From positions 1,488,001 to 1,552,000 of the forward strand of contig CP102405.1 in assembly GCA_024628785.1 (NCBI GenBank): a stretch of 64,000 nt of DNA, read 5' to 3'. Source of the DNA: Fusobacteria bacterium ZRK30. Its GTDB lineage: Bacteria; Fusobacteriota; Fusobacteriia; Fusobacteriales; Fusobacteriaceae. The notes under the pieces are model-generated. The model worked only from the letters and a program-made list of their open reading frames with translations. It had not been told where the DNA came from and ran no database searches. The position numbers were made by a program, and so were the translations under genes. Each line of letters opens with the position of its first letter. Positions within the stretch are counted from its first letter, which is position 1. This document shows, one piece after another, positions 1-64,000 of this stretch.

Positions 1-465
1 TCTAATGGTTATGCTTTAGGAACAGAAGGGGGAAGATCAACAGTCGCACTGACACTGGCTAATATGGCAGCCCATACCCACGGGTTTTACGGGACTACCA
101 ATACTACCGGGAATCATTATCATAAAGGTGGAAATCACAGGCACAGAGTAGATAACCATGCCCATACACAGCCAGCACATACACATGGGATAAATGTAGA
201 TTATTACGGAAGTTCTAGAAGAACTACTACAAGTAGACATAATGGGGCAACAAGGGCTGGGTTCACTACCTACATGTGTAGTAGTGCTGGAGGAAATAAT
301 ACTGGGGCTTCAGCTCCATATACAAATTATCAAAATCCCAATACTTCTACAACAGGTAACCATAGCCATACAATTTTTGGGACTACAGGAAGCAGTGGAA
401 GTGGATCAGCATTTAATATCATGAACCCATATAGAGTAGTTAATATTTGGAGGAGGACAGCATAA
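1..465 (+). CDS. Phage tail fibre / tail-collar protein, C-terminal part (open at left edge)
   Basis: The frame is open from base 1 with no stop, so the 5' part lies outside the window. The visible ~154 residues are rich in His-Gly-Asn-Thr with repeated HTHG, NHYH and NHRHR motifs, and end in NPYRVVNIWRRTA. This resembles the metal-binding, His-rich tip of phage tail fibres and tail-collar proteins, which usually finish with a short aromatic N-x-Y-x-V-V-x-x-W tail. The stop overlaps the next start (TAATG), so translation is coupled. The holin and endolysin downstream support a phage origin. The exact family cannot be fixed without the N-terminus. Confidence 0.7.
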   Translation, partial: SNGYALGTEGGRSTVALTLANMAAHTHGFYGTTNTTGNHYHKGGNHRHRVDNHAHTQPAHTHGINVDYYGSSRRTTTSRHNGATRAGFTTYMCSSAGGNNTGASAPYTNYQNPNTSTTGNHSHTIFGTTGSSGSGSAFNIMNPYRVVNIWRRTA

Positions 466-1052
466 TGAAAAATTACATATATCTTGATAGAGAAAAGGCA
501 AAAGAGGGTGTCTCTTTAGTGTATGAAGTTTCAGAAACAAAAATTGAAAACTACGAGGAATATTTTGAAGGGAATGCAGTGGAATTTTACGGGGAAGATC
601 TCCCTCATTTCATTACTTATTTAGAAGAAACAGATTCTATAAGGGAAGCTACTGAAGAAGAAAAACTAAAAAGAGGAGATAGGGTCCTTAATGACGGAGA
701 AGTTCTTATGAATGGAAAGATAGTTTCATATGACAGCTACTCCCAAAAGATTGTAGATGATCAAATAGTTGAAAAAACCAGGCAAGACTATATTACTGAA
801 GGGGAGATTACTCTGGAAAGTGAGAAGGAAAAAGCCAGGACTCAAAGGGAAAAAGAATATGCTGCCTATCATAAACTTGCTAATAATATATTTATGGGGA
901 TAGAGGAGGCATTAACTGAAGATGATAGTGCTAATATAAAAGTATGGCATAAAGCCTGGAAAGATGTCCCTGGCAATTATACTAATATAAATATCCCTAT
1001 AGAAGGAATGTACCCTAAGAGATCAGATCGAATTAATTACTACTACAATTAG
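465..1052 (+). CDS. Phage tail-associated hypothetical protein
   Basis: A 195-residue acidic, Glu/Lys-rich protein. I chose ATG 465 over the upstream TTG at 447 because the strong ribosome site GGAGGAGG (449-456) then sits 8 bases upstream and the start overlaps the fibre gene stop by one base. It has no signal peptide or membrane segment. The C-terminus (KVWHKAWKDVPGNY... then a Tyr-rich end) resembles small proteins that follow phage tail-fibre genes and act in tail assembly. That role comes from position and is inference. Alternatives are a tail-fibre chaperone or a virion decoration protein. Confidence 0.6.
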   Translation: MKNYIYLDREKAKEGVSLVYEVSETKIENYEEYFEGNAVEFYGEDLPHFITYLEETDSIREATEEEKLKRGDRVLNDGEVLMNGKIVSYDSYSQKIVDDQIVEKTRQDYITEGEITLESEKEKARTQREKEYAAYHKLANNIFMGIEEALTEDDSANIKVWHKAWKDVPGNYTNINIPIEGMYPKRSDRINYYYN

Positions 1053-1060
1053 GAGGTATT

Positions 1061-1312
1061 ATGTTACCAGACACAACTATAGCTGCCAATTGGATTATAG
1101 GTGGCTTACTAGCAATTAACTTAGCTAAACCTCTTTGGGAAAGAACTTTTAAAAGAGTTGATAAAGGAAGTGATCGAATAGATCGTATTGAAAGAGAAGT
1201 AGAAGAGATTAAAATAAAACTAGCTGAAAAAGTAAGCAGAGAAGAATTTAATAAACTGATGATGAAGCTATCTGAGATCGAAGGATATCTAAAAGCTAAA
1301 AAGGAGGGGTAA
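1061..1312 (+). CDS. Small phage membrane protein with coiled coil (holin-like or lysis accessory)
   Basis: 83 residues. An N-terminal hydrophobic segment (about residues 7-24) is followed by a highly charged heptad-like helix (RIDRIEREVEEIKIKLAEK) to the end. A membrane anchor plus coiled coil, lying between a tail gene and an endolysin, resembles XhlA-type hemolysis/lysis accessory proteins, although the order is reversed from classical XhlA. It is preceded by AGGAGG at a normal distance. Function is inferred from architecture and position only. Confidence 0.6.
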   Translation: MLPDTTIAANWIIGGLLAINLAKPLWERTFKRVDKGSDRIDRIEREVEEIKIKLAEKVSREEFNKLMMKLSEIEGYLKAKKEG

Positions 1313-1317
1313 GAATA

Positions 1318-1692
1318 ATGAATAAAATATCGAGTAGAAGCATAAAAAATATTCAAGGGATAGATTCCAGGTTGTCTCTAATAGTTGGGATGGTATTAGC
1401 CAGAGGGAAGGTAGACCTGACTATTACGTGTGGTTTAAGGAGCTTAGAGGACCAGCAAAAAGCATTTAAGAATGGATTCAGTAAATTAGATGGAGTCAAC
1501 AAGAAATCTAAACATCAAACAGGGAAAGCTATAGATTTTATCCCGTACCCGTTTAATGGATGGAATGACATAGAAAGCTTTAAAAAAGTCGGTGATGAAT
1601 TAAAACTTTGTGCTGACTATCTGGGTATAAAAAATAGTTATGGTGGTGACTGGAAGAATTTTAAAGATTATCCGCATTTCCAGTTGGATTAG
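1318..1692 (+). CDS. Phage endolysin, M15 family peptidase (L-Ala-D-Glu endopeptidase type)
   Basis: 124 residues. The zinc-site motif S-K-H-x-x-G-x-A-x-D (SKHQTGKAIDF, about residues 61-71) and the terminal PHFQLD provide the His/Asp/His ligands of the M15 (VanY / Ply500-like) peptidase family. Typical phage members are 120-140 residues, so the protein looks complete, with no signal peptide, which fits holin-dependent release. It cuts peptidoglycan stem peptides during host lysis. GGAGGGG precedes the start. It sits between a small membrane protein and a holin in a compact lysis cassette. Confidence 0.88.
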   Translation: MNKISSRSIKNIQGIDSRLSLIVGMVLARGKVDLTITCGLRSLEDQQKAFKNGFSKLDGVNKKSKHQTGKAIDFIPYPFNGWNDIESFKKVGDELKLCADYLGIKNSYGGDWKNFKDYPHFQLD

Positions 1693-1700
1693 GAGGCAAT

Positions 1701-2162
1701 ATGAATAAGATTATAAATTTTTTTAAAGATAAAGGACTCCCGGCACTAGCACAGGCAGTCATGGGGAACCCTGTAGGAGCATTAACAACTCTTACAGGAC
1801 TTACCGGGTCATCTAACGAAACAGGAATTTTAAAAACCTTACAGGGAGATCCCCAACTGGTTTTGAAATTAAAAGAAAAGGAAAATGAATATGTAAAATT
1901 TATCTTAGATGATAAGAAAAATGCCAGAGAGATGAACTTTAAAATAAATAACTCCGATAATTCATCCTGGCTCCAAAAGAATATAAGTGCCCTGATTGCC
2001 CTTGTATGGGTATCGTTTTGTATTTACCTATACTGGATAAGCCTAAAGGGAGAAGTAGGCAGTGACAAACAGATGAATAGCATGGTAGTCGGGTCTATAA
2101 CCAATATCACCATGCTGATAATAGGTTTCTATTTCGGGAGTTCCGAAATCAATAAAAAGTAG
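1701..2162 (+). CDS. Phage holin, 3-TM superfamily (GTA_holin_3TM-like)
   Basis: 153 residues. The N-terminal ~90 residues are soluble and charged. Two clear hydrophobic segments follow (about 98-114 and 130-146), ending in FYFGSSEINKK. A membrane segment ending in Y-F-G-S-S plus a lysine tail is characteristic of the three-TM holins of phages and gene transfer agents. The N-terminal helix around residues 8-30 may supply the remaining membrane contact. The holin permeabilises the inner membrane so the adjacent M15 endolysin reaches the wall. It is the last recognisable phage gene before the accessory region. Confidence 0.75.
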   Translation: MNKIINFFKDKGLPALAQAVMGNPVGALTTLTGLTGSSNETGILKTLQGDPQLVLKLKEKENEYVKFILDDKKNAREMNFKINNSDNSSWLQKNISALIALVWVSFCIYLYWISLKGEVGSDKQMNSMVVGSITNITMLIIGFYFGSSEINKK

Positions 2163-2344
2163 GATTTTTAGGAGGGCTGATTCGATAAAAGAGTTTATTT
2201 TGGAGATATAAAGAATAGAGTAGAAGGAGGATATTAATTATAACTTCTCTTCTTTATTAAAAATTAATTAAAATTAATTAGGGGTTTAGCTGTTTTTTAA
2301 TTATAATGTCTTGAAGAAATTTTTTTAATAAGGAGAATGAAGAA

Positions 2345-2743
2345 ATGATTAGAAATTCAAAAAAAGTATTAATAGCAATGTCTTTACTTTTAGCATCTAT
2401 AAGTTTAACAGGATGTTCTGTAATGATGGCTGCAAGTGGAAAAAAAGAACCAAATCTAACAGTCGTTAGAAAAAATAGTGAAAGATTTCAAATAGAAGCT
2501 GAACTAGGGCTTCCTACAACTATTAACGATTTAGAGGATGGAAATGTTGAATGTCTTTATAAATACTATGTAGGAGCTGAACCAAGTGTTGGTCGTGCCG
2601 CTATTTGGTTAGCTGCAGATGTATTTTTCTTTTTTATACCAGAATTGATCACAACACCTTATGAAGCTGCCAAAGGTGAAAAGAAATATATTAAAGTTAT
2701 TTATGATAAAAATGACAAATTTATCAAAGCTATAATGAGTTAA
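2345..2743 (+). CDS. Small lipoprotein of unknown function
   Basis: 132 residues. A Lys-rich n-region, hydrophobic core and lipobox LTGC (about residues 21-24) mark a type II signal peptide. The mature protein is about 108 residues, with a hydrophobic patch (AIWLAADVFFFFIPELI) that may be membrane-apposed, and a C-terminal KYIKVIYDKNDKFIKAIMS strand-like end. GGAG lies 7 bases before the start, and a strong terminator follows at 2774-2809, so it is monocistronic. Proteins with this pattern are often annotated as outer-membrane-assembly-like lipoproteins, but I see no diagnostic motif. Confidence 0.75.
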   Translation: MIRNSKKVLIAMSLLLASISLTGCSVMMAASGKKEPNLTVVRKNSERFQIEAELGLPTTINDLEDGNVECLYKYYVGAEPSVGRAAIWLAADVFFFFIPELITTPYEAAKGEKKYIKVIYDKNDKFIKAIMS

Positions 2744-2773
2744 ACTAATAGTTAAAGTGATATATATAAGATT

Positions 2774-2809
2774 AAAAGGGATATTAATTAAATATCCCTT
2801 TTTTTATTT
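2774..2809 (+). terminator. Intrinsic terminator after the 2345 lipoprotein
   Basis: A 12-bp perfect stem (AAAAGGGATATT / AATATCCCTTTT) with a short loop is followed by a T-rich run. Confidence 0.85.
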
Positions 2810-2886
2810 TTTTTAATTTATATTGAAAGAATTAGAGCATAGTAGCATAAATAATAAAGAAATAATAAATGAGAGAGGGAGATTGA

Positions 2887-3037
2887 ATGGACGAAAAAAA
2901 ATCACAATTATTTTTTAAACTTGATAACACAGTATTTAACCCGTAATTATTCTTTTCTAGATAATTATAAAATAACCTATTACTTAGACAATAAAAAAGT
3001 TGGAACTATTTCAGCATTAGAGTACATTGAAAATTAA
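2887..3037 (+). pseudogene. Frameshifted small ORF, unknown
   Basis: ATG 2887 is preceded by GAGAGGGAG and opens MDEKKSQLFFKLDNTVFNP before a stop. One frame over, starting inside it, the reading continues as ...NYKITYYLDNKKVGTISALEYIEN and stops at 3037. Joined by a one-base shift these make a plausible ~49-residue protein, so this looks like a small gene with a single indel near a T/A run. It lies in an otherwise empty 2810-3158 gap. The family is not recognised, and the pairing of the two frames is inference. Confidence 0.35.
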
Positions 3038-3158
3038 ATAGTGTGCAAACCTCTTTTTAATAGTGTGTATCTATTTATCTTTAAAATTTATTATTAGTAT
3101 ATTGCTCATTCAAAAAAACTGCTTTATATGATATATTTAAAATAAAAAGGAGAAAATA

Positions 3159-3776
3159 ATGAAACAAATCATTTATGGTACAACAAATGATGCCAAGGTA
3201 AAAGAGATGAAAGAGGCGTTAAATGGTATGGATATTGAAATCATTGGGTTAAACGATATTAAAAAAAAAATACCTAAAGTAATTGAAGATGGAAAAACTC
3301 CATTAGAAAACGCCAAGAAAAAAGCTGAAGCATATTTTCAAGAATTTAAAATTCCAGTTTTTTCTTGTGATTCAGGACTCTATTTCGAAGGAGTAAAGGA
3401 TATAGATCAACCTGGAGTTTATATAAGAAGGGTTAAAGGAAGAGAACTTTCTGACGATGAAATGATAGAATATTATTCAAAAATTGCGAAAAAGAATGGT
3501 GGCGAAATTATTAGTCGCTATGAAAATGCTATCTATCTAAAAATAGATGAAAATATTAGCTTTGAATATCAAGGACCGGAGATATCTCTTAATAAATTTA
3601 TAATATCAGAAAAACCTTGTGACAAAAAAATAAAAGGTTTTCCGCTAGATTCATTATCTAAAAATATTATGACTAACAAATACTATCTTGAAGAGAAAAA
3701 AACAGATGAGCAAGAAAATCGTATGAATGAAGGAATTAGAAATTTTTTTAAAGAAAGTTTTAAGCACACTATTTAA
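3159..3776 (+). CDS. RdgB/Ham1-like non-canonical purine NTP pyrophosphatase (divergent)
   Basis: 205 residues, the usual RdgB/HAM1 length. The opening TTNDAKVKEMKEAL matches the family N-terminal T/S-x-N-x-x-K-x-x-E phosphate-binding motif, and SCDSGLYFEGV (about residues 68-78) corresponds to the A-D-D-S-G-L substrate loop. A later acidic/basic helix is present, but the C-terminal third departs from the family consensus. The enzyme class hydrolyses ITP/XTP-type nucleotides to monophosphates. It stands alone between terminators in an accessory region rather than beside rph or a phosphodiesterase gene, so it may be a paralogue with another substrate. Start supported by GGAG at 3150-3153. Confidence 0.72.
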   Translation: MKQIIYGTTNDAKVKEMKEALNGMDIEIIGLNDIKKKIPKVIEDGKTPLENAKKKAEAYFQEFKIPVFSCDSGLYFEGVKDIDQPGVYIRRVKGRELSDDEMIEYYSKIAKKNGGEIISRYENAIYLKIDENISFEYQGPEISLNKFIISEKPCDKKIKGFPLDSLSKNIMTNKYYLEEKKTDEQENRMNEGIRNFFKESFKHTI

Positions 3777-3795
3777 AAATAGTGTGCTTTTTATT
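3762..3795 (+). terminator. Intrinsic terminator overlapping the stop codon of the Ham1-like gene
   Basis: A 13-bp perfect inverted repeat (AAGCACACTATTT / AAATAGTGTGCTT) is followed by TTTTATTT. The 5' arm lies inside the last codons of the gene. Confidence 0.85.
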
Positions 3796-3955
3796 TATAG
3801 AAACAAATAAGAATTTGTTTTATGCTTAAGGATAGCACCAATTAAAATATTTAATAGTTACTGTAAGTAATAAAAGTAAATATAATTTCGGTTATACAGC
3901 ATATATTTTGTTGGAATTACTAGGGTTGAAAAGTATTGAAATATTTTAACTACCT

Positions 3956-4145
3956 CGGACAAGCTATAGCTCAATAAAACGAGATATAACACAAACAAAA
4001 AATAAAAAAATACTAAATAAATATACAGTAAATTACATGTTAAAATAACTAAAAAAAGTCTACCTTAATTGGTAGACTTTTTGGTTTCTTTTTCAAGGAT
4101 TTAGATTTAATAATCTAATTAATAGAAACAAATTCTTATTTGTTT
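3956..4145 (+). repeat. Dispersed ~190-bp non-coding repeat, copy 1
   Basis: Closely similar to the sequence formed by joining 12245-12307 to 14609-14739 (copy 2, split by an insertion sequence). Shared landmarks are a CGGA start, ACAAACAAAAAAT, ACTAAATAAAT, a terminator-like hairpin (4054-4083) with the arm GTCTACC, TTTCAAGGATTTAGATTTAA, and a terminal palindrome (4126-4145). The surrounding stretch 3796-4263 holds no gene I can support; it contains this element plus one extra copy of the terminal palindrome at 3801-3820. Confidence 0.75.
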
Positions 4146-4263
4146 AGATAACTAACAATTAAAATGTTTCTAAAATTTAAATAAATATAAGTTTAAGTTT
4201 AAAGGATTTTCAAAAAATAATTTGTAATTAATTATTGAAACCTATAAAAAGTGAGGTGATCAA

Positions 4264-4980
4264 ATGAAAAAGTTATTTTCATGTTTAATAATATTGATGT
4301 CTATAATAGCATGCACCAATTCCCCAGCAGTCAAAAAAACTAACGATATTCAATCATTTAAGATTGGAGAAGTAGAAATTCTTATTCCTTCACCTACAAC
4401 AGGAATGAAAGAAATCGGTTATGATCACAGAGAACGTATGGAAGTATTTATGCAGTTAATAGAAATTCGTCTTGTAGCTGCATATATGACCCATGAGGAC
4501 TTATTGAACCTCGGAAAGAGAAAAAGTTTTATAATGTCTGAACACGCTCAAGTAATGGTGTCGCGTCGTGAAGAGTTCGCAAATATTAGTGAAAGTGATT
4601 TCAAAGCAATTACAGACGCTATGAATGAGCAATTATTTGAAAATAAATTAGATTCACTTATAGATGAAACTGAAGATGAACTCAACCGTCGAATGGATTT
4701 GCTTGATTTAGATGAAATCACATTCAAATTAGAGCAACCGATCCACTTAGGCCAATTCTTTTCTAAAAAAGATGCATATGGAAATGGTACAATAATGACT
4801 GGTGCAGTAAATGGTTATGTAAAGCAAGAAGTTGTAGGAGGTGCCTTAGTTCGGGTAAAGAATAAGATAATATATATTTATTTTTCTAATGAATATAAAA
4901 ACACAGATAGTATCAAAGAGGTTCGTATAATCCTAGAAAAATGGGCTGATAATATTTTGAAAGTAAATGAAGTAAATTAG
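4264..4980 (+). CDS. Lipoprotein of unknown function
   Basis: 238 residues with a type II signal peptide (MKKLFSCLIILMSIIAC; lipobox IIAC, Cys17). The mature part is acidic and mostly helical around residues 90-150, with an extended segment near 155-200 (GNGTIMTGAVNGYVKQEVVGG) and a C-terminal amphipathic helix. The pattern resembles small secreted or membrane-anchored proteins with a PsbP/DUF-type fold, but no family motif is clear. GAGGTG precedes the start, and a terminator follows at 5036-5072. It is monocistronic. Confidence 0.7.
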   Translation: MKKLFSCLIILMSIIACTNSPAVKKTNDIQSFKIGEVEILIPSPTTGMKEIGYDHRERMEVFMQLIEIRLVAAYMTHEDLLNLGKRKSFIMSEHAQVMVSRREEFANISESDFKAITDAMNEQLFENKLDSLIDETEDELNRRMDLLDLDEITFKLEQPIHLGQFFSKKDAYGNGTIMTGAVNGYVKQEVVGGALVRVKNKIIYIYFSNEYKNTDSIKEVRIILEKWADNILKVNEVN

Positions 4981-5035
4981 GCTTCACTTCATTTCTTATA
5001 ATAGGTAATAAAAGTTAAATTAATAGGATGAAACT

Positions 5036-5072
5036 AAGGGATAACATCTATTTAGAGTTATCTCTTTTTATT
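5036..5072 (+). terminator. Intrinsic terminator after the 4264 lipoprotein
   Basis: AAGGGATAAC pairs with GTTATCTCTT (one G-U) around an 11-base loop, followed by TTTTATTT. Confidence 0.6.
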
Positions 5073-5176
5073 TAGTGTTATTTGTTGATTTACTTCCTTT
5101 CCCTATTTAAAAAATTGACTTTTTTAAAATTTGAAGTGAAACTTAAATGAAGAGTTAAAAAGGGGAGATGAGAATA

Positions 5177-6226
5177 ATGAAAAAAATATTATTAGTATTA
5201 ATAATCAGTATAAGTTTAATGAGTTATGGAAAATCAATTAATAGAGAGGAGTTACAAAACAGAAACGGAGTATATTATAAAATAAATAAAGAATCTCCAT
5301 ACACAGGAAAAGTTATTGATTATTATGAAAATGGAAAAATTCAAATTATAGGAAATTATAAAGATGGGAAATTAAATGGAAACAGGATTATCTATTATAG
5401 AAGTGGAAAAATCCGAGTTATAGGAAATTTTAAAGATGGTAAACAAGATGGGAAATGGATTATTTATTATGCAAATGGTCAAATCGAAGCTAAAGAAAAT
5501 TATATAGATGGATTTAAAAATGGGAAATGGATTTACTACTATGAAAATGGTCAAATCAAAAGTAAAGGAAATTATATAGATGGTAAACAAAATAAGGTAT
5601 GGGTTTACTACTATGAAAATGGTCAAATTAAAAGAAAAGAAAATTTTAAAGATGGTAAATTAAATGGGGAGTTGATTTACTATTACGAAAATGGTCAAAT
5701 TGAAAGGAAAGAAAATTTTAAAGACGGGGAACTAAATGGGGAAGGCATCCTATATTATGAAACTGGGAAAATCAAATTTAAAACAAATATTATAGATGGT
5801 AAACAAAATGGGGGAGCTATTCAGTATTATGAAAATGGTCAAATCGAAAGTAAAGATAATTATATAGATGGGGAACAAAATGGGGAATGGATTGACTATT
5901 ATGAAAATGGTCAAATCAAAGGGACAGGAAATTATAAAGATGGAGAACTAAGTGGGGAAAGGATTGGCTATTATGAAAATGGTCAAATCAAAAAGAAAGT
6001 AAATTATATAGATGGGAAACTAAATGGGGAAGGGGTTTACTACTATAAAAATGGTCAAATCGAAAGTAAAGGAAATTTTAAAGAGGGGAAATCAAACGGG
6101 GAATGGATTGACTATTTCGAGAATGGGGAAATCAAATTTATAAAAAGTTATAAAGATGGAAAACCAAATGGGGAATGGATTTATTATTATAAAGGTGGTA
6201 AAATCCGAGATAAATTTACTTTTTAA
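5177..6226 (+). CDS. Exported MORN_2-type repeat protein (YwqK-like)
   Basis: 349 residues from ATG 5177. I prefer this over ATG 5168 because GGGGAG (5162-5167) would abut the earlier codon. An N-terminal hydrophobic signal sequence (MKKILLVLIISISLMSYG) is followed by about thirteen 23-residue repeats of the type YYENGQIKxKxNFKDGKxNG, the MORN variant found in YwqK proteins. These form a long beta-hairpin array for protein or surface binding. Lacking a lipobox Cys, it is probably periplasmic or surface-exposed. Neighbouring repeats are nearly identical at DNA level, so the array can change length by recombination. The YwqK antitoxin label often given to this family has little functional support here. 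Confidence 0.82.
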   Translation: MKKILLVLIISISLMSYGKSINREELQNRNGVYYKINKESPYTGKVIDYYENGKIQIIGNYKDGKLNGNRIIYYRSGKIRVIGNFKDGKQDGKWIIYYANGQIEAKENYIDGFKNGKWIYYYENGQIKSKGNYIDGKQNKVWVYYYENGQIKRKENFKDGKLNGELIYYYENGQIERKENFKDGELNGEGILYYETGKIKFKTNIIDGKQNGGAIQYYENGQIESKDNYIDGEQNGEWIDYYENGQIKGTGNYKDGELSGERIGYYENGQIKKKVNYIDGKLNGEGVYYYKNGQIESKGNFKEGKSNGEWIDYFENGEIKFIKSYKDGKPNGEWIYYYKGGKIRDKFTF

Positions 6227-6345
6227 AGATGGAACTACACACTAATTTATTTAGATAGGATATTTTATCAACTTCTCGAACGAGTATTACACTTTAATTT
6301 TTTCGTAACTTTCATTTATAATACCAGTAAAATCAACCTTAGAAT

Positions 6346-6370
6346 GGCACTAAAATTTAGTGTCTTTTTA
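6346..6370 (+). terminator. Intrinsic terminator after the MORN_2 gene
   Basis: GGCACTAAA pairs with TTTAGTGTC (one G-U), followed by TTTTTATTT. The downstream TTTAGTATTATTTATTATTTTGTC sequence recurs in similar form near 5070 and 16735, so this belongs to a dispersed terminator-associated repeat. Confidence 0.65.
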
Positions 6371-6498
6371 TTTAGTATTATTTATTATTTTGTCTTCGAT
6401 TTTCTTTGGATTTTGTCCGCTATTATGTGATTGTTTTAATAGAAACAATCATTAAATATAAAAACAAATTCTTATTTATTCTTATATTTCCCCAAATG

Positions 6499-6528
6499 AA
6501 AAGAGTGACTTTTAATGTCACTCTTTTA
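6499..6528. terminator. Hairpin terminator between converging genes
   Basis: A perfect 11-bp stem AAAAGAGTGAC / GTCACTCTTTT lies between the end of the + strand MORN_2 gene and the end of the - strand barrel gene, with A and T runs on the two sides so it could act in either direction. The 6227-6580 gap has no gene; it also carries a degenerate copy of the AAACAAATTCTTATTT palindrome at 6462-6479. Confidence 0.6.
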
Positions 6529-6580
6529 CAGACTGTATTTTATTTTGTTCAATTTTAAAAGTAAGGGAAACTGTTTTATA

Positions 6581-8026
6581 TTAAAAGATATAAAATATAT
6601 TCAGCCCAAATTTAAATTGTTCTTGATTTTCAGATAAGATGTAGTCTTCAGTTAGATAAAAACCTAATCCATTTAAATTTTTTAAGCCTTGTTTGAATGA
6701 AAAATCAATGTGATAAATACTATTTTCATATTTTTCTATGGTATATTTTTCAGAGTTAATTGTTTTTAATGTAGCATCAAAATTTTTATAGGGGTCTGCT
6801 ATTTCTATATAGTTCATAACTTCAGCTCCTATATTTAATTGGGTAGCATACGTTATGTCGAAGATTTTTTCAATACTAAAACCAATTCCAGGTTCTATAG
6901 ACAAAGAATTTATTTTATCTATTTCTATACCATAATCTCCTCCTTCGTTTATTCCTTCTTGATACAACCTTATAAAATTTATTTCTATTTTAGGAGATAT
7001 GTACGATTTACCAAATTTAAATTTTTTATAAATAGAATTGTTTAATCCTAAAAAAAGATTAGTCATATTAGACTCATTTATAAAATCTCCCAAAGGGCTA
7101 CTATTATATCTATAAAGATCGGTATCCGATCCACCAACAGATAACAATGATGAATAAATCACTGAATCAGCATCGTAAACAACATATAATCCACCTTGAT
7201 AATAAAAATCATCTCTAGACCCTTTATCATTCTCCATATCTGTAGTTGAATCTATAAAACTATGCATGGTTCCTATTTTTAAATTAGAATAAATCTTGGT
7301 TTCTGCTCCTATTGAAACAATGAGGCTTTCTGTTTTGTATCCATAAAGATTATCGGTATTCTTAAATTTAACGTTATTAAATTTATAGTTACCCATCATT
7401 TTTATATCTCCAGTAAGTGAATATTTATCTATTGTTGATATAGAGTTTATTATTGAAGTGTTAACCTCAGTTATTGTTTCCAATGTTTGTTTAGTTATTA
7501 CAGGATAGGTATTTATTCCAAAAGTTTCATCTATTGCTAAATTTAATTTTTCTTTTGAATCAAAAATCTTGATATCATTATAGAATTTATTTTTTAATGG
7601 ATTATTGTCATTAAAATATCCAGTTTCCAATAATTCACCCAGTTCGTTATTTTCAATAACTCCCCCATTAAATTTATTCCTAGTTAAGATAAAATGAAAT
7701 TCGTTCGTAGATGGATCACTACCTATTTCAGCATTATATATAGGCGATTCAGATATAACAGTACCATTAAACTTTAAAGCAGTAAATATTTTATGAGTTT
7801 GTATACTGTCAGAATAATTGTCCTCTCCAAAATCTCCCCATACATATAATTTTCCTATTACATCATCATACGGCTTATTATCAGGAGAGGTAATGATTCC
7901 GCCTTTAGCATTTATAAATTTCCCGCTGCCATTAAAGGTATCAAAATCTAAAGTATCAGCTGATATAAAACTCCCAAATATCATGAAAATACTAAGAAAA
8001 ATTAATGTTTGTCTATTTTTTATCAT
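6581..8026 (-). CDS. Outer-membrane autotransporter-barrel protein with a short N-terminal region
   Basis: 481 residues. A Sec signal peptide (to about residue 23, ...FGSFISA) is followed by ~190 residues of soluble, Asn/Asp-rich sequence. The remaining ~280 residues alternate polar and hydrophobic, aromatic-flanked strands and end in FKFGLNIFYIF. A terminal aromatic strand with final Phe is the BAM recognition pattern of autotransporter and other outer-membrane barrels. The passenger is far smaller than in typical fusobacterial autotransporters (often >1000 residues). AGGAGG precedes the start. It is divergent from the barrel-less passenger-like gene at 8482. Confidence 0.72.
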   Translation of the reverse strand: MIKNRQTLIFLSIFMIFGSFISADTLDFDTFNGSGKFINAKGGIITSPDNKPYDDVIGKLYVWGDFGEDNYSDSIQTHKIFTALKFNGTVISESPIYNAEIGSDPSTNEFHFILTRNKFNGGVIENNELGELLETGYFNDNNPLKNKFYNDIKIFDSKEKLNLAIDETFGINTYPVITKQTLETITEVNTSIINSISTIDKYSLTGDIKMMGNYKFNNVKFKNTDNLYGYKTESLIVSIGAETKIYSNLKIGTMHSFIDSTTDMENDKGSRDDFYYQGGLYVVYDADSVIYSSLLSVGGSDTDLYRYNSSPLGDFINESNMTNLFLGLNNSIYKKFKFGKSYISPKIEINFIRLYQEGINEGGDYGIEIDKINSLSIEPGIGFSIEKIFDITYATQLNIGAEVMNYIEIADPYKNFDATLKTINSEKYTIEKYENSIYHIDFSFKQGLKNLNGLGFYLTEDYILSENQEQFKFGLNIFYIF

Positions 8027-8481
8027 AGATTAATCCTCCTTAAAACTAAAAGGGCGGTTAAGCTCTTTGTTGATTAGTTATTTCTGAATACTACATTATC
8101 TTTATTATCTCTTCCACACATTTTAAAGGTAAGACACTAAAACAGGGAATACGATAAAAAACTTGTTCAAGTGTTACTTAAGTCTGCTTTAAAATTTTAA
8201 ACAATTCAAGTTTAAAAAATTTATTTAATAACTTCCATTGAAGAAATCTTATTTTTTTTTTAGAAATTTTAGAAAAAAATATGAGTTTTCCATCTAATAT
8301 ATTCATTTAATAAATGAAGCTTAAAGATAAATAGCAACATTTTTTTTGAACGGTTTGCCGGTAAAAAAAACAAAAACAAAAAAAAACGATGAATACTATA
8401 GTAGGAAGTGTTTTTTGAATAATTGGTTACAATAAAATTTTTTATCACTTTAATTTTTTAAGGAAGGGGAGGGGGAGAATT
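8027..8481. other. Divergent intergenic region between barrel and passenger-like genes
   Basis: 455 bases with no supported gene. It is very A/T rich with long A and T runs, and must hold the promoters of both flanking genes. Candidate -10-like TACAAT at about 8429-8434 precedes the 8482 gene, and GGGGAGGGGGAG is its ribosome site. No operator-like palindrome was convincing. Confidence 0.4.
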
Positions 8482-10038
8482 ATGAAAGTTGATGAATTAA
8501 AAAAATATATTAAACGGGTTTGTAAAGGAAAAATTTCAATCACCTATGGTATGATAATAGCTTTGATACTGGGTGTAGTTATGTACGAGAGAGTAGATGC
8601 AGAAACCATAATCAATAATGATACTATTGATTATACAATGAGTGTAACTGGAGTCGGAAATACGGCAATAAATAATGGAACTATCACCTACGATGGGAAT
8701 ACTGGAATGTATGCAGGGCCAGGATCGAAATTAATAAATACAGAGAATGGAACCGTCATGAATAATGGATGGTATGGAATGTATGCATATAATAGTACGG
8801 CTACTAACTATGGTACTGTTATGAATAACGATCCTTATGGAATATACGCAATAAATCATAGTACGGCCAATAACTATGGTACTGTCATGAATACTGGTTC
8901 GGTTGGAATGAAAGCATATCTTTATAGTACGGTTACTAACTACGGAACTGTGAAGAATAATGGATATAATGGAATGCACGCAGATGATCATAGTACGGCT
9001 ACTAACTATGGTACTGTTATGAATACTGGTTCGGTTGGAATGAATGCATACCTTTATAGTACAGCTACTAACTATGGTACTATTAAAAATACTGGTTCGA
9101 TTGGAATGGTCGCACAATCCTATGGTACGGCTAACAACTACGGAACTGTAAAGAATAGTGGTCCTTATGGAATGAATGTAGTAGGATCTGGTAGTACCGC
9201 TAACAACTATGGTATTGTTAAGAATGATGGTTCTTATGGAATGCATCCAAGTTGGGGTGCTACAGCTATTAACTATGGAACTATTAAGAATGGTGGAAAT
9301 AATGGAATGTATGCATATAATAGTACGGCTACTAACTATGGTACTGTTATGAATACTGGTTATAATGGAATCATCGCAGTGTATAATAGCACGGCTACTA
9401 ACTATGGTACTGTCAAGAATGAAAAGAATATTGGAATACACGCAAACAATAATAGTACAGTTAATAACTATGGTACTGTCATGAATATAGGTTCTAGAGG
9501 AATGTCCGCAGCAAATCATAGTACGGCCAATAACTATGGTACTATCAAGAATACTGGGGATTTTGGAATGTTCGCAGCTTTTTATGGTACGGCTACTAAT
9601 GAAGGAAGAATAAAAAACTTTGGAAACTATAGAATGTCTGCTATAGGAGTAAGAGCAAAAGCAATAAATAGGGGGGAATTGAACACCGGATTTGACGGTT
9701 ATACTGTTATGAAAGGATCTTTAGGTGGCACTATCACCAATTATGGAACAATAGATGTAGACCATGACTACGGAATAGCTATGTATGTAGATGGTGGGTC
9801 TACTGCAATTAATCAAAAAACTGGTATTATTAATTTAAATAAGAACGTCGGTATTGGAATGTATGCTACTGGGGCAGGGTCTACAATAGTAAATCTTGGT
9901 AAAATTAATTTGTCAGGATCTGAGAGAACTGCAGGAGTTAATGAAATAGGAAGAGATGTTAAACATAATGTAGGTATGAAAATAAAAAATGGATCCACAA
10001 TGCTCAATAAAGGTCAAATCGTATTTGGTAAGAAATAA
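8482..10038 (+). CDS. Autotransporter-passenger-like repeat protein lacking a barrel domain
   Basis: 518 residues. The start has an extended signal region (basic residues 1-22, then ITYGMIIALILGVVMYERVDA), like the long signal peptides of fusobacterial type V autotransporters. Residues ~40-400 form about sixteen 22-24-residue repeats of the type STATNYGTVMNTGSVGM, the Asn/Gly/Thr pattern of right-handed beta-helix passengers. The protein ends at VFGKK with no beta-barrel. A terminator follows at 10108-10138. It may be a truncated autotransporter, or a secreted partner of another barrel. The DNA repeats create a long shadow frame on the opposite strand that is not a gene. Confidence 0.75.
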   Translation: MKVDELKKYIKRVCKGKISITYGMIIALILGVVMYERVDAETIINNDTIDYTMSVTGVGNTAINNGTITYDGNTGMYAGPGSKLINTENGTVMNNGWYGMYAYNSTATNYGTVMNNDPYGIYAINHSTANNYGTVMNTGSVGMKAYLYSTVTNYGTVKNNGYNGMHADDHSTATNYGTVMNTGSVGMNAYLYSTATNYGTIKNTGSIGMVAQSYGTANNYGTVKNSGPYGMNVVGSGSTANNYGIVKNDGSYGMHPSWGATAINYGTIKNGGNNGMYAYNSTATNYGTVMNTGYNGIIAVYNSTATNYGTVKNEKNIGIHANNNSTVNNYGTVMNIGSRGMSAANHSTANNYGTIKNTGDFGMFAAFYGTATNEGRIKNFGNYRMSAIGVRAKAINRGELNTGFDGYTVMKGSLGGTITNYGTIDVDHDYGIAMYVDGGSTAINQKTGIINLNKNVGIGMYATGAGSTIVNLGKINLSGSERTAGVNEIGRDVKHNVGMKIKNGSTMLNKGQIVFGKK

Positions 10039-10107
10039 TTAATAAAGGATTTTTTACTTCTCAATATCAATAAATAATGGTTATTTAAAAACAAATCCTT
10101 GTTTGCT

Positions 10108-10138
10108 AAAAGAACTCTATTTTTAGGGTTCTTTTTTA
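10108..10138 (+). terminator. Intrinsic terminator after the passenger-like gene
   Basis: AAAAGAACTCT pairs with AGGGTTCTTTT (one mismatch), followed by TTTT. The degenerate palindrome AAACAAATCCTTGTTT lies immediately upstream. The 10139-10454 stretch holds nothing I can support as a gene. Confidence 0.65.
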
Positions 10139-10454
10139 TTGTTTTATTACAACAGATAATCATTTGTTTCATTATTATATTAGGGAAACCACTAAGTACT
10201 AACCAAGATCGATATAAGCAAGTTAAAGAAATTCATGGTATAATATCAAAAAAATTAACTATATTTATACAACTATCAATTAGAAGTCAAAAATGGTATT
10301 AACTAGGATACTTGAACCCTTAAAAGACAAAAGGTTTCTTTATAATTATACAGTTATATGAATAGACAGAAATTAGTTCCACAAGTACAAGCTACGGAGA
10401 CATATATTCATAGATCGACAAAATAGGATGAAAATGAAAAATAGGCAGATAAAT

Positions 10455-10488
10455 AAAGAGGTAGGATGATTTTCATCCTACCTCTTTT
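10455..10488. terminator. Bidirectional terminator hairpin, mainly serving the M48 gene
   Basis: A 15-bp perfect stem AAAGAGGTAGGATGA / TCATCCTACCTCTTT with a short TTT loop, A-rich on the left and T-rich on the right, located 26 bases past the stop of the minus-strand M48 gene. Confidence 0.75.
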
Positions 10489-10513
10489 GATCTTAAAACT
10501 GCACTAGAAGCAC

Positions 10514-11551
10514 TTATGAGAGGTCCCAGGTATCCATGTGCTCTATCTTTTTCTTAAAGTCTTTCCGCCTAGCAAGGCGAATCAGGCTTTTGATCCGATT
10601 ATTCATAAAGGGATGTGTACTGAACACCTCCATGCTGAGAGGGTCTGAATCCCCATCCAGCTGAGCCAAAAATTCCTCTATATCAACGGGATCGTCCAAA
10701 CCCCACGCTAGTTTTAGCAAGGAAGAGGTCAGGGGAATTAGATCCCCTTTGCTGGCTATAAGAGCTACTGAATCGGCAGAATATTCACATGAGCGGCTCC
10801 ACTTATAGAAGAAGAGGCGGCCCAGTCCAAACTGAGTACTCATTAGACTTATGATCCGCACGTGCCCGAATAAGATGTGTCCCATTTCATGCCCAATTAC
10901 CGCCTTTATCTCGGTTTCCGAGAGCTTTTCCACCAAGCTGGATGTAAGAACCACGGTATAGGGTCCGTCGTAACCAAAGGTATAAGCATTCATTACCGGG
11001 TTTTGATTTATAAAGAGATCTATTTTCACAGGGGGAAGAAGCTTCTTAACTTCTTCAAGTGCCTCATAGAGATCTGGACGCTGATGGGGACCGATCTGAA
11101 CAGCATTGGCAAGTATCTCCTTCCGCTTCAGGTTTGATGTTATATATCCCACTCCAAAGATGAGTAGAAGAAGGACTCCTGCTAAGTATCCCCCCAAAAG
11201 GAGTATGACTACAGCGAAGATAAATCCCAGAGCGAGATCACGATTTTCGGTTTTACAGCGATATTCTTCCAAGTTAATGGATCTGGCAGAGGAAAAAAGA
11301 CCGGTGAGTGCCAGTTTATGTTTCCGGACCACAGTTTCTGGGCACATTTCAACAAAGAGTATGGTGGTAACTGCCAGGAGGAGCAGGTCATCTAAAAGTC
11401 CCAGAAGAGGCAGGAAGTCATCAGGTGGAAATGGTAAAAAAACATAGGCAAGTGGAATGAAGACTAAAAATACCTTTAGCCACTTATTTACTCTGCGGTC
11501 CTGTACTAGTCTCCAGGTAAGCCGGAAATGATTTAATATCTTGACAATCAT
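10514..11551 (-). CDS. DUF1232-M48 fusion membrane metalloprotease
   Basis: 345 residues. Residues ~18-75 match the YkvA/DUF1232 pattern (FIPLAYVFLPFPPDDFLPLLGLLDD). Two further membrane segments (~108-135) follow, then an M48 domain with HEMGH at 221-225 and a downstream acidic zinc ligand in the CEYSAD segment. This is the HtpX/Oma1-like zinc endopeptidase arrangement with the active site probably cytoplasmic, used in membrane-protein quality control. Base composition is strikingly different from neighbours: many CCC, GGG, CGG and GCC codons, near 45% GC by eye against roughly 25-30% around it. This suggests recent acquisition. It is monocistronic. Confidence 0.85.
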   Translation of the reverse strand: MIVKILNHFRLTWRLVQDRRVNKWLKVFLVFIPLAYVFLPFPPDDFLPLLGLLDDLLLLAVTTILFVEMCPETVVRKHKLALTGLFSSARSINLEEYRCKTENRDLALGFIFAVVILLLGGYLAGVLLLLIFGVGYITSNLKRKEILANAVQIGPHQRPDLYEALEEVKKLLPPVKIDLFINQNPVMNAYTFGYDGPYTVVLTSSLVEKLSETEIKAVIGHEMGHILFGHVRIISLMSTQFGLGRLFFYKWSRSCEYSADSVALIASKGDLIPLTSSLLKLAWGLDDPVDIEEFLAQLDGDSDPLSMEVFSTHPFMNNRIKSLIRLARRKDFKKKIEHMDTWDLS

Positions 11552-11691
11552 AGTTCTCCTCCCTTTTTGTGCAGGAAATTAATTTAGTTATATTTTTTTC
11601 ACTATTATTTTTATACAATTTTAATAGTTTATATTAATTACTATTTTACCCATTATTAAAAAAATTATGTTACTACTAAATTAGAAAATTT

Positions 11692-12069
11692 TTAATTTTT
11701 CCTTTTTTTCTGAAAAAAATCATTTGCTTTTTTTGATCTTATATATTCGGCTAAACAGCCATTAAAGGCAAGGTGCCAGGACTTTCTGTATGGTTCATAC
11801 CAAAGATCCCATTTGATACTGTATCTATTCCTGAAGTTTTCCAGATCCTCTTTTTTTCCAAAGAGTTCTATGTGGGTTTTATACAGATCTACTATAAAAG
11901 GAGAAGTATCAACTACAATCCCCAAAGAATCAAAGGCAAGGTGCATATTTCTAGTAACGCCATTATAATCAAAATCCCGGATTAAATATGCGTATATTTG
12001 GGTTTTTAAATTAAACTTTTTCTTTATGTCATTGATTTTGAATCCACTTATAAAAAGCTGGGAATACAT
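11692..12069 (-). CDS. Hypothetical protein, possibly 5'-truncated
   Basis: 125 residues from the only ATG. The frame stays open upstream to about 12184 with sensible codons (...LQELNYTIKDFTQDYKKITDKYLEKEM) but without an ATG, GTG or TTG having a good ribosome site. The gene therefore either starts at the weakly preceded ATG or has lost its 5' end. It is Trp/Tyr-rich (IKWDLWYEPYRKSWHLAFNG) and ends with a basic tail. There is no membrane segment. I do not recognise a family. It lies between the foreign M48 gene and an IS element. Confidence 0.45.
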   Translation of the reverse strand: MYSQLFISGFKINDIKKKFNLKTQIYAYLIRDFDYNGVTRNMHLAFDSLGIVVDTSPFIVDLYKTHIELFGKKEDLENFRNRYSIKWDLWYEPYRKSWHLAFNGCLAEYIRSKKANDFFQKKRKN

Positions 12070-12244
12070 CTCTTTTTCAAGATATTTATCGGTGATTTTT
12101 TTATAATCTTGAGTAAAGTCTTTAATTGTATAGTTTAGTTCTTGTAAATTCCTTCTTGAACTAATATAGGTTATATTATATTCTTAAAAAATTAAATCGT
12201 TGATATTATTAGTGTTTATCCAGTTTGGTGTTTTGAGAGTATTT

Positions 12245-12307
12245 GCGGATAGTCTGAGAACTAATAAAACAGTATAGACTACAAACAAAAAATGAAAAGA
12301 CACTAAA
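12245..12307 (+). repeat. Dispersed repeat copy 2, left part (interrupted by IS)
   Basis: Matches 3956-4018 of copy 1 (CGGA..., ACAAACAAAAAAT, ...CACTAAA). The match stops exactly at the IS left end and resumes at 14602, so the insertion split this repeat. 12301-12307 (CACTAAA) is the left target-site duplicate. Confidence 0.75.
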
Positions 12308-12389
12308 TGTAAATGTCAATCAAGAATTGACCCATGTGGCAGTTAATTTTTGACCCACCTAAGGGTAATTAAAAAGTGACCCACCCTGC

Positions 12390-13122
12390 CTATTTCGCAG
12401 AGACCCTGTAAGAGTCACCATTCATGTTTAAAATATGTCCTCTAAATGTTACGCGATCTATTAAAGCTGTTGTTAACATTGTATCAGGGAAGAATTCTTC
12501 CCACTCTGAAAATGCTAAATTAGTAGAAATTATAATACTTCCCCTCTCACTTCTTTCTGAAATCACTTGAAATAGGAGTTCTGATTGATGTTTGTTAAAG
12601 GAGAGGTAGGAAAGCTCATCTATTATGAGTAGATCTAATCTTGCTAATTGCCTTAAGAATCTCCCTAAATTACTATTTTCTTGCGCTTCAACTAATTTAT
12701 TTGATAAGTTAGCAGCTGTAGTAAAGTACACCTTATGTCCACAGTTGCAAGCTTTAAGTCCTAGAGCTATAGAAAGATGTGTCTTTCCAGTTCCTGGGTT
12801 CCCTATCATTATTATATTTTTTTTTTTTTTTGATAAACTCACAGCTGGAGAGTTCGCCTACTACTGAAGGTTTTAAATAGCTAAGACGTTTAACTTCAAA
12901 CTCTTCTAGCGTTTTTTCAAAGGGAAATTTAGCTCCGCGCTTTAACCTGAAAAGTTTATTGTCTTGTCTAGTTAATACTTCCTTTTCTAATAGTGTAAGC
13001 AGAAATTCTTCATATCCTTGTTTTGAATTTATTGCTTGGCGCTGAACCTCATGATAGTCTTTGAAGCTAGATAGTTTTAAAGCTTTGGAAAAAAGTTTAA
13101 TTTTTTCACTAATTACACTCAT
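12390..13122 (-). pseudogene. istB: IstB, IS21 helper ATPase, frameshifted at an A15 tract
   Basis: The N-terminal part (13122 to about 12817) reads MSVISEKIKLFSKALKLSS to ...ELSSCEFIKKKK. The C-terminal part continues one frame over as NIIMIGNPGTGKTH (Walker A), LDLLIIDELSYL (Walker B) and IISTNLAFSEW to 12390. The switch is exactly at a run of fifteen A on the coding strand (12817-12831). Fourteen A would give one continuous ~244-residue IstB, a normal length. IstB is the AAA+ target-capture partner of the IstA transposase. The start overlaps the istA stop (TAATG). It is either inactive, expressed by slippage, or a sequencing artefact. Confidence 0.85.
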
Positions 13123-14548
13123 TAGATCACCTCTTGGGAAATTAAGTTATCATATTTACCTAAATTATTTCTTTGAACTTCTATTTGGTCGTTGATTTTA
13201 GGAAGACCGACTTCTTCTCTTAGATATTCTAAAAAGAGTTTTGAATCTCCTTTAGAGTGATACATTTCAAAAATTGCTTTAGGAATATTTTGTATAACTG
13301 GATCAGCATTAAATACAGCTCGCGGTTTTCTTTCTAAAGCTTTAAGATAGTGAATTAATTGATAACTATGCTTATTTTTTTTAAATATCCTCTGGTGAAT
13401 TGCAACAACTTTACCTTTATGAAGAAATTGTATTTCTGAATGACCAGTTTTTAAAATCACCTCAGTTCCTACTAATTCACAGGGTAATGAATATTTATTA
13501 GTTTCAAAAGTTACAGTTGAAAACTTAGTGACTCTTTTATAGTCTCTTTTAGAAATATCTAGTGAATGGCTAGGAAGCTCTAAAAGGTTATTAGCTTCAA
13601 TCTGGAATTTTTGTTTAACACTTAAGCTTTCACCGCCAACTTTATGATTTTCTAAGTAGTTATCACAAGCCTTTTTTATTTTGATATTTAACTCATTCAA
13701 ACTTTTAACTCTAGGGATAGGAACCATAGTATTTCTTCTGATAAGTCCTACTAAATTTTCAACCAAACCTTTTTCATTTCCACTTCTAACATTGCAAAAT
13801 TTAGGTTTAAAAGCATAATGAGCAACGAGAGTTTCATACCCTTTAGTTATTTTAGTTACATGTTTTCCATAGCCTTCTGATACAGCAACTCTGGCATTAT
13901 CAAAGAGAACTTCTCTAGGAACACCACCAAAATATTCAAAAGCAGAGATGATCCCATCTAAAAAGCATTCTTCTCTTTCTGCGAAGTAGGCCTTAGTAAA
14001 GATATGAGCGCTATATGCTAACCGAGCACAAAAATATTTTATTTCCTGCTTTTCATCATTGAGAAAGATATGCGCTGAACCAAAATCAATTTGCATAGCT
14101 TCCGCAGGATTAAAGGTAAGTGGTAGAAAAACCTCTTTTGTTTTACCTTTTAATTCTCTAAATGCAACCTTAACAGAAGAATATGAACCAAGAAACCCAG
14201 CCTCTTCTTTGAGTCTAACCCAAACCCTATTAGCAGTGTGCCTCTGTTTTGAATGAGTATGCTCGTTATCTTCAAGAATACAAGCTTGAATAAAGTCTAA
14301 GACTTCTCTAGTCATAACTTGTTTTCTTCTAGAAGAAAACTTTTTTCTCCAGGAATTGTATCTCCATTAATATACTTTCTAACAGTGTTTCTAGAAATAT
14401 GAAGATCTCTAGAAATTTTTCTAATAGAAACCCCTTCAACTAGATGAAGTCGTCTAATTTTTTTATATGTATCCATATGAATTGCCACCTCAAACCTCCT
14501 GTACATCTCTTTAAAAAGATTGTACAGAGTAATATTAGGGTGGGTCAA
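13122..14548 (-). pseudogene. istA: IstA transposase, frameshifted near the N-terminus
   Basis: The first 66 or so codons (from 14548) encode a helix-turn-helix (MDTYKKIRRLHLVEGVSIRK then ISRNTVRKYI). That frame then runs to a stop at 14312. The remaining 397 codons (14315-13122) carry the DDE core: MQIDFGSAHIFL, VPREVLFDNAR, and a downstream acidic NVRSGNEKGLVENLVG segment. Reading one base back at the A6 run (coding strand, 14342-14347) yields a continuous PGEKKFSSRRKQVMTREVLDF, matching the expected IS21 transposase. A one-base loss in an A7 is the simplest cause. The zero-frame codons do not form a canonical slippery heptamer. Confidence 0.85.
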
Positions 14549-14601
14549 TAATTAGCTGCCTTTTTTATCTCAAAAGGGTCAATTTTATATTACCCTTTAC
14601 A

Positions 14602-14739
14602 CACTAAATAAATGTACAATAAATTACATGTTGAAATAACTAAAAAAAGTCTACCTTAATTGGTAGACTTTTTTGGTTATTCCTTTTCAAGGATTTAGAT
14701 TTAATAATTTAATTAATAGAAACAAATCCTTATTTGTTT
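14602..14739 (+). repeat. Dispersed repeat copy 2, right part
   Basis: Begins with the right target-site duplicate CACTAAA and continues as copy 1 does: ATGTACAATAAATTACATG, the hairpin 14643-14674 with arms GTCTACC/GGTAGAC, TTTCAAGGATTTAGATTTAA and the terminal palindrome at 14720-14739. The hairpin may also terminate the minus-strand ABC-F gene that ends at 14751. Confidence 0.75.
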
Positions 14740-14750
14740 TATTTCAATTT

Positions 14751-16358
14751 TTAACCTCTTTCTTTCTCTCTAAATAATCTATCTCTAATATCAAACATTT
14801 CAAAATTAATCATTCTTAATAATTCTTTGTCATGAGTTACTAAGACAACGGCACCGTGATATTCATTTAACATATTTGCAATTGTAGACCTAGAGTAACT
14901 ATCCATATAAGTAGAAGGTTCATCTATTACAAGTAAATGAGTTTCAGCTAAGATGTTAGTAAATATTTCTAATCTCTTTTTCTCTCCACCACTTAACATA
15001 TATAATTTTTTACTTCTAAATTCTTCTTCGTAATTGAAAAGAGAGTCAATAGCTCCTTCAATAAAGTCTTGGTTTAGACCAGTTTTATCCTGAATATATT
15101 CTGTAATCTTCATATTTTCATCTTCTAAGATAGTTTCTTGCTCTATATAAGAGAATTTTGCCTTAGGGTTTATATCAATAGTTCCTGTAGTAGGGACTTC
15201 TTCTCCTAAAATCATCTTTAATAAAGTTGATTTTCCAGCTCCATTTTCTCCTACGATACATATTTTACTGTTCTTTAATATATCAAAGTTAACATCTTTA
15301 TATAATGTTTTTTCAGGGAACTCCTTAGAAACATTATTAACTGAAGCTATTATATCTCCAATATCTTTATTAATTGTAAGATATTCTTCAGGGCTAGAAT
15401 TATAAGTATATTCAGATTCTTTAGAATGTACATTTTTCCCTTTTTCTAATCTTTCTAATTCTCTTTCCATCCTTCTTAAGATTACAGCATGAGAACGATT
15501 ATTTCCGACTCCTTGTACTAATATTTCTTTTTTCTTAATTCTTTCACGGGTTTTTTCTATTTCAAATTCTTTTTCTCTATTTTCTTTTTTTTCTTCCTTT
15601 AGTTGTATCTTTTTGTCCTTTTGGTAAGTTCTATAATCCCCTTCATATGTAGTTACTTTGAAATTATCTACATCAAAGAATTTATTAGAAAATAACCTAA
15701 TAAAATCAATACTATGAGAAACTACTAAAAATGCTTTAGAACTTTTAGAAATAAAGTTAGCTAACCAAGCAGTTTTCTTTTTATCAAAATATGATAATGG
15801 TTCATCTAAGATTACAAGGTTAGATTCTTTGAATAAAGCTATTGCAAGTCTTACATATTGCTTTTCTCCACCACTTAAATCTTTAAATTCTCTATCTAAC
15901 TTACTCCCTAATTCAAATACATCTATAAATTCAGATTGTAAATGAATATAGTCATATGCTCCTAAACTTTCAAAAAGATCTGAAGCTTTTTGAAATTCTT
16001 CCATTACTTTTTCATCATTGTCTGCTTCACCAGTAAACTGAGTCGAAACTTCTTCTAAGTGAACTTGAGCTTTTATTATGTGCTCAAATGGTGAGTCTAA
16101 TAACTCTTTTACTGATTTATCTAAACTTGTTTCTCCAAATTGATCAAAGTAAGCAATTTGTGCTTCCTCTTCAATTACTATATCTCCATAAGTTGGATAT
16201 TCATCTTCATTTATTAATTTTAATAAAGTTGATTTTCCACTTCCATTATTACCAACAATAGCAATCTTCTCTCCCTTGTTGATCTCTAAATTAACATTTT
16301 CATATAACTTTTGAGTTAAATGTGATTTTGCTACATCTTTAAATTCAATAATATTCAT
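14751..16358 (-). CDS. ABC-F family ATPase with atypical Walker B motifs
   Basis: 535 residues, two ABC domains, no membrane segments. Walker A: GNNGSGKST (~37-45) and GENGAGKST in the second half. Signatures: LSGGEKQYV and LSGGEKKRL. A charged linker rich in Lys/Glu (about 255-320) joins the domains. ABC-F proteins bind the ribosomal E site and act in translation or as ribosome-protection factors against antibiotics. The family hallmark after Walker B (DEPTNHLD) is altered to DEPLSYFD and DEPSTYMD. This suggests a divergent subfamily, perhaps drug-related (Lsa/Vga-like); specificity cannot be read. It is monocistronic and flanked by repeats. Confidence 0.82.
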   Translation of the reverse strand: MNIIEFKDVAKSHLTQKLYENVNLEINKGEKIAIVGNNGSGKSTLLKLINEDEYPTYGDIVIEEEAQIAYFDQFGETSLDKSVKELLDSPFEHIIKAQVHLEEVSTQFTGEADNDEKVMEEFQKASDLFESLGAYDYIHLQSEFIDVFELGSKLDREFKDLSGGEKQYVRLAIALFKESNLVILDEPLSYFDKKKTAWLANFISKSSKAFLVVSHSIDFIRLFSNKFFDVDNFKVTTYEGDYRTYQKDKKIQLKEEKKENREKEFEIEKTRERIKKKEILVQGVGNNRSHAVILRRMERELERLEKGKNVHSKESEYTYNSSPEEYLTINKDIGDIIASVNNVSKEFPEKTLYKDVNFDILKNSKICIVGENGAGKSTLLKMILGEEVPTTGTIDINPKAKFSYIEQETILEDENMKITEYIQDKTGLNQDFIEGAIDSLFNYEEEFRSKKLYMLSGGEKKRLEIFTNILAETHLLVIDEPSTYMDSYSRSTIANMLNEYHGAVVLVTHDKELLRMINFEMFDIRDRLFREKERG

Positions 16359-16467
16359 ATATCTTCTCCTGTTTTAACGATTCGCTATAAATAACCTAAA
16401 TACTATTATAACGCATATTTGATAAAATCCAAAATTAAACTATAAAAATATTATGTTGTTTTGTTAG

Positions 16468-16653
16468 AGTGGAGTTATAAATCCAGATAAATGGCAATAT
16501 TCTGAATTTTATTTTTATGAAAACAAACCGAAAAATTATAGAGATAGAATCTATGGAATCCTTCATATTTCTACTAAGAAAGTCACCAAAATTAAATGTT
16601 TTTATAAACCAACAATCCAAGCAAATATAATTTCAATTATGAAAGCACCATAA
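16468..16653 (+). pseudogene. Orphan 3' gene fragment, unknown
   Basis: A 61-codon open stretch without a start, reading ...NPDKWQYSEFYFYENKPKN to ...KPTIQANIISIMKAP and a stop. The amino-acid composition is protein-like and it stops shortly before a dispersed terminator-type hairpin (about 16702-16735). It looks like the surviving 3' end of a lost gene. The longer minus-strand frame over the same bases is less protein-like. The family is not recognised. Confidence 0.35.
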
Positions 16654-16877
16654 TGATCCTTTTGTAACTTTTAAAATAGATATCAATAAAATAAAGCTTA
16701 GAAAGACAGTATAAACTTATTGTCTTTTTATTTAGTGTTTTTTATTACTTTGTTCTCGATTTTTTTAAAATTTTGTCCATGATTATTTTGTTATTTGAAA
16801 CTCAAGAAACTATAGGTATAATAATAAAAATGTGAATTTATAAAAATCAAGTATCAAATGATAGATTGGAGGAATAG

Positions 16878-17016
16878 ATGGAAACCACAAAAAAATATCG
16901 AAGGAGTAGATGTAAATAATAATATTTATCAAAATATTTCTGAGTTACTCCAACAAGCTAGAAAAAATGTAAATAGTGCAATGGTTTACACTTATTTTAT
17001 GTTTTTTCTTTATTAA
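16878..17016 (+). pseudogene. DUF1016/YhcG-like N-terminal remnant
   Basis: ATG 16878 follows GGAGG and starts METTKK, then shifts frame at an A7 run (16889-16895) into NIEGVDVNNNIYQNISELLQ, QARKNVNSAMVYTYF, ending at a stop at 17014-17016. The motif Y-x-x-I-x-x-L-L-x-x-A-R-x-x-V-x-x-x-x-x-M-V-x-T-Y-x is the start of the DUF1016 (YhcG / PDDEXK nuclease-associated) family. The remaining ~300 residues are missing. This is a decayed fragment. Confidence 0.5.
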
Positions 17017-17100
17017 TATCACTCCAGTTTAACTTTGCAATCATTATTACATAAGAATGGTTTAAAAAAGAATGAAAAGCTATCTCAATAAAAAAAAGAC

Positions 17101-17130
17101 TTTACATTTAAATAAAATTTATGTTATTAT
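17101..17130 (+). promoter_or_regulatory. Promoter of the Met-leader / MetRS unit
   Basis: -35 TTTACA (17101-17106), 18-base spacer, extended -10 TGTTATTAT (17122-17130). It predicts a start about 17137, just ahead of the leader ribosome site. Confidence 0.55.
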
Positions 17131-17159
17131 CTAAAAAAATTCAAATGAGGGAGATTGTT

Positions 17160-17219
17160 ATGAAAAATATAGAATTCAGACAATTAAATATGATGATGAT
17201 GCTTTGGAAGGGTTTGTAA
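17160..17219 (+). CDS. Met-rich leader peptide (19 codons, four consecutive Met codons)
   Basis: ATG 17160 lies 6 bases after GAGGGAG (17147-17153), a strong ribosome site. The reading is MKNIEFRQLNMMMMLWKGL then TAA. Codons 11-14 (17190-17201) are ATG ATG ATG ATG, one codon before a Trp. A short ORF with a run of one amino acid's codons, followed by hairpins and a terminator and then the cognate aminoacyl-tRNA synthetase gene, is the classical attenuator leader layout. Shortage of charged elongator Met-tRNA would stall ribosomes here. Expression is inferred. Confidence 0.72.
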   Translation: MKNIEFRQLNMMMMLWKGL

Positions 17220-17330
17220 CTTAAATTATTTAATTTAAGGGCAGACTCATTTTGTATTAATTTACTGAGTCTGCCAAACATCTTTCAAGTAATTACGAAA
17301 GCCTGTGGTAGACGCCACAGGCTTTTTTTA
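17220..17330 (+). promoter_or_regulatory. Candidate transcription attenuator of the second MetRS gene
   Basis: Three tandem hairpins follow the leader stop. Hairpin 0 pairs CTTAAATT/AATTTAAG (17220-17239). Hairpin 1 pairs GGCAGACTCA/TGAGTCTGCC (17240-17249 with 17266-17275). The third is the terminator (17298-17325). An exclusive alternative exists: GTCTGCC (17269-17275) pairs with GGTAGAC (17307-17313), with one G-U, which would break both hairpin 1 and the terminator stem. This is the antiterminator geometry. How a ribosome stalled at the Met codons would release 17269-17275 is not obvious, since hairpin 1 begins 20 bases past the stop; hairpin 0 may be part of the switch. Confidence 0.6.
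17298..17330 (+). terminator. Intrinsic terminator between Met leader and MetRS gene
   Basis: An 11-bp stem AAAGCCTGTGG / CCACAGGCTTT is followed by a T run, 43 bases before the MetRS start. It is GC-rich for this genome, so it should be efficient. Confidence 0.85.
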
Positions 17331-17372
17331 TTTTATAAAAATATTATATTGAATCAATAGGGAGTTGAGATT

Positions 17373-19050
17373 ATGACAAAAATTATTACTGCTGCTTTAC
17401 CGTATATTAATAACGTTCCACACTTAGGGCATATTGCTGGCTCACATTTACCAGCAGACATTTATAACCGATTTTGTAAAATTAAAGGAGAAGAGACTTT
17501 GTTTATTGGAGGATCAGATGTTCATGGGACACCTTCTTTAATACTTTCTAGGGAAATTGGTATTTCTCCAGAAGTTCTAACAGATAACCTACATAAAGTT
17601 CATAAAAAATTATATGATTATTTTAATATCTCATATGATAACTATTCAAAAACATCATCAAGTATACATAAAAAAAATGCACAAAACTTTTTTACAAAGC
17701 TTGATGATAATGGTTACATTCAAGAAAAAACTTCTATTATGAAGTATTGTGAACATGACAAACTTTTCCTACCAGATCGTCTTATTGAAGGAACTTGTCC
17801 TAATTGTGGTTATGAAAATTCGAATGGTGATCAATGTGAAAAATGTGGTTCATTGACTGAATCTTCTTTACTTTTAGATTCAAAATGTAAACTTTGTGGA
17901 AATAAACCTATAGAAAAAGAAGATACTCATTTATATTTTTCATTAGATAAAGTTTCAAATGAAATATCTAATTGGATAAAAACAAAAGTAGATGTTTTTA
18001 ATAATATCACATATAGTGAAGCTCAAAATTGGTTAAATAAAGATCTACACCCTAGAAGTATCACACGAAATATGACATGGGGAATTCCTGTTCCTAAAAA
18101 AATATATGAAGACAAAGTATTTTATGTGTGGTTTGAAGCCCCTATTGCGTATATAAGTTTCATTAAAGAAATTAATCATGAAAATCTTTGGGAAAATAAA
18201 AATACTAAAATTTATCATTTTTTAGGAAAAGATAATATTCCATTCCATACTATTTTTTGGCCAGGGCTTTTAATGGGAAATGGGAAATATAATACTCCTA
18301 ATAATGTAATTGGATATAATTATTTAACATATGAAAATGAAAAATTCTCTAAAAGTAAAGGAATAGGTATATTTTGTATAAATTTTTTAAATTGTGATAT
18401 TAATATAGATTCACTTAGAGCATATTTAACTCATATATTGCCAGAAAAAAAAAGACTCTAATTTTAGTTTATTAGATTATAAAAATTTTCATAATAGCGA
18501 ATTAATAGGTAAAATTTTTAATTTTTTTAATAGGAGTTTGAATATGGTTTGGAAAAATTTCGATGGACAGATTAAAATTGATCTTTCTACTGAGTTGGAA
18601 ATTATTTCAAAAATCGATGAAAAATGTAGTATAATAATGAAAAACTACGAAACTTTCTCTTTTAGATCGGCTTTATCAAAAGTAATAGAATTAGCATCTA
18701 TTGGAAATATTTATTTCGATAATGAAAAACCTTGGGAATTAGCTAAAAATAATGATTTAGAAAAATTAAAAGAAATTTTAGGGGTTTCTATGTATATTTG
18801 TGAAAAATTAATTATTTTTTTAAATCCAATTTTACCAACTCTAAGTAAAGAACTATGGGAAAAGCAATTACAAAAAAAAGAAAAAATTCACTATAATAAA
18901 GAAACTTCAACTAGTCTCGATCTATTAATAAAGAAACCTTATCCAATATTAAGTAGAATTGATGATGATCAACTTCAAAATTATGTAGAAGTTTTGACAA
19001 AAGAATTTTCTTTAGAAAACTTAATTAATGAAGAAAGAAATATTAACTAG
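17373..19050 (+). pseudogene. Second methionyl-tRNA synthetase, frameshifted at an A9 tract
   Basis: Class I MetRS. HLGH lies at residues 17-20, GSDVHGTPS replaces the usual G-T-D-E-H-G, two zinc knuckles (CPNCGYENSNGDQCEKC and CKLCG) are at ~146-185, and KFSKS is at ~324-328. The zero frame stops at 18461. The next frame continues without a gap (DSNFSLLDYKNFHNSELIGK, then IFNFFNRSLNMVW) through the anticodon-binding helical domain to 19050. The switch is at nine A (18445-18453); eight would give a ~559-residue enzyme without the C-terminal dimerisation domain. Motifs suggest the MetRS2/archaeal-like type that can resist MetRS inhibitors (inference). The housekeeping MetRS is not in this window. 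Confidence 0.85.
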
Positions 19051-19062
19051 TTTTTATTTGAG

Positions 19063-19096
19063 AAAAAAAGATCCTAAAAAATTAGGATCTTTTTTA
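19063..19096 (+). terminator. Intrinsic terminator after the MetRS gene
   Basis: AAAAAGATCCTA / TAGGATCTTTTT stem with an AAAAAT loop and T run, 13 bases past the stop. It closes the leader-MetRS transcription unit. Confidence 0.85.
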
Positions 19097-19325
19097 ATTA
19101 CTTTTGAGGACACAGGCTGAAACGTACGCCCCCAAATATTTAGTTTTATTTAGTTGATTTATTCATAAACTTCTTCCAACTTCTATTTTGTAATTGTTTA
19201 TGCTGTATTAACTTATTAACTTTTTTTAATCAATTTTGTTTGTGATTTTTTTATTTTTTTTAACATTGACATACCGAGGGTTTTGAAGGTAAACTTAGTT
19301 AAATTAATATTAGGGGGATAATATA

Positions 19326-19634
19326 ATGCATTTAATAAAAAAAGAAGTTGTAGTAATGGAAGATTTTTTCTATAACTATACTAACGGGGTTATGAATAGA
19401 GCATTTTTAGATCAAGATGATAAAATGTTTTTATGCTGGGCTAACGAACATGGTACTTTAAAAAAATTCGAGTTACCGATGATTCGTGATGAAATTCAAA
19501 CAAGATTAGATTCAATAGAAAAAAGTTCGACAAGTTTTAGATCCATTCTGAGTTATAGCAATAATGAGGAGATAGAAAAATTAACATCATCAATAAATAC
19601 TCTAAATGAGATTGAAAAACTTTTAAAAAGCTAA
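19326..19634 (+). CDS. Small hypothetical protein
   Basis: 102 residues. GGGGGA (19313-19318) lies 7 bases ahead of ATG 19326; a second in-frame ATG at 19356 would give 92 residues. There is no signal peptide. The first ~50 residues contain an aromatic, beta-like segment (FYNYTNGVMNRAFLDQDD, MFLCWANEHG), the rest an acidic helix with heptad character (IEKLTSSINTLNEIEKLLK). I recognise no family. TTGACA at 19266-19271 may be its -35 but the matching -10 is poor. It stands alone, with AT-rich codon use like the MetRS gene. Confidence 0.55.
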   Translation: MHLIKKEVVVMEDFFYNYTNGVMNRAFLDQDDKMFLCWANEHGTLKKFELPMIRDEIQTRLDSIEKSSTSFRSILSYSNNEEIEKLTSSINTLNEIEKLLKS

Positions 19635-19712
19635 AAAAGTATAATTGAAACAAATAAAGTAAAAATTACTGATTTTTGATTAAAATAAAATTTTCGATAC
19701 TTAATTTATATT

Positions 19713-19912
19713 TTTACTTTTTAAAGCTTGTAATATATAATCCCTGTGGAGGAGTTATGTTGATAAATAGATAATGAAAAGTGTTTTAATAAGGCTAAAT
19801 ATAGAAATAATGGAGTGGAATAAAATGAACTTACTAAAATAAATCACTGTTGCAAGACTAAATGAACGCATAAAGAAGACTCTTAAAAATTATTTTTTAA
19901 GAGTCTTCTTTA
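19713..19912 (+). ncRNA. Candidate small transcript with own promoter and terminator
   Basis: -35 TTTACT (19713-19718), 17-base spacer and -10 TATAAT (19736-19741) predict a start near 19748. A 17-bp near-perfect terminator hairpin (AAAGAAGACTCTTAAAA / TTTTAAGAGTCTTCTTT, 19872-19911) ends the unit after ~165 bases. It contains GGAGGAG (19748-19754) and short ORFs, the longest a 22-codon ORF at 19774-19842 (MKSVLIRLNIEIMEWNKMNL...) without a good ribosome site. It is either an sRNA or a tiny mRNA. Apart from this the 19635-20111 gap holds only the hairpin at 20041. Confidence 0.4.
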
Positions 19913-20040
19913 TACAATGGTTGTAATGAATTCTCTTGGGGATAGAGTAGTGTATGACACTATAGTACTCGTTACATGTATAACTTGTCTCATGTAACTA
20001 ACAGAAACAGAAAACCGTGAATAATTTTGAGAAAATAGTA

Positions 20041-20068
20041 AAAGCCAATTAATAATTTAATCGGCTTT
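20041..20068 (-). terminator. Terminator hairpin after the GGDEF gene
   Basis: AAAGCCAATTAA / TTAATCGGCTTT, with most of the T signal on the minus strand. The hairpin and the following ~40 bases resemble 21545-21605, so this is a small duplicated terminator element. Confidence 0.6.
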
Positions 20069-20111
20069 CAAAATATTATATTGACAAAATAGCAACAATT
20101 TTAACTTGCTA

Positions 20112-20900
20112 TTATAAAATAATTACCCAGAGTTTAAAAATTAAAACATTATCCTCTTTTTTATTTGAGAAATCCCGTTTTTCATAAGAAACCTCTCTCC
20201 TTCTTTTTTTTATGACGTGCGTCTTATTCTCAGCTTCTGCTAACAAATGTTCTACACTTTTTTTATTACAGTATGAAGATTCTGAAATCCCAAAACTTAT
20301 GGATGTATTGTAATTTTGGAATGAATTTTTATTATATATCCTTATCTTTTCTAATAACCTCCTCATAACTTGCCTTGCACCTGCTATATCACATTCAGGA
20401 AGAATTGTTAGAAACTCATCTTTGTCCATCCTAGAGATAATATCTGATTCTCTTATACTTGATCTCAGCATTTCAGATATATCTCTCATGAGTTCATTTC
20501 CCTTAATATAACCAAATTTGTCAATTACAGGTTTTAGCCCATTGAGATCTATGAGGCATACCGCTAAGTTATTTTCATGTCTCTTTGAGAGATTTAAATA
20601 ATTTTTGAGCATCTCTAATCCCATTCTTCTATTATAGGTAATGGTCGTATCATCCATAGATGCACAGTGTTTAAGTTCATTTGTTTTTTCTTTTATTTTT
20701 TCCTCTAAACACCTGATTCTTTTTTGAGATAAGTATGTAATTATAGATCCAAATAAAACAGCATAAAATACAGGCAAAATAAAATGATTCAAATCAAATT
20801 TCATTATATTCATTTTTAAATTTATCATCGTCATAAGAGATATAAAAATTATCATCAAAATAATATTTATAAATAAAGCCTTCCACGTCTTAAACGTCAT
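20112..20900 (-). CDS. Membrane-anchored degenerate GGDEF-domain protein
   Basis: 262 residues from the ATG that follows GGAGGG; a further upstream in-frame ATG would place that ribosome site inside the gene. Two membrane segments (~8-26 and ~40-58) are followed by a coiled linker and a GGDEF-fold domain with LIDLNGLK and FGISES. The signature G-G-D-E-F is changed to DKDEF (about 159-163) and the usual Gly-His after the first metal motif is Gly-Tyr. Loss of both glycines normally abolishes diguanylate cyclase activity, so it may be a sensor/effector or a decaying enzyme. The extended C-terminal basic region (KKRRREVSYEKRDFSNKK) is unusual. Confidence 0.78.
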   Translation of the reverse strand: MTFKTWKALFINIILMIIFISLMTMINLKMNIMKFDLNHFILPVFYAVLFGSIITYLSQKRIRCLEEKIKEKTNELKHCASMDDTTITYNRRMGLEMLKNYLNLSKRHENNLAVCLIDLNGLKPVIDKFGYIKGNELMRDISEMLRSSIRESDIISRMDKDEFLTILPECDIAGARQVMRRLLEKIRIYNKNSFQNYNTSISFGISESSYCNKKSVEHLLAEAENKTHVIKKRRREVSYEKRDFSNKKEDNVLIFKLWVIIL

Positions 20901-21076
20901 ATCTAATCCCTCCATATATAAACTCAGTTAATTTTCATATTTTAAAATATTGAAAATAGATTTATTTATTTTTACTAGAACGAGTAAATAGTTCCTTGAT
21001 TTTTTTTACAAATTGTCAACTTCAATAAAATAATTTAGATTTAAAATTAAAAAGAGTTGTTTAAAAAGTTTTATTC

Positions 21077-21475
21077 TTATCTTATATAAGAGATCATACC
21101 CTTGTTTTCTAATTTGTTAAATCCTATTTTTTGATAAAAACTATTGCTTATTTTATCACTTATATCTGTTATTAATAGTATAGATCTTATATTTGGATGT
21201 CTATCCAGCAAATTATTGATAAGTTTTTCTCCGACACCGTCTCTTCTCCATTCTTTAGTCACTATTAAATCCTGAACATATAAAATATGTTCAAAATCAG
21301 TTAAATACCTTAAAAATCCTATTAATTTAGTACCACTAAATGCTCCTATAATTTCACTGTTCTTGAGAGCATTCCTGAGTTTTTCATCATCGTTGAGATA
21401 TAATATCCAGCCTTCATCTCTGTATATTTTTTTAATATCAGTCAAAAAATTTTCCTTGATTTTTTTTATAGTCAT
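21077..21475 (-). CDS. GNAT family N-acetyltransferase
   Basis: 132 residues, the size of a minimal GNAT fold. LYVQDLIVTKEWRRDGVGEKLI (~64-85, quoted in full as one helix-loop) is the acetyl-CoA loop R/Q-x-x-G-x-G/A region. DISDKISNSFYQKIGF has the Asn/Tyr helix with F-Y-x-x-x-G-F that positions the thioester. The substrate cannot be read; small-molecule amines or antibiotics are typical for this size. AGGAGTGATCT precedes the start. It is monocistronic. Confidence 0.82.
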   Translation of the reverse strand: MTIKKIKENFLTDIKKIYRDEGWILYLNDDEKLRNALKNSEIIGAFSGTKLIGFLRYLTDFEHILYVQDLIVTKEWRRDGVGEKLINNLLDRHPNIRSILLITDISDKISNSFYQKIGFNKLENKGMISYIR

Positions 21476-21544
21476 TAGATCACTCCTTCTTCACCTTATT
21501 TATATGTCCCCTATATTCTACTCTATTTTTCTTTTTAACAAAAT

Positions 21545-21578
21545 AAAAAAGCCAACTAAATAATCTAGTTGGCTTTTA
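21545..21578 (-). terminator. Terminator of the minus-strand small transcript
   Basis: On the minus strand AAAAGCCAACTA / TAGTTGGCTTTT is followed by TTTTTATTT. It lies upstream of the GNAT start and 58 bases past the 26-codon ORF stop, so it ends the small unit that starts near 21825. Confidence 0.7.
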
Positions 21579-21635
21579 AAATACTATATTAACAAAATGT
21601 CTATAATTAAACATTTTATTTCATTCTGATTGAGT

Positions 21636-21716
21636 CTATCTAGCTAAAACTAAAGATACACTTATCATAGTTGAAAATACTGTGGAAACTTTCAACATAT
21701 AAACTATTTTTCCCAT
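21636..21716 (-). CDS. 26-residue hydrophobic small protein
   Basis: ATG (21716-21714) lies 6 bases after AGGAG (plus-strand CTCCT 21723-21727). The product MGKIVYMLKVSTVFSTMISV SLVLAR is a short basic N-terminus plus one membrane-length hydrophobic stretch ending in Arg. It has its own promoter (21832-21860), a folded leader (21735-21774) and a terminator (21545-21578), making a ~280-base transcript. Tiny single-TM proteins in such units are often type I toxins or membrane-enzyme regulators; no antisense partner was identified. Function unknown. Confidence 0.5.
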   Translation of the reverse strand: MGKIVYMLKVSTVFSTMISVSLVLAR

Positions 21717-21734
21717 TTTTTTCTCCTTTTTTTT

Positions 21735-21774
21735 TACCGCGGTTATAGATCTCGTCATCTACAGTTTTCCGGTA
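21735..21774 (-). promoter_or_regulatory. Folded leader element before the small hydrophobic ORF
   Basis: On the minus strand TACCG...CGGTA closes an outer stem. Inside it TAGAT/ATCTA form a second stem with a GACGAG loop. It is relatively GC-rich for this region and ends at an A9 run just before AGGAG, so folding could gate the ribosome site. Confidence 0.4.
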
Positions 21775-21831
21775 CTAATTTTATTTCACTTCTAACTTCT
21801 TAGGACCATTCAAAAATATGAGTGATAAAGT

Positions 21832-21860
21832 ATAATATCATATAAGTTAAAATAAGTCAA
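21832..21860 (-). promoter_or_regulatory. Minus-strand promoter of the small transcript
   Basis: Reading the minus strand: -35 TTGACT (21860-21855), 17-base spacer, -10 TATTAT (21837-21832). The predicted start is near 21825. The remaining 21861-22308 stretch ahead of polC has no supported gene; TATAAT at 22199-22204 is a likely polC -10. Confidence 0.6.
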
Positions 21861-22308
21861 AGAATTTTTTGTAAATCAGTTCGGATTTTGTTCTTTATTA
21901 AAAAGAGTGTTTATAAACAACACTTCCAGTCTGCCGAGATAACTATGTATTTTTTCAATATTAAGGTGTTATATCAATATTTTTAGGAAGTTCTCATCAA
22001 ATTGAATAAATGGCATAAAAAAATAGAATTTGTGGTGATACAGAACACCATAAGAAAGGAGGTTTTACTAACCAGGAAATCATAGAGTTTAATGACATAA
22101 TCTAAATATTGAAAATTTTTTATAATTTCTACATGGATAGAAGGTAGTATTCCCTTATTATTTTTTAGTAAACTATAAAATTTATTTAGAGACTATGATA
22201 TAATAGTAAGGTGATAGAAAAAACAGAATAAAAGAGAGTAAAACTTTATTATGTGTAACACAAACAATAAATAGAAATATTGTTTAATGGAAAAGGTAGG
22301 GAGGAAAT

Positions 22309-25300
22309 ATGCCTAGAAATATAGTAAAAATACGACCCAAAAAGAACCTTTTTGAGTCTGTAGGAGTAAAAAATATAGAGCTAAAAGAAATAATTGTCTA
22401 TGAAAAACTAAAAAAAATAGAGTTATTATGTGTGGTAAAAAATCCTCATAACTTAGATGAGCTGGATCTTATTCAAAAAGAGATCAATAAAAAATTTGGA
22501 GACAAATTAGAGCTGGACTTAGGAGTTGAGTTTGAAGCTGCTAATCTAACTAAGATGGATATAAAATTGGTTGTCGAAAGGATCATCAAGGAGTTGAAAA
22601 CTACCAGTGCTCCGTCCAGATCCTTTTTACACCTATACAGGATCTATATCCATGACCAGCATATAGATATAGAGTTAAAAGATCAGGTCTCTCTAGATAA
22701 TCTTATAAAAGCTGAAGTGGATATTAAGCTGAATACCAGGTTGGGAAAGTATGGGATAAATAATCTCGATATCCGACTTCTTGTAGGAGATTTTACTAAA
22801 GAGGTCAGAGATATGGACGATGAAATTATTAGGATCACCAAGGAACAGATTGAAAGATCTAATAAGGAAATCCAGCTAAGAAATCCAGCTAAACAAGAGG
22901 TAGAACAGCCTAAAAGAACTGAGCCCAGAGATATGGAAAAGGTTAAAATTATTGAAAGCAGCGAAGGAAAGAAAATTCTCTTTGGGCGGGGAATGATCAA
23001 GGGGTCAACCAATGATTTCTTAGAATTTAATGAGATCTATCCTGGAGAAGTTTGTACTCTAGAAGGAGAGGTCTTCAAGGTTGAGCAAATTGAGATAAAA
23101 AACAAATGGAGAATTGTAAAATTTGGAATGACCAATCATAAAGATTCAATCTCCATTAAGATATTTACAAAGATAGAAAATAAAGTCGATATTAAAGCCG
23201 GGATGTGGGTCAAGGTCAAGGGAAAAAAGGAAAACGACCAGTATACCAATAATGAAGATATCCTTGCTGCAACCAATGTAAATGCCATTGACTCTAAAAC
23301 TGTTGTGAGAAAAGATGATGCCGAGATAAAGAGAATAGAACTCCATGCTCATACCAAGATGAGTGATATGGCAGGGCTCATCGATGCAAAGGACCTGATA
23401 AAACATGCCCATTCTTGGGGGCATAAGGCTATAGCTATCACAGATTTTGGTGTAACTCATTCATACCCATTTGCTTTTAATGCAGCTAAAAGAATGGAAG
23501 ACTTTAAGGTAATCATGGGCTGTGAAGCTTATGTAGTAGATGATGCTGTCAAGATGGTAAAAAACGCAAAAGACAATGTCATAGAAGATGAAACATATAT
23601 AGTCTTTGATATAGAAACTACCGGATTTGACCCTCACAATGATGAGGTGACAGAGATAGGAGCAGTAAAATTAAAGGGAACTAAAGTTATAGACAGGTTT
23701 TCTACCTTTGTTAACCCCAACAAACCTATCCCTGAAAATATAGTTAAACTTACTGGAATTACCGATGAAATGGTTGCAGATGCTCCTCAAATTGAGGAAG
23801 TTTTACCTAAGTTTTTAGAGTTTTCCAAAGACGCTACCATGGTAGCTCATAATGCAAAATTTGATATTGGTTTTATTCAGACAAAATTAAAAGCCAGACT
23901 GGATCAAAATTACGATCCGGCTGTAATAGATACGTTACTTTGGGGTAGGAATATCCTCAAAGAGCTTAAAAGACATAATTTGAAAGCTATGGCAAAACAT
24001 CTAGGTGTTGAACTAGATAATCACCATAGAGCTGTAGACGATGCGGAAGCTACTGCACACATATTTGTAAAGATGATGAATATGGTTCTGACAAAGGGAG
24101 CCTATAAATTAAGTGAGATAGACAACGTCTATGAAACTGATGTAAAGCTTATGGATACATTCAACACTATGATCTTGGTTAAAAATCAGAAAGGATTGAG
24201 AAATCTATATGAATTAGTTTCAAGAGCTCATATTGACTTTTATGGTCAGAAAAAACCTAGGATACCAAAGTCACTCCTTACTGAATTACGTGAAGGATTG
24301 ATTTTAGCCAGCAGTGGTAGCGGTACCTTTAGAAATGAAGGAGAACTGACAAAAGCTTATCTTCGTGGTACAGCTAAATCTGAGATTGAAGAATTAGCTA
24401 AATATTATGACTATTTTGAGATCCATCCAAGAGGTACATATACAGAGTTAGTAGAGAAAAAAGAGGTAGAATCATATAACAGTATCATTGAGATGAATAA
24501 ATACTTTGTCGAATTAGCTGAAAAGCAAGGTAAGATTGTAGTAGCTACAGGAGATGTTCAGTATCTAAATCCAGATGAACATCTTACTCGTAGTGTACTC
24601 CGATATGGTAGTGGAATGGCATTTAATTCATGGCAATATGATAATCAGCTCTATTTCAGGACTACCAATGAGATGATTGAGGAATTTTCATACTTAGGAG
24701 AAAAAATAGCAAATGATGTGGTTATAGATAATACCCATAAGATCAATGAGATGATTGAGAAGGTCCAGCCTATTCCAGATGGTTTTTATCCTCCTAAGAT
24801 GGATAATGCAGAGGAAGAAGTGAGGGATATGACCTATAATAAGGCTTATAAAATATATGGTAATCCACTGCCAGTTCATATTGAAAAAAGAATAGACAGA
24901 GAATTAAAAGCTATCATCGGAAATGGCTTTGCAGTATTATACCTGTCAGCTCAAAAATTAGTAAAGGAATCTCTGGACAATGGATACCTGGTAGGATCAA
25001 GGGGATCAGTAGGATCATCCCTAGTAGCATTTATGATGGATATCACCGAAGTAAACGCTCTTTATCCTCACTATGTATGTCCAGAATGTCAATATTCAGA
25101 ATTTATGGATAAGGAAGGGAGTGGGGTAGACCTGCCTCCTAAAAAATGTCCTGAATGCAGCTCAGAGCTTACTCGTGATGGTCATTCTATACCATTTGAA
25201 GTATTTATGGGATTTAACGGAGATAAGGTCCCGGATATAGACCTTAATTTCTCCGGAGAGTATCAGGGAGCTGTCCATAAGTACTGTGAGGTTTTATTTG

Positions 25301-26661
25301 GAAAAGAAAACGTATTTAAAGCCGGAACTATCTCTACTTTGGCAGAAAGAAATGCCTATGGTTATGTGAGAAAATTTTCAGAAGAAAATAGCCAGCCCAT
25401 GAGAGGGGCCGAGATGGAAAGATTAGCTAAAAAATGTGAAGGGGTCAAAAAGACCACAGGACAGCATCCTGGTGGAATGATCATCGTTCCTGAGGGGAAA
25501 TCTATCTATGATTTCACCCCTGTGCAAAGGCCTGCAAATGATCAAAAATCTACTTCCATAACTACCCATTATGATTACCATGTAATGGATGAACAGCTGG
25601 TTAAACTAGATATATTAGGGCATGATGATCCCACAACAATTAAATTATTACAGGATTTAACAGGAGTTAATGTTTATGATATACCATTAACTGATCCGGA
25701 AACTCTTAAGCTTTTTTCTACTACTGAATCATTAGGAGTAACTCCTGATGAAATTGGTTCGATAGTTGGGACCTATGGGGTACCAGAATTCGGAACTGGA
25801 TTTGTAAGGCAGATGTTGGTTGACACTAAGCCAACAACTTTTTCAGAACTTTGTCGTATATCAGGACTGTCCCATGGAACAGATGTTTGGCTGAACAATG
25901 CCCAAGATTTTGTTCGTCAGGGAGAAGCGACCTTATCAGAGATTATTTCAGTAAGAGACGATATTATGAACTTCCTTATTGATTCAGGGATCGAAAAAGG
26001 ATTGGCCTTTAAGATTATGGAATTTGTCAGAAAGGGAAGACCCAGTAAAGAACCCGATACTTGGGAGGAATATTCAAATGTCATGAAGGGGAGAAAAGTT
26101 CCTTCTTGGTATATAGAGTCATGTAAGAGGATAAAGTATATGTTCCCTAAAGGACATGCAGTAGCCTATGTTATGATGTCTGTAAGAATTGCATATTTCA
26201 AAGTTCACTATCCTCAAGCCTTTTATACTGCATACTTAAGTAGAAAAGCTGATGATTTTGATTCTGACTTTATGCTTACTTTAGATGGGGTAAAAAGTAA
26301 GATAAAAGAACTAAATAATGAACCCCGAATGGACGTAAGACAGAAGGGGCAGATGGCACTGTCTGAGATTATTCTAGAGATGAATGCTCGTAAAATAGAA
26401 TTTTTAGGAGTAGATGTCTATAAATCTGATGGTTTCAAATTTAAGATCGAAGATGGGAAGATAAGATTGCCTCTTCTTGCTGTAAATGGATTAGGTGCAG
26501 CAGTGGTTGAAAATATGCTGAATGAACGTACTGGGAGAACTTTTTCATCCTATGAAGATCTTAAGAGGAGAACCAAAGCTTCAGCTACAATAATTGAGAA
26601 ATTAAAAGAATTGGGAGCAATAGAAGGGCTTAGTGATACAGATCAAAGAAGTTTATTCTAA
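22309..26661 (+). CDS. polC: DNA polymerase III alpha subunit, PolC type
   Basis: 1450 residues, the usual PolC length. An N-terminal domain is followed by an OB fold (~235-330), a PHP domain beginning ELHAHTKMSDMAGLID (~343), and an inserted DnaQ-like 3'-5' exonuclease (YIVFDIETTGFDPHNDEVTE, ~430). A second PHP part follows, then the polymerase core with GSRGSVGSSLVAFM (~898), a CPEC..CPEC zinc module (~924-955) and VPDIDLNFSG carrying catalytic Asp residues. PolC copies the chromosome with built-in proofreading and is shared by Firmicutes and Fusobacteria. In the PHP domain the usual ITDH is ITDF, removing one metal ligand. GGGAGG precedes the start. It is monocistronic. Confidence 0.97.
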   Translation: MPRNIVKIRPKKNLFESVGVKNIELKEIIVYEKLKKIELLCVVKNPHNLDELDLIQKEINKKFGDKLELDLGVEFEAANLTKMDIKLVVERIIKELKTTSAPSRSFLHLYRIYIHDQHIDIELKDQVSLDNLIKAEVDIKLNTRLGKYGINNLDIRLLVGDFTKEVRDMDDEIIRITKEQIERSNKEIQLRNPAKQEVEQPKRTEPRDMEKVKIIESSEGKKILFGRGMIKGSTNDFLEFNEIYPGEVCTLEGEVFKVEQIEIKNKWRIVKFGMTNHKDSISIKIFTKIENKVDIKAGMWVKVKGKKENDQYTNNEDILAATNVNAIDSKTVVRKDDAEIKRIELHAHTKMSDMAGLIDAKDLIKHAHSWGHKAIAITDFGVTHSYPFAFNAAKRMEDFKVIMGCEAYVVDDAVKMVKNAKDNVIEDETYIVFDIETTGFDPHNDEVTEIGAVKLKGTKVIDRFSTFVNPNKPIPENIVKLTGITDEMVADAPQIEEVLPKFLEFSKDATMVAHNAKFDIGFIQTKLKARLDQNYDPAVIDTLLWGRNILKELKRHNLKAMAKHLGVELDNHHRAVDDAEATAHIFVKMMNMVLTKGAYKLSEIDNVYETDVKLMDTFNTMILVKNQKGLRNLYELVSRAHIDFYGQKKPRIPKSLLTELREGLILASSGSGTFRNEGELTKAYLRGTAKSEIEELAKYYDYFEIHPRGTYTELVEKKEVESYNSIIEMNKYFVELAEKQGKIVVATGDVQYLNPDEHLTRSVLRYGSGMAFNSWQYDNQLYFRTTNEMIEEFSYLGEKIANDVVIDNTHKINEMIEKVQPIPDGFYPPKMDNAEEEVRDMTYNKAYKIYGNPLPVHIEKRIDRELKAIIGNGFAVLYLSAQKLVKESLDNGYLVGSRGSVGSSLVAFMMDITEVNALYPHYVCPECQYSEFMDKEGSGVDLPPKKCPECSSELTRDGHSIPFEVFMGFNGDKVPDIDLNFSGEYQGAVHKYCEVLFGKENVFKAGTISTLAERNAYGYVRKFSEENSQPMRGAEMERLAKKCEGVKKTTGQHPGGMIIVPEGKSIYDFTPVQRPANDQKSTSITTHYDYHVMDEQLVKLDILGHDDPTTIKLLQDLTGVNVYDIPLTDPETLKLFSTTESLGVTPDEIGSIVGTYGVPEFGTGFVRQMLVDTKPTTFSELCRISGLSHGTDVWLNNAQDFVRQGEATLSEIISVRDDIMNFLIDSGIEKGLAFKIMEFVRKGRPSKEPDTWEEYSNVMKGRKVPSWYIESCKRIKYMFPKGHAVAYVMMSVRIAYFKVHYPQAFYTAYLSRKADDFDSDFMLTLDGVKSKIKELNNEPRMDVRQKGQMALSEIILEMNARKIEFLGVDVYKSDGFKFKIEDGKIRLPLLAVNGLGAAVVENMLNERTGRTFSSYEDLKRRTKASATIIEKLKELGAIEGLSDTDQRSLF

Positions 26662-26711
26662 AAAATAATGTTATAAAATATCTAATCAGTTAAAAATCAA
26701 CTTTTATAGGT

Positions 26712-26747
26712 ACTAAAAAAAGAGTGAATATTCACTCTTTTTTTAGT
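26712..26747. terminator. Bidirectional terminator between polC and the PTS IIA gene
   Basis: A perfect 36-bp palindrome with A7 and T7 flanks (stem core AAAGAGTGAA/TTCACTCTTT). It terminates both converging genes. Confidence 0.9.
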
Positions 26748-26750
26748 ATT

Positions 26751-27248
26751 TTATTTAAGGGTTACTTTCATAAGTGGAGCTCCTACTTCTACTTTTTCTC
26801 CAGGCTTCACTAATAATTCTATATGATCTACATTATCGTCACTTACAATTATTGGTGTGATTATAGACTTGGCATTTTCTTTCAGATAATCTAAGTCATA
26901 GCTCACTAATTTGTCTCCGACTTCCACCATCTTTTTAGGAGATAGTTCCACAACTCTTTCAAATCCTTTTCCTTCCAAAAGAGATGTTCCTACACCGAAA
27001 TGGATAACAATATAGACACCTTTTTTAGGTTCGAAAATTAAAAGGTGATTAGTCTTAAATATCTCCACCTTGGAAGATATTGGAGCATAGATCTCTCCAG
27101 GCTCAGGAACGATAGCACACCCGTCTCCGATAATATTACTTGTAAAAACATTATCCGGCACTTCATTTAGATCTAAAACTTCACCTTTAAGAGGTGAATA
27201 TATTAATATTTCTTTATTTTTTTTAAACATATTTTTCAAACTCATCAT
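26751..27248 (-). CDS. crr: PTS glucose-type EIIA protein (Crr-like)
   Basis: 165 residues, a free-standing IIA-Glc domain. VIHFGVGTSLLEGKGFERV carries the phosphorylated His (His83) and FKTNHLL the supporting His68; GDGCAIVPEPGEIYAPISSKV is the N-terminal beta-sandwich. It accepts phosphate from HPr and passes it to sugar-specific IIB domains. As a separate protein it may also have regulatory roles as in enteric bacteria, but this is inference. Start Met-Met: either codon suits the ribosome site AGGAGG. It lies 24 bases downstream of the antiporter gene, probably co-transcribed. Confidence 0.92.
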   Translation of the reverse strand: MMSLKNMFKKNKEILIYSPLKGEVLDLNEVPDNVFTSNIIGDGCAIVPEPGEIYAPISSKVEIFKTNHLLIFEPKKGVYIVIHFGVGTSLLEGKGFERVVELSPKKMVEVGDKLVSYDLDYLKENAKSIITPIIVSDDNVDHIELLVKPGEKVEVGAPLMKVTLK

Positions 27249-27272
27249 AACAATATTCCTCCTATAAATTTA

Positions 27273-28298
27273 CTATGCACCTTTTATTACGCTATACATA
27301 TAACCTATGTATACTACGACCAATATAATTCCCGTTAATCTACCTATTTTTTTATTTAATATAGCAAAGGCTCCTACCAGGATTGTAGCCATTCCTACAT
27401 TCATAGCATCTGTAATCATAGCTGGGTCTACCACGATTGGTTTTATAGCCATAGATGCACCTAGAGTAAATAAGATATTAAAGGTATTAGACCCAACTAT
27501 ATTTCCAATTACAATTCCCTGCTGACCCTTTCTAGCTGCCATGATACATACTACAAATTCAGGAAGTGATGTTCCTACTCCTACAATGGTAAGACCGACT
27601 AAATGTTTGCTCATTCCAAAGGTAGTAGCAATCTCAGATGCGTATTCGATAACCATATCTCCGCCTTTTACTACAGCAATAAGACCGACTACGATCATTG
27701 CGATATCCTTAGAAAGATGTTTCACAGATGGTTTTTTTTCGTTTTTACCACGTAGAAATTTATTTAACTTAAAAGTCCCTTCTGCAATCTCATAGATCAT
27801 CATCTTTTTCTCTTTATATTTCTGGTCTATCAATGATTTTCCTATAGTCTCCTTAACAAAATAAGCAAATATCAATATTAATATTATACCATCAATTCTA
27901 CTAAGATTTTGATCAAATCCTAAAAGTGTTCCATCAAAGGCTAAAAACGGCAGTAGAGTTGCAGCAACTATAGCCAATGGAAAGTCAAATGTGGCTAACT
28001 TATCGTCTATTATCATAGGTTTGAATATAGCAATTGCTCCTACTATGAATAAAATATTAAATACATTTGATCCTACTATATTTCCAACTGCCATCTCATT
28101 GGAATTATTAACAATAGCAGCCATATTAACTGCAAACTCAGGGAGTGATGTTCCAAACCCTACAATAACTATCCCAATAATTAATTCTGGTATTTTAAAC
28201 GCTTTGGCGACAACTGAAGATCCCTCTATAAAAACATCTGCTCCCTTGATTAAGATAGCAAAAGATACTATCAATAAAATGTAAACCATAATACACAA
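27273..28298 (-). CDS. CaCA-family Na+/Ca2+ antiporter (YrbG-like)
   Basis: 341 residues, about ten membrane segments in two inverted halves. Each half has the alpha-repeat signature: GFGTSLPEFAVNMAA with GNIVGSNVFNILF (~47-90) and GVGTSLPEFVVCIMAA with GNIVGSNTFNILF (~235-280). The conserved Glu/Asn residues of both alpha repeats that bind cation are present. It exchanges Na+ (or K+/H+) for Ca2+ at the inner membrane. A soluble basic loop (~165-200) separates the halves. AGGAGGTTGTGT precedes the start; it is first gene of a unit with the PTS IIA gene. Confidence 0.93.
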   Translation of the reverse strand: MCIMVYILLIVSFAILIKGADVFIEGSSVVAKAFKIPELIIGIVIVGFGTSLPEFAVNMAAIVNNSNEMAVGNIVGSNVFNILFIVGAIAIFKPMIIDDKLATFDFPLAIVAATLLPFLAFDGTLLGFDQNLSRIDGIILILIFAYFVKETIGKSLIDQKYKEKKMMIYEIAEGTFKLNKFLRGKNEKKPSVKHLSKDIAMIVVGLIAVVKGGDMVIEYASEIATTFGMSKHLVGLTIVGVGTSLPEFVVCIMAARKGQQGIVIGNIVGSNTFNILFTLGASMAIKPIVVDPAMITDAMNVGMATILVGAFAILNKKIGRLTGIILVVVYIGYMYSVIKGA

Positions 28299-28577
28299 CC
28301 TCCTAAAATTTTATAATTTTTTTAATTTTTGTTACTCTTTTTTTCGGCAAATCTCATTATACTCCTTTTTTTTTTTAAGTCAAGAAAAAAAACGATTTTC
28401 AAACATGTTCTTTTTCAGTTTTTTTAATTTTTTTTTAATTATTTATTAATAAAAATTAATTTTTTTAGTGATATCAAGGGTTTGAGGAACACATAAAAAT
28501 TTTATATAGAGTATATAAATAGAGTATATAAAAATTTTTTTTTTCAGATCTGGATTCTTTCCTCTTTTAAAAAATTA

Positions 28578-28607
28578 TTGTTAAAGTAACTAAAAATATG
28601 GTATAAT
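28578..28607 (+). promoter_or_regulatory. Upstream promoter P1 of rpsT
   Basis: -35 TTGTTA (28578-28583), 18-base spacer, -10 TATAAT (28602-28607). It gives a ~160-base leader. 28299-28577 is extremely A/T rich and holds nothing else I can support. Confidence 0.6.
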
Positions 28608-28686
28608 ATTTTCGGTCTATTGTACAATATTGGTCTCTAATCTTGTTATTTACTTACCAAATTAACCTCATTAGTTAAGAAGTATC

Positions 28687-28715
28687 TTGACGTTTCTTGT
28701 GATGTATGATATCAT
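28687..28715 (+). promoter_or_regulatory. Downstream promoter P2 of rpsT
   Basis: -35 TTGACG (28687-28692), 17-base spacer, -10 TATCAT (28710-28715). Two tandem promoters in front of rpsT parallel the arrangement known in E. coli. Confidence 0.55.
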
Positions 28716-28772
28716 TGCGAGGTAAAATATTATTTTAAATATTAAATTTTTAAATTCTTAGGAGGAATTAAT

Positions 28773-29033
28773 TTGGCACATACTAAATCAGGTAGAAAAA
28801 GAATAAGAACGGCAGAAAGAAACAGAGTGAGAAATCAAGCTGTAAAATCTAGAACTAAAACTATGGTAAAGAAATTATTAACAGCTATCGAAGCTAAAGA
28901 TGCAGAAGCAGCGAAAGCAGCATTATCTGTAACTTACAAAGAGTTAGATAAAGCAGTTACTAAAGGTGTTTTCAAGAAGAACACTGTATCAAGAAAGAAA
29001 GCTAGATTAGCTGCTGCAGTTAACGCTTTATAA
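28773..29033 (+). CDS. rpsT: Small ribosomal subunit protein bS20
   Basis: 86 residues, typical S20 length. It opens AHTKSGRKRIRTAERNRVRN after a TTG start (also used by E. coli rpsT, where it supports autoregulation) and is rich in Lys/Arg/Ala helices that bind 16S rRNA. AGGAGG lies 8 bases ahead. It is monocistronic, with two promoters and a strong terminator (29054-29087). Codon choice is noticeably biased towards GCT/GTA/AAA, as expected for a highly expressed gene. Confidence 0.97.
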   Translation: MAHTKSGRKRIRTAERNRVRNQAVKSRTKTMVKKLLTAIEAKDAEAAKAALSVTYKELDKAVTKGVFKKNTVSRKKARLAAAVNAL

Positions 29034-29053
29034 TTACCTGTAATAACAGAGAC

Positions 29054-29087
29054 TAAAAAGGAGTTGAATTTTCAACTCCTTTTTTAT
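29054..29087 (+). terminator. rpsT terminator
   Basis: AAAAAGGAGTTGA / TCAACTCCTTTTT stem plus T run. Confidence 0.9.
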
Positions 29088-29103
29088 TATCTTTTAACTC
29101 AGT

Positions 29104-29676
29104 TTAATTTACTTTTTTTATTTTTTTATAATGTTTTTCCGGATAATCAAAACTATACCAAATAAGGTATAGAGTTATAGGTGTCCCAAGAATAAAGTTT
29201 ATATAATACAAAGTATCAAATGACCAGCTCATTAACCCAAATCCTTTTATAACAACTTTCAAGATAAAGAAGACAAACCATATGATCGTAACTCTTCTAA
29301 ATGCCGGTTTAAGAATATAAAAATCCTCCTCTCTTTCACACAGGTCTTTAGCCAAATAAGAAACAATATCTTTTTTTATTACCAGTGATCCTCCGAATAC
29401 AAGTGTGTACAACAAATTAGAGATCAATGGGTATACATAGTATACTTTAGGATTTTTAAAAACAAAGCTTATTATTGTCTGACTGACTAAAGAAAATATA
29501 CCTAAATAACTAAAAGGTTTTAGCTTCCTAAGTTTAATATATTCTTGAATGTATATTGTTAACCCAATGCCAAAACTACTTAAAACTGCCCATGAAAATG
29601 AAATGTGCTTATATATCACCATAAATATTATTGCAGGGATTATCTCTCGTAAGATCTCTCTATGTTTAGTATTCAC
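29104..29676 (-). CDS. VC0807-like multi-pass membrane protein
   Basis: 190 residues with about six hydrophobic segments (EIIPAIIFMVIY, WAVLSSFGIGLTIYI, LGIFSLVSQTIISFVF, LISNLLYTLVFGGSLVI, TIIWFVFFILKVVI, LYYINFILGTPITLYLIWY). The polar FSYLGIFSLVSQ and RRVTIIWF pattern resembles the VC0807/intracellular-septation-like family. Its start overlaps the end of the upstream gene by 11 bases, so it is translationally coupled to the LytTR/DUF3021 pair. It may be a target or cofactor of that regulator; the actual function is unknown. Confidence 0.6.
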   Translation of the reverse strand: MNTKHREILREIIPAIIFMVIYKHISFSWAVLSSFGIGLTIYIQEYIKLRKLKPFSYLGIFSLVSQTIISFVFKNPKVYYVYPLISNLLYTLVFGGSLVIKKDIVSYLAKDLCEREEDFYILKPAFRRVTIIWFVFFILKVVIKGFGLMSWSFDTLYYINFILGTPITLYLIWYSFDYPEKHYKKIKKVN

Positions 29677-30073
29677 GATTTTCTCTTCTAGATTTTAAAC
29701 TTTTCTGATAATTTTTATATGTTAAGTAATTTATGATCAGAATTATTAAATAAATTATAACTATTTTTTTCATTGTATAGGTTAAGATAGCTGTTTCTCT
29801 AATATTAAAAAGTACTGCTACTAAAGCTCCAATTAATGGGATCTCTATAGATGCCCTCATAACTACCCTGATTAAATAATTTTTATATTTTTTTAATGGT
29901 ATATAATCATAGGCTCGCTGAACTATCATAACTATAATAAATGTCTTTAAGATATCTATTCCAATTTGATTATTCCCTAGCATCATAAAAATCACATAAA
30001 AAAAACAGACTTCTTTAAGAATTGAATAACAATCCCTTAAAAATTCCTTTGTCAGATTAAATTTTGTTTCCAT
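29666..30073 (-). CDS. DUF3021-like membrane protein paired with a LytTR regulator
   Basis: 135 residues, four hydrophobic segments, no enzyme motif. Small four-TM DUF3021 proteins are typically encoded directly downstream of a stand-alone LytTR transcription factor, as here (gap of 11 bases). In such pairs the membrane protein usually restrains or senses for the DNA-binding partner. Basic C-terminus KSLKSRRENREY. The assignment rests on context plus topology more than on motif. Confidence 0.6.
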   Translation of the reverse strand: METKFNLTKEFLRDCYSILKEVCFFYVIFMMLGNNQIGIDILKTFIIVMIVQRAYDYIPLKKYKNYLIRVVMRASIEIPLIGALVAVLFNIRETAILTYTMKKIVIIYLIILIINYLTYKNYQKSLKSRRENREY

Positions 30074-30084
30074 ATTTATCCTCC

Positions 30085-30561
30085 TTAAAACATCTTATCA
30101 AAATTTTTTCTATATCCCCTGGTTACTTCTAATGAACTTTCATCATCAAGTTCCAATAAAAGTTTTCTATTCATAAGGGGTATTACCCTCTCTATTCTAT
30201 TGAAATTTACAATTTGTGATTTATTTATTCTGATAAACCTTCTTGCATAGAGCTCCCTTTCATAATATTCAAGTGTTTCGTATGTATAACCTTCACCTTT
30301 ATCTGTATAAAAATATGTTTTTTTATCCACTTTTTCAATTAAAATCACTTCAGGATATTCTACGAGTACCCTACCCCTCTCACTTTTAAGATAGAAATTT
30401 TCAATTTTCATACTTTTTTCTAGTATATCTATCAATGGAATAAGGTGTTCTTCCTCTTTAAAGATTATACCTATATTTTCATTAGAAGAAATTCCATCTT
30501 TTATCACTTTAATTTTTTCCAGACCCAGCTTTTTTAATATTTCTTTTAATTTAGATACCAT
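30085..30561 (-). CDS. LytTR-domain transcription factor
   Basis: 158 residues. Residues ~65-158 are a LytTR DNA-binding domain: KTYFYTDKGEGYTYETLEYYERE, then RRFIRINKSQIVNFNRIERV and LEVTRGYRKNF. The N-terminal ~60 residues are a short alpha/beta lead-in, not a receiver domain, so control is likely through the downstream DUF3021 membrane protein. It is first gene of a three-gene minus-strand unit and probably autoregulates it. No clear LytTR direct repeat was found upstream. Confidence 0.85.
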   Translation of the reverse strand: MVSKLKEILKKLGLEKIKVIKDGISSNENIGIIFKEEEHLIPLIDILEKSMKIENFYLKSERGRVLVEYPEVILIEKVDKKTYFYTDKGEGYTYETLEYYERELYARRFIRINKSQIVNFNRIERVIPLMNRKLLLELDDESSLEVTRGYRKNFDKMF

Positions 30562-30813
30562 AAATTCACCTCCTCAGCGCCTATGATGATTTTACCTTTA
30601 TTTTTTATTTATCACAACTTTCCTGCCCTATGTTACATCTTTTTAAGGATAACTTACATAAATTTATAAAAAAGCAACGTGACGATACATCCAGACAAGC
30701 ACAATTCAGATTTTTATAATCTTTTATTTATTTCATTAATTTGTCTCAAGATTTTTAAATTATAGAATAATCTCCGAAAGTGTTGGTAATATTCCTTGCA
30801 TGTATAATTTGTT

Positions 30814-30846
30814 AGATAAAAAAAGCATAAAACCCTAAAGTTTTAT
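30814..30846 (-). terminator. queH terminator
   Basis: Minus strand: AGCATAAAAC / GTTTTATGCT stem with a short loop, then TTTTTTT. The 30562-30813 stretch has no gene; it contains the motif GCAACGTGACG at about 30674-30684, which recurs at 59801. Confidence 0.8.
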
Positions 30847-30865
30847 GCTCTACTTAATATTTAGA

Positions 30866-31528
30866 TTAATTGGATCCAACGTCACGTTGGTTTTCAGCTT
30901 CTTCCCTCTCTATTTTCGAATACACACACCCGCAATAATCTTGACGATAAAGATTATGATCACGGGATAACTCTATGGATCTTTTATATCCATTCTTTTT
31001 CTTGAAATCAGCTCTTAAGAATTTAATTCCTAATTTTTCTTCTAATTCTATTCCGATTTGATTTATTTTTTGCCCATTTTTTAATGGGCTGATAGAAAGT
31101 GCAGTGGTAAAGTAGTCATAGTTTAACTCCTTTGCTATTTTTGCTGTCTGGGTAAGCCTCAGGTCGAAACATTCAAAACAACGTTCTCCGCCCTCTCTTA
31201 CATCCTCTAAGCCCTTTATCTTATCGTAAAATTCCTTGGTATCATATGACCCACCTAAAAATTCTATCTTATTCTTAGCCGTTTTATTGATAGCTTTTAT
31301 AAATTCCTGCTGCTCAACATATCTTTTTTGATATTCATCATCAAAGGTTATATTCGGATTATAGTAGTATACTGTAATCTTAAAATAATCTGCTAGATAC
31401 TCCAATACATATGAGCCACATGGTGCACAACATGAATGGAGTAATAATGTCGGGATAAAATCTAATTTTTCTACCTCTTTTATCTTTTTTTCCAAGATTA
31501 CTTGATAATTTATTTTTGGTTTATTCAT
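30866..31528 (-). CDS. queH: Epoxyqueuosine reductase QueH
   Basis: 220 residues from the ATG preceded by AGGAGAC; an in-frame ATG further upstream would bury that site. The N-terminal HSCCAPCGSYVLEYL (Cys33, Cys34, Cys37) and C-terminal YRQDYCGCVYS supply the cysteines for the Fe-S/metal centre of the QueH (DUF208) family. CFECFDLRLTQTA is the central motif. It catalyses the last step of queuosine biosynthesis in tRNA, reducing epoxyqueuosine. The pathway partner tgt is also in this window (51365). Located 86 bases after holA in the same direction, so probably co-transcribed. Confidence 0.92.
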   Translation of the reverse strand: MNKPKINYQVILEKKIKEVEKLDFIPTLLLHSCCAPCGSYVLEYLADYFKITVYYYNPNITFDDEYQKRYVEQQEFIKAINKTAKNKIEFLGGSYDTKEFYDKIKGLEDVREGGERCFECFDLRLTQTAKIAKELNYDYFTTALSISPLKNGQKINQIGIELEEKLGIKFLRADFKKKNGYKRSIELSRDHNLYRQDYCGCVYSKIEREEAENQRDVGSN

Positions 31529-31613
31529 AATTTGTCTCCTGTTTAATTTTTCCAATTTTGACTTTGTTATCCTCGTCTTCTGCGAAAAGTAACAAATAAA
31601 GAATAGAAGAACT

Positions 31614-32585
31614 CTATATCTCTAAGATAAAAGTCTCTAACATTATTTCGAGTTCACCATTACCGGATTTGAATTTAGCTTCTATATCTAAAACTTTGTT
31701 TAAATATTTTTGAAGGATGACGCTGTCAAACCTCTCTATAAGAGGAAGCTTTAAAAATATAACATAGGGATGACTAAATCCCCTTTTATTCTTAAATAAG
31801 CTTTTATTCTTCTCAAATACGACTTTAAAGGTATTATAGTTTCTAGTTGATTTTATAGTCCCTTCCTCAAAAAGAACCCTTAATTTCAACAGGTTTAATA
31901 GTTCTCCTGTCAATATATTTAAAAAGAAGATATGTTCTTTTGATTTCTTCAGATGTGAGATTGTGTTTTCCTTATTTCCCTGTAAAACCTCTTTAACCAT
32001 ATCAAAAGTATTATATTCTTTGGATACAGTCAAAATATTTACAACTTTTTCAAAGGTAAAAGTATCTCCCTCTAAAAAATTATTTATTTTTTGCATCTCC
32101 TGACGAAGAACAGACAGATCTCCTCCTACCATATCTTTAAATTTTAGTGCTGTAGGTTTGTCTATGTTGAGGGTATTCATTATATAGTTAAGTGTGGTAT
32201 TTCCATCTTTGTCCGACACTTCCATTAATTTGAAGTTCCCCTCTACTTCCTTTCTTGCCTTTTTAGGGAAAGGTTTTACTTCCTTACCGAATTCGTTCAA
32301 GGAGGAGTTATATATAATAATTATATCTTTATTTAATATATTAAAATTATTCATAGCCTTAAAGAAATTCCAGATTTTATCAATTTTTTCTGCTCTTTTA
32401 AGAATTAATAGTTCCTTCCCACCAAACATAGAGTTTATGGAGATGGACTGGAAAAACAGTTCCTCCTCCTTTAGGCCGGCATCAAAGGTTCTTTGTAAAA
32501 TATTAGGTGTTTCCACTGTTAGTTTACTTAGCAGATCTTTATAAACCAACTCTGTCGTTGAATCACCTATAATTAAATAGTTCAT
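31614..32585 (-). CDS. holA: DNA polymerase III delta subunit
   Basis: 323 residues, normal HolA size. The N-terminal RecA-like part contains MFGGKELLILKRAEKI, the usual F-G-x-x-x-x-V/L-x-L-x-x-A motif. The middle (GGDLSVLRQEMQKI) is the collar approach, and the C-terminal third (FLNILTGELLNLLKLRVL... EIMLETFIL) is the helical collar domain. It opens the sliding clamp within the clamp loader. Its ATG overlaps the stop of the upstream SplB-like gene (ATGA), showing translational coupling. Confidence 0.88.
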   Translation of the reverse strand: MNYLIIGDSTTELVYKDLLSKLTVETPNILQRTFDAGLKEEELFFQSISINSMFGGKELLILKRAEKIDKIWNFFKAMNNFNILNKDIIIIYNSSLNEFGKEVKPFPKKARKEVEGNFKLMEVSDKDGNTTLNYIMNTLNIDKPTALKFKDMVGGDLSVLRQEMQKINNFLEGDTFTFEKVVNILTVSKEYNTFDMVKEVLQGNKENTISHLKKSKEHIFFLNILTGELLNLLKLRVLFEEGTIKSTRNYNTFKVVFEKNKSLFKNKRGFSHPYVIFLKLPLIERFDSVILQKYLNKVLDIEAKFKSGNGELEIMLETFILEI

Positions 32586-33598
32586 CTAACCTCCCCTTTA
32601 AAAACTTCATCCCAAATGTACTGTGGTTCCATTCCAAGATAAATATCAAACTTTCCATATTTATTTATTGAATTTACTATATTTTTATACATATCTATAC
32701 GTATTTTTTTGAAGTATCTTTCTTTCCCGTCGATTCCAACAATAAATTCATTGAAAAACAGATCTGTATTTCTTTCTGCTAATACTTTTTGACGTAATCC
32801 TTTTTTATATCTGATAGTTCCAATTCCTATATCTCTTATCTTAGTCAGATCAAGGACAGAAAATATCTCTTGGACCATATTTTTATAAGCTGAGTTACTG
32901 TCTTCAATGTCTATCATAGGATCTAGTCTAAGTCCGATAGAATAGCCATGTTTCTGGAGTTTTTTAGCAGCTGAGATACGCTCCTTTAGAGATGATGCTC
33001 CTAATTCATATCTGTCTATTACTTCTTGGGGACTAAATGTAAATGATATAAGTATATTTTTGTGAGGAGTCATTTCTAATAAGTTTTTTATATTGTGACT
33101 CTTTGTTCTCAGTTCCAAGATCAATTCCGGCCTGTCTTTAAAATATTCTATAAGATCAGAAGTAACGTTGGTAAGGTTGTCATGAACCAAAGTATCATTA
33201 ACAATCCCGGCACTTATCATAGTTCCGCTTTTATTAAATTTATCTAATTCAGCAAACATATCTTCTAAATTGACATAGAAAATAAAGGCACTGTGGTTAA
33301 AATAATCTCTCAGGTAGCAGTATAGGCAGTTAAAGGGACAGTTATTTTCATAGGATAGGTAAAACTCCTCCTTTATCTTAGATAAGTTATCATCTAAATA
33401 ATAGTTTTTTAAAAAATGTCCTTTTTTAGTGGTGAAAAGCATATACTGCTTTTCCTCTTCATTGGTTAATTTCATATCACGAATCATCTCAACAAATGTT
33501 TTTTCATCTTCTATAATTTTATATTTTTTTATCTTTTTTAAGATCTCTATTCCTTTTTTATGGTTTTTTATATCTTCTGTTATATATATTTTACTCAT
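32582..33598 (-). CDS. SplB-like radical SAM protein
   Basis: 338 residues. NCPFNCLYCYLRDYFN has the Cys-x3-Cys-x2-Cys cluster (Cys87, Cys91, Cys94) that binds the 4Fe-4S/SAM centre. Downstream GTMISAGIVNDTLVHD, LILELRTKSHNI and ILISFTFSPQEVIDRYE follow the spore photoproduct lyase (SplB)-type barrel. Fusobacteria do not sporulate, so this is one of the non-sporulation SplB-like proteins, perhaps acting on nucleic-acid damage or modification. That is inference. Co-translated with holA, suggesting a DNA-related role. AGGAG(A) ribosome site is present. Confidence 0.82.
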   Translation of the reverse strand: MSKIYITEDIKNHKKGIEILKKIKKYKIIEDEKTFVEMIRDMKLTNEEEKQYMLFTTKKGHFLKNYYLDDNLSKIKEEFYLSYENNCPFNCLYCYLRDYFNHSAFIFYVNLEDMFAELDKFNKSGTMISAGIVNDTLVHDNLTNVTSDLIEYFKDRPELILELRTKSHNIKNLLEMTPHKNILISFTFSPQEVIDRYELGASSLKERISAAKKLQKHGYSIGLRLDPMIDIEDSNSAYKNMVQEIFSVLDLTKIRDIGIGTIRYKKGLRQKVLAERNTDLFFNEFIVGIDGKERYFKKIRIDMYKNIVNSINKYGKFDIYLGMEPQYIWDEVFKGEVR

Positions 33599-33858
33599 TG
33601 CTTTCTCCTGTTTTAAATTTTTTCTGTATTATCACCTAAAGTATACTTAGTTAAAAATGTTATGAAACACTAATTATTATACTATTTTAATCAGTTTTCT
33701 TCAATGATATGATATAATAAACTTTAGATAAATGTTGATAGTTAAAAGAATAAAGTTGAATCGAAATTACGCAGATTGAAAAGTAAATTAATAATAATTT
33801 ACGATATTCAGAGTAGAAAGGTTTAAATTTATAAAATATAGCAGGAGGATGAATAAAT

Positions 33859-34413
33859 ATGAAAAAAAGGATACAAGAAGTTATAGTCGTAGAAGGTAAA
33901 GATGATATTTCTGCAGTAAAGAAAGCTGTGGATGCTGAGATGATAGAGGTCAATGGATTTGCTGTGAGAAGAAAATCTACCTTGGAAAAGATAAAGAATG
34001 CCTGTGAAAGAACAGGGGTAATCGTCTTAACAGACCCTGATTTTGCAGGGGAACAAATTCGAAAAACTATTGAAAATTATGTTCCCGGTGTTAAACATGC
34101 TTATATCTCTAGGGAAGAAGGTAGAAAAGGTGATAATATCGGAATTGAGAATGCTGATCCTGAATCTATCCTAAAAGCCTTAGAAGGAGCAAAATTTAAA
34201 GTGGTTTCAGAAAGAAAAGAGTTTACAGTTATCGATATGATTGAAAATAATTTATCTGTAGGATCAAATTCTAAAGTGAATAGGCAAAATTTAGGAGGTC
34301 TATTAAAGATAGGTTATGCTAATAGCAAACAATTTTTAAGTAAATTAAATAATTTTGGGATAACCCGAGATGAATTTGAGAATGCCGTAAAAAAATTAAA
34401 CGATAAAAATTAG
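33859..34413 (+). CDS. rnmV: Ribonuclease M5 (5S rRNA maturation)
   Basis: 184 residues, standard length. The TOPRIM core is visible: EVIVVEGKDDISAVKKA (~8-24, catalytic Glu), VIVLTDPDFAGEQIRK (~54-69, Asp-x-Asp) and HAYISREEGRKGDNIGIE. It trims the 5S rRNA precursor on the ribosome-bound substrate. AGGAGG lies 8 bases upstream, and TATAAT at about 33713-33718 is a plausible -10. Monocistronic, or linked upstream to nothing visible. Confidence 0.93.
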   Translation: MKKRIQEVIVVEGKDDISAVKKAVDAEMIEVNGFAVRRKSTLEKIKNACERTGVIVLTDPDFAGEQIRKTIENYVPGVKHAYISREEGRKGDNIGIENADPESILKALEGAKFKVVSERKEFTVIDMIENNLSVGSNSKVNRQNLGGLLKIGYANSKQFLSKLNNFGITRDEFENAVKKLNDKN

Positions 34414-34471
34414 ATTATTAAAAAAAATAACAAATAATTTTATTGTTATTTGAAAAAAAAATAATATATAC

Positions 34472-34490
34472 TAAAGATATTTTTTTCACT
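34472..34490 (+). promoter_or_regulatory. 19-bp upstream box, copy 1 (ald1)
   Basis: TAAAGATATTTTTTTCACT, identical to 35990-36008 and 36064-36082. It lies ~150 bases upstream of the ald1 -35. Candidate regulator site. Confidence 0.45.
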
Positions 34491-34543
34491 TTTTTAAACT
34501 TAAATTCTAATAAAAATGCCCTAATAAATGATATAATTTTTTG

Positions 34544-34562
34544 CTTAAATATTTTTTTCACC
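34544..34562 (+). promoter_or_regulatory. 19-bp upstream box, diverged copy 2 (ald1)
   Basis: CTTAAATATTTTTTTCACC, a variant of the box at 34472, spaced 72 bases from it; the ald2 pair is spaced 74 bases. Confidence 0.35.
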
Positions 34563-34623
34563 CCACATTTGTTTATTGAATGTGTTTATTTCGAATAAAT
34601 TGCGTTTTTTTAAAATAAAATGG

Positions 34624-34652
34624 TTGATTTCGAGAGAGGTTTATAGTATAAA
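34624..34652 (+). promoter_or_regulatory. ald1 promoter
   Basis: -35 TTGATT (34624-34629), 17-base spacer, -10 TATAAA (34647-34652). Preceded by a conserved GCGTTTTTTTAAAATAAAA tract that may be an A/T-rich UP-like element. Confidence 0.6.
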
Positions 34653-34694
34653 TAATTAGATCAAAAAATAATAAATTTAAAGGGGGATAAAATA

Positions 34695-35825
34695 ATGAGA
34701 ATAGGAATACCTGGAGAGATCAAACCACAAGAACATAGAATTGCACTAGTACCAGAGGGAGCAGCAGAATTTATTAACAGAGGACATAACGTTTATATGA
34801 CAGCTGGAGCGGCAAATGGAATTGGATTAACTGACGAAGATTATAAAGCTGTAGGAGTAGAGATCCTTTCGACTTTAGAAGAAGTATATGAAGTTTCAGA
34901 TATGATCGTGGGAGTTAAAGAACCTCAACCTAGAGAACTTGCTCTTATTAAACCTGGACAAATTCATTATAGATACCTTCATTTGGCACCTGACTACGAT
35001 CAAACAGTAGGATTAATGGAAGCTGGAGCTACTGGAATCGCATTTGAAACTGTAGAGATGCAAAATAGAAGTTTACCATTATTAGCACCAATGTCTGAAG
35101 TAGCTGGAAGAGAATCAGTTATTTTTGGAGCTAACATATTAGCGAAACATATGGGTGGAAAAGGAATCTTATTAGGTGGTGTTACAGGGACTGCCAGAGC
35201 AAAAGTTGTAGTAGTAGGAGCTGGAATTGCTGGACAAGCTGCACTAAAGATGGCAGTTGGATTAGAATCTGATGTAACTATATTAGATGTAGATATCGCT
35301 AAATTAAAGTATTTAGATGATATTTATGGAAATAAGATCAAAACTCTTTATTCAAACGCAGGAAACTTAGCAGCAACTATTAAAGAGGCTGACTTAGTAA
35401 TTTCTACAGTATTAATTCCAGGAGCTAAGTGTCCTCACTTAATCACTATGGATATGATCCACTCAATGGAAGCAGGATCAGTAATTGTTGATATCTCAAT
35501 CGACCAAGGTGGATCAACTCCAATCTCTAGACCTACATATCATGAAGACCCTACTTTCTTAACTGATAACGGTGTAGTAATGTATTGTTGTGCTAATATG
35601 CCTGGAGCTATGCCTAAGACATCTTCGTATGCTCTTGCAAATGTTACACTTAAATATGGATTAGCAATAGCTGATTTAGGAGTAGAGGGAGCTATCAAGA
35701 GATTCCCTGAATTAAAGCCTGGTATAAATGTTTATGAGGGTAAATTAGTTTATAAGCATGTTTCAACTGCTTTCCCTGATTTAAAATTTGATGAATTAGA
35801 TACAGTAATGTATGCAGGAAAATAA
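34695..35825 (+). CDS. ald: Alanine dehydrogenase, copy 1
   Basis: 376 residues. N-terminal RIGIPGEIKPQEHRIALVP and MIVGVKEPQPREL carry the substrate-binding Arg and Lys, and YRYLHLAPD the catalytic His. VVVVGAGIAGQAALKMAVGL is the NAD-binding Rossmann loop, and KTSSYALANVTLKY the conserved C-terminal part. It interconverts L-alanine and pyruvate/ammonia with NAD, allowing alanine use as carbon and nitrogen source or NADH recycling. GGGGGA lies 6 bases ahead. It is the first of two nearly identical tandem copies, each with its own promoter and terminator. Well-optimised codons suggest high expression. Confidence 0.96.
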   Translation: MRIGIPGEIKPQEHRIALVPEGAAEFINRGHNVYMTAGAANGIGLTDEDYKAVGVEILSTLEEVYEVSDMIVGVKEPQPRELALIKPGQIHYRYLHLAPDYDQTVGLMEAGATGIAFETVEMQNRSLPLLAPMSEVAGRESVIFGANILAKHMGGKGILLGGVTGTARAKVVVVGAGIAGQAALKMAVGLESDVTILDVDIAKLKYLDDIYGNKIKTLYSNAGNLAATIKEADLVISTVLIPGAKCPHLITMDMIHSMEAGSVIVDISIDQGGSTPISRPTYHEDPTFLTDNGVVMYCCANMPGAMPKTSSYALANVTLKYGLAIADLGVEGAIKRFPELKPGINVYEGKLVYKHVSTAFPDLKFDELDTVMYAGK

Positions 35826-35844
35826 ATTAAAAAAATAGTATTTT

Positions 35845-35874
35845 AAAGCTCAAGGATAACCTTGAGCTTTTTTT
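35845..35874 (+). terminator. ald1 terminator
   Basis: AAAGCTCAAGG / CCTTGAGCTTT with ATAA loop and T run. The remaining 35875-36214 stretch is the duplicated ald2 upstream region. Confidence 0.9.
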
Positions 35875-35989
35875 GTCTGTGGAGTTGTAAAACTATCTCC
35901 AACTTTTTACAAAATTTTATATTTTTTTAGAGAATAAAAGTATTAAAACAAATTATTTTTTTAGGTTAATAAAAAATAATATTAATTGT

Positions 35990-36008
35990 TAAAGATATTT
36001 TTTTCACT
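35990..36008 (+). promoter_or_regulatory. 19-bp upstream box, copy 3 (ald2)
   Basis: Exact TAAAGATATTTTTTTCACT. The bases between the two ald2 boxes differ strongly from the corresponding ald1 bases while the boxes are kept. Confidence 0.45.
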
Positions 36009-36063
36009 ATTTGAAAAAACAAAAATAAGGAAAAGAGTGCTGATTAATGAAACAATACAAATG

Positions 36064-36082
36064 TAAAGATATTTTTTTCACT
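36064..36082 (+). promoter_or_regulatory. 19-bp upstream box, copy 4 (ald2)
   Basis: Exact TAAAGATATTTTTTTCACT, 74 bases from copy 3 and about 62 bases ahead of the -35. Confidence 0.45.
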
Positions 36083-36143
36083 TAAAACTAATTGTATTTA
36101 TGTTTGTTAACCGAAACAAATGCGTTTTTTTAAAATAAAACGG

Positions 36144-36172
36144 TTGATTTTGAGAAAAGTATATAGTATAAA
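36144..36172 (+). promoter_or_regulatory. ald2 promoter
   Basis: -35 TTGATT (36144-36149), 17-base spacer, -10 TATAAA (36167-36172), the same as ald1 apart from the spacer. Confidence 0.6.
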
Positions 36173-36214
36173 TGATTAGATCAAAAAATAATAAGTTTAA
36201 AGGGGGACAACACA

Positions 36215-37336
36215 ATGAGAATAGGAATACCTGGAGAGATCAAACCACAAGAACATAGAATTGCACTAGTACCAGAGGGAGCAGCAGAATTTATTAACAG
36301 AGGACATAACGTTTATATGACAGCTGGAGCGGCAAATGGAATTGGATTAACTGACGAAGATTATAAAGCTGTAGGAGTAGAGATCCTTTCGACTTTAGAG
36401 GAAGTATATGAAGTTTCAGATATGATTGTGGGAGTTAAAGAACCTCAACCTAGAGAACTTGCTCTTATTAAACCCGGACAAATTCATTATAGATACCTTC
36501 ATTTGGCACCTGACTACGATCAAACAGTAGGATTGATGAAAGCTGGAGCTACTGGAATTGCATTTGAAACTGTAGAGATGCCAAATAGAAGCTTACCATT
36601 ATTAGCACCAATGTCTGAAGTAGCTGGAAGAGAAGGAGTTATTTTTGGAGCTAACATCCTAGCAAAACATATGGGTGGAAAAGGAATCTTATTAGGTGGT
36701 GTTACAGGAACTGCCAGAGCAAAAGTTGTGATTGTAGGAGCTGGAATATCTGGACAAGCTGCACTAAAAATGGCAGTTGGATTGGAAGCTGATGTAACTA
36801 TATTAGATGTAGATATCGCTAAATTAAAGTATTTAGATGATATTTATGGAAATAAGATCAAAACTCTCTATTCAAACTCAGGAAACTTAGCAGCAACTAT
36901 TAAAGAAGCTGACTTAGTTATCTCTACAGTATTAATTCCTGGAGCTAAGTGTCCTCACTTAATCACTATGGATATGATCCACTCAATGGAAGCAGGATCA
37001 GTAATTGTTGACATCTCAATCGACCAAGGTGGGTCAACACCAGTCTCTAAACCAACATATCATGAAGCTCCTACTTTCTTAACTGATAACGGTGTAGTAA
37101 TGTATTGTTGTGCTAATATGCCTGGAGCTATGCCTAAGACATCTTCGTATGCTCTTGCAAATGTTACACTTAAATATGGATTAGCAATAGCTGACTTAGG
37201 AGTAGAGGGAGCTATCAAGAGATTCCCTGAATTAAAGCCTGGTATAAATGTTTACGAGGGTAAATTAGTTTATAAGCATGTTTCAACTGCTTTCCCTGAT
37301 TTGAAATTTGATGAATTAGACACAGTGATGAAATAG
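36215..37336 (+). CDS. ald: Alanine dehydrogenase, copy 2
   Basis: 373 residues, all but about a dozen identical to copy 1; differences are mostly conservative (for example Glu to Lys in VGLMKAGATG, Gln to Pro in VEMPNRS). All catalytic and NAD-binding motifs are retained. The C-terminus ends LDTVMK instead of LDTVMYAGK. Just past the stop the bases ATAGTAATGTAT recreate the lost 3' codons, so a small local duplication/insertion made an early stop. Only three residues are lost, so activity is probably unaffected. Own promoter and terminator (37381-37408). Confidence 0.95.
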   Translation: MRIGIPGEIKPQEHRIALVPEGAAEFINRGHNVYMTAGAANGIGLTDEDYKAVGVEILSTLEEVYEVSDMIVGVKEPQPRELALIKPGQIHYRYLHLAPDYDQTVGLMKAGATGIAFETVEMPNRSLPLLAPMSEVAGREGVIFGANILAKHMGGKGILLGGVTGTARAKVVIVGAGISGQAALKMAVGLEADVTILDVDIAKLKYLDDIYGNKIKTLYSNSGNLAATIKEADLVISTVLIPGAKCPHLITMDMIHSMEAGSVIVDISIDQGGSTPVSKPTYHEAPTFLTDNGVVMYCCANMPGAMPKTSSYALANVTLKYGLAIADLGVEGAIKRFPELKPGINVYEGKLVYKHVSTAFPDLKFDELDTVMK

Positions 37337-37380
37337 ACATAGTAATGTATATTGGAAAATAAATTAAAAAATAGTATTTT

Positions 37381-37408
37381 AAAAGCTCAAGGTTATCCTT
37401 GAGCTTTG
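37381..37408 (+). terminator. ald2 terminator
   Basis: AAAAGCTCAAGG / CCTTGAGCTTT stem, a copy of the ald1 terminator with a weaker T run (TTTGTTGTTG). Confidence 0.75.
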
Positions 37409-37521
37409 TTGTTGTTGCCAAACACCTAGAATTATTTTTTGGTAGAAGTTTAGTTTTACATTTAATTTGACAATCTAGAATTTGATTAAATTTTGAAAGT
37501 ATAAACGAAGAATAACTTTTC

Positions 37522-37902
37522 CTACATCAATTTACCGTGTTTTTCATAGCTGGAAATTTTTTCAACTTTATTGTCCTCTCCTAAAAGAACTACCTTGGGT
37601 TTATGCTCCTCTGCCTCTGATTCGTCCATATAGCAATAGGCCATTATAATTACCCTGTCCCCTGTCTGTACCATCCTGGCTGCAGCTCCATTGAGGCAGA
37701 CGATTCCCCTCTCTGTCCCGGCGATTACGTAAGTTTCAAATCTAGCCCCATTGTCTATATCAACTATATGCACCAGCTCATATTCCCTTATCCCTGCTGC
37801 TTTCATAAGCTCTACATCCAAAGTTATGCTTCCTACATAATGAAGTTCTGCCTGTGTTACTGTGGCCCTGTGTATCTTTCCTTTAAGCATCTGTAGTTTC
37901 AT
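37522..37902 (-). CDS. panD: Aspartate 1-decarboxylase proenzyme
   Basis: 126 residues, typical Pan[11 protein letters not shown] contains the Gly24-Ser25 self-cleavage site that yields the pyruvoyl cofactor, and [20 protein letters not shown] is the conserved C-terminal motif. It makes beta-alanine from aspartate for pantothenate. Its start overlaps the panC end by 20 bases. Last gene of the panG-panB-panC-panD unit. Confidence 0.96.
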
Positions 37903-38749
37903 CTTTTCCCCCTAGAATTATATTGTCTATCAGTCTGGATTTTCCTATAAATACTGCAGTGGCTGCCACTGCTTTATCCTCTATTTTTGTTATTTTTTGA
38001 AGTGTATCAGCGTGGACTATCTCAAAATAATCCACGACAGCTCCCCCTACCCCCTCTATCCTTTCTACAGCCCATCTTCGGATCTTTTCTACCTCAGCCT
38101 CCCCTTGAATAACTCTGTCTTTTACAGCTTTCAAAGTTTGATTTATTATAAGGGCTTTACTTTTTTCATCTTCAGATAATCTTGCATTTCTAGAACTCAT
38201 AGCCAGCCCGCCTTTTTCTCTTACAGTTGTACATCCTATAATTTCAAGGGGGATATTCAAGTCAGCCACCATTCTTTTTACAACCATCAATTGCTGATAA
38301 TCTTTTTTTCCAAAATAAACCATCTGAGGAGCCAGGATAAGAAAAAACTTTGTAAGAACTGTGCAGACTCCTCTAAAGTGTCCGGGCCTTGTAGCTCCAC
38401 AAAGTTCAGTATCTAAATTTTCTATCTCTACAAAGGAATTAAATCCCCGGGGATAGACCTCCTGCACCGTGGGACTAAAGATGAGATCTCCTCCTGATCT
38501 TGTCACAAGATCCATATCTCCAGAAAGGTCAGAGGGATAGGAATCTAAGTCATTACAGTTATCAAACTGCATGGGATTTACAAAAACACTCACAACTACC
38601 TTGTCATTTTCACTGGCTGCCCTCTCAATGAGACTTCCATGACCTCTGTGAAGGTATCCCATGGTAGGAACAAAACCTACACTTTCACCTGCATCCTTCC
38701 ATTCTTTGATTTTTTTTTGAATCTCTTCAATTTCCCTTATAACTTCCAT
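37883..38749 (-). CDS. panC: Pantothenate synthetase
   Basis: 288 residues. [19 protein letters not shown] carries the H-x-G-H nucleotide motif, [12 protein letters not shown] and [10 protein letters not shown] the pantoate/ATP contacts, and [13 protein letters not shown] the K-M-S-K-S-like segment. It joins pantoate and beta-alanine with ATP. It sits between panB (10-base gap) and panD (overlap). Codons contain more C and G than surrounding housekeeping genes, as in the whole pan cluster. Confidence 0.96.
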
Positions 38750-38759
38750 AGCACTCCTC

Positions 38760-39587
38760 CTAATAAAGTTTTTCTAAAACCTCTTCCTTCATGGTGAAGG
38801 TATGTTCCGCAGCAGGAAACTCTCCATCCCTTATCTGGTCTACATATTTTTTTATTCCACCTTTTATCACCGACCCTGCATCTGCAAAAGTTTTAACAAA
38901 TTTAGGTTTAAAATTCTCATCCATATTGAGCATATCCTGATATACCAAGATCTGTCCGTCACAACCTGCTCCTGAACCAATTCCTATGGTAGGTATAGAT
39001 ATACTTTTGCTCACAAGATCAGCCAGTTTTTCAGGGATACATTCAAGGACTATTGCAAATACACCTGCCTCTTCTAAAAGTTTGGCATCTTCTATTATTT
39101 TTTTTGCCGCTTCCTCACTCTTTCCCTGTACCTTAAATCCTCCCATGATATTCAGGGATTGTGGTGTCAGTCCCAGATGGCCCATTACTGGTATTTGAGC
39201 CTTTATAAGACCCTTTACCTTATCTAAAATTTCCCTGCCGCCTTCCACTTTAACAGCATGGGCTTGTGTTTGTTTTATTATCCTTCCTGCATTATCTATG
39301 GCTTCTGCCAGAGTGTTATGATAGGACATAAATGGCATATCTACTGTTACCAGAGTATTTTTTACTCCTCTGACCACTGCTCTTCCATGATGGATCATAT
39401 CTTCTACTGTCACTGCCAGAGTGGAATCGTATCCTAGAGTTACCATTCCCAGAGAATCTCCTACCAGTATTCCATTGATCTCTGTTCCGTCTATAATTTT
39501 TGCCATGGTATAATCATATGCTGTCAGCATGGAGAGTTTCTGCCCCTTTTTTTTAGAATTAATAAATGTTACTACTGTATTTTTCAT
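38760..39587 (-). CDS. panB: 3-methyl-2-oxobutanoate hydroxymethyltransferase
   Basis: 275 residues. [14 protein letters not shown] and [19 protein letters not shown] carry the Asp metal ligands; [15 protein letters not shown] and [20 protein letters not shown] are the substrate and barrel motifs. It adds a hydroxymethyl group from methylene-THF to 2-oxoisovalerate. Its start overlaps the upstream gene's stop by four bases (ATGA). Confidence 0.97.
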
Positions 39588-40405
39588 CTTTCCTCCTCCA
39601 ATATACCTTCTATTTCTTTATTTTCACCAATAATTTTCAAAAGTTCCCTGGATCCTGCAAGATAGAGATCTCGTTCCCACCTTTCTTGAGAGTTTAAATG
39701 CCCCCTCAAAGTATTTAAATCGCCCCTTTGGAGGGGACCTGTAATTGAATCTTTTATCCCCTTTTCTCCTATATTTTCAACAGTTTTTTCAACCAGGGGA
39801 AGGAGGATATCTTTAGCTTCTTTTTCTGAAAATCCACATCTTTGAAGATTATCTATTCCCCTATGAATCATTGGAACTATCAGGTTAGATGCGTAGACCC
39901 CTGCAAGGTGATATCTCATTTTAAATTTTTTCTCCACACTAAAACATCTATTTTTTAATCCCTCGACTAATTTTTTTGCCTGTGAAGAGTCTCCCTCTAA
40001 AACGAGAGACATCTCCTCCATTCTGCTCATTGCTGTATCTATACCAGAAAAAGTCATCATAGGATGAAGAGAAGCAGCCTCTGCTCCTAATTCCTCTGCG
40101 TTGCAAAATATTTCTGAGGAGACAGCACCACTGGTATGGATTACACACCGACCCCCTATATTTTCCTTGGATAGCTTATTCCAAACATGGATAATCTCAT
40201 CGTCGGGAACAGTTATTAAAATTATATCTGATCGTGCTACTATCTCTGTATAACTCTCAAGAGATCTCCATCCCAGTTTAGATAGATCTATGATGTTTTC
40301 TTTTCTGTATCTGTTTAAGTATCCTGAGATAGAAAAATTTCGAGATCTTAAATATCTTCCCAGAGATATTCCTACCCTGCCTGCTCCTATAATACCAATT
40401 CTCAT
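39584..40405 (-). CDS. panG: Rossmann/DUF2520 ketopantoate reductase, PanG-type
   Basis: 273 residues. The N-terminal NADP-binding fold is [17 protein letters not shown] with an Arg-rich specificity region, followed by [10 protein letters not shown] and [14 protein letters not shown]. The C-terminal helical DUF2520 domain ([20 protein letters not shown]) carries the family His and Asn. The family includes PanG, an alternative ketopantoate reductase. No panE is visible, and the gene is first in a four-gene pantothenate unit overlapping panB, so ketopantoate to pantoate reduction is the natural assignment. Direct biochemical identity is inferred from family and context. Confidence 0.85.
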
Positions 40406-40795
40406 CCTGCCTCCATTATATAACTAGTTAGTATGATTATCTGCTCGAATATTACTACTTATAAATAAAACTGTCAAATTAAATTATTTTAACTATATCA
40501 TTTTTTATTCTTTTAAATAGCACATGTGTTTGTTTTACAAGTGTTCAGGGGAAGAAAAGTAGAATTTAAACTTCATTTTTCTCTGAGGAATTTATTTTAA
40601 TCTATAAAAAAATAAGACTAATTAGTAATAAAAGTTAGAGGTTTTATAACTTTATTATTACAGTCTTAAATTATATATATATTAATTTTATAGAGGAATT
40701 TTACAAAAAAGGTTTTTTTAAAGGAGATAGAGTTTTTTAGTTAAAAAAAGAAGAAGTAAATCTAACAGATATAGAAGGTTATTAATAAATCAAGG

Positions 40796-40858
40796 AAATG
40801 CAAGATCGGAAAAAATTCTCTAGAGTTCTTCTAGGGGAGTTTTCTAACCTTGCATTTA
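40796..40858 (+). other. Long imperfect hairpin in the panG-MATE intergenic gap
   Basis: On the + strand an outer AAATGCAAG/CTTGCATTT stem encloses a ~13-bp stem (AAAATTCTCT..AGA with TCTAGGGGAGTTTT) that needs G-U pairs. The G-U usage means it folds better as + strand RNA. No T run follows, and no + strand gene is next to it, so it is not a simple terminator. The rest of 40406-40876 holds no gene I can support. Confidence 0.35.
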
Positions 40859-40876
40859 ATTTGATAATCTGGGTGT

Positions 40877-42223
40877 TTAAACACAGATTGTTATTCTTTT
40901 TATCTCTTTTTTTATCTTAATAATATAGTAAAAAGTGAATAATCCTGCCAATAAATCTGCTACTGCATGGGTTGCAATTATGCCGTTTAGTCCAAATTTA
41001 TAATTTAAAATATATACCAATGGGATAAAGAAAAAACCATTTCTACAACTGGCTAATATAAAACTTTCCCGGCCTTTTCCCAAAGACTGATAGAGGGTGG
41101 TCACAATAGTCGTAATCCCAAAGGTGAAAAAGAAGATATTTAAAGAATAAAGGTTTAATTGTCCTAATTTAATCACTTCAGGGTCAAATGAAAATATTTT
41201 TATAATATTTTCAGAAAATATTATATATATAAGGTTTAAAACTATACTATATATAGTAACCCATATAAGAGATACTTTAAGAGCTTCTATTATTCGGGAA
41301 TAATTTTTCCGGCCATAGCTATAAGCTACTAATGGCTGGAACCCTTGGGCAAACCCAAAGAGTGTAAACATAATAATAGAGACCACACGCATAGCAATTC
41401 CTCCAGCAGCGATAGCAGTATCTCCATAGATTTCCAATGCATTATTATACACTGCCATAGATACACTGACTAAAATTTGTCTGGAAAATGACGGCAGTCC
41501 AACAATTAAAATACTGTAAAAAATAGACTTTTTAAATAAAAAGTGTTTAAAAGATATCTTTAAAAGGCTGGATTTTGAAAAATAATATTTAAATAAAAAT
41601 AAAGTCGAGATAAACTGTGAAATAACAGTGGCTACAGCAGCCCCCTCTATTCCAAAATTTAAAACAAAAATAAAGATCGGGTCTAAGATAATATTTAAAA
41701 TGGCTCCTAATCCTATGGCACACATACTATATTTACTATTTCCTTCTGCCCTGATTGTATTATTTAAAACCATGTTGATGACGGTAAAAAAAGTTCCTAA
41801 AATGATGATCATCGTATATGTTTTAGCATAGGGTAAAATTGTAGAAGTTGCTCCTATACTTTTTAATATCCATTCTAAATATACCACACCAAAAATAGTT
41901 GCAGCTATTGAAAAAATCACTCCTAAAACTATCGATATATTAAATGTAGTATTGGCACTTTTTTTATCCTGGGCTCCTAAAAATCTAGATATCATATTTC
42001 CTCCGCCAACACCAATCATCTGTCCTATGGCTGCTATCAGCATAAATAAAGGATAGGAAACTGCGATAGCTCCTATTGCACGAGTGTCGTTTAGCATCCC
42101 GACAAATAATGTATCAACTACGTTATATATAGCAGATATCAAAATCCCCACTACAGCAGGCAGCGATAATTTCAATAATGCTTTTGGTATTTTTTCCTCT
42201 TTTAGTATCCATTCTTTGTTCAT
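40877..42223 (-). CDS. MATE-family multidrug/Na+ antiporter
   Basis: 448 residues with ~12 membrane segments in two homologous halves. LSLPAVVGILISAIYNVVDT (~17-36) is the MATE N-terminal signature, with GGGNMISRFLGAQDKKSA and the second-half LPSFSRQILVSVSMAVYNNAL. It exports cationic compounds using Na+ or H+. It is divergently transcribed from a Crp/Fnr-type regulator gene with a strong palindrome between them. AGGAG ribosome site is present. Drug specificity cannot be read. Confidence 0.92.
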   Translation of the reverse strand: MNKEWILKEEKIPKALLKLSLPAVVGILISAIYNVVDTLFVGMLNDTRAIGAIAVSYPLFMLIAAIGQMIGVGGGNMISRFLGAQDKKSANTTFNISIVLGVIFSIAATIFGVVYLEWILKSIGATSTILPYAKTYTMIIILGTFFTVINMVLNNTIRAEGNSKYSMCAIGLGAILNIILDPIFIFVLNFGIEGAAVATVISQFISTLFLFKYYFSKSSLLKISFKHFLFKKSIFYSILIVGLPSFSRQILVSVSMAVYNNALEIYGDTAIAAGGIAMRVVSIIMFTLFGFAQGFQPLVAYSYGRKNYSRIIEALKVSLIWVTIYSIVLNLIYIIFSENIIKIFSFDPEVIKLGQLNLYSLNIFFFTFGITTIVTTLYQSLGKGRESFILASCRNGFFFIPLVYILNYKFGLNGIIATHAVADLLAGLFTFYYIIKIKKEIKRITICV

Positions 42224-42348
42224 AATAAATCTCCTTAAAATTTTAATCTATATAAAAAACATTTAAATTTTTCATAGCAGTATATCCTCTGAGATAAATT
42301 TGTTACGAAATTTTAGATGCTAAAAAAGTATATAGATAAATTCCAAAG

Positions 42349-42374
42349 AAAACTGTAGAATATTCTACAGTTTT
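42349..42374. promoter_or_regulatory. 26-bp perfect palindrome, probable operator of the Crp/Fnr-type regulator
   Basis: The half-site AAAACTGTAGAAT is followed by its exact reverse complement (centre 42361/42362). It lies 41 bases before the regulator start and overlaps the -35 position of a likely -10 TATACT (42389-42394), and is also upstream of the divergent MATE gene. The absence of a T-run-driven gene end makes a terminator unlikely. Confidence 0.65.
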
Positions 42375-42414
42375 TTGAAATTGTGGGGTATACTGTCAGT
42401 AAGAGAGGTGAATC

Positions 42415-43062
42415 ATGGAAAAAATAATTAAAATAATAGAAAAAACTCCTCTAAAAGATTTTATTCCTCAAAAATACTTAGATAGATTAAAAATATTAAA
42501 TTTGTCCTCTGGAGAATATTTTCATTATTCAGAAAAAAAATTAAACTCTATTTTTTTTATTGTTGAAGGAATAATACAGATAAAGCAAAGCACACAGGAT
42601 GGAGTTGATTTAAATTATAGCTTACTAGATGACTTTAATGTCATTGGTGAAAAAAAGTTACTCTTTGGAGAGGAGGGGGAGGTAGATTTTTATACTATAA
42701 AAGATAAAACAAAAATTATAGAAGTCCCGATGGATGTTGGAATAGAATTAATAAAAAATGATGAATTTAAAATTTTTCTTTTAAAACTTCATTGTGAAAA
42801 ACTTCATAGATTTGTATGGGATATCTCTATCTTACACTTTAAAGGTGTAAATAAATTTTTAGCACACAGTATATTAACCTATTCCAAAGAAGAAAAGTTT
42901 AGGTTTAAAAGTATGTCCTTTCTCAGTGAGATACTCAGTATTGATAGAAAAAGTTTGTACAGTGCTGTAAAAAAATTGGAGGAAGAAAAATTAATAGTGA
43001 GAGAGAATAAAATTCTAAAAATTTTAGATAGGGAAAAACTAAAAGAATATGTTAAATTTTAA
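42415..43062 (+). CDS. Crp/Fnr-family transcriptional regulator
   Basis: 215 residues. An N-terminal cyclic-nucleotide-binding-like beta roll (~1-115) has LSSGEYFHYSEKKLNSIFFI, without the conserved R-x-A cAMP contact. A long dimer helix follows, then a winged helix-turn-helix (MSFLSEILSIDRKSLYSAVKKLEEEKLI, split here as SEILSIDRKSLYSAV plus KKLEEEKLI). There is no N-terminal Cys cluster, so it is not an O2-sensing Fnr. Probably represses or activates the divergent MATE gene and itself through the 42349 palindrome. Ligand unknown. Confidence 0.82.
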   Translation: MEKIIKIIEKTPLKDFIPQKYLDRLKILNLSSGEYFHYSEKKLNSIFFIVEGIIQIKQSTQDGVDLNYSLLDDFNVIGEKKLLFGEEGEVDFYTIKDKTKIIEVPMDVGIELIKNDEFKIFLLKLHCEKLHRFVWDISILHFKGVNKFLAHSILTYSKEEKFRFKSMSFLSEILSIDRKSLYSAVKKLEEEKLIVRENKILKILDREKLKEYVKF

Positions 43063-43084
43063 AAGATACAGCTGGAGGAAATAA

Positions 43085-44047
43085 ATGAAATTAAAAAAGA
43101 AAAAAATAATAATTGATTGTGACCCGGGAATAGACGACAGTTTGGCTATATTATTAGCTATAAATTCCGAGGAAGTAGATCTAATAGGGATAACCGTAGT
43201 CGGTGGAAATGTAGATGCTATGAAATGTGCAATCAATGCAATTAAGGTATTAGAGGTCGGTGGAAGGCTGGATATCCCGGTATATCTGGGAGAATCCAAA
43301 CCTCTAGTCAGAGAATTAGAAACAGCAGAAGAAACCCATGGAGAGGGAGGGTTAGGGAAAGTGGTGGTTCAAAAGAGTGAAGATCAAAAATTAATAAAAA
43401 GCGGGGCAATAGATTTTTTACTGGCTAACTCAAGCGATTGCCACCTTATTACTATTGGACCTATGATAAATCTTGCCCGTGCAATACAAAAAGATAAGGA
43501 AGCTTTCAATAAATTCTTATCCATAACTTCCATGGGAGGAGCTTATAAAAGTCATGGGAATTGTTCCCAGGTAGCTGAATTTAATTATTGGGTAGATCCC
43601 CATGCAGTGCAGTTGGTGTATGATAATTATGATAAACCTATTACCATGGTTGGCTTAGATGTGACGAGAAGTTGTGTTCTGACCCCTGATTATCGTCAGT
43701 TGCTAAAATTTATAGACACTCCTGTATCAAATTTCATCTATGATATCACAGAATTTTATGTAGATTTCCACTGGGAACAGGAGAGAACTCTGGGCTGTGT
43801 AATAAATGATCCTTTGGCTATGGCATACTTTATAGACAACACTTTAGCAGATGGATTCTACAGTAATTTAGAGATGGTGGTACAGGGAAATGCCATAGGC
43901 CAGTCTATGATCGATGTACAAGGATTTTATAAAAGAGAAGATAATGTTTTAGTTCTAACAGAGGTCGATAATATAAGGTTTATGAATATGTTTTTTAAAA
44001 GGTTATTTAAAGGTTATGAAAAAGATATAGATCTAGTAATAAAATAA
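43085..44047 (+). CDS. Inosine-uridine-type nucleoside hydrolase
   Basis: 320 residues. IIIDCDPGIDDSLAILLAI (~8-26) is the Ca2+-binding D-x-D-x-x-x-D-D signature, EFNYWVDPHAVQLVY the substrate loop, and VINDPLAMAYF the C-terminal Asp ligand. It hydrolyses ribonucleosides to base plus ribose for salvage. GGAGG lies 7 bases ahead. It lies 22 bases after the Crp/Fnr gene and may be co-transcribed. Precise nucleoside preference is unknown. Confidence 0.92.
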   Translation: MKLKKKKIIIDCDPGIDDSLAILLAINSEEVDLIGITVVGGNVDAMKCAINAIKVLEVGGRLDIPVYLGESKPLVRELETAEETHGEGGLGKVVVQKSEDQKLIKSGAIDFLLANSSDCHLITIGPMINLARAIQKDKEAFNKFLSITSMGGAYKSHGNCSQVAEFNYWVDPHAVQLVYDNYDKPITMVGLDVTRSCVLTPDYRQLLKFIDTPVSNFIYDITEFYVDFHWEQERTLGCVINDPLAMAYFIDNTLADGFYSNLEMVVQGNAIGQSMIDVQGFYKREDNVLVLTEVDNIRFMNMFFKRLFKGYEKDIDLVIK

Positions 44048-44137
44048 AAATATACCAAACAAAAGGACGTTAAAGATGGCTATAATTAAAGGAAAAAGAA
44101 GTCGTGTTAGTATATTTATTACAAGGGGTGATATGAT

Positions 44138-44569
44138 ATGCCAGAGCAAACATTTTTAATGATTAAGCCAGATGGTGTTAAAAGAAGATTGGTAGGAGAT
44201 ATATTGATTAGATTAGAAAAAAAAGGGTTAAAGATAGTCGCAATGAAGATGTTACAAATAACAAGGGAATTGGCAGAATTACATTATCGTGAGCACAGAG
44301 GAAAGGAATTCTATGAAGAATTGATAAATTTTATTACCTCTGGTCCCGTTGTAGCAATTGTTTTAGAAGGAGAAGGAATTGTGGGCCTTATCCGCAACTT
44401 TGCAGGAAAAACTAATCCAAAAGAAGCTAGGTGTGGTACAATAAGAGGTGATTACGCTTTTGACATAACTCAAAATGTTATCCATACTTCGGATTCTATA
44501 CCAAGTGCCCAAAGGGAGATAATTAATTTCTTTGGGAAGTCAGAAATTCTAAGCAGTAGAGAAGGGTAG
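44138..44569 (+). CDS. ndk: Nucleoside diphosphate kinase
   Basis: 143 residues, normal length. [17 protein letters not shown] carries the nucleotide-binding Lys. NVIHTSDS has the phosphorylated His116, and [12 protein letters not shown] the Arg/Thr phosphate contacts. It equilibrates NDP and NTP pools. Ribosome site GGGGTG at 44125-44130. Stands between the nucleoside hydrolase and the CBS cluster. Confidence 0.97.
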
Positions 44570-44594
44570 AAAATGTTTTTTTAATCTTCTAAAT

Positions 44595-44623
44595 TTGAGA
44601 TAAATGTATATTTATGATAAAAT
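44595..44623 (+). promoter_or_regulatory. Promoter of the CBS/CNNM gene cluster
   Basis: -35 TTGAGA (44595-44600), 17-base spacer, -10 TAAAAT (44618-44623); start of the first gene at 44651. Confidence 0.6.
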
Positions 44624-44650
44624 TATTTAAAATAATAGGGGTGATTTATT

Positions 44651-45097
44651 ATGAAACAAGTACGTGATGTAATGAATACAGATTTAATAACAATAGAGGC
44701 TAACTTAACCTTTGATAACATCTTAAAAATAATGACAGAAAAAGGTGCAGGGAAGCTTCCAGTAATCGATAACGGACAATTGGTAGGGGTAGTTACAAGG
44801 GATGATATTTTGGTAAGACAGGAAACAGCACCGCTTCCTCCGGTGATTGCATTTTGGGATCTGCTTATAACCCTCCCAGAAAATAAAGAATTTAAGAAAA
44901 AATTAAAAAAATTATCAGGATACATTGCAAAGGACATAATGTCTACAGATTATTTAGTGGTAAAACAATCTGATGATCTGGCTAATGTCATAACTCAAAT
45001 AGTAGAACAAAAATATAACTATGCTCTTGTGGTAGAAAATGATTCCATAGAGGGTATTATAACGAAAACTGATTTAATTAAAAAATGTTTTAATTAA
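44651..45097 (+). CDS. Stand-alone CBS-pair protein
   Basis: 148 residues made of two CBS motifs: VRDVMNTDLITIEANLTFDN with KLPVIDNGQLVGVVTRDDI, and AKDIMSTDYLVVKQSDDL with YALVVENDSIEGIITKTDLI. CBS pairs bind adenosine nucleotides and act as energy or ion-strength sensors. First gene of a co-directional five-gene cluster, just upstream of a CNNM transporter that has its own CBS pair, so a regulatory link to ion transport is plausible. Confidence 0.88.
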   Translation: MKQVRDVMNTDLITIEANLTFDNILKIMTEKGAGKLPVIDNGQLVGVVTRDDILVRQETAPLPPVIAFWDLLITLPENKEFKKKLKKLSGYIAKDIMSTDYLVVKQSDDLANVITQIVEQKYNYALVVENDSIEGIITKTDLIKKCFN

Positions 45098-45124
45098 GAA
45101 AAAAAGGATGGTGTAAAAAAAACG

Positions 45125-46396
45125 TTGGAAATTTATAGTCAACTTATTTTATTGGTGGTATTAATTATTTTATCGGGAATATTTTCAGCTTCTGAAACTG
45201 CTCTTACTGCATTTAAAAGTACTGATCTGGAAGAAATTGAAAATACTAACCCTAGAACAGCAAAATTATTGAAAAAATGGTTAACTAAACCTAATGAGAT
45301 ATTAACAGCAATACTATTAGGGAATAATATTGTAAATATTTTAGCTTCATCTATAGCAACTATAGTTACCTTGCAAATAATGGGGGCTAAATCTGGAAAT
45401 GCAATAGCTGTAGCTACTGTATCTATGACAATCGTAGTACTTATATTTGGAGAGATAACTCCTAAAATAGTTGCCAAAACATATTCAAGAAAGATATCAG
45501 GAATTGTTATAGGACCAATTTATTTTCTGAGTATTATAGCATTGCCTATCATAAAATTATTGATGTTTGTTACTAAGATCATCAGTGGTATGATGGGGGT
45601 AAATATCAAACATGAAAATCTTATGATAACAGAGGAAGAGATAAAGTCCTATATTAATGTAGGAGAAGCTGAAGGAGTGATTGAAGAGGAAGAGAGGGAG
45701 ATGATCCACTCAATTATAGAGTTTGGTGATACCACTGCAAAAGAGGTTATGACTCCGAGAACTTCGATCTTTATGCTAGATGCGGAATCTACAATAGATG
45801 AAGTTTGGGATGAGATCATAGACAGCGGTTACTCTAGAATACCTGTATATGGAGAAGATTTAGATGAAATATTAGGAATTCTTTATGTCAAAGACCTTAT
45901 GACATTAGCTAAGGAAGGAACTACGAATATCCCTTTAAAAAATATATTGAGGGAAGCTTATTTTGTTCCTGATACTAAATCTATAGTGGAGATCTTAGAT
46001 GAGTTTAGAAATAAACAAGTCCATATGGCTGTTGTCCTAGATGAATATGGAGGAACAGTAGGGTTAGCAACTATTGAAGACCTCATTGAGGAGATAATTG
46101 GCGAGATAAAAGATGAATACGACCTTCATGAAGAGGATGAAATTGAAAAAATAAGTGAATCAAAATATAGAGTTGATGCACGAATAAATATTGAAGATTT
46201 AAATAAGGAACTGGAGCTGAATATCCCTGAATCGGAAGACTATGAAAGTCTAGGAGGGTATGTTTTAGACATCTTAGGCCGGGTAGCGGAGGTTGAAGAT
46301 ATTGTTGAGTTAGAGGGTCTTAGGATGAAAGTTTTAGAGATCGATAAGATGAGAGTAGTTAAAATTCTTATAGAGATAAGTGAGGAAGAGGAATGA
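45125..46396 (+). CDS. CNNM/CorC-HlyC family transporter protein
   Basis: 423 residues from a TTG start. The N-terminal DUF21 (CNNM) membrane domain, ~4 segments (ILSGIFSASETALTAF, ILLGNNIVNILASSIAT, IVVLIFGEITPKIVAK), is followed by an acidic helix, a CBS pair (VMTPRTSIFMLDAES ... VVLDEYGGTVGLATIEDLI) and a C-terminal CorC_HlyC domain. The family is linked to Mg2+ or Co2+ export/homeostasis, although often misnamed hemolysin. It overlaps the next gene by four bases. Confidence 0.93.
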   Translation: MEIYSQLILLVVLIILSGIFSASETALTAFKSTDLEEIENTNPRTAKLLKKWLTKPNEILTAILLGNNIVNILASSIATIVTLQIMGAKSGNAIAVATVSMTIVVLIFGEITPKIVAKTYSRKISGIVIGPIYFLSIIALPIIKLLMFVTKIISGMMGVNIKHENLMITEEEIKSYINVGEAEGVIEEEEREMIHSIIEFGDTTAKEVMTPRTSIFMLDAESTIDEVWDEIIDSGYSRIPVYGEDLDEILGILYVKDLMTLAKEGTTNIPLKNILREAYFVPDTKSIVEILDEFRNKQVHMAVVLDEYGGTVGLATIEDLIEEIIGEIKDEYDLHEEDEIEKISESKYRVDARINIEDLNKELELNIPESEDYESLGGYVLDILGRVAEVEDIVELEGLRMKVLEIDKMRVVKILIEISEEEE

Positions 46397-47037
46397 AAAA
46401 AATAAAAAGTCTTTTTGCAACAGGATTGATAACTGTTTTACCGGTATTAATAACAATCAATATAATGTCGTGGATATTTAAATTTTTAAACAATTATTTA
46501 AGTCAGAATATTTTTGTGAAAGAGATGACCTCATACCTATTAAAATATGAGTTTTATTCTAAATTTACAACACAGGTTTTGGTTTATTTAATTGCGATGC
46601 TAATAATTATATTGACTATTATTATTGCAGGTCTTGCCATGAGAAATGTAATTGGAAAAAAAATAGCCAAAAAAATAGATCTGCTATTCTCTAATATTCC
46701 ATTGGTAAAACCTATCTATACTACTATTTTGCAGATTAGACATCTTATGTTTACATCCAATACAAAAGCTTATCAAAAAGTAGTTATGATAGAGTATCCA
46801 AGGAAGGGAATTTACAGTTTGGGATTTTTAACTAACAGAGAGAACAAACTTTTTGAAGATATATTAGGAGGGAAAAAATTACTTAATATATTTATACCTA
46901 CCTCTCCTAATCCTACTTCCGGGATGTTTATAATGGTAGAAGCAGATAATGTCAAAGAATTGGATATCAAGATTGAAGACGCTGTCAAACTAATAATTTC
47001 TGGTGGAGCAATAGTTCCAAAGGTCAATAAAATTTAG
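46393..47037 (+). CDS. DUF502 membrane protein
   Basis: 214 residues. Two N-terminal membrane segments (~8-28 and ~56-80) precede a soluble domain with LFSNIPLVKPIYTTILQIRHL and FIPTSPNPTSGMFIMVEADNV, the hallmark of DUF502. Function unknown; family members are often near transporters or cell-envelope genes. Overlaps the CNNM stop (ATGA), so it is translationally coupled and perhaps a partner of that transporter. Confidence 0.88.
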   Translation: MKKIKSLFATGLITVLPVLITINIMSWIFKFLNNYLSQNIFVKEMTSYLLKYEFYSKFTTQVLVYLIAMLIIILTIIIAGLAMRNVIGKKIAKKIDLLFSNIPLVKPIYTTILQIRHLMFTSNTKAYQKVVMIEYPRKGIYSLGFLTNRENKLFEDILGGKKLLNIFIPTSPNPTSGMFIMVEADNVKELDIKIEDAVKLIISGGAIVPKVNKI

Positions 47038-47054
47038 AAAATTAGGAGTATTAT

Positions 47055-47963
47055 ATGAAAAAAATATTGTTAATTGTAAGTTTAGTTATGCTAGTAGGAT
47101 GTACTTCAGCAGATCAAAAGAAGAAGAAAGAACACCACTTAATAAAGGGAATGAACTATAGTAAGGGTGGTAACTATACTAAAGCCATTGATGAGTATAA
47201 AGATTTTTATGAGATCGATAAAAAAGATCCTATTCTCCTGAGAGAGATGGGATTAGCCTATGCTCAATTAGGTGATTATGAGGCAGCTGAAAAATATTAT
47301 TTAGAAGCTCTAAAATTAGATCCCAAGGATCAGGTAACATTATCTAATACAGCTATTTTATCCTATAAGATGGGAAAATTAGAAAGAAGCCAGTACTATC
47401 TATCACAAATTTCATCTGACAGCATAGATTTTAAAATATATCTGTTAAAGGGATATCTTGCATACGATGAAAATAAATATGAAGATGCATATCTTAACTT
47501 TACTAAAGTTTTAAATTTGATAGCTATCGAAGATTATACTTTTGTAGGTAAATATGTAGAGATTTTACAAAAAACAAATAGAACCAATGAGATCTACCCC
47601 TTTATCTATAGGGTATATGAAGTTAAAAAGAATGACCCAGATGCAGTCATTACATATTCCAGATTTTTAATCGATGTTTTTAATGATTATGATGGCGCTT
47701 TTAAAGCTTTGAAAACATATATCGCAAGGGAAAAAAATAACCGTGTAATATTAGAACTTGCTAAACGAAGTTTTGAAGTAGGAAAAATAAATGACACTGA
47801 GTTATATCTAAAGCTGTTAACAGATGCTTATAAATATGATTTAGATGTTTTAAACTTGAAAAAAGAGATAGCGGCCCACAACAATAAACCTAAAGATGTT
47901 GAAAAATATCAAAAAATAATTGAAAAGGTGAGTGATCTAGACAGTGAAGAGTATCAGAATTAG
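47055..47963 (+). CDS. TPR-repeat lipoprotein
   Basis: 302 residues. A type II signal peptide with lipobox LVGC (Cys at ~17) is followed by several TPR motifs, clearest in GMNYSKGGNYTKAIDEYKDF and LRE MGLAYAQLGDYEAAEKYY, then a longer helical solenoid. Likely periplasm-facing and scaffolding, comparable to outer-membrane assembly TPR lipoproteins. The end overlaps the Nudix gene by 20 bases. Start supported by AGGAG 9 bases upstream. Confidence 0.85.
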   Translation: MKKILLIVSLVMLVGCTSADQKKKKEHHLIKGMNYSKGGNYTKAIDEYKDFYEIDKKDPILLREMGLAYAQLGDYEAAEKYYLEALKLDPKDQVTLSNTAILSYKMGKLERSQYYLSQISSDSIDFKIYLLKGYLAYDENKYEDAYLNFTKVLNLIAIEDYTFVGKYVEILQKTNRTNEIYPFIYRVYEVKKNDPDAVITYSRFLIDVFNDYDGAFKALKTYIAREKNNRVILELAKRSFEVGKINDTELYLKLLTDAYKYDLDVLNLKKEIAAHNNKPKDVEKYQKIIEKVSDLDSEEYQN

Positions 47964-48384
47964 AGTTTGTGGAATTTTAGAAAAAGACGATGAGTTACTT
48001 TTAGTTAAACATATAAAAAATAAAAATGAATACTACCTCCTTCCTGGAGGCGGAGTAGATCACGGAGAGGACTTTAAAACTGCTCTTAAAAGAGAATTTA
48101 TGGAAGAATGTAACCTGGATGTAGAGGTAGAAGATATGGTCTTTATATCTGAGGGGATAGCTCCTAACGGCGGACGTCATATTATAAATGTTTATTTTAA
48201 AGTTTCCTATATTAGCGGAGATCTGCAGGTCGGGCTAGACGGCAGTAACTTAATTGGTGTAGAATATATTAAGAAATTAGAGTTAGAAAATGTTATACTA
48301 TATCCAAATACAAAAAAAGAGTTAAAAGAATATTTTGAATCTGAAAACAAAGGGATAAAGTATCTAGGGAACAGATGGGAATAG
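47944..48384 (+). CDS. Nudix hydrolase
   Basis: 146 residues with a GTG start inside the TPR gene. The Nudix box is GGGVDHGEDFKTALKREF MEECNLDV (~38-63), with Arg-Glu-x-x-x-Glu-Glu catalytic residues. It hydrolyses a nucleoside diphosphate linked to X; the substrate is unknown. ELLLVKHIKNKNEYYLLPGG is the usual first strand. Last gene of the cluster that starts at 44651. Confidence 0.9.
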   Translation: MKSIRIRVCGILEKDDELLLVKHIKNKNEYYLLPGGGVDHGEDFKTALKREFMEECNLDVEVEDMVFISEGIAPNGGRHIINVYFKVSYISGDLQVGLDGSNLIGVEYIKKLELENVILYPNTKKELKEYFESENKGIKYLGNRWE

Positions 48385-48531
48385 TAATTATTAAATAAGT
48401 AACACAATATTCTATGTTTACGCTAGTAAACTATTGGTGTATTGGTGATGCCCTTTAGGGGTAAAAAAAATAAATATAAAATTGTATGGATAATGCTTTA
48501 CGCTTACTTAACAATTAAGGGAGAAAGAAAA

Positions 48532-49044
48532 ATGAATTTAAAGAACTATATAGCACTTGTAGAAGATTATCCAAAAGAAGGGATAAAGTTTAGAGATATA
48601 ACACCTTTACTGGCAAATGGAGAGGCTTTTAAAAAAGCAACAGATGAGATAGTGGAGTATGCCAAAGAAAAAGAGATTGACCTGGTAGTAGGTCCTGAAG
48701 CCAGAGGATTTATCTTTGGATGTCCAGTATCTTACGCTTTAGAAGTAGGATTTGCTCCAGTAAGAAAACCTGGAAAACTTCCCAGGAAAACAGTGGAATA
48801 TGAATATGATTTAGAATATGGGACTAATACTTTATGTATGCACCATGATTCTATAAAACCTGGTCAAAGAGTTCTTATAGTTGATGATCTATTAGCTACA
48901 GGAGGAACAGTTGAGGCCACTATAAAGATAATCGAGGATTTAGGCGGAATTGTTGCTGGTATGGCATTTCTTATTGAATTAGAGGATCTAAATGGTAGAG
49001 AAAATTTAGCAGGATATGATATTATGACTTTAATGAAGTACTAA
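48532..49044 (+). CDS. apt: Adenine phosphoribosyltransferase
   Basis: 170 residues from the ATG 48532 following GGGAGAAAG; this gives the usual Apt N-terminus ([18 protein letters not shown]) and avoids an unlikely 30-residue extension. [11 protein letters not shown] and [17 protein letters not shown] (the PRPP-binding loop) are diagnostic. It salvages adenine to AMP. Immediately upstream of rel. Terminator at 49051-49086. Confidence 0.96.
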
Positions 49045-49050
49045 AGTATT

Positions 49051-49086
49051 AATAAGAAAGCGACACTTGGTGTCGCTTTCTTATTA
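49051..49086 (+). terminator. apt terminator
   Basis: AATAAGAAAGCGACAC / GTGTCGCTTTCTTATT, a 16-bp perfect stem. Confidence 0.85.
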
Positions 49087-49136
49087 GTACTTAAATTAAG
49101 TATATTTATTTAAAAAATTTTTAAGGAAGGAATTTT

Positions 49137-52528
<3,392 letters not shown>

Positions 52529-52609
52529 AGAATCATGAGTAAACTAAACTTTACTAGAGAAAAGCAGAGATTATAAACTATAATCTCTATAAGAAGAAAA
52601 AGATTATAC

Positions 52610-52649
52610 AAAAAAGATGCTTTCTGTATTCTACAGGAGGCATCTTTTT
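52610..52649 (+). terminator. tgt terminator
   Basis: Nested stem AAAAAAGATGC / GCATCTTTTT with inner CTGTA/TACAG, then T run. Confidence 0.8.
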
Positions 52650-52802
52650 ATTGTTGGATACTATTTTGAGGTTGTTTCTTTTGGATATTATTTACATATA
52701 AGTTACTAAGGGGGAAATTGATTTAATTTAAGGATTGTAGTATGATTATTTTCAAGAGAACTTTTAAATATGGGAAAAAATTTATCAAGGGATGGGAAGA
52801 AA

Positions 52803-52916
52803 ATGAAAGTGTGGTTAAAACAATTACAATTAGAAGAATCAATTGAGGTTTTTAACTTACTTCAAAAAACCGTTGTAGAAGGTAGTGGAGGAGTTCAGTT
52901 ATGTATACTAAATTAG
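52803..52916 (+). pseudogene. N-terminal fragment of a GNAT-like protein
   Basis: A 37-codon ORF starting MKVWLKQLQLEESIEVFNLL after a GGGAAG site. The sequence resembles the first strand and helix of Firmicutes-type acetyltransferases (L-x-x-x-x-x-E-x-F-N-L-L-Q). The expected ~130 further residues are missing and it runs into the next gene. Probably a decayed remnant; it may alternatively be a small coupled leader of the HAD gene. Confidence 0.35.
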
Positions 52917-53656
52917 TAATTTTTGATATGGGAAACACACTTCTACATTTTCATAAAGGAATTTTTTCTGATGATGAAAAAGATTTAATAGGTTTGATGC
53001 TTTTGAGATCTTACCTAGAAAATAAAAATCAAATAAAAATATCTATTTCTCAATTAAAAATAGAATTTTTAGATAAATGGTATGATGACTTTTATCTAAG
53101 AAAAGAAAAATTAATCGAACTTGATTTTAATAAATATTTAAAAGACGTTATAGAATTAAATGGATTTAATGACACTGAGATTAATTATTTTGAATGCATG
53201 GAAGTATTTTATAGTCAATATATTGAAGATGCAGTTTCCGGTAAGGGCTCCTTAGATCTTTTAAAATATTTAAAGAGAGAAGGTTATACTATAAAAGTGA
53301 TTTCAAACTGTATTTTACAAGATGATATTTATAAAGATGTCTTTAAGAAACATAATCTGGATGAGTTTATAGATGAATATATATTCAGTTATAGTAGAAA
53401 AATTAGAAAGCCAAATCTACTTCTTTTTAAAGAAGCTATCCGTGATTATAGAGGTCACATTAAAGATATAATTATGGTAGGAGATAGTTTAGAAGCGGAC
53501 ATTAATCCCGCACAAATACTTGGGTTTAAAGGAATTTGGTTAACTAATGGGAAAAAAAATACGACTGATATAATACCTTGGGCAACTATAGATAAATTTT
53601 CAGAAATTTATAAATTGATTAATAAAAATGATATAATTAAACCTAAAGTCTCTTAA
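52901..53656 (+). CDS. HAD-superfamily hydrolase
   Basis: 251 residues. Motif I is VIFDMGNTLLHF (the second catalytic Asp is replaced by Gly-Asn), motif II VISNCI, motif III KPNLLLFKEA, and motif IV GDSLEADINPAQILGFKGIW. A helical cap lies between ~30 and 110. The nucleophile Asp9 and later acidic residues are kept, so a phosphatase role is likely. GGAGGAG ribosome site. Followed by a broken kinase gene. Confidence 0.85.
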   Translation: MYTKLVIFDMGNTLLHFHKGIFSDDEKDLIGLMLLRSYLENKNQIKISISQLKIEFLDKWYDDFYLRKEKLIELDFNKYLKDVIELNGFNDTEINYFECMEVFYSQYIEDAVSGKGSLDLLKYLKREGYTIKVISNCILQDDIYKDVFKKHNLDEFIDEYIFSYSRKIRKPNLLLFKEAIRDYRGHIKDIIMVGDSLEADINPAQILGFKGIWLTNGKKNTTDIIPWATIDKFSEIYKLINKNDIIKPKVS

Positions 53657-53710
53657 AAACAAAACTTTAGCGTTAAAACTTCAAAAAGTAAGTTAAGAAA
53701 GGATGATAAT

Positions 53711-54230
53711 ATGAAAAAAGATATTATTTTAATTGGACCAGTAGGTGCTGGGAAATCAACAATAGGAAAATTATTGTCGGAAAAATTGGATATTCCACAA
53801 GCCAGTTTGGATGACATAAGATGGAAAATATATAAAGGATCTGGATATGATTTTGAACTAGCATATGAAATTATGAAAAGGGAAGGTTTTCTAGGGATTT
53901 ATAGATACTGGAAGCCTTTTGAAGCGGGTTCTAGAACTTTACTCTGGTCATATACATGACTTTGGTGCAGGACAATCAGTATATGAGGACGAAAAACTAT
54001 TTAAAGAAGTGAGAAACGTTTTAGAACCTTATCCAAATGTGATTTTATTACTGCCTTCAGAAGATAAAGAAAGATGCTTACAAGTATTATTTGAAAGAAC
54101 TCAGTTTGAACATAATAGCTTATTTATTAATAATCTATCAAATAAGAAATTAGTTAAAGCTATTGTATATACAGATGGGAAAAATCCAAAAGAAATTGCT
54201 GAAGAAATAATAAGAAGAATAAAATTTTAG
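53711..54230 (+). pseudogene. Frameshifted P-loop (shikimate-kinase-like) small kinase
   Basis: The first frame (53711-53959) has the P-loop GPVGAGKSTIGKLLSEKL and DDIRWKIYKG. It breaks after YRYWKPFEA. The second frame (about 53919-54230) continues with RVLELYSGHIHDFGAGQSVY, VILLLPSEDKERCLQVLFER and ends GKNPKEIAEEIIRR, as expected for the C-terminal half. A few codons appear deleted at ~53918, so it is a true indel and not a simple A-tract slip. In this family the joined protein would be ~175 residues. Terminator at 54233-54262. Confidence 0.75.
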
Positions 54231-54232
54231 TA

Positions 54233-54262
54233 AAAAAAAGCAGGGATAATCCCTGCTTTTTA
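54233..54262 (+). terminator. Terminator after the broken kinase
   Basis: AAAAGCAGGG / CCCTGCTTTT with an ATAAT loop; could also serve the converging gene at 54269. Confidence 0.8.
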
Positions 54263-54268
54263 ATTTCC

Positions 54269-55087
54269 TTATGCTTCAAAACTCACTTCTAAATCTTTGG
54301 AGTTCAAAGTGGAAAATTGTTTCTGAAATTCTTTTGGATTGGTAATAAATATAGGATAATGAACTATGAGAGTTGTGTTGTTATAGATTGTAAAATCATC
54401 TATGATAAACCCTTCCACATCTCCTACTTTAACCCTTATCTTAGTAAGTTTAGTCAGAAACACATTCAAAGCCCCCAGATCTAAATCTAGGAGTTCTTCC
54501 AGTGCACTCTCTGAAAAAATTGCCTGATTTATAGGTTTAGCATAGCTTCTTGTGGTATCACTGAGGAAGGAGACAAACTTTATAACTAAGGGCATATAGA
54601 GGCTGCTTATATCGGATTCTAATTTTTCCATAATTTTTTGGGTGATAGGAGAAAGTAGTTTTTTTAGGTGTTCAGCTTCCCTTTTCTCAAACTCTAAATC
54701 ATCTACAGCTTCATATATATTTGCAATTCTCTCTTCATCATTTGGTTCTTTGGCCAAAATTGCACTGACTCCTTCCACTGAAATTCCCTGCTGTTTAAGT
54801 TCATCAATTATACTTTTTTCTTTTTCAACCATCCCCCTGTAAACTATTTCGGACATTTCGTTAAAGATATCATAAACACCGTTATAAAAAGCTGTCATCT
54901 GCTCATGTTCCAGAGTTTCTTCCCCACCTTTAGAATCTTCCAATTGACTGAGGATACTTCCAATTCCCACAATCAGTTCATCCTCTAAATATCTGGAAAG
55001 GAGACGAACATCCCTTAATTTCATATTAATTTCCAATTTAATATTTTTATTTTCAATATCGCTCTGATTATAAATAACTTTATTCAT
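54269..55087 (-). CDS. Hypothetical acidic helical protein
   Basis: 272 residues from the ATG following GGGGTGGG; a GTG three codons upstream is less likely. No signal peptide or membrane segments. The first half is helical and highly acidic (DELKQQGISVEGVSAILAKE, EERIANIYEAVDDLEFEKREAE); the C-terminal part looks beta-rich and ends DLEVSFEA. I recognise no family. Converges with the broken kinase and is divergent from the DUF1456 gene. Confidence 0.6.
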   Translation of the reverse strand: MNKVIYNQSDIENKNIKLEINMKLRDVRLLSRYLEDELIVGIGSILSQLEDSKGGEETLEHEQMTAFYNGVYDIFNEMSEIVYRGMVEKEKSIIDELKQQGISVEGVSAILAKEPNDEERIANIYEAVDDLEFEKREAEHLKKLLSPITQKIMEKLESDISSLYMPLVIKFVSFLSDTTRSYAKPINQAIFSESALEELLDLDLGALNVFLTKLTKIRVKVGDVEGFIIDDFTIYNNTTLIVHYPIFITNPKEFQKQFSTLNSKDLEVSFEA

Positions 55088-55272
55088 AGTTCCCACCCCA
55101 TTTTAAAATTCTAGTAATTTTAATTGTCTTAACTATTTATTGGCAAAAATAAAAAGTTTCCTTTATTCATGATCTCCTAACCTGTAAAAAATAATATTTT
55201 CATATTTATTGTATCTATGGTAAAATTAACCTTAGTGATAATAAAAAATCAGAGGAAAATCAGGAGGATTTT

Positions 55273-55752
55273 ATGAATAATAACGATGTACTACGTAGAT
55301 TTAGATACGCTTTGGATATGAGTGATAAAGAGGTGATCCTTGCATTTAAAGAGTCAGGACATATAGTGGATAAAGAGGGAGTTCTTAACCTTTTAAAAAA
55401 AGACGAGGAAGAAGGTTTTGTAAAGTGTAACAATAAATTACTGGGAATGTTCTTTGATGGTGTAATAGTGCAAAGAAGAGGGAGACAAGAAGTAAAACCT
55501 GGGCAAACTCCAAGAAAGCCAGAGGTAATGACCTCTAATAATATCAACAACCAAATTCTTAGAAAGATAAAGATAGCTTTAAACTTAAAAACTGAAGATA
55601 TGGTAGCAGTATGGGAGTTAGCAGACATCTATATTTCAAACTCAGATGTAACTGCATTATTTAGAAAAAAAGGGCAGAAAAACTATAAGGAATGTTTAGA
55701 TAAATTCTTAAGAACTTTCTTAAAAGGTCTAGCGGTAAAATATAGAAAGTAG
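55273..55752 (+). CDS. DUF1456 family protein (YehS-like)
   Basis: 159 residues with two copies of the DUF1456 unit: NDVLRRFRYALDMSDKEVIL... and NNQILRKIKIALNLKTEDMV, each with a short helical repeat ending near KKDEEEGFVKCNNKLLGMFFDG and KKGQKNYKECLDKFLRTFLKG. Function unknown, cytosolic. AGGAGG ribosome site. It overlaps no gene but is followed at 10 bases by the DUF559 gene, so probably an operon. Confidence 0.88.
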   Translation: MNNNDVLRRFRYALDMSDKEVILAFKESGHIVDKEGVLNLLKKDEEEGFVKCNNKLLGMFFDGVIVQRRGRQEVKPGQTPRKPEVMTSNNINNQILRKIKIALNLKTEDMVAVWELADIYISNSDVTALFRKKGQKNYKECLDKFLRTFLKGLAVKYRK

Positions 55753-55762
55753 GAGTGATAAG

Positions 55763-56116
55763 ATGGAAATTTTTAATCTGAAAAAATCAAAGTCAACAAA
55801 AAATAGGATAAAAAAAGATCTGACTGCTGAAGAGAAACAAATATGGAACTATATAAAGGACAGAAAATTATATAATCTAAAATTTAAAAAACAAACTGAG
55901 ATAGGGAAGTATACTGCTAACTTTTACTGTCCGGAAATAGAGTTTATTATAGAGATTGATAATGATAAACACACCATCAAATATGAAAAAACAAGGGAAG
56001 AATATTTCCAGTCTATAGGAATAACCAGCCTTCGATTTACAAGCAGTGAGATAAAGAGTGATTTAAATGAAATACTAAAAAAAATAGAGGCAGCTGTAGG
56101 CAACCTTAAAAATTAA
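55763..56116 (+). CDS. DUF559 (Vsr-like endonuclease-fold) protein
   Basis: 117 residues. TAEEKQIWNYIKDRKLYNLKFKKQ and EFIIEIDNDKH, and later YEKTREEYFQSIGITSLRFTSSEI, follow the DUF559 pattern: a PD-(D/E)XK fold related to very-short-patch-repair endonucleases with catalytic Glu-x-Asp. Likely a small DNA nuclease or repair factor. Terminator at 56130-56164 closes the two-gene unit. Confidence 0.85.
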   Translation: MEIFNLKKSKSTKNRIKKDLTAEEKQIWNYIKDRKLYNLKFKKQTEIGKYTANFYCPEIEFIIEIDNDKHTIKYEKTREEYFQSIGITSLRFTSSEIKSDLNEILKKIEAAVGNLKN

Positions 56117-56129
56117 AGATATCAAAAGA

Positions 56130-56164
56130 AAAACTGAACTCCTAAATGAGGTTCAGTTTTTTTA
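56130..56164 (+). terminator. Terminator after the DUF559 gene
   Basis: AAACTGAACTC / GAGGTTCAGTTT stem (one bulge) followed by TTTTTTTAT. Confidence 0.8.
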
Positions 56165-56178
56165 TAATTTTTCTTCAT

Positions 56179-56232
56179 ATATGAGTTGACATTCATATAA
56201 CTTTAAGGTAATATATGAGTAGATATTCATAC
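56179..56232 (+). promoter_or_regulatory. Metal-efflux promoter with two ArsR/SmtB-type operators
   Basis: -35 TTGACA (56186-56191), 17-base spacer, -10 TAATAT (56209-56214). Two near-identical imperfect palindromes of the form ATATGAGNNGANATTCATA (56179-56198 and 56213-56232) overlap the -35 and lie just past the -10. Their centres are 34 bases apart, about three helical turns. This matches the operator form used by ArsR/SmtB/CadC repressors. No such repressor gene is in the window. Confidence 0.72.
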
Positions 56233-56257
56233 ATCATATATTTAAAAGGAGAATACT

Positions 56258-58591
56258 ATGAAAAGAGAAGTTATATACAATGTAAAAAATCTACATTGCG
56301 GTGGCTGTGCTGCTAAGATCGAAAATGCAGTCAATTCACTGTCGTATGTAGAAAATGCCAGCTTAAATTTTATGAAAAAAACTTTACTTATTGAATTAAA
56401 GGAGATAAAAGAAAATCTTTTGGATGAGTTAAATAAATTAGCAGATAATTTAGAACCTGGAACAATAATCGAAGAAACTTTGGCTAAGAAAAATACAAAA
56501 GTTACCTATAACGTAGAACATCTTCACTGTGGCGGATGTGCATCTAAGGTAGAAGATGCCATAAATGAACTTCCTCAAGTCTTGGAGGCTACATTAAACT
56601 TCATGAAAAAAACTCTAGTGGTTGAATTTGCTGGAGAAAGAGATGAATTCTTAGAAGAAATCAGAGTTTTAGCCGATAAGATCGAGCCGGGAACAACCAT
56701 TCTTGAGATAGAAGAAGATATCACTGAGGAGTATGTAGAACCTGAAAAAATTGTTAGGTCAAAGCAAGGGAGGTCTTATAAGGAAGAGATAGGAGTAGCT
56801 ATTGCATTATTTTTATTTTTTCTAGGGACTTTTGGGATAGAAAATACTAAACTTAAAATAGGTGTACTTATCCTTGCTTATATAGTTTCTGGTGGGAATG
56901 TAGTTTTAAAATCATTTAAAAATATAGCTCGTGGAAATGTATTTGATGAAAATTTCTTGATGACTATTGCAACCTTTGGTGCATTTTTCATTGGGGAATA
57001 CTCTGAAGCAGTTGCTGTTATGATTTTTTATCAGGTAGGAGAATATTTCCAGGGTAGAGCAGTAAATAATTCAAGAAAATCTATTGAAGGTTTGATGGAT
57101 ATAAGGCCAGACTTTGCAAATATAAAAATCGGTAATGAACTAAAAAAAGTCAAACCTGAAAGTGTAAAAGTCGGGACAATAATTGTCGTTAAACCAGGTG
57201 AAAAGATACCGCTAGACGGAGTTGTTATAAAAGGTAACGCTGCTCTAGACACCTCTGCATTAACCGGTGAATCTCTTCCTCTAGATGTTAAATCTGGAGA
57301 TACAGTTCTAAGTGGAAGTATCAATAGGAATGGGGTAATAGAAGTTAAAGTAGATAAAGATTTTTATCATTCTACTGTAAATAAAATATTGGAATTAGTA
57401 GAGAATGCAAGTAATAAGAAAGCTGATACTGAAAAATTTATAACTAAATTTGCCAAATATTATACTCCGGCAGTGGTAGTTGTGGCTACTCTGACAGCTG
57501 TAATCCCACCGCTATTTGTAGGAGATTTCAATACATGGTTGTATAGAGCATTGATATTTTTAGTTATATCGTGTCCATGTGCATTGGTAGTATCGATACC
57601 ACTTGGATTCTTCAGTGGGATAGGAGCAGCATCTAAAAAAGGTATCTTGATCAAAGGTGGAAATCATCTGGAAGCACTATATAAAGTTGGAGCTGTGGTA
57701 TTTGATAAAACTGGAACTATCACAAAAGGGAATTTCAAAGTAACCGAAGTATTTACAGATAAGATGTCAGAGGATGAACTTATATATATATCAGCTCATG
57801 GAGAGGCGTATTCAAACCATCCAATAGCTAAAAGTATAGTGGAATCATATGGCAAAGAGATTCATATAGAAAAGGTAAAAGATTATAAGGAAATTGAAGG
57901 GCAGGGAGTAAGTTTAGTTTTAGAGAGTAAAAAAATATTATTAGGAAACTATAAACTGATGGAAAGTAATAATATAAAATGTCCTAAGGTAGATAAAATA
58001 GGAACTATCGTTTATGTAGCTGTTGAAAATGAATTTGAGGGTTACCTTGTAATTTCTGATGAATTGAAGGCTGACTCAGAAAAAGCAATATCATCTATAA
58101 AAAAAATGGGAATAAAAACGTATATGTTAACTGGAGACAACAAATCTGTGGCGGCTAATATTGGCGATAAAGTAGGAATAGATAAGGTCTATGGAGGCCT
58201 ACTACCTGATCAAAAGGTAAATATTTTTGAAGAAATTCAGAGTGAAGTCGATGGAAATGTAATCTTTGTAGGAGATGGGATAAATGATGCTCCTGTATTA
58301 GCCCGTGCTGACGTTGGAATGGCTATGGGAGGAATAGGTAGTGATGCTGCAATTGAAGCTGCTGATGTAGTTATAATGACTGATGAACTCACAAAGATAG
58401 TTGATGGAATAGGTGTTGCAAAAGTCACTAGAAAAATAGTTACACAAAATATTATATTAGTCTTAGTTATAAAGCTGGTAGTTATGGGATTAGGAGTCAT
58501 GGGAGAAGCTACCATGTGGGAAGCTATCTTTGCTGATGTAGGAGTGGCTATCCTGACTATATTTAACTCTATTAGAATATTAAAAAAATAA
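56258..58591 (+). CDS. cadA: Zn/Cd/Pb-type P1B ATPase with two N-terminal HMA domains
   Basis: 777 residues. Two heavy-metal-associated domains begin NLHCGGCAAKIE (~11-22) and HLHCGGCASKVE (~90-101). The transmembrane CPC motif VISCPCALVVS (~437) is the Zn2+/Cd2+/Pb2+ class; the aspartyl-phosphate site is FDKTGTITKG (~482), and GDGINDAPVLARADVGMAMG closes the ATP domain. It exports toxic divalent metals. The promoter carries two ArsR/SmtB-type operators. The HMA linker and CGGC are unusual compared with the C-x-x-C of most CadA HMA domains. Confidence 0.93.
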   Translation: MKREVIYNVKNLHCGGCAAKIENAVNSLSYVENASLNFMKKTLLIELKEIKENLLDELNKLADNLEPGTIIEETLAKKNTKVTYNVEHLHCGGCASKVEDAINELPQVLEATLNFMKKTLVVEFAGERDEFLEEIRVLADKIEPGTTILEIEEDITEEYVEPEKIVRSKQGRSYKEEIGVAIALFLFFLGTFGIENTKLKIGVLILAYIVSGGNVVLKSFKNIARGNVFDENFLMTIATFGAFFIGEYSEAVAVMIFYQVGEYFQGRAVNNSRKSIEGLMDIRPDFANIKIGNELKKVKPESVKVGTIIVVKPGEKIPLDGVVIKGNAALDTSALTGESLPLDVKSGDTVLSGSINRNGVIEVKVDKDFYHSTVNKILELVENASNKKADTEKFITKFAKYYTPAVVVVATLTAVIPPLFVGDFNTWLYRALIFLVISCPCALVVSIPLGFFSGIGAASKKGILIKGGNHLEALYKVGAVVFDKTGTITKGNFKVTEVFTDKMSEDELIYISAHGEAYSNHPIAKSIVESYGKEIHIEKVKDYKEIEGQGVSLVLESKKILLGNYKLMESNNIKCPKVDKIGTIVYVAVENEFEGYLVISDELKADSEKAISSIKKMGIKTYMLTGDNKSVAANIGDKVGIDKVYGGLLPDQKVNIFEEIQSEVDGNVIFVGDGINDAPVLARADVGMAMGGIGSDAAIEAADVVIMTDELTKIVDGIGVAKVTRKIVTQNIILVLVIKLVVMGLGVMGEATMWEAIFADVGVAILTIFNSIRILKK

Positions 58592-58615
58592 TCAGATAAT
58601 TATATCTAAAAAATA

Positions 58616-58650
58616 AAAGTCTAGGAATTATAACTAATTTCTAGACTTTT
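58616..58650 (+). terminator. Terminator after the P-type ATPase
   Basis: AAAGTCTAGGAATTA / TAATTTCTAGACTTT, one mismatch, then a T run. TATAAT at 58655-58660 starts the next promoter. Confidence 0.75.
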
Positions 58651-58691
58651 AGTGTATAATGGGGAAAATAAAATTGTAGGAGTTGATAGTA

Positions 58692-59792
58692 TTGATTTTG
58701 ACAAAAGCAAGAATTTTAAGCCATGGTATAGATGAAGGAATATATTTTATCCGAATAGCAGATGGTAAGATTGAAACTATAAGTAAGGAAATGATCGTTC
58801 CATTAGAAGGGGAAGAAGTAATAGATGTAGAGGGGAACTATCTGACACCTGGCCTAGTAGACTGCCATACACATTTAGGATTAAAAACAGATTCGGCTGG
58901 TGTTTTTTATGCTGATCACAATGAGAGGAGTAACCTTATAACCCCGGAAGTAAGAGCAATAGATGCAATAAATCCTCAGGATGTAACATTTGTAGAGGCG
59001 AGATCAGCCGGTATAACAGCTTGTGGAAGCGGACCTGGATCAGCTAACTTGATAGCTGGCCAATATGCCTGTATAAAAACCTTTGGAGATACAATAGACG
59101 ATATATTAGTTAATCCATATATTGCAATGAAAGCTGCTTTAGGAGAGAATCCAAAGAGAGTCCACAACATGACTAGGATGGGTCTTATAAGTAGATTAAG
59201 AGAATTTTTGAGACTTTCTAAAGAGTACAATTTAGATAAAGAGGCTAAATATGACCATCAATTAGAAGCGATGAAACCCGTAATGAATAAAGAAATACCC
59301 TTGAAAATTCATGTTCACAGGGCTGATGATATTGTCTCTGCCATAAGGGTTATGGAGGAATTTGACCTGTTATATACACTGGATCATGTGACCTGTGGGG
59401 CAGATATACTGGATTATATTCATACTAAAAAAAGAAACCTGATAGTAGGGCCTAGTTTAGGAGCTAGAGGGAAGATGGAGTTAAAGGGAAAAGGATTTGA
59501 AAATTTAGTTAAATTAGCTAAGAATCAGGATATATCCATAATAACAGATGCTCCTGTAATACCACTGCAATATCTGCCAATTTGTGTAGGGTTAGCTATT
59601 TCTAAGGGGCTGACCTTTAAAAAGGGGTTAGAAGCTGTAACTATAAACCCGGCTCGTATGATGGGAGTAGAAAAAAGAATTGGTTCCATAGAAGAGGGGA
59701 AAGATGCAGACCTGGTTGTATGGAAAGAAAAACCTTTTATAACTATTCAAGATCCAATTTTAGTTATGATAGATGGTAAAATTATTAGTTAA
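58692..59792 (+). CDS. Amidohydrolase, imidazolonepropionase-like
   Basis: 366 residues from TTG 58692, because AGGAG (58678-58682) would abut the TTG at 58683. GNYLTPGLVDCHTHLGLKTD (~44-62) carries the metal-binding His-x-His; IHVHRADDI and YTLDHVTCGADIL give later His ligands, and ITDAPVIPLQYLPI the catalytic Asp. C-terminal VNPARMMGVEKRIGSIEEGKDADLV is the usual amidohydrolase closing strand. Cytosolic cyclic-amide hydrolase; exact substrate unclear. Confidence 0.88.
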   Translation: MILTKARILSHGIDEGIYFIRIADGKIETISKEMIVPLEGEEVIDVEGNYLTPGLVDCHTHLGLKTDSAGVFYADHNERSNLITPEVRAIDAINPQDVTFVEARSAGITACGSGPGSANLIAGQYACIKTFGDTIDDILVNPYIAMKAALGENPKRVHNMTRMGLISRLREFLRLSKEYNLDKEAKYDHQLEAMKPVMNKEIPLKIHVHRADDIVSAIRVMEEFDLLYTLDHVTCGADILDYIHTKKRNLIVGPSLGARGKMELKGKGFENLVKLAKNQDISIITDAPVIPLQYLPICVGLAISKGLTFKKGLEAVTINPARMMGVEKRIGSIEEGKDADLVVWKEKPFITIQDPILVMIDGKIIS

Positions 59793-59843
59793 TAAAAAAG
59801 CAACGTGATGTTGCATTTAGAGAGGTATAATTCCCTAGATAAT

Positions 59844-59876
59844 AAAAAGTGGGTTTCTCTAAGAGAAACCCACTTT
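59844..59876. terminator. Bidirectional terminator hairpin
   Basis: AAAGTGGGTTTCTCT / AGAGAAACCCACTTT, a 15-bp perfect stem between converging genes, with A/T runs on both sides. Confidence 0.85.
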
Positions 59877-59895
59877 TATTTTTTTTTGTACTTTG

Positions 59896-60381
59896 TTAAA
59901 ATATTTGATCTAATTTATCGGAGTAAAATAAAATAGCATCTTTATAACTTTTAATCTTAGTATCATTTGAAGTTTCACTTATAATTTTTAGGAGTATCTC
60001 CATAGATTTTTTATGATTACCCAGGTTATAAAGGGTCATAGAATAGAAGACTTGAAAGTCTTTATTATCTGAAAATTCATTCATGGCCCTTTTAAAAATT
60101 TCTTCTGATTTCTTATACTCTCCTATGGAACGATAGGTACTTCCGAGACCTAGATAAGCACCTTCTAGATTTTCACTGGAAAGTCCATTTTCGATAGCTT
60201 TAAGGTAATAAGGAATAGCATCTTGCTCCTGCTCTAGTGTATCATAGCACCATGCACATTGATAGTTAGCTATAGGATCTGTGGGATCTTCTTTCAGATA
60301 GTTTTTTATAATTTCCAAAGCTTTTAATTTTTCACCATTTTTTCTCAATTCAACTACTTTTTTTAATATAGATACCTTCAT
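59896..60381 (-). CDS. TPR-repeat protein
   Basis: 161 residues, about four TPR motifs (YQCAWCYDTLEQEQDAIPYYLKAIENG, AYLGLGSTYRSIGEYKKSEEIFKRA and more). No signal peptide, so cytosolic adaptor. Follows the AIR-synthase-like gene by 26 bases and is likely co-transcribed. Confidence 0.85.
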   Translation of the reverse strand: MKVSILKKVVELRKNGEKLKALEIIKNYLKEDPTDPIANYQCAWCYDTLEQEQDAIPYYLKAIENGLSSENLEGAYLGLGSTYRSIGEYKKSEEIFKRAMNEFSDNKDFQVFYSMTLYNLGNHKKSMEILLKIISETSNDTKIKSYKDAILFYSDKLDQIF

Positions 60382-60407
60382 CTAACTACCTCCTAAAAAC
60401 TTATATT

Positions 60408-61397
60408 TTATACCACTTTATAGAGTTCATCACTTTCTGGTTCAGATATATCTGATCTTTGACTTTTAGAGTCATATATATATTTTTCCTCGATATTTTT
60501 TGTGAAATACCCAATTTCAAAAGTAGGGATATCATCTGATATTAATTTATCCAATAGTAGATCCTTATTTTGAGGAGATACAACTATAAGCATTGACCCG
60601 CTGGAAATTAATTTCAATGGATCGATCTTATAATGAGCGCAGATCTTGTCGGTAACTTCAGAAACATTTAATTGGTCACGATAGATAGTAACTCCCAGTT
60701 TTGAAAGTTCTGCAACCTCCCAGACGGCCCCTAATATCCCACCTTCAGTAACGTCATGCATCCCTTTACAAAGTTCTGAAGACAACAGACCTTCTTTGAC
60801 TACACTGGTCAGGTTCATCATAGATTTTCCAGAGTTGATTTCACTGTGAGATAAGATGCTTTTTAGTTCCTCTTCCTTTTCATAGGTTATGATCGCCGTC
60901 CCCTCTATACCTGTACCTTTAGTGAGCAATACTATATCTCCCTCTAAAATTTCTTTTTTATCTTCATAGTGATCTTTAGTCCCAAACCCCAGACCTGTTA
61001 CAGATATAATGATCTTATTTACAGCATCGGTAATCTCTGTATGTCCTCCTAAGATATCAATATTTAATACGGTACATTCAGATTCCATATCCACCATGAT
61101 ATTCTGCAGGTCTTCCACACTGGTAGATGGAGGAGCCAATATGGTAACCATGATACCCATAGGTTCAACACCTGTAGTGGCAAGATCATTACAGGTTATA
61201 TTTACAGCTAATTTTCCTATCTCAGAAACTGCACCGGTGATGGGGTCACTGCTTACATAACAGACTTTTTCTCCTAGATCTATGGCAGCACAGTCATCTC
61301 CTATTCCCGGTGAATTTAAAAATTCCTTTCTTTTCTTCTTTATATTGTTAAATATTACTTCTTTTAATTGTGAAGCAGTAAGTTTTCCTATTTTCAT
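60408..61397 (-). CDS. AIR-synthase-related / HypE-like protein
   Basis: 329 residues of the PurM/HypE/thiamine-monophosphate kinase fold. LNSPGIGDDCAAIDLGEKV and ITGAVSEIGKLAVNITCNDLATTGVEPM are the N-terminal ATP/dimer segment, GGHTEIT and LTKGTGIEGTAI the middle, and HDVTEGGILGAVWEVAELSKLGVTIY the C-terminal half. There is no C-terminal Cys typical of HypE, so hydrogenase maturation is not assured. The exact substrate is unknown. Confidence 0.85.
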   Translation of the reverse strand: MKIGKLTASQLKEVIFNNIKKKRKEFLNSPGIGDDCAAIDLGEKVCYVSSDPITGAVSEIGKLAVNITCNDLATTGVEPMGIMVTILAPPSTSVEDLQNIMVDMESECTVLNIDILGGHTEITDAVNKIIISVTGLGFGTKDHYEDKKEILEGDIVLLTKGTGIEGTAIITYEKEEELKSILSHSEINSGKSMMNLTSVVKEGLLSSELCKGMHDVTEGGILGAVWEVAELSKLGVTIYRDQLNVSEVTDKICAHYKIDPLKLISSGSMLIVVSPQNKDLLLDKLISDDIPTFEIGYFTKNIEEKYIYDSKSQRSDISEPESDELYKVV

Positions 61398-61583
61398 TAA
61401 TCTTCATCCTCTCAAAATTTAAGTTTATTTGTTATAAAATATTATAGCATAAATTTTATCTATGAGGATTTAATTTTAAAGCCCCATTGAGTTAGAGTTA
61501 AATAAAGGTTTTAATTCTTGATAAAACCTATAAAATATAGTACTATATTAGGTAAATAAAAATTTGAAAATAGAGGTGGAAAG

Positions 61584-63719
61584 ATGAAAATAATTGCTCC
61601 TGCAGGGGATATAGAGAGAATGAAGGCAGCCATAAAAGGTGGTGCAGACGAGGTTTATCTAGGACTGAAAGGTTTTGGAGCCAGAAGATCGGCTATCAAT
61701 TTTACAATCAATGAATTAAAAGATGCTATCGATTATGCACATTTAAGAGGAGTAAGAGTATTACTGACATTAAATACAATTATGAAAGACAGTGAGTTAG
61801 ATTCTTTATATATGAACCTATCTACACTTTATGAACATGGATTAGATGCTGTAATTGTACAGGATTTAGGTGTTTTTAGATATTTAAAGGAGAATTTTAA
61901 AGAGTTGGAGATCCATGGTAGTACTCAGATGACTGTAGCTAACCATGTTGAAGCTAACTACCTTTATAATTTAGGATTTAAAAGGGTAGTTTTATCACGT
62001 GAACTTAGTTTTGAAGAGATTAAAACTATCAGAAAAAAGACAAAGATTGAGTTAGAGATATTTGTATCTGGAGCTCTATGTATATCTTATTCTGGAAATT
62101 GCTATATCAGTAGTTTTATAGGAAGTAGAAGTGGTAACAGAGGAATGTGTGCTCAAGTCTGTAGAAAAAAATATACAACTAGTAAAAAAGAAAGTGGATA
62201 TCTTCTGAGTCCAAAAGACCAGATGTTGGATAAAGCTGAGATTGAAAAATTAAAAGCTGCAGGAATAAATGCAATTAAAATAGAGGGAAGAATGAAATCT
62301 CCTAACTATGTCTATGAGATGGTAGGAAAATATAGTGATATTTTAGAAGACAAGAATGAGAATCATCATCCTGAAAAGATATTCAATAGAGGTTACTCAA
62401 AGGGATATTTTTACAAAAATGACAGTGATAAATTAATGAATAGTAAATATGCTTCTAATTATGGATACAGTATCGGTGATGTCAGAGGAAGGATATTAAA
62501 ATTAAATACCACTGTTATCTTAGGAGACGGGATAGCTTATTTGGATAAAGATATGAATATCTTAAAGGGAGAGTACCTAAACCAGATCATTATCATGGGT
62601 AAAAAGGTAAAAGAAGCTAAAAGGTTAGATCTTATCAGTATATATCCACCAAAGGGAACTAAATTTATCTATAAAACATTTGATAAAGCGTTAAATGACA
62701 GTATTGAATCTACACTAAAAACTGCAAAGGGTAGAATGCCTATCGGTGGAAAGTTTTTTGCCCAGGTAGGAGAACCTATTAGATTTGATATCTATGCAAA
62801 TGGAGTAACTCTATCTATCGTAGGTGATATACTGGAAGAAGCTAAAAAAAGGCCTTTAGACAATGAAACTATATTTGAAAAATTAGGAGAGATGGGTAAT
62901 TCTACATTAAAACTATCCACTCTTGATATTGAATATGATGGAAAAGCCTTTGTTTCATTAAAAACTTTAAAGGATATAAAGAGACAAGCTATCGAAAAAT
63001 TTGAAAGTGAGTATTTAGCAACTACTAGGAGAACTTTAGACACCTATGAAGTTGTTGGATTTACACCTACAATAAGAGAGAATGACTATAAAACTACAGT
63101 TGCTGTATCTGTTGTAAACAAGGAGCAATTTAAAGTAGCCAAGGAATTTGGAATTAAAAAGATCTATTATAGAGGACCTGAAGTAGCTAAAGAATCCAAC
63201 TTAGATAGGATCGATACAAAATCTAGATTAGCCTCTAACCTATACCAGTTAATTCAAAATGAAAATGATACGGTATCTGTAGATTACAACTTTAATATAG
63301 CTAACAGCAGATCTATAGAAGAATTTTCAAAGATGAAAAATGTAGGAGTTATCTATCTGTCACCTGAGTTTGATTTAGATTATTTAAGTACACTAGAATT
63401 AAGTAAGTGCGGGATGATGGTATACGGTCACCTTACAGGGATGTATATAGAAAATCTTAATGTAGAAGCAGATAGTTTAATCAATGAAAAAGAAGATAAC
63501 TTTAAGCTTTATACCAATAAATTAGGTAATACACAGGTTTTCTTAGAAAAACCTATGAATGTAATCTCCAGGATCGATAAATTAAAAGATTTAGGATTAG
63601 CTGAAGTAAGGTTAGACTTTGTCTTAGAGTCAGACTTTGAGATGAGAAAAGTATTAGAGAGTATTAAAACAGGGGTAGGAGAATATGTTCCTTATAACCT
63701 GCACAAAGGAGTATTTTAA
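61584..63719 (+). CDS. U32 family peptidase with C-terminal DUF3656-type extension
   Basis: 711 residues. PAGDIERMKAAIKGGADEVYL begins the U32 barrel, and IFVSGALCISYSGNCYISSFIGSRSGNRG then CAQVCR is the diagnostic U32 segment with conserved Cys. INAIKIEGRMKSPNYVYEMVG closes the core; ~300 further residues make the long form resembling RlhA, which hydroxylates 23S rRNA. Peptidase versus RNA-modifying role is not decided by sequence. Followed after 4 bases by a methyltransferase gene. Confidence 0.9.
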   Translation: MKIIAPAGDIERMKAAIKGGADEVYLGLKGFGARRSAINFTINELKDAIDYAHLRGVRVLLTLNTIMKDSELDSLYMNLSTLYEHGLDAVIVQDLGVFRYLKENFKELEIHGSTQMTVANHVEANYLYNLGFKRVVLSRELSFEEIKTIRKKTKIELEIFVSGALCISYSGNCYISSFIGSRSGNRGMCAQVCRKKYTTSKKESGYLLSPKDQMLDKAEIEKLKAAGINAIKIEGRMKSPNYVYEMVGKYSDILEDKNENHHPEKIFNRGYSKGYFYKNDSDKLMNSKYASNYGYSIGDVRGRILKLNTTVILGDGIAYLDKDMNILKGEYLNQIIIMGKKVKEAKRLDLISIYPPKGTKFIYKTFDKALNDSIESTLKTAKGRMPIGGKFFAQVGEPIRFDIYANGVTLSIVGDILEEAKKRPLDNETIFEKLGEMGNSTLKLSTLDIEYDGKAFVSLKTLKDIKRQAIEKFESEYLATTRRTLDTYEVVGFTPTIRENDYKTTVAVSVVNKEQFKVAKEFGIKKIYYRGPEVAKESNLDRIDTKSRLASNLYQLIQNENDTVSVDYNFNIANSRSIEEFSKMKNVGVIYLSPEFDLDYLSTLELSKCGMMVYGHLTGMYIENLNVEADSLINEKEDNFKLYTNKLGNTQVFLEKPMNVISRIDKLKDLGLAEVRLDFVLESDFEMRKVLESIKTGVGEYVPYNLHKGVF

Positions 63720-63723
63720 AGTT

Positions 63724-64000
63724 ATGAAGTGTAATATATGTGAAAATGAAGACCTCCACCTTATTGAGGTAGAAAATAAAGCCGGATTAAAAAAATACTA
63801 TAGGTGTAAAGAGTGTGAATTTATTTTTATAGACAAGGCTCATATTTTAACCCCTAAAGATGAAGGTAAAAGGTATGAGGTCCATAACAATGAGATTTCA
63901 GATCCATCATACAGGGCTTATTTTAAAAAATTTATAAACTATATAGAAGATGATCTAGATAGAGAAAATACTATATTAGACTATGGTTCAGGGCCTCAGC
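63724..64000 (+). CDS. Class I SAM-dependent methyltransferase, N-terminal part (runs off right edge)
   Basis: The visible 92 codons start MKCNICENEDLHLIEVENKA with a Cys-x2-Cys...Cys-x2-Cys zinc-ribbon (CNIC ... CKEC) and continue into ENTILDYGSGPQ, the start of the SAM-binding motif I. The zinc-ribbon plus methyltransferase layout is common in small-molecule and sugar methyltransferases. It lies 4 bases after the U32 stop, so likely co-transcribed. The rest is outside the window. Confidence 0.75.
   Translation, partial: MKCNICENEDLHLIEVENKAGLKKYYRCKECEFIFIDKAHILTPKDEGKRYEVHNNEISDPSYRAYFKKFINYIEDDLDRENTILDYGSGPQ

Follow-up and report, generated by a model that had tools for sequence, protein, structure and literature searches.

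What does the 19-codon open reading frame with four consecutive Met codons do in front of a second methionyl-tRNA synthetase (MetRS) gene of Fusobacteria bacterium ZRK30? The gene lies in a 64,000-nucleotide stretch of contig CP102405.1; this whole stretch is referred to as the window, and positions are counted from its first letter. The original prediction was that a promoter, a ribosome site, the four-Met leader, two hairpins and a terminator precede the gene and that leader, terminator and antiterminator form an attenuator. All of these parts are present (Table 1), and the attenuator is backed by paralogues and relatives. We consider it highly likely that the element works as a ribosome-mediated transcription attenuator sensing the Met-tRNA supply, as one member of a methionine regulon.

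Anatomy of the leader

The promoter-like site has an 18-nt spacer and a TG ahead of the -10 hexamer. Such sites are not rare here (5 found, 3.1 expected by chance), and a near-identical stretch also lies 5' of the leader of the corresponding MetRS gene in genome G055 (L044). The Shine-Dalgarno-like stretch recurs at the equivalent place in relatives, and the Met run is varied yet retained in them (IMMM, MLMMM, ILMLMM, MMNMM, MMNMMM, MMMYM). The terminator was found once, with 0.0 expected in shuffled sequence, and pairs of its stem are changed on both sides among relatives. The predicted alternative pairing of 17269-17275 with 17307-17313 exists as written: it has 7 bp, six Watson-Crick and one G-U, grows to 8 through 17276:17306, and is incompatible with both hairpin 2 (P1) and the terminator. 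At curated thresholds, an Rfam scan of the element returned no family, including T-box (RF00230) and SAM-I (RF00162), and no DNA match to the element was obtained in plasmid and phage collections.

Table 1. Features of the leader region and the downstream gene in the window.
Feature	Position	Strand	Basis
Promoter-like site, -35 TTTACA and -10 TATTAT	17101-17106 and 17125-17130	+	Consensus scan, 10/12 matches
Shine-Dalgarno-like GAGGGAG	17147-17153	+	Read directly; 6 nt ahead of ATG 17160
Leader ORF MKNIEFRQLNMMMMLWKGL, 19 codons	17160-17219	+	Read directly; stop codon 17217-17219
Four Met codons (ATG x4), regulatory	17190-17201	+	Read directly
Segment 1 GGGUUUGU, partner of segment 2	17210-17217	+	RNAalifold consensus, swap control, masked folding
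Hairpin 1 CUUAAAUU/AAUUUAAG, arms 17220-17227/17232-17239	17220-17239	+	Nested in loop of 1:2
Segment 2 GCAGACUC, 5' arm of hairpin 2	17241-17248	+	RNAalifold, swap control, masked folding
Hairpin 2 (P1)	17240-17249/17266-17275	+	5' arm contains segment 2
Segment 3 GUCUGCC(A), 3' arm of P1, partner of segment 4	17269-17276	+	Antiterminator permutation test
Segment 4 (U)GGUAGAC, loop side of terminator 5' arm	17306-17313	+	Antiterminator permutation test
Intrinsic terminator, 13-bp stem 17297-17326 and U run	17297-17330	+	Shuffle test
Second methionyl-tRNA synthetase (MetRS2), type 2, archaeal/eukaryotic-like	17373-19050	+	PF09334 with in-frame stops, TIGR00398

Mutually exclusive pairings and the position of the ribosome

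Given 19 Met elements and no prompting, RNAalifold picked the pairing of segment 1 with segment 2, with hairpin 1 nested inside; one pair of hairpin 1 is changed on both sides, being UA in 12 elements and AU in 7. In 33 fusobacterial elements of all codon specificities, 240 of 263 cells of the 1:2 pairing were paired (91.3%). Whole-segment swaps among the sequences gave a mean of 86.8%, with none of 2000 trials reaching 91.3%, and slid versions gave 27-48%; swapped segments still pair at 86.8% because 1:2 is strongly conserved. The two segments of L180 differ yet are fully complementary (GGAUUUGC/GCAAAUCC), and most leaders of genus g3 have a G-G mismatch within 1:2. For the antiterminator 3:4, whose segments were delimited by hand, the mean energy was -12.5 kcal/mol with the own partner versus -6.7 with permuted ones (0/20000). 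The swap controls support both pairings, and mutually exclusive pairings that include the terminator and the antiterminator are kept in relatives.

A ribosome shields RNA to about 12 nt beyond the first base of its A-site codon, as is established from toeprints, and this reach was assumed here from toeprints of the E. coli type. Stalls at Met codons 1 to 4 would then free the RNA from 17203, 17206, 17209 and 17212, respectively, and only the footprint at the fourth overlaps segment 1, by 2 nt. With a ribosome at the stop codon, segment 1 is covered and RNA is free only from 17230. Twelve leaders were folded up to segment 4 under such ribosome masks, with energies that ignore transcription kinetics. 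When the mask placed the ribosome on the stop codon, 1:2 was zero in all 12 and, in most, P1 was dominant with little 3:4; under a stall, 1:2 and 3:4 both formed in most of the 12. Ribosome position decides the pairing in masked folding, partially so in four leaders. That of the window switched strongly at Met codon 3 and partially at codon 2, with P1 favoured at codons 1 and 4; in L032 and L117 (both g3) 3:4 persisted also when the ribosome stood on the stop codon; and in L180 the switch was weak at the Pro codons. Folding with no ribosome gave a predicted state that varied between leaders.

From these data we infer the following switch. When Met-tRNA is plentiful, the leading ribosome would advance to the stop codon and cover segment 1; segment 2 would pair with segment 3 as P1, segment 4 would be left for the terminator, and transcription would end near 17330. 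When Met-tRNA is short, the ribosome would be held at the Met codons and the free segment 1 would pair with segment 2. This would occupy the 5' arm of hairpin 2, setting segment 3 free, so that the 3:4 antiterminator would form in place of the terminator and RNA polymerase would read into the MetRS gene. The original prediction had left the switch not fully explained, with a stalled ribosome ending about 20 bases before hairpin 1; the pairing 1:2, which it had overlooked, removes that difficulty, since a free segment 1 would pair with segment 2 when the ribosome is held at the Met codons. Other amino acids would be served by the same platform through exchange of the codon run.

Transcription attenuators that work through a leader peptide are well known from the trp, his and leu operons of E. 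coli and from trp, trpS2 and leuS of Actinobacteria. The window element has in common with them a short translated ORF, a run of cognate codons, alternative pairings and an intrinsic terminator. Unlike them, it is Met-specific and follows the chain 1:2, 2:3, 3:4, terminator, in which a stalled ribosome is predicted to free segment 1 rather than mask it; the classical trp-type order, with segment 1 masked and 2:3 as antiterminator, does not apply, and 3:4 is the predicted antiterminator instead. Attenuators on aminoacyl-tRNA synthetase genes are known in Streptomyces (PMC1262725).

One platform, several codon runs

Within the same 3.6-Mb genome, a paralogue of 90% identity (leader MRNFEFRQLNIMMMLWKGL) precedes the metN-metI-lipoprotein (metNIQ) operon, and another of 78% identity (leader MVNSRIGQLNMLMMMLW) precedes hom-metY-metF-metA, with metH further on. 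Searches used a model built from three copies and later from 19 sequences; genes were named by recognition of their translated sequences, MetRS alone being checked with profiles. Met-run leaders were found in g1, the genus of the window, and in genera g3 and g25 ahead of metN, metY-metF-metA, aspartate kinase and peptide-binding protein genes. Those of g3 that resemble MFNRAIKTTMMNMMPLGVGTKN precede metY-metF-metA-hom-metH, aspartate kinase or a peptide-binding lipoprotein, and one ending in LISKTTMMNMMMPMGVGTKN precedes the metN operon. In the two fusobacterial genera other than that of the window, the leaders ahead of met operons are divergent (with TTMMNMMPLG or NMMMYM). Named contigs with the same elements belong to Fusobacteriaceae/Fusobacteriales. 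A short ORF with a ribosome site and a cognate codon run thus precedes matching genes, and both leader ORF and pairing are conserved in relatives, where a lack of conservation had been named as grounds for rejecting the original prediction. R1 matches scoring some 18 bits or lower had no Met leader, and they were left out. A third copy of the Met leader in the genome of the window, MINSRIGQLNMLMMQN, is decayed; it lies on the minus strand of L004 at about 1490-1580 near a PEP-synthase-like gene and has neither P1 nor terminator. In the literature searched, we found no Fusobacterium transcriptome paper bearing on the element.

The same platform carries other codon runs, which track the pathway of the downstream genes: His runs lie ahead of hisZ-hisG and amino-acid ABC transporters, Tyr runs ahead of tyrS, FWYFYYF ahead of DAHP synthase, MCMC ahead of sulfite reductase, and Trp codons ahead of trpX/trpB. 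Three copies of one platform were read in G090, a genome of another family, with NMMMYM ahead of metY-metF-metA, HHH ahead of the his operon and MCMC ahead of a sulfite-reductase gene. The MCMC leader (L121 4370-4552, minus strand; G090:C1:538369-538551) stands before a sulfite-reductase-like gene, and this attenuator may sense two sulfur amino acids. In the genome of the window itself, MFNKSLIFITVHHHHHR with HHHHH precedes an amino-acid ABC transporter (L007, G000:C2:2182714-2182828), and MKFNDNQTYYYYY with YYYYY, on the same kind of platform, precedes a tyrosyl-tRNA synthetase (L010, G000:C2:775510-775602). Ahead of leuA (L003 2077-2216, plus strand) stand a Leu-rich leader ORF, with ten consecutive Leu codons, and a terminator; this Leu attenuator is divergent from the hom Met leader. 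A wide pattern scan of genome contigs returned chiefly chance matches in unrelated phyla, together with three useful fusobacterial loci.

SAM-I riboswitches (RF00162) occur in 83 of 98 genomes, many with 2-5 copies. At most one was found in g1 genomes, one in G090 and one or two in g3, and the sole copy in the genome of the window is ahead of an ECF-type transporter. Those of G019, G042 and G041 are ahead of metN, metK, metY or metF; in sister genera, SAM-I thus stands on met operons of the same kinds as those with the attenuator. It differs in sensing SAM and in having no leader ORF, and it was not found at the Met-attenuator loci. With SAM-I and the attenuator ahead of the same kinds of operon, different genera therefore use different sensors. 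T-boxes above the cut-off were found in 2 of the 98 genomes of the phylum. The only T-box-like match in the genome of the window (G000:C1:493452-493626) is sub-threshold at 74 bits and lies ahead of an asparaginyl-tRNA synthetase-like gene.

The best, weak Rfam match of the window element was RF04312 (37.1 bits, E 0.0009), which by score does not make it a member (gathering score 59). This 'trpB motif', a name that in the literature searched appears in the original paper alone, was described in 2024 as a strong riboswitch candidate of Firmicutes and Fusobacteria with an unknown ligand; it precedes amino-acid genes and has a P1, a terminator and an antiterminator in the right shoulder of P1 (PMC11109978). 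That description names neither segment 1 nor a leader ORF and did not rule out a classic attenuator (PMC11109978). The window element and its relatives have the same architecture 5' of amino-acid genes: a P1 whose right shoulder holds the antiterminator, and then the terminator.

Matches to RF04312 at E <= 1e-4 were found in 26 of 98 Fusobacteriota genomes, none above the cut-off. A leader with HHH ends just 5' of 21 of the 26 fusobacterial sites with full flanks, versus 2 of 5892 background positions. The remaining sites, on RF04312-like platforms too, have FWYFYYF ahead of a DAHP-synthase-like gene (L171), two Pro codons ahead of a proline-type symporter (two sites, L180 and L188), Trp ahead of a trpX-type protein or HYH ahead of an amino-acid transporter. 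One Firmicutes order gave matches in 58 of 148 genomes, 35 of them above the cut-off. Each of the 30 Firmicutes sites that were read has a leader containing one or more Trp codons (background 3.6%), and 27 of the 30 have two (background 1.3%), mostly ahead of trpX-type transporters or trpB. Segment 1 is present wherever tested, as in L199 (AGUUGUAU/AUACAACU). The ten genomes behind other loci gave no match to RF04312. Because cognate-codon leaders stand at its sites and segment 1 is there where tested, RF04312 is very probably a leader-peptide attenuator. For Firmicutes, attenuators of his genes have been described whose leader contains three to five His codons; they share the cognate-codon leader, terminator and antiterminator but are His only, and no link to RF04312 was found in the two papers (PMC9413887; PMC2965389).

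The second MetRS and alternative explanations

Among solved structures, MetRS2 most resembles archaeal and cytosolic MetRS; its best solved relative is 1rqg. In addition to MetRS2, the genome has a type-1 housekeeping MetRS (PRK12267 type), which lacks a leader. MetRS2 is present in 2 of 8 genomes in the genus, not all of which are complete. Compared with the intact 558-aa copy of the congener G055, the A9 run at 18445-18453 of the window gene is longer by one A, which shifts the frame and leaves a first ORF of 17373-18461 and a remainder of 18538-19050. The extra A may be a sequencing error, slippage or a real loss. The two copies share 94.1% DNA identity; 57 of their codon differences are synonymous and 37 non-synonymous, which suggests that selection acted on MetRS2 during much of their divergence. 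Upstream on the other strand lies an ABC-F gene (14751-16358), whose best NCBIfam match, ribosomal protection-like ABC-F, scores 319.6 bits where the cut-off is 380. Farther off in the window are an IS21-type transposase pair (12390-14315; istA-like 13122-14315, istB-like split between two frames 12390-13122) and a long repetitive ORF with TNYGTVMNNG-type repeats, adhesin- or autotransporter passenger-like (8482-10038).

Since inhibitors of MetRS1 act poorly on MetRS2 (PMC8165550), a protective role of MetRS2 against them is plausible. An inducible resistance circuit, in which the spare enzyme answers a MetRS inhibitor, would be a use of the attenuator and not an alternative to it, and the leader would sense the loss of charged tRNA-Met that such an inhibitor brings. 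We nevertheless think this use unlikely: the same attenuator stands on genes of Met uptake and synthesis, the enzyme is infrequent in the genus, and this copy is frameshifted. Of the circuit originally proposed, the attenuator part stands, whereas its being special to MetRS is not supported, since Met uptake and synthesis genes carry it too.

Other readings would dispense with attenuation by a ribosome altogether. The element might be a riboswitch for methionine, SAM or a similar metabolite, the leader ORF being incidental, as could be suggested by RF04312, a related platform published as a strong riboswitch candidate (PMC11109978), and by the control of met genes by SAM-I in sister genera. 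This we regard as very improbable, given that runs of His, Tyr, aromatic, Met/Cys or Trp codons stand on the same platform ahead of matching genes, that no aptamer-like conserved loop is seen, and that Rfam finds no SAM riboswitch at the window. A T-box reading uncharged tRNA directly would suit an aminoacyl-tRNA synthetase gene, which T-boxes often control, but Rfam finds none at the window, T-boxes are few in the phylum and they are not characterised by a translated leader carrying a Met run; we give this reading hardly any credence. Nor does a plain terminator of upstream transcription beside a chance short ORF seem credible: the region is AT-rich and its promoter-like sites are not rare, but leader, pairings and gene association are kept across three genera despite sequence change.

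The Met-tRNA attenuator therefore remains our reading of the window element. In the literature searched, outside which many subscription journals lie, no earlier Met-specific leader-peptide attenuator was found, so that this would be the first found there, and it comes with a working model. For the trpB motif, with its more than 900 sites, the answer offered is that it senses charged tRNA read by a ribosome and not a small ligand. On balance we favour a wider view, in which Fusobacteriota and, via RF04312, Firmicutes would share one attenuator platform with Met, His, Tyr, Phe/Tyr/Trp, Met/Cys, Pro and Trp runs, spread in the manner of T-boxes by duplication and codon exchange; the orphan trpB motif would be the same platform, and in three fusobacterial genera the Met version would occupy the place that SAM-I has in sister genera. 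Met operons would then be governed by SAM-I riboswitches in some genera and by tRNA-sensing attenuators in others, with the specificity of the platform set by one codon run.
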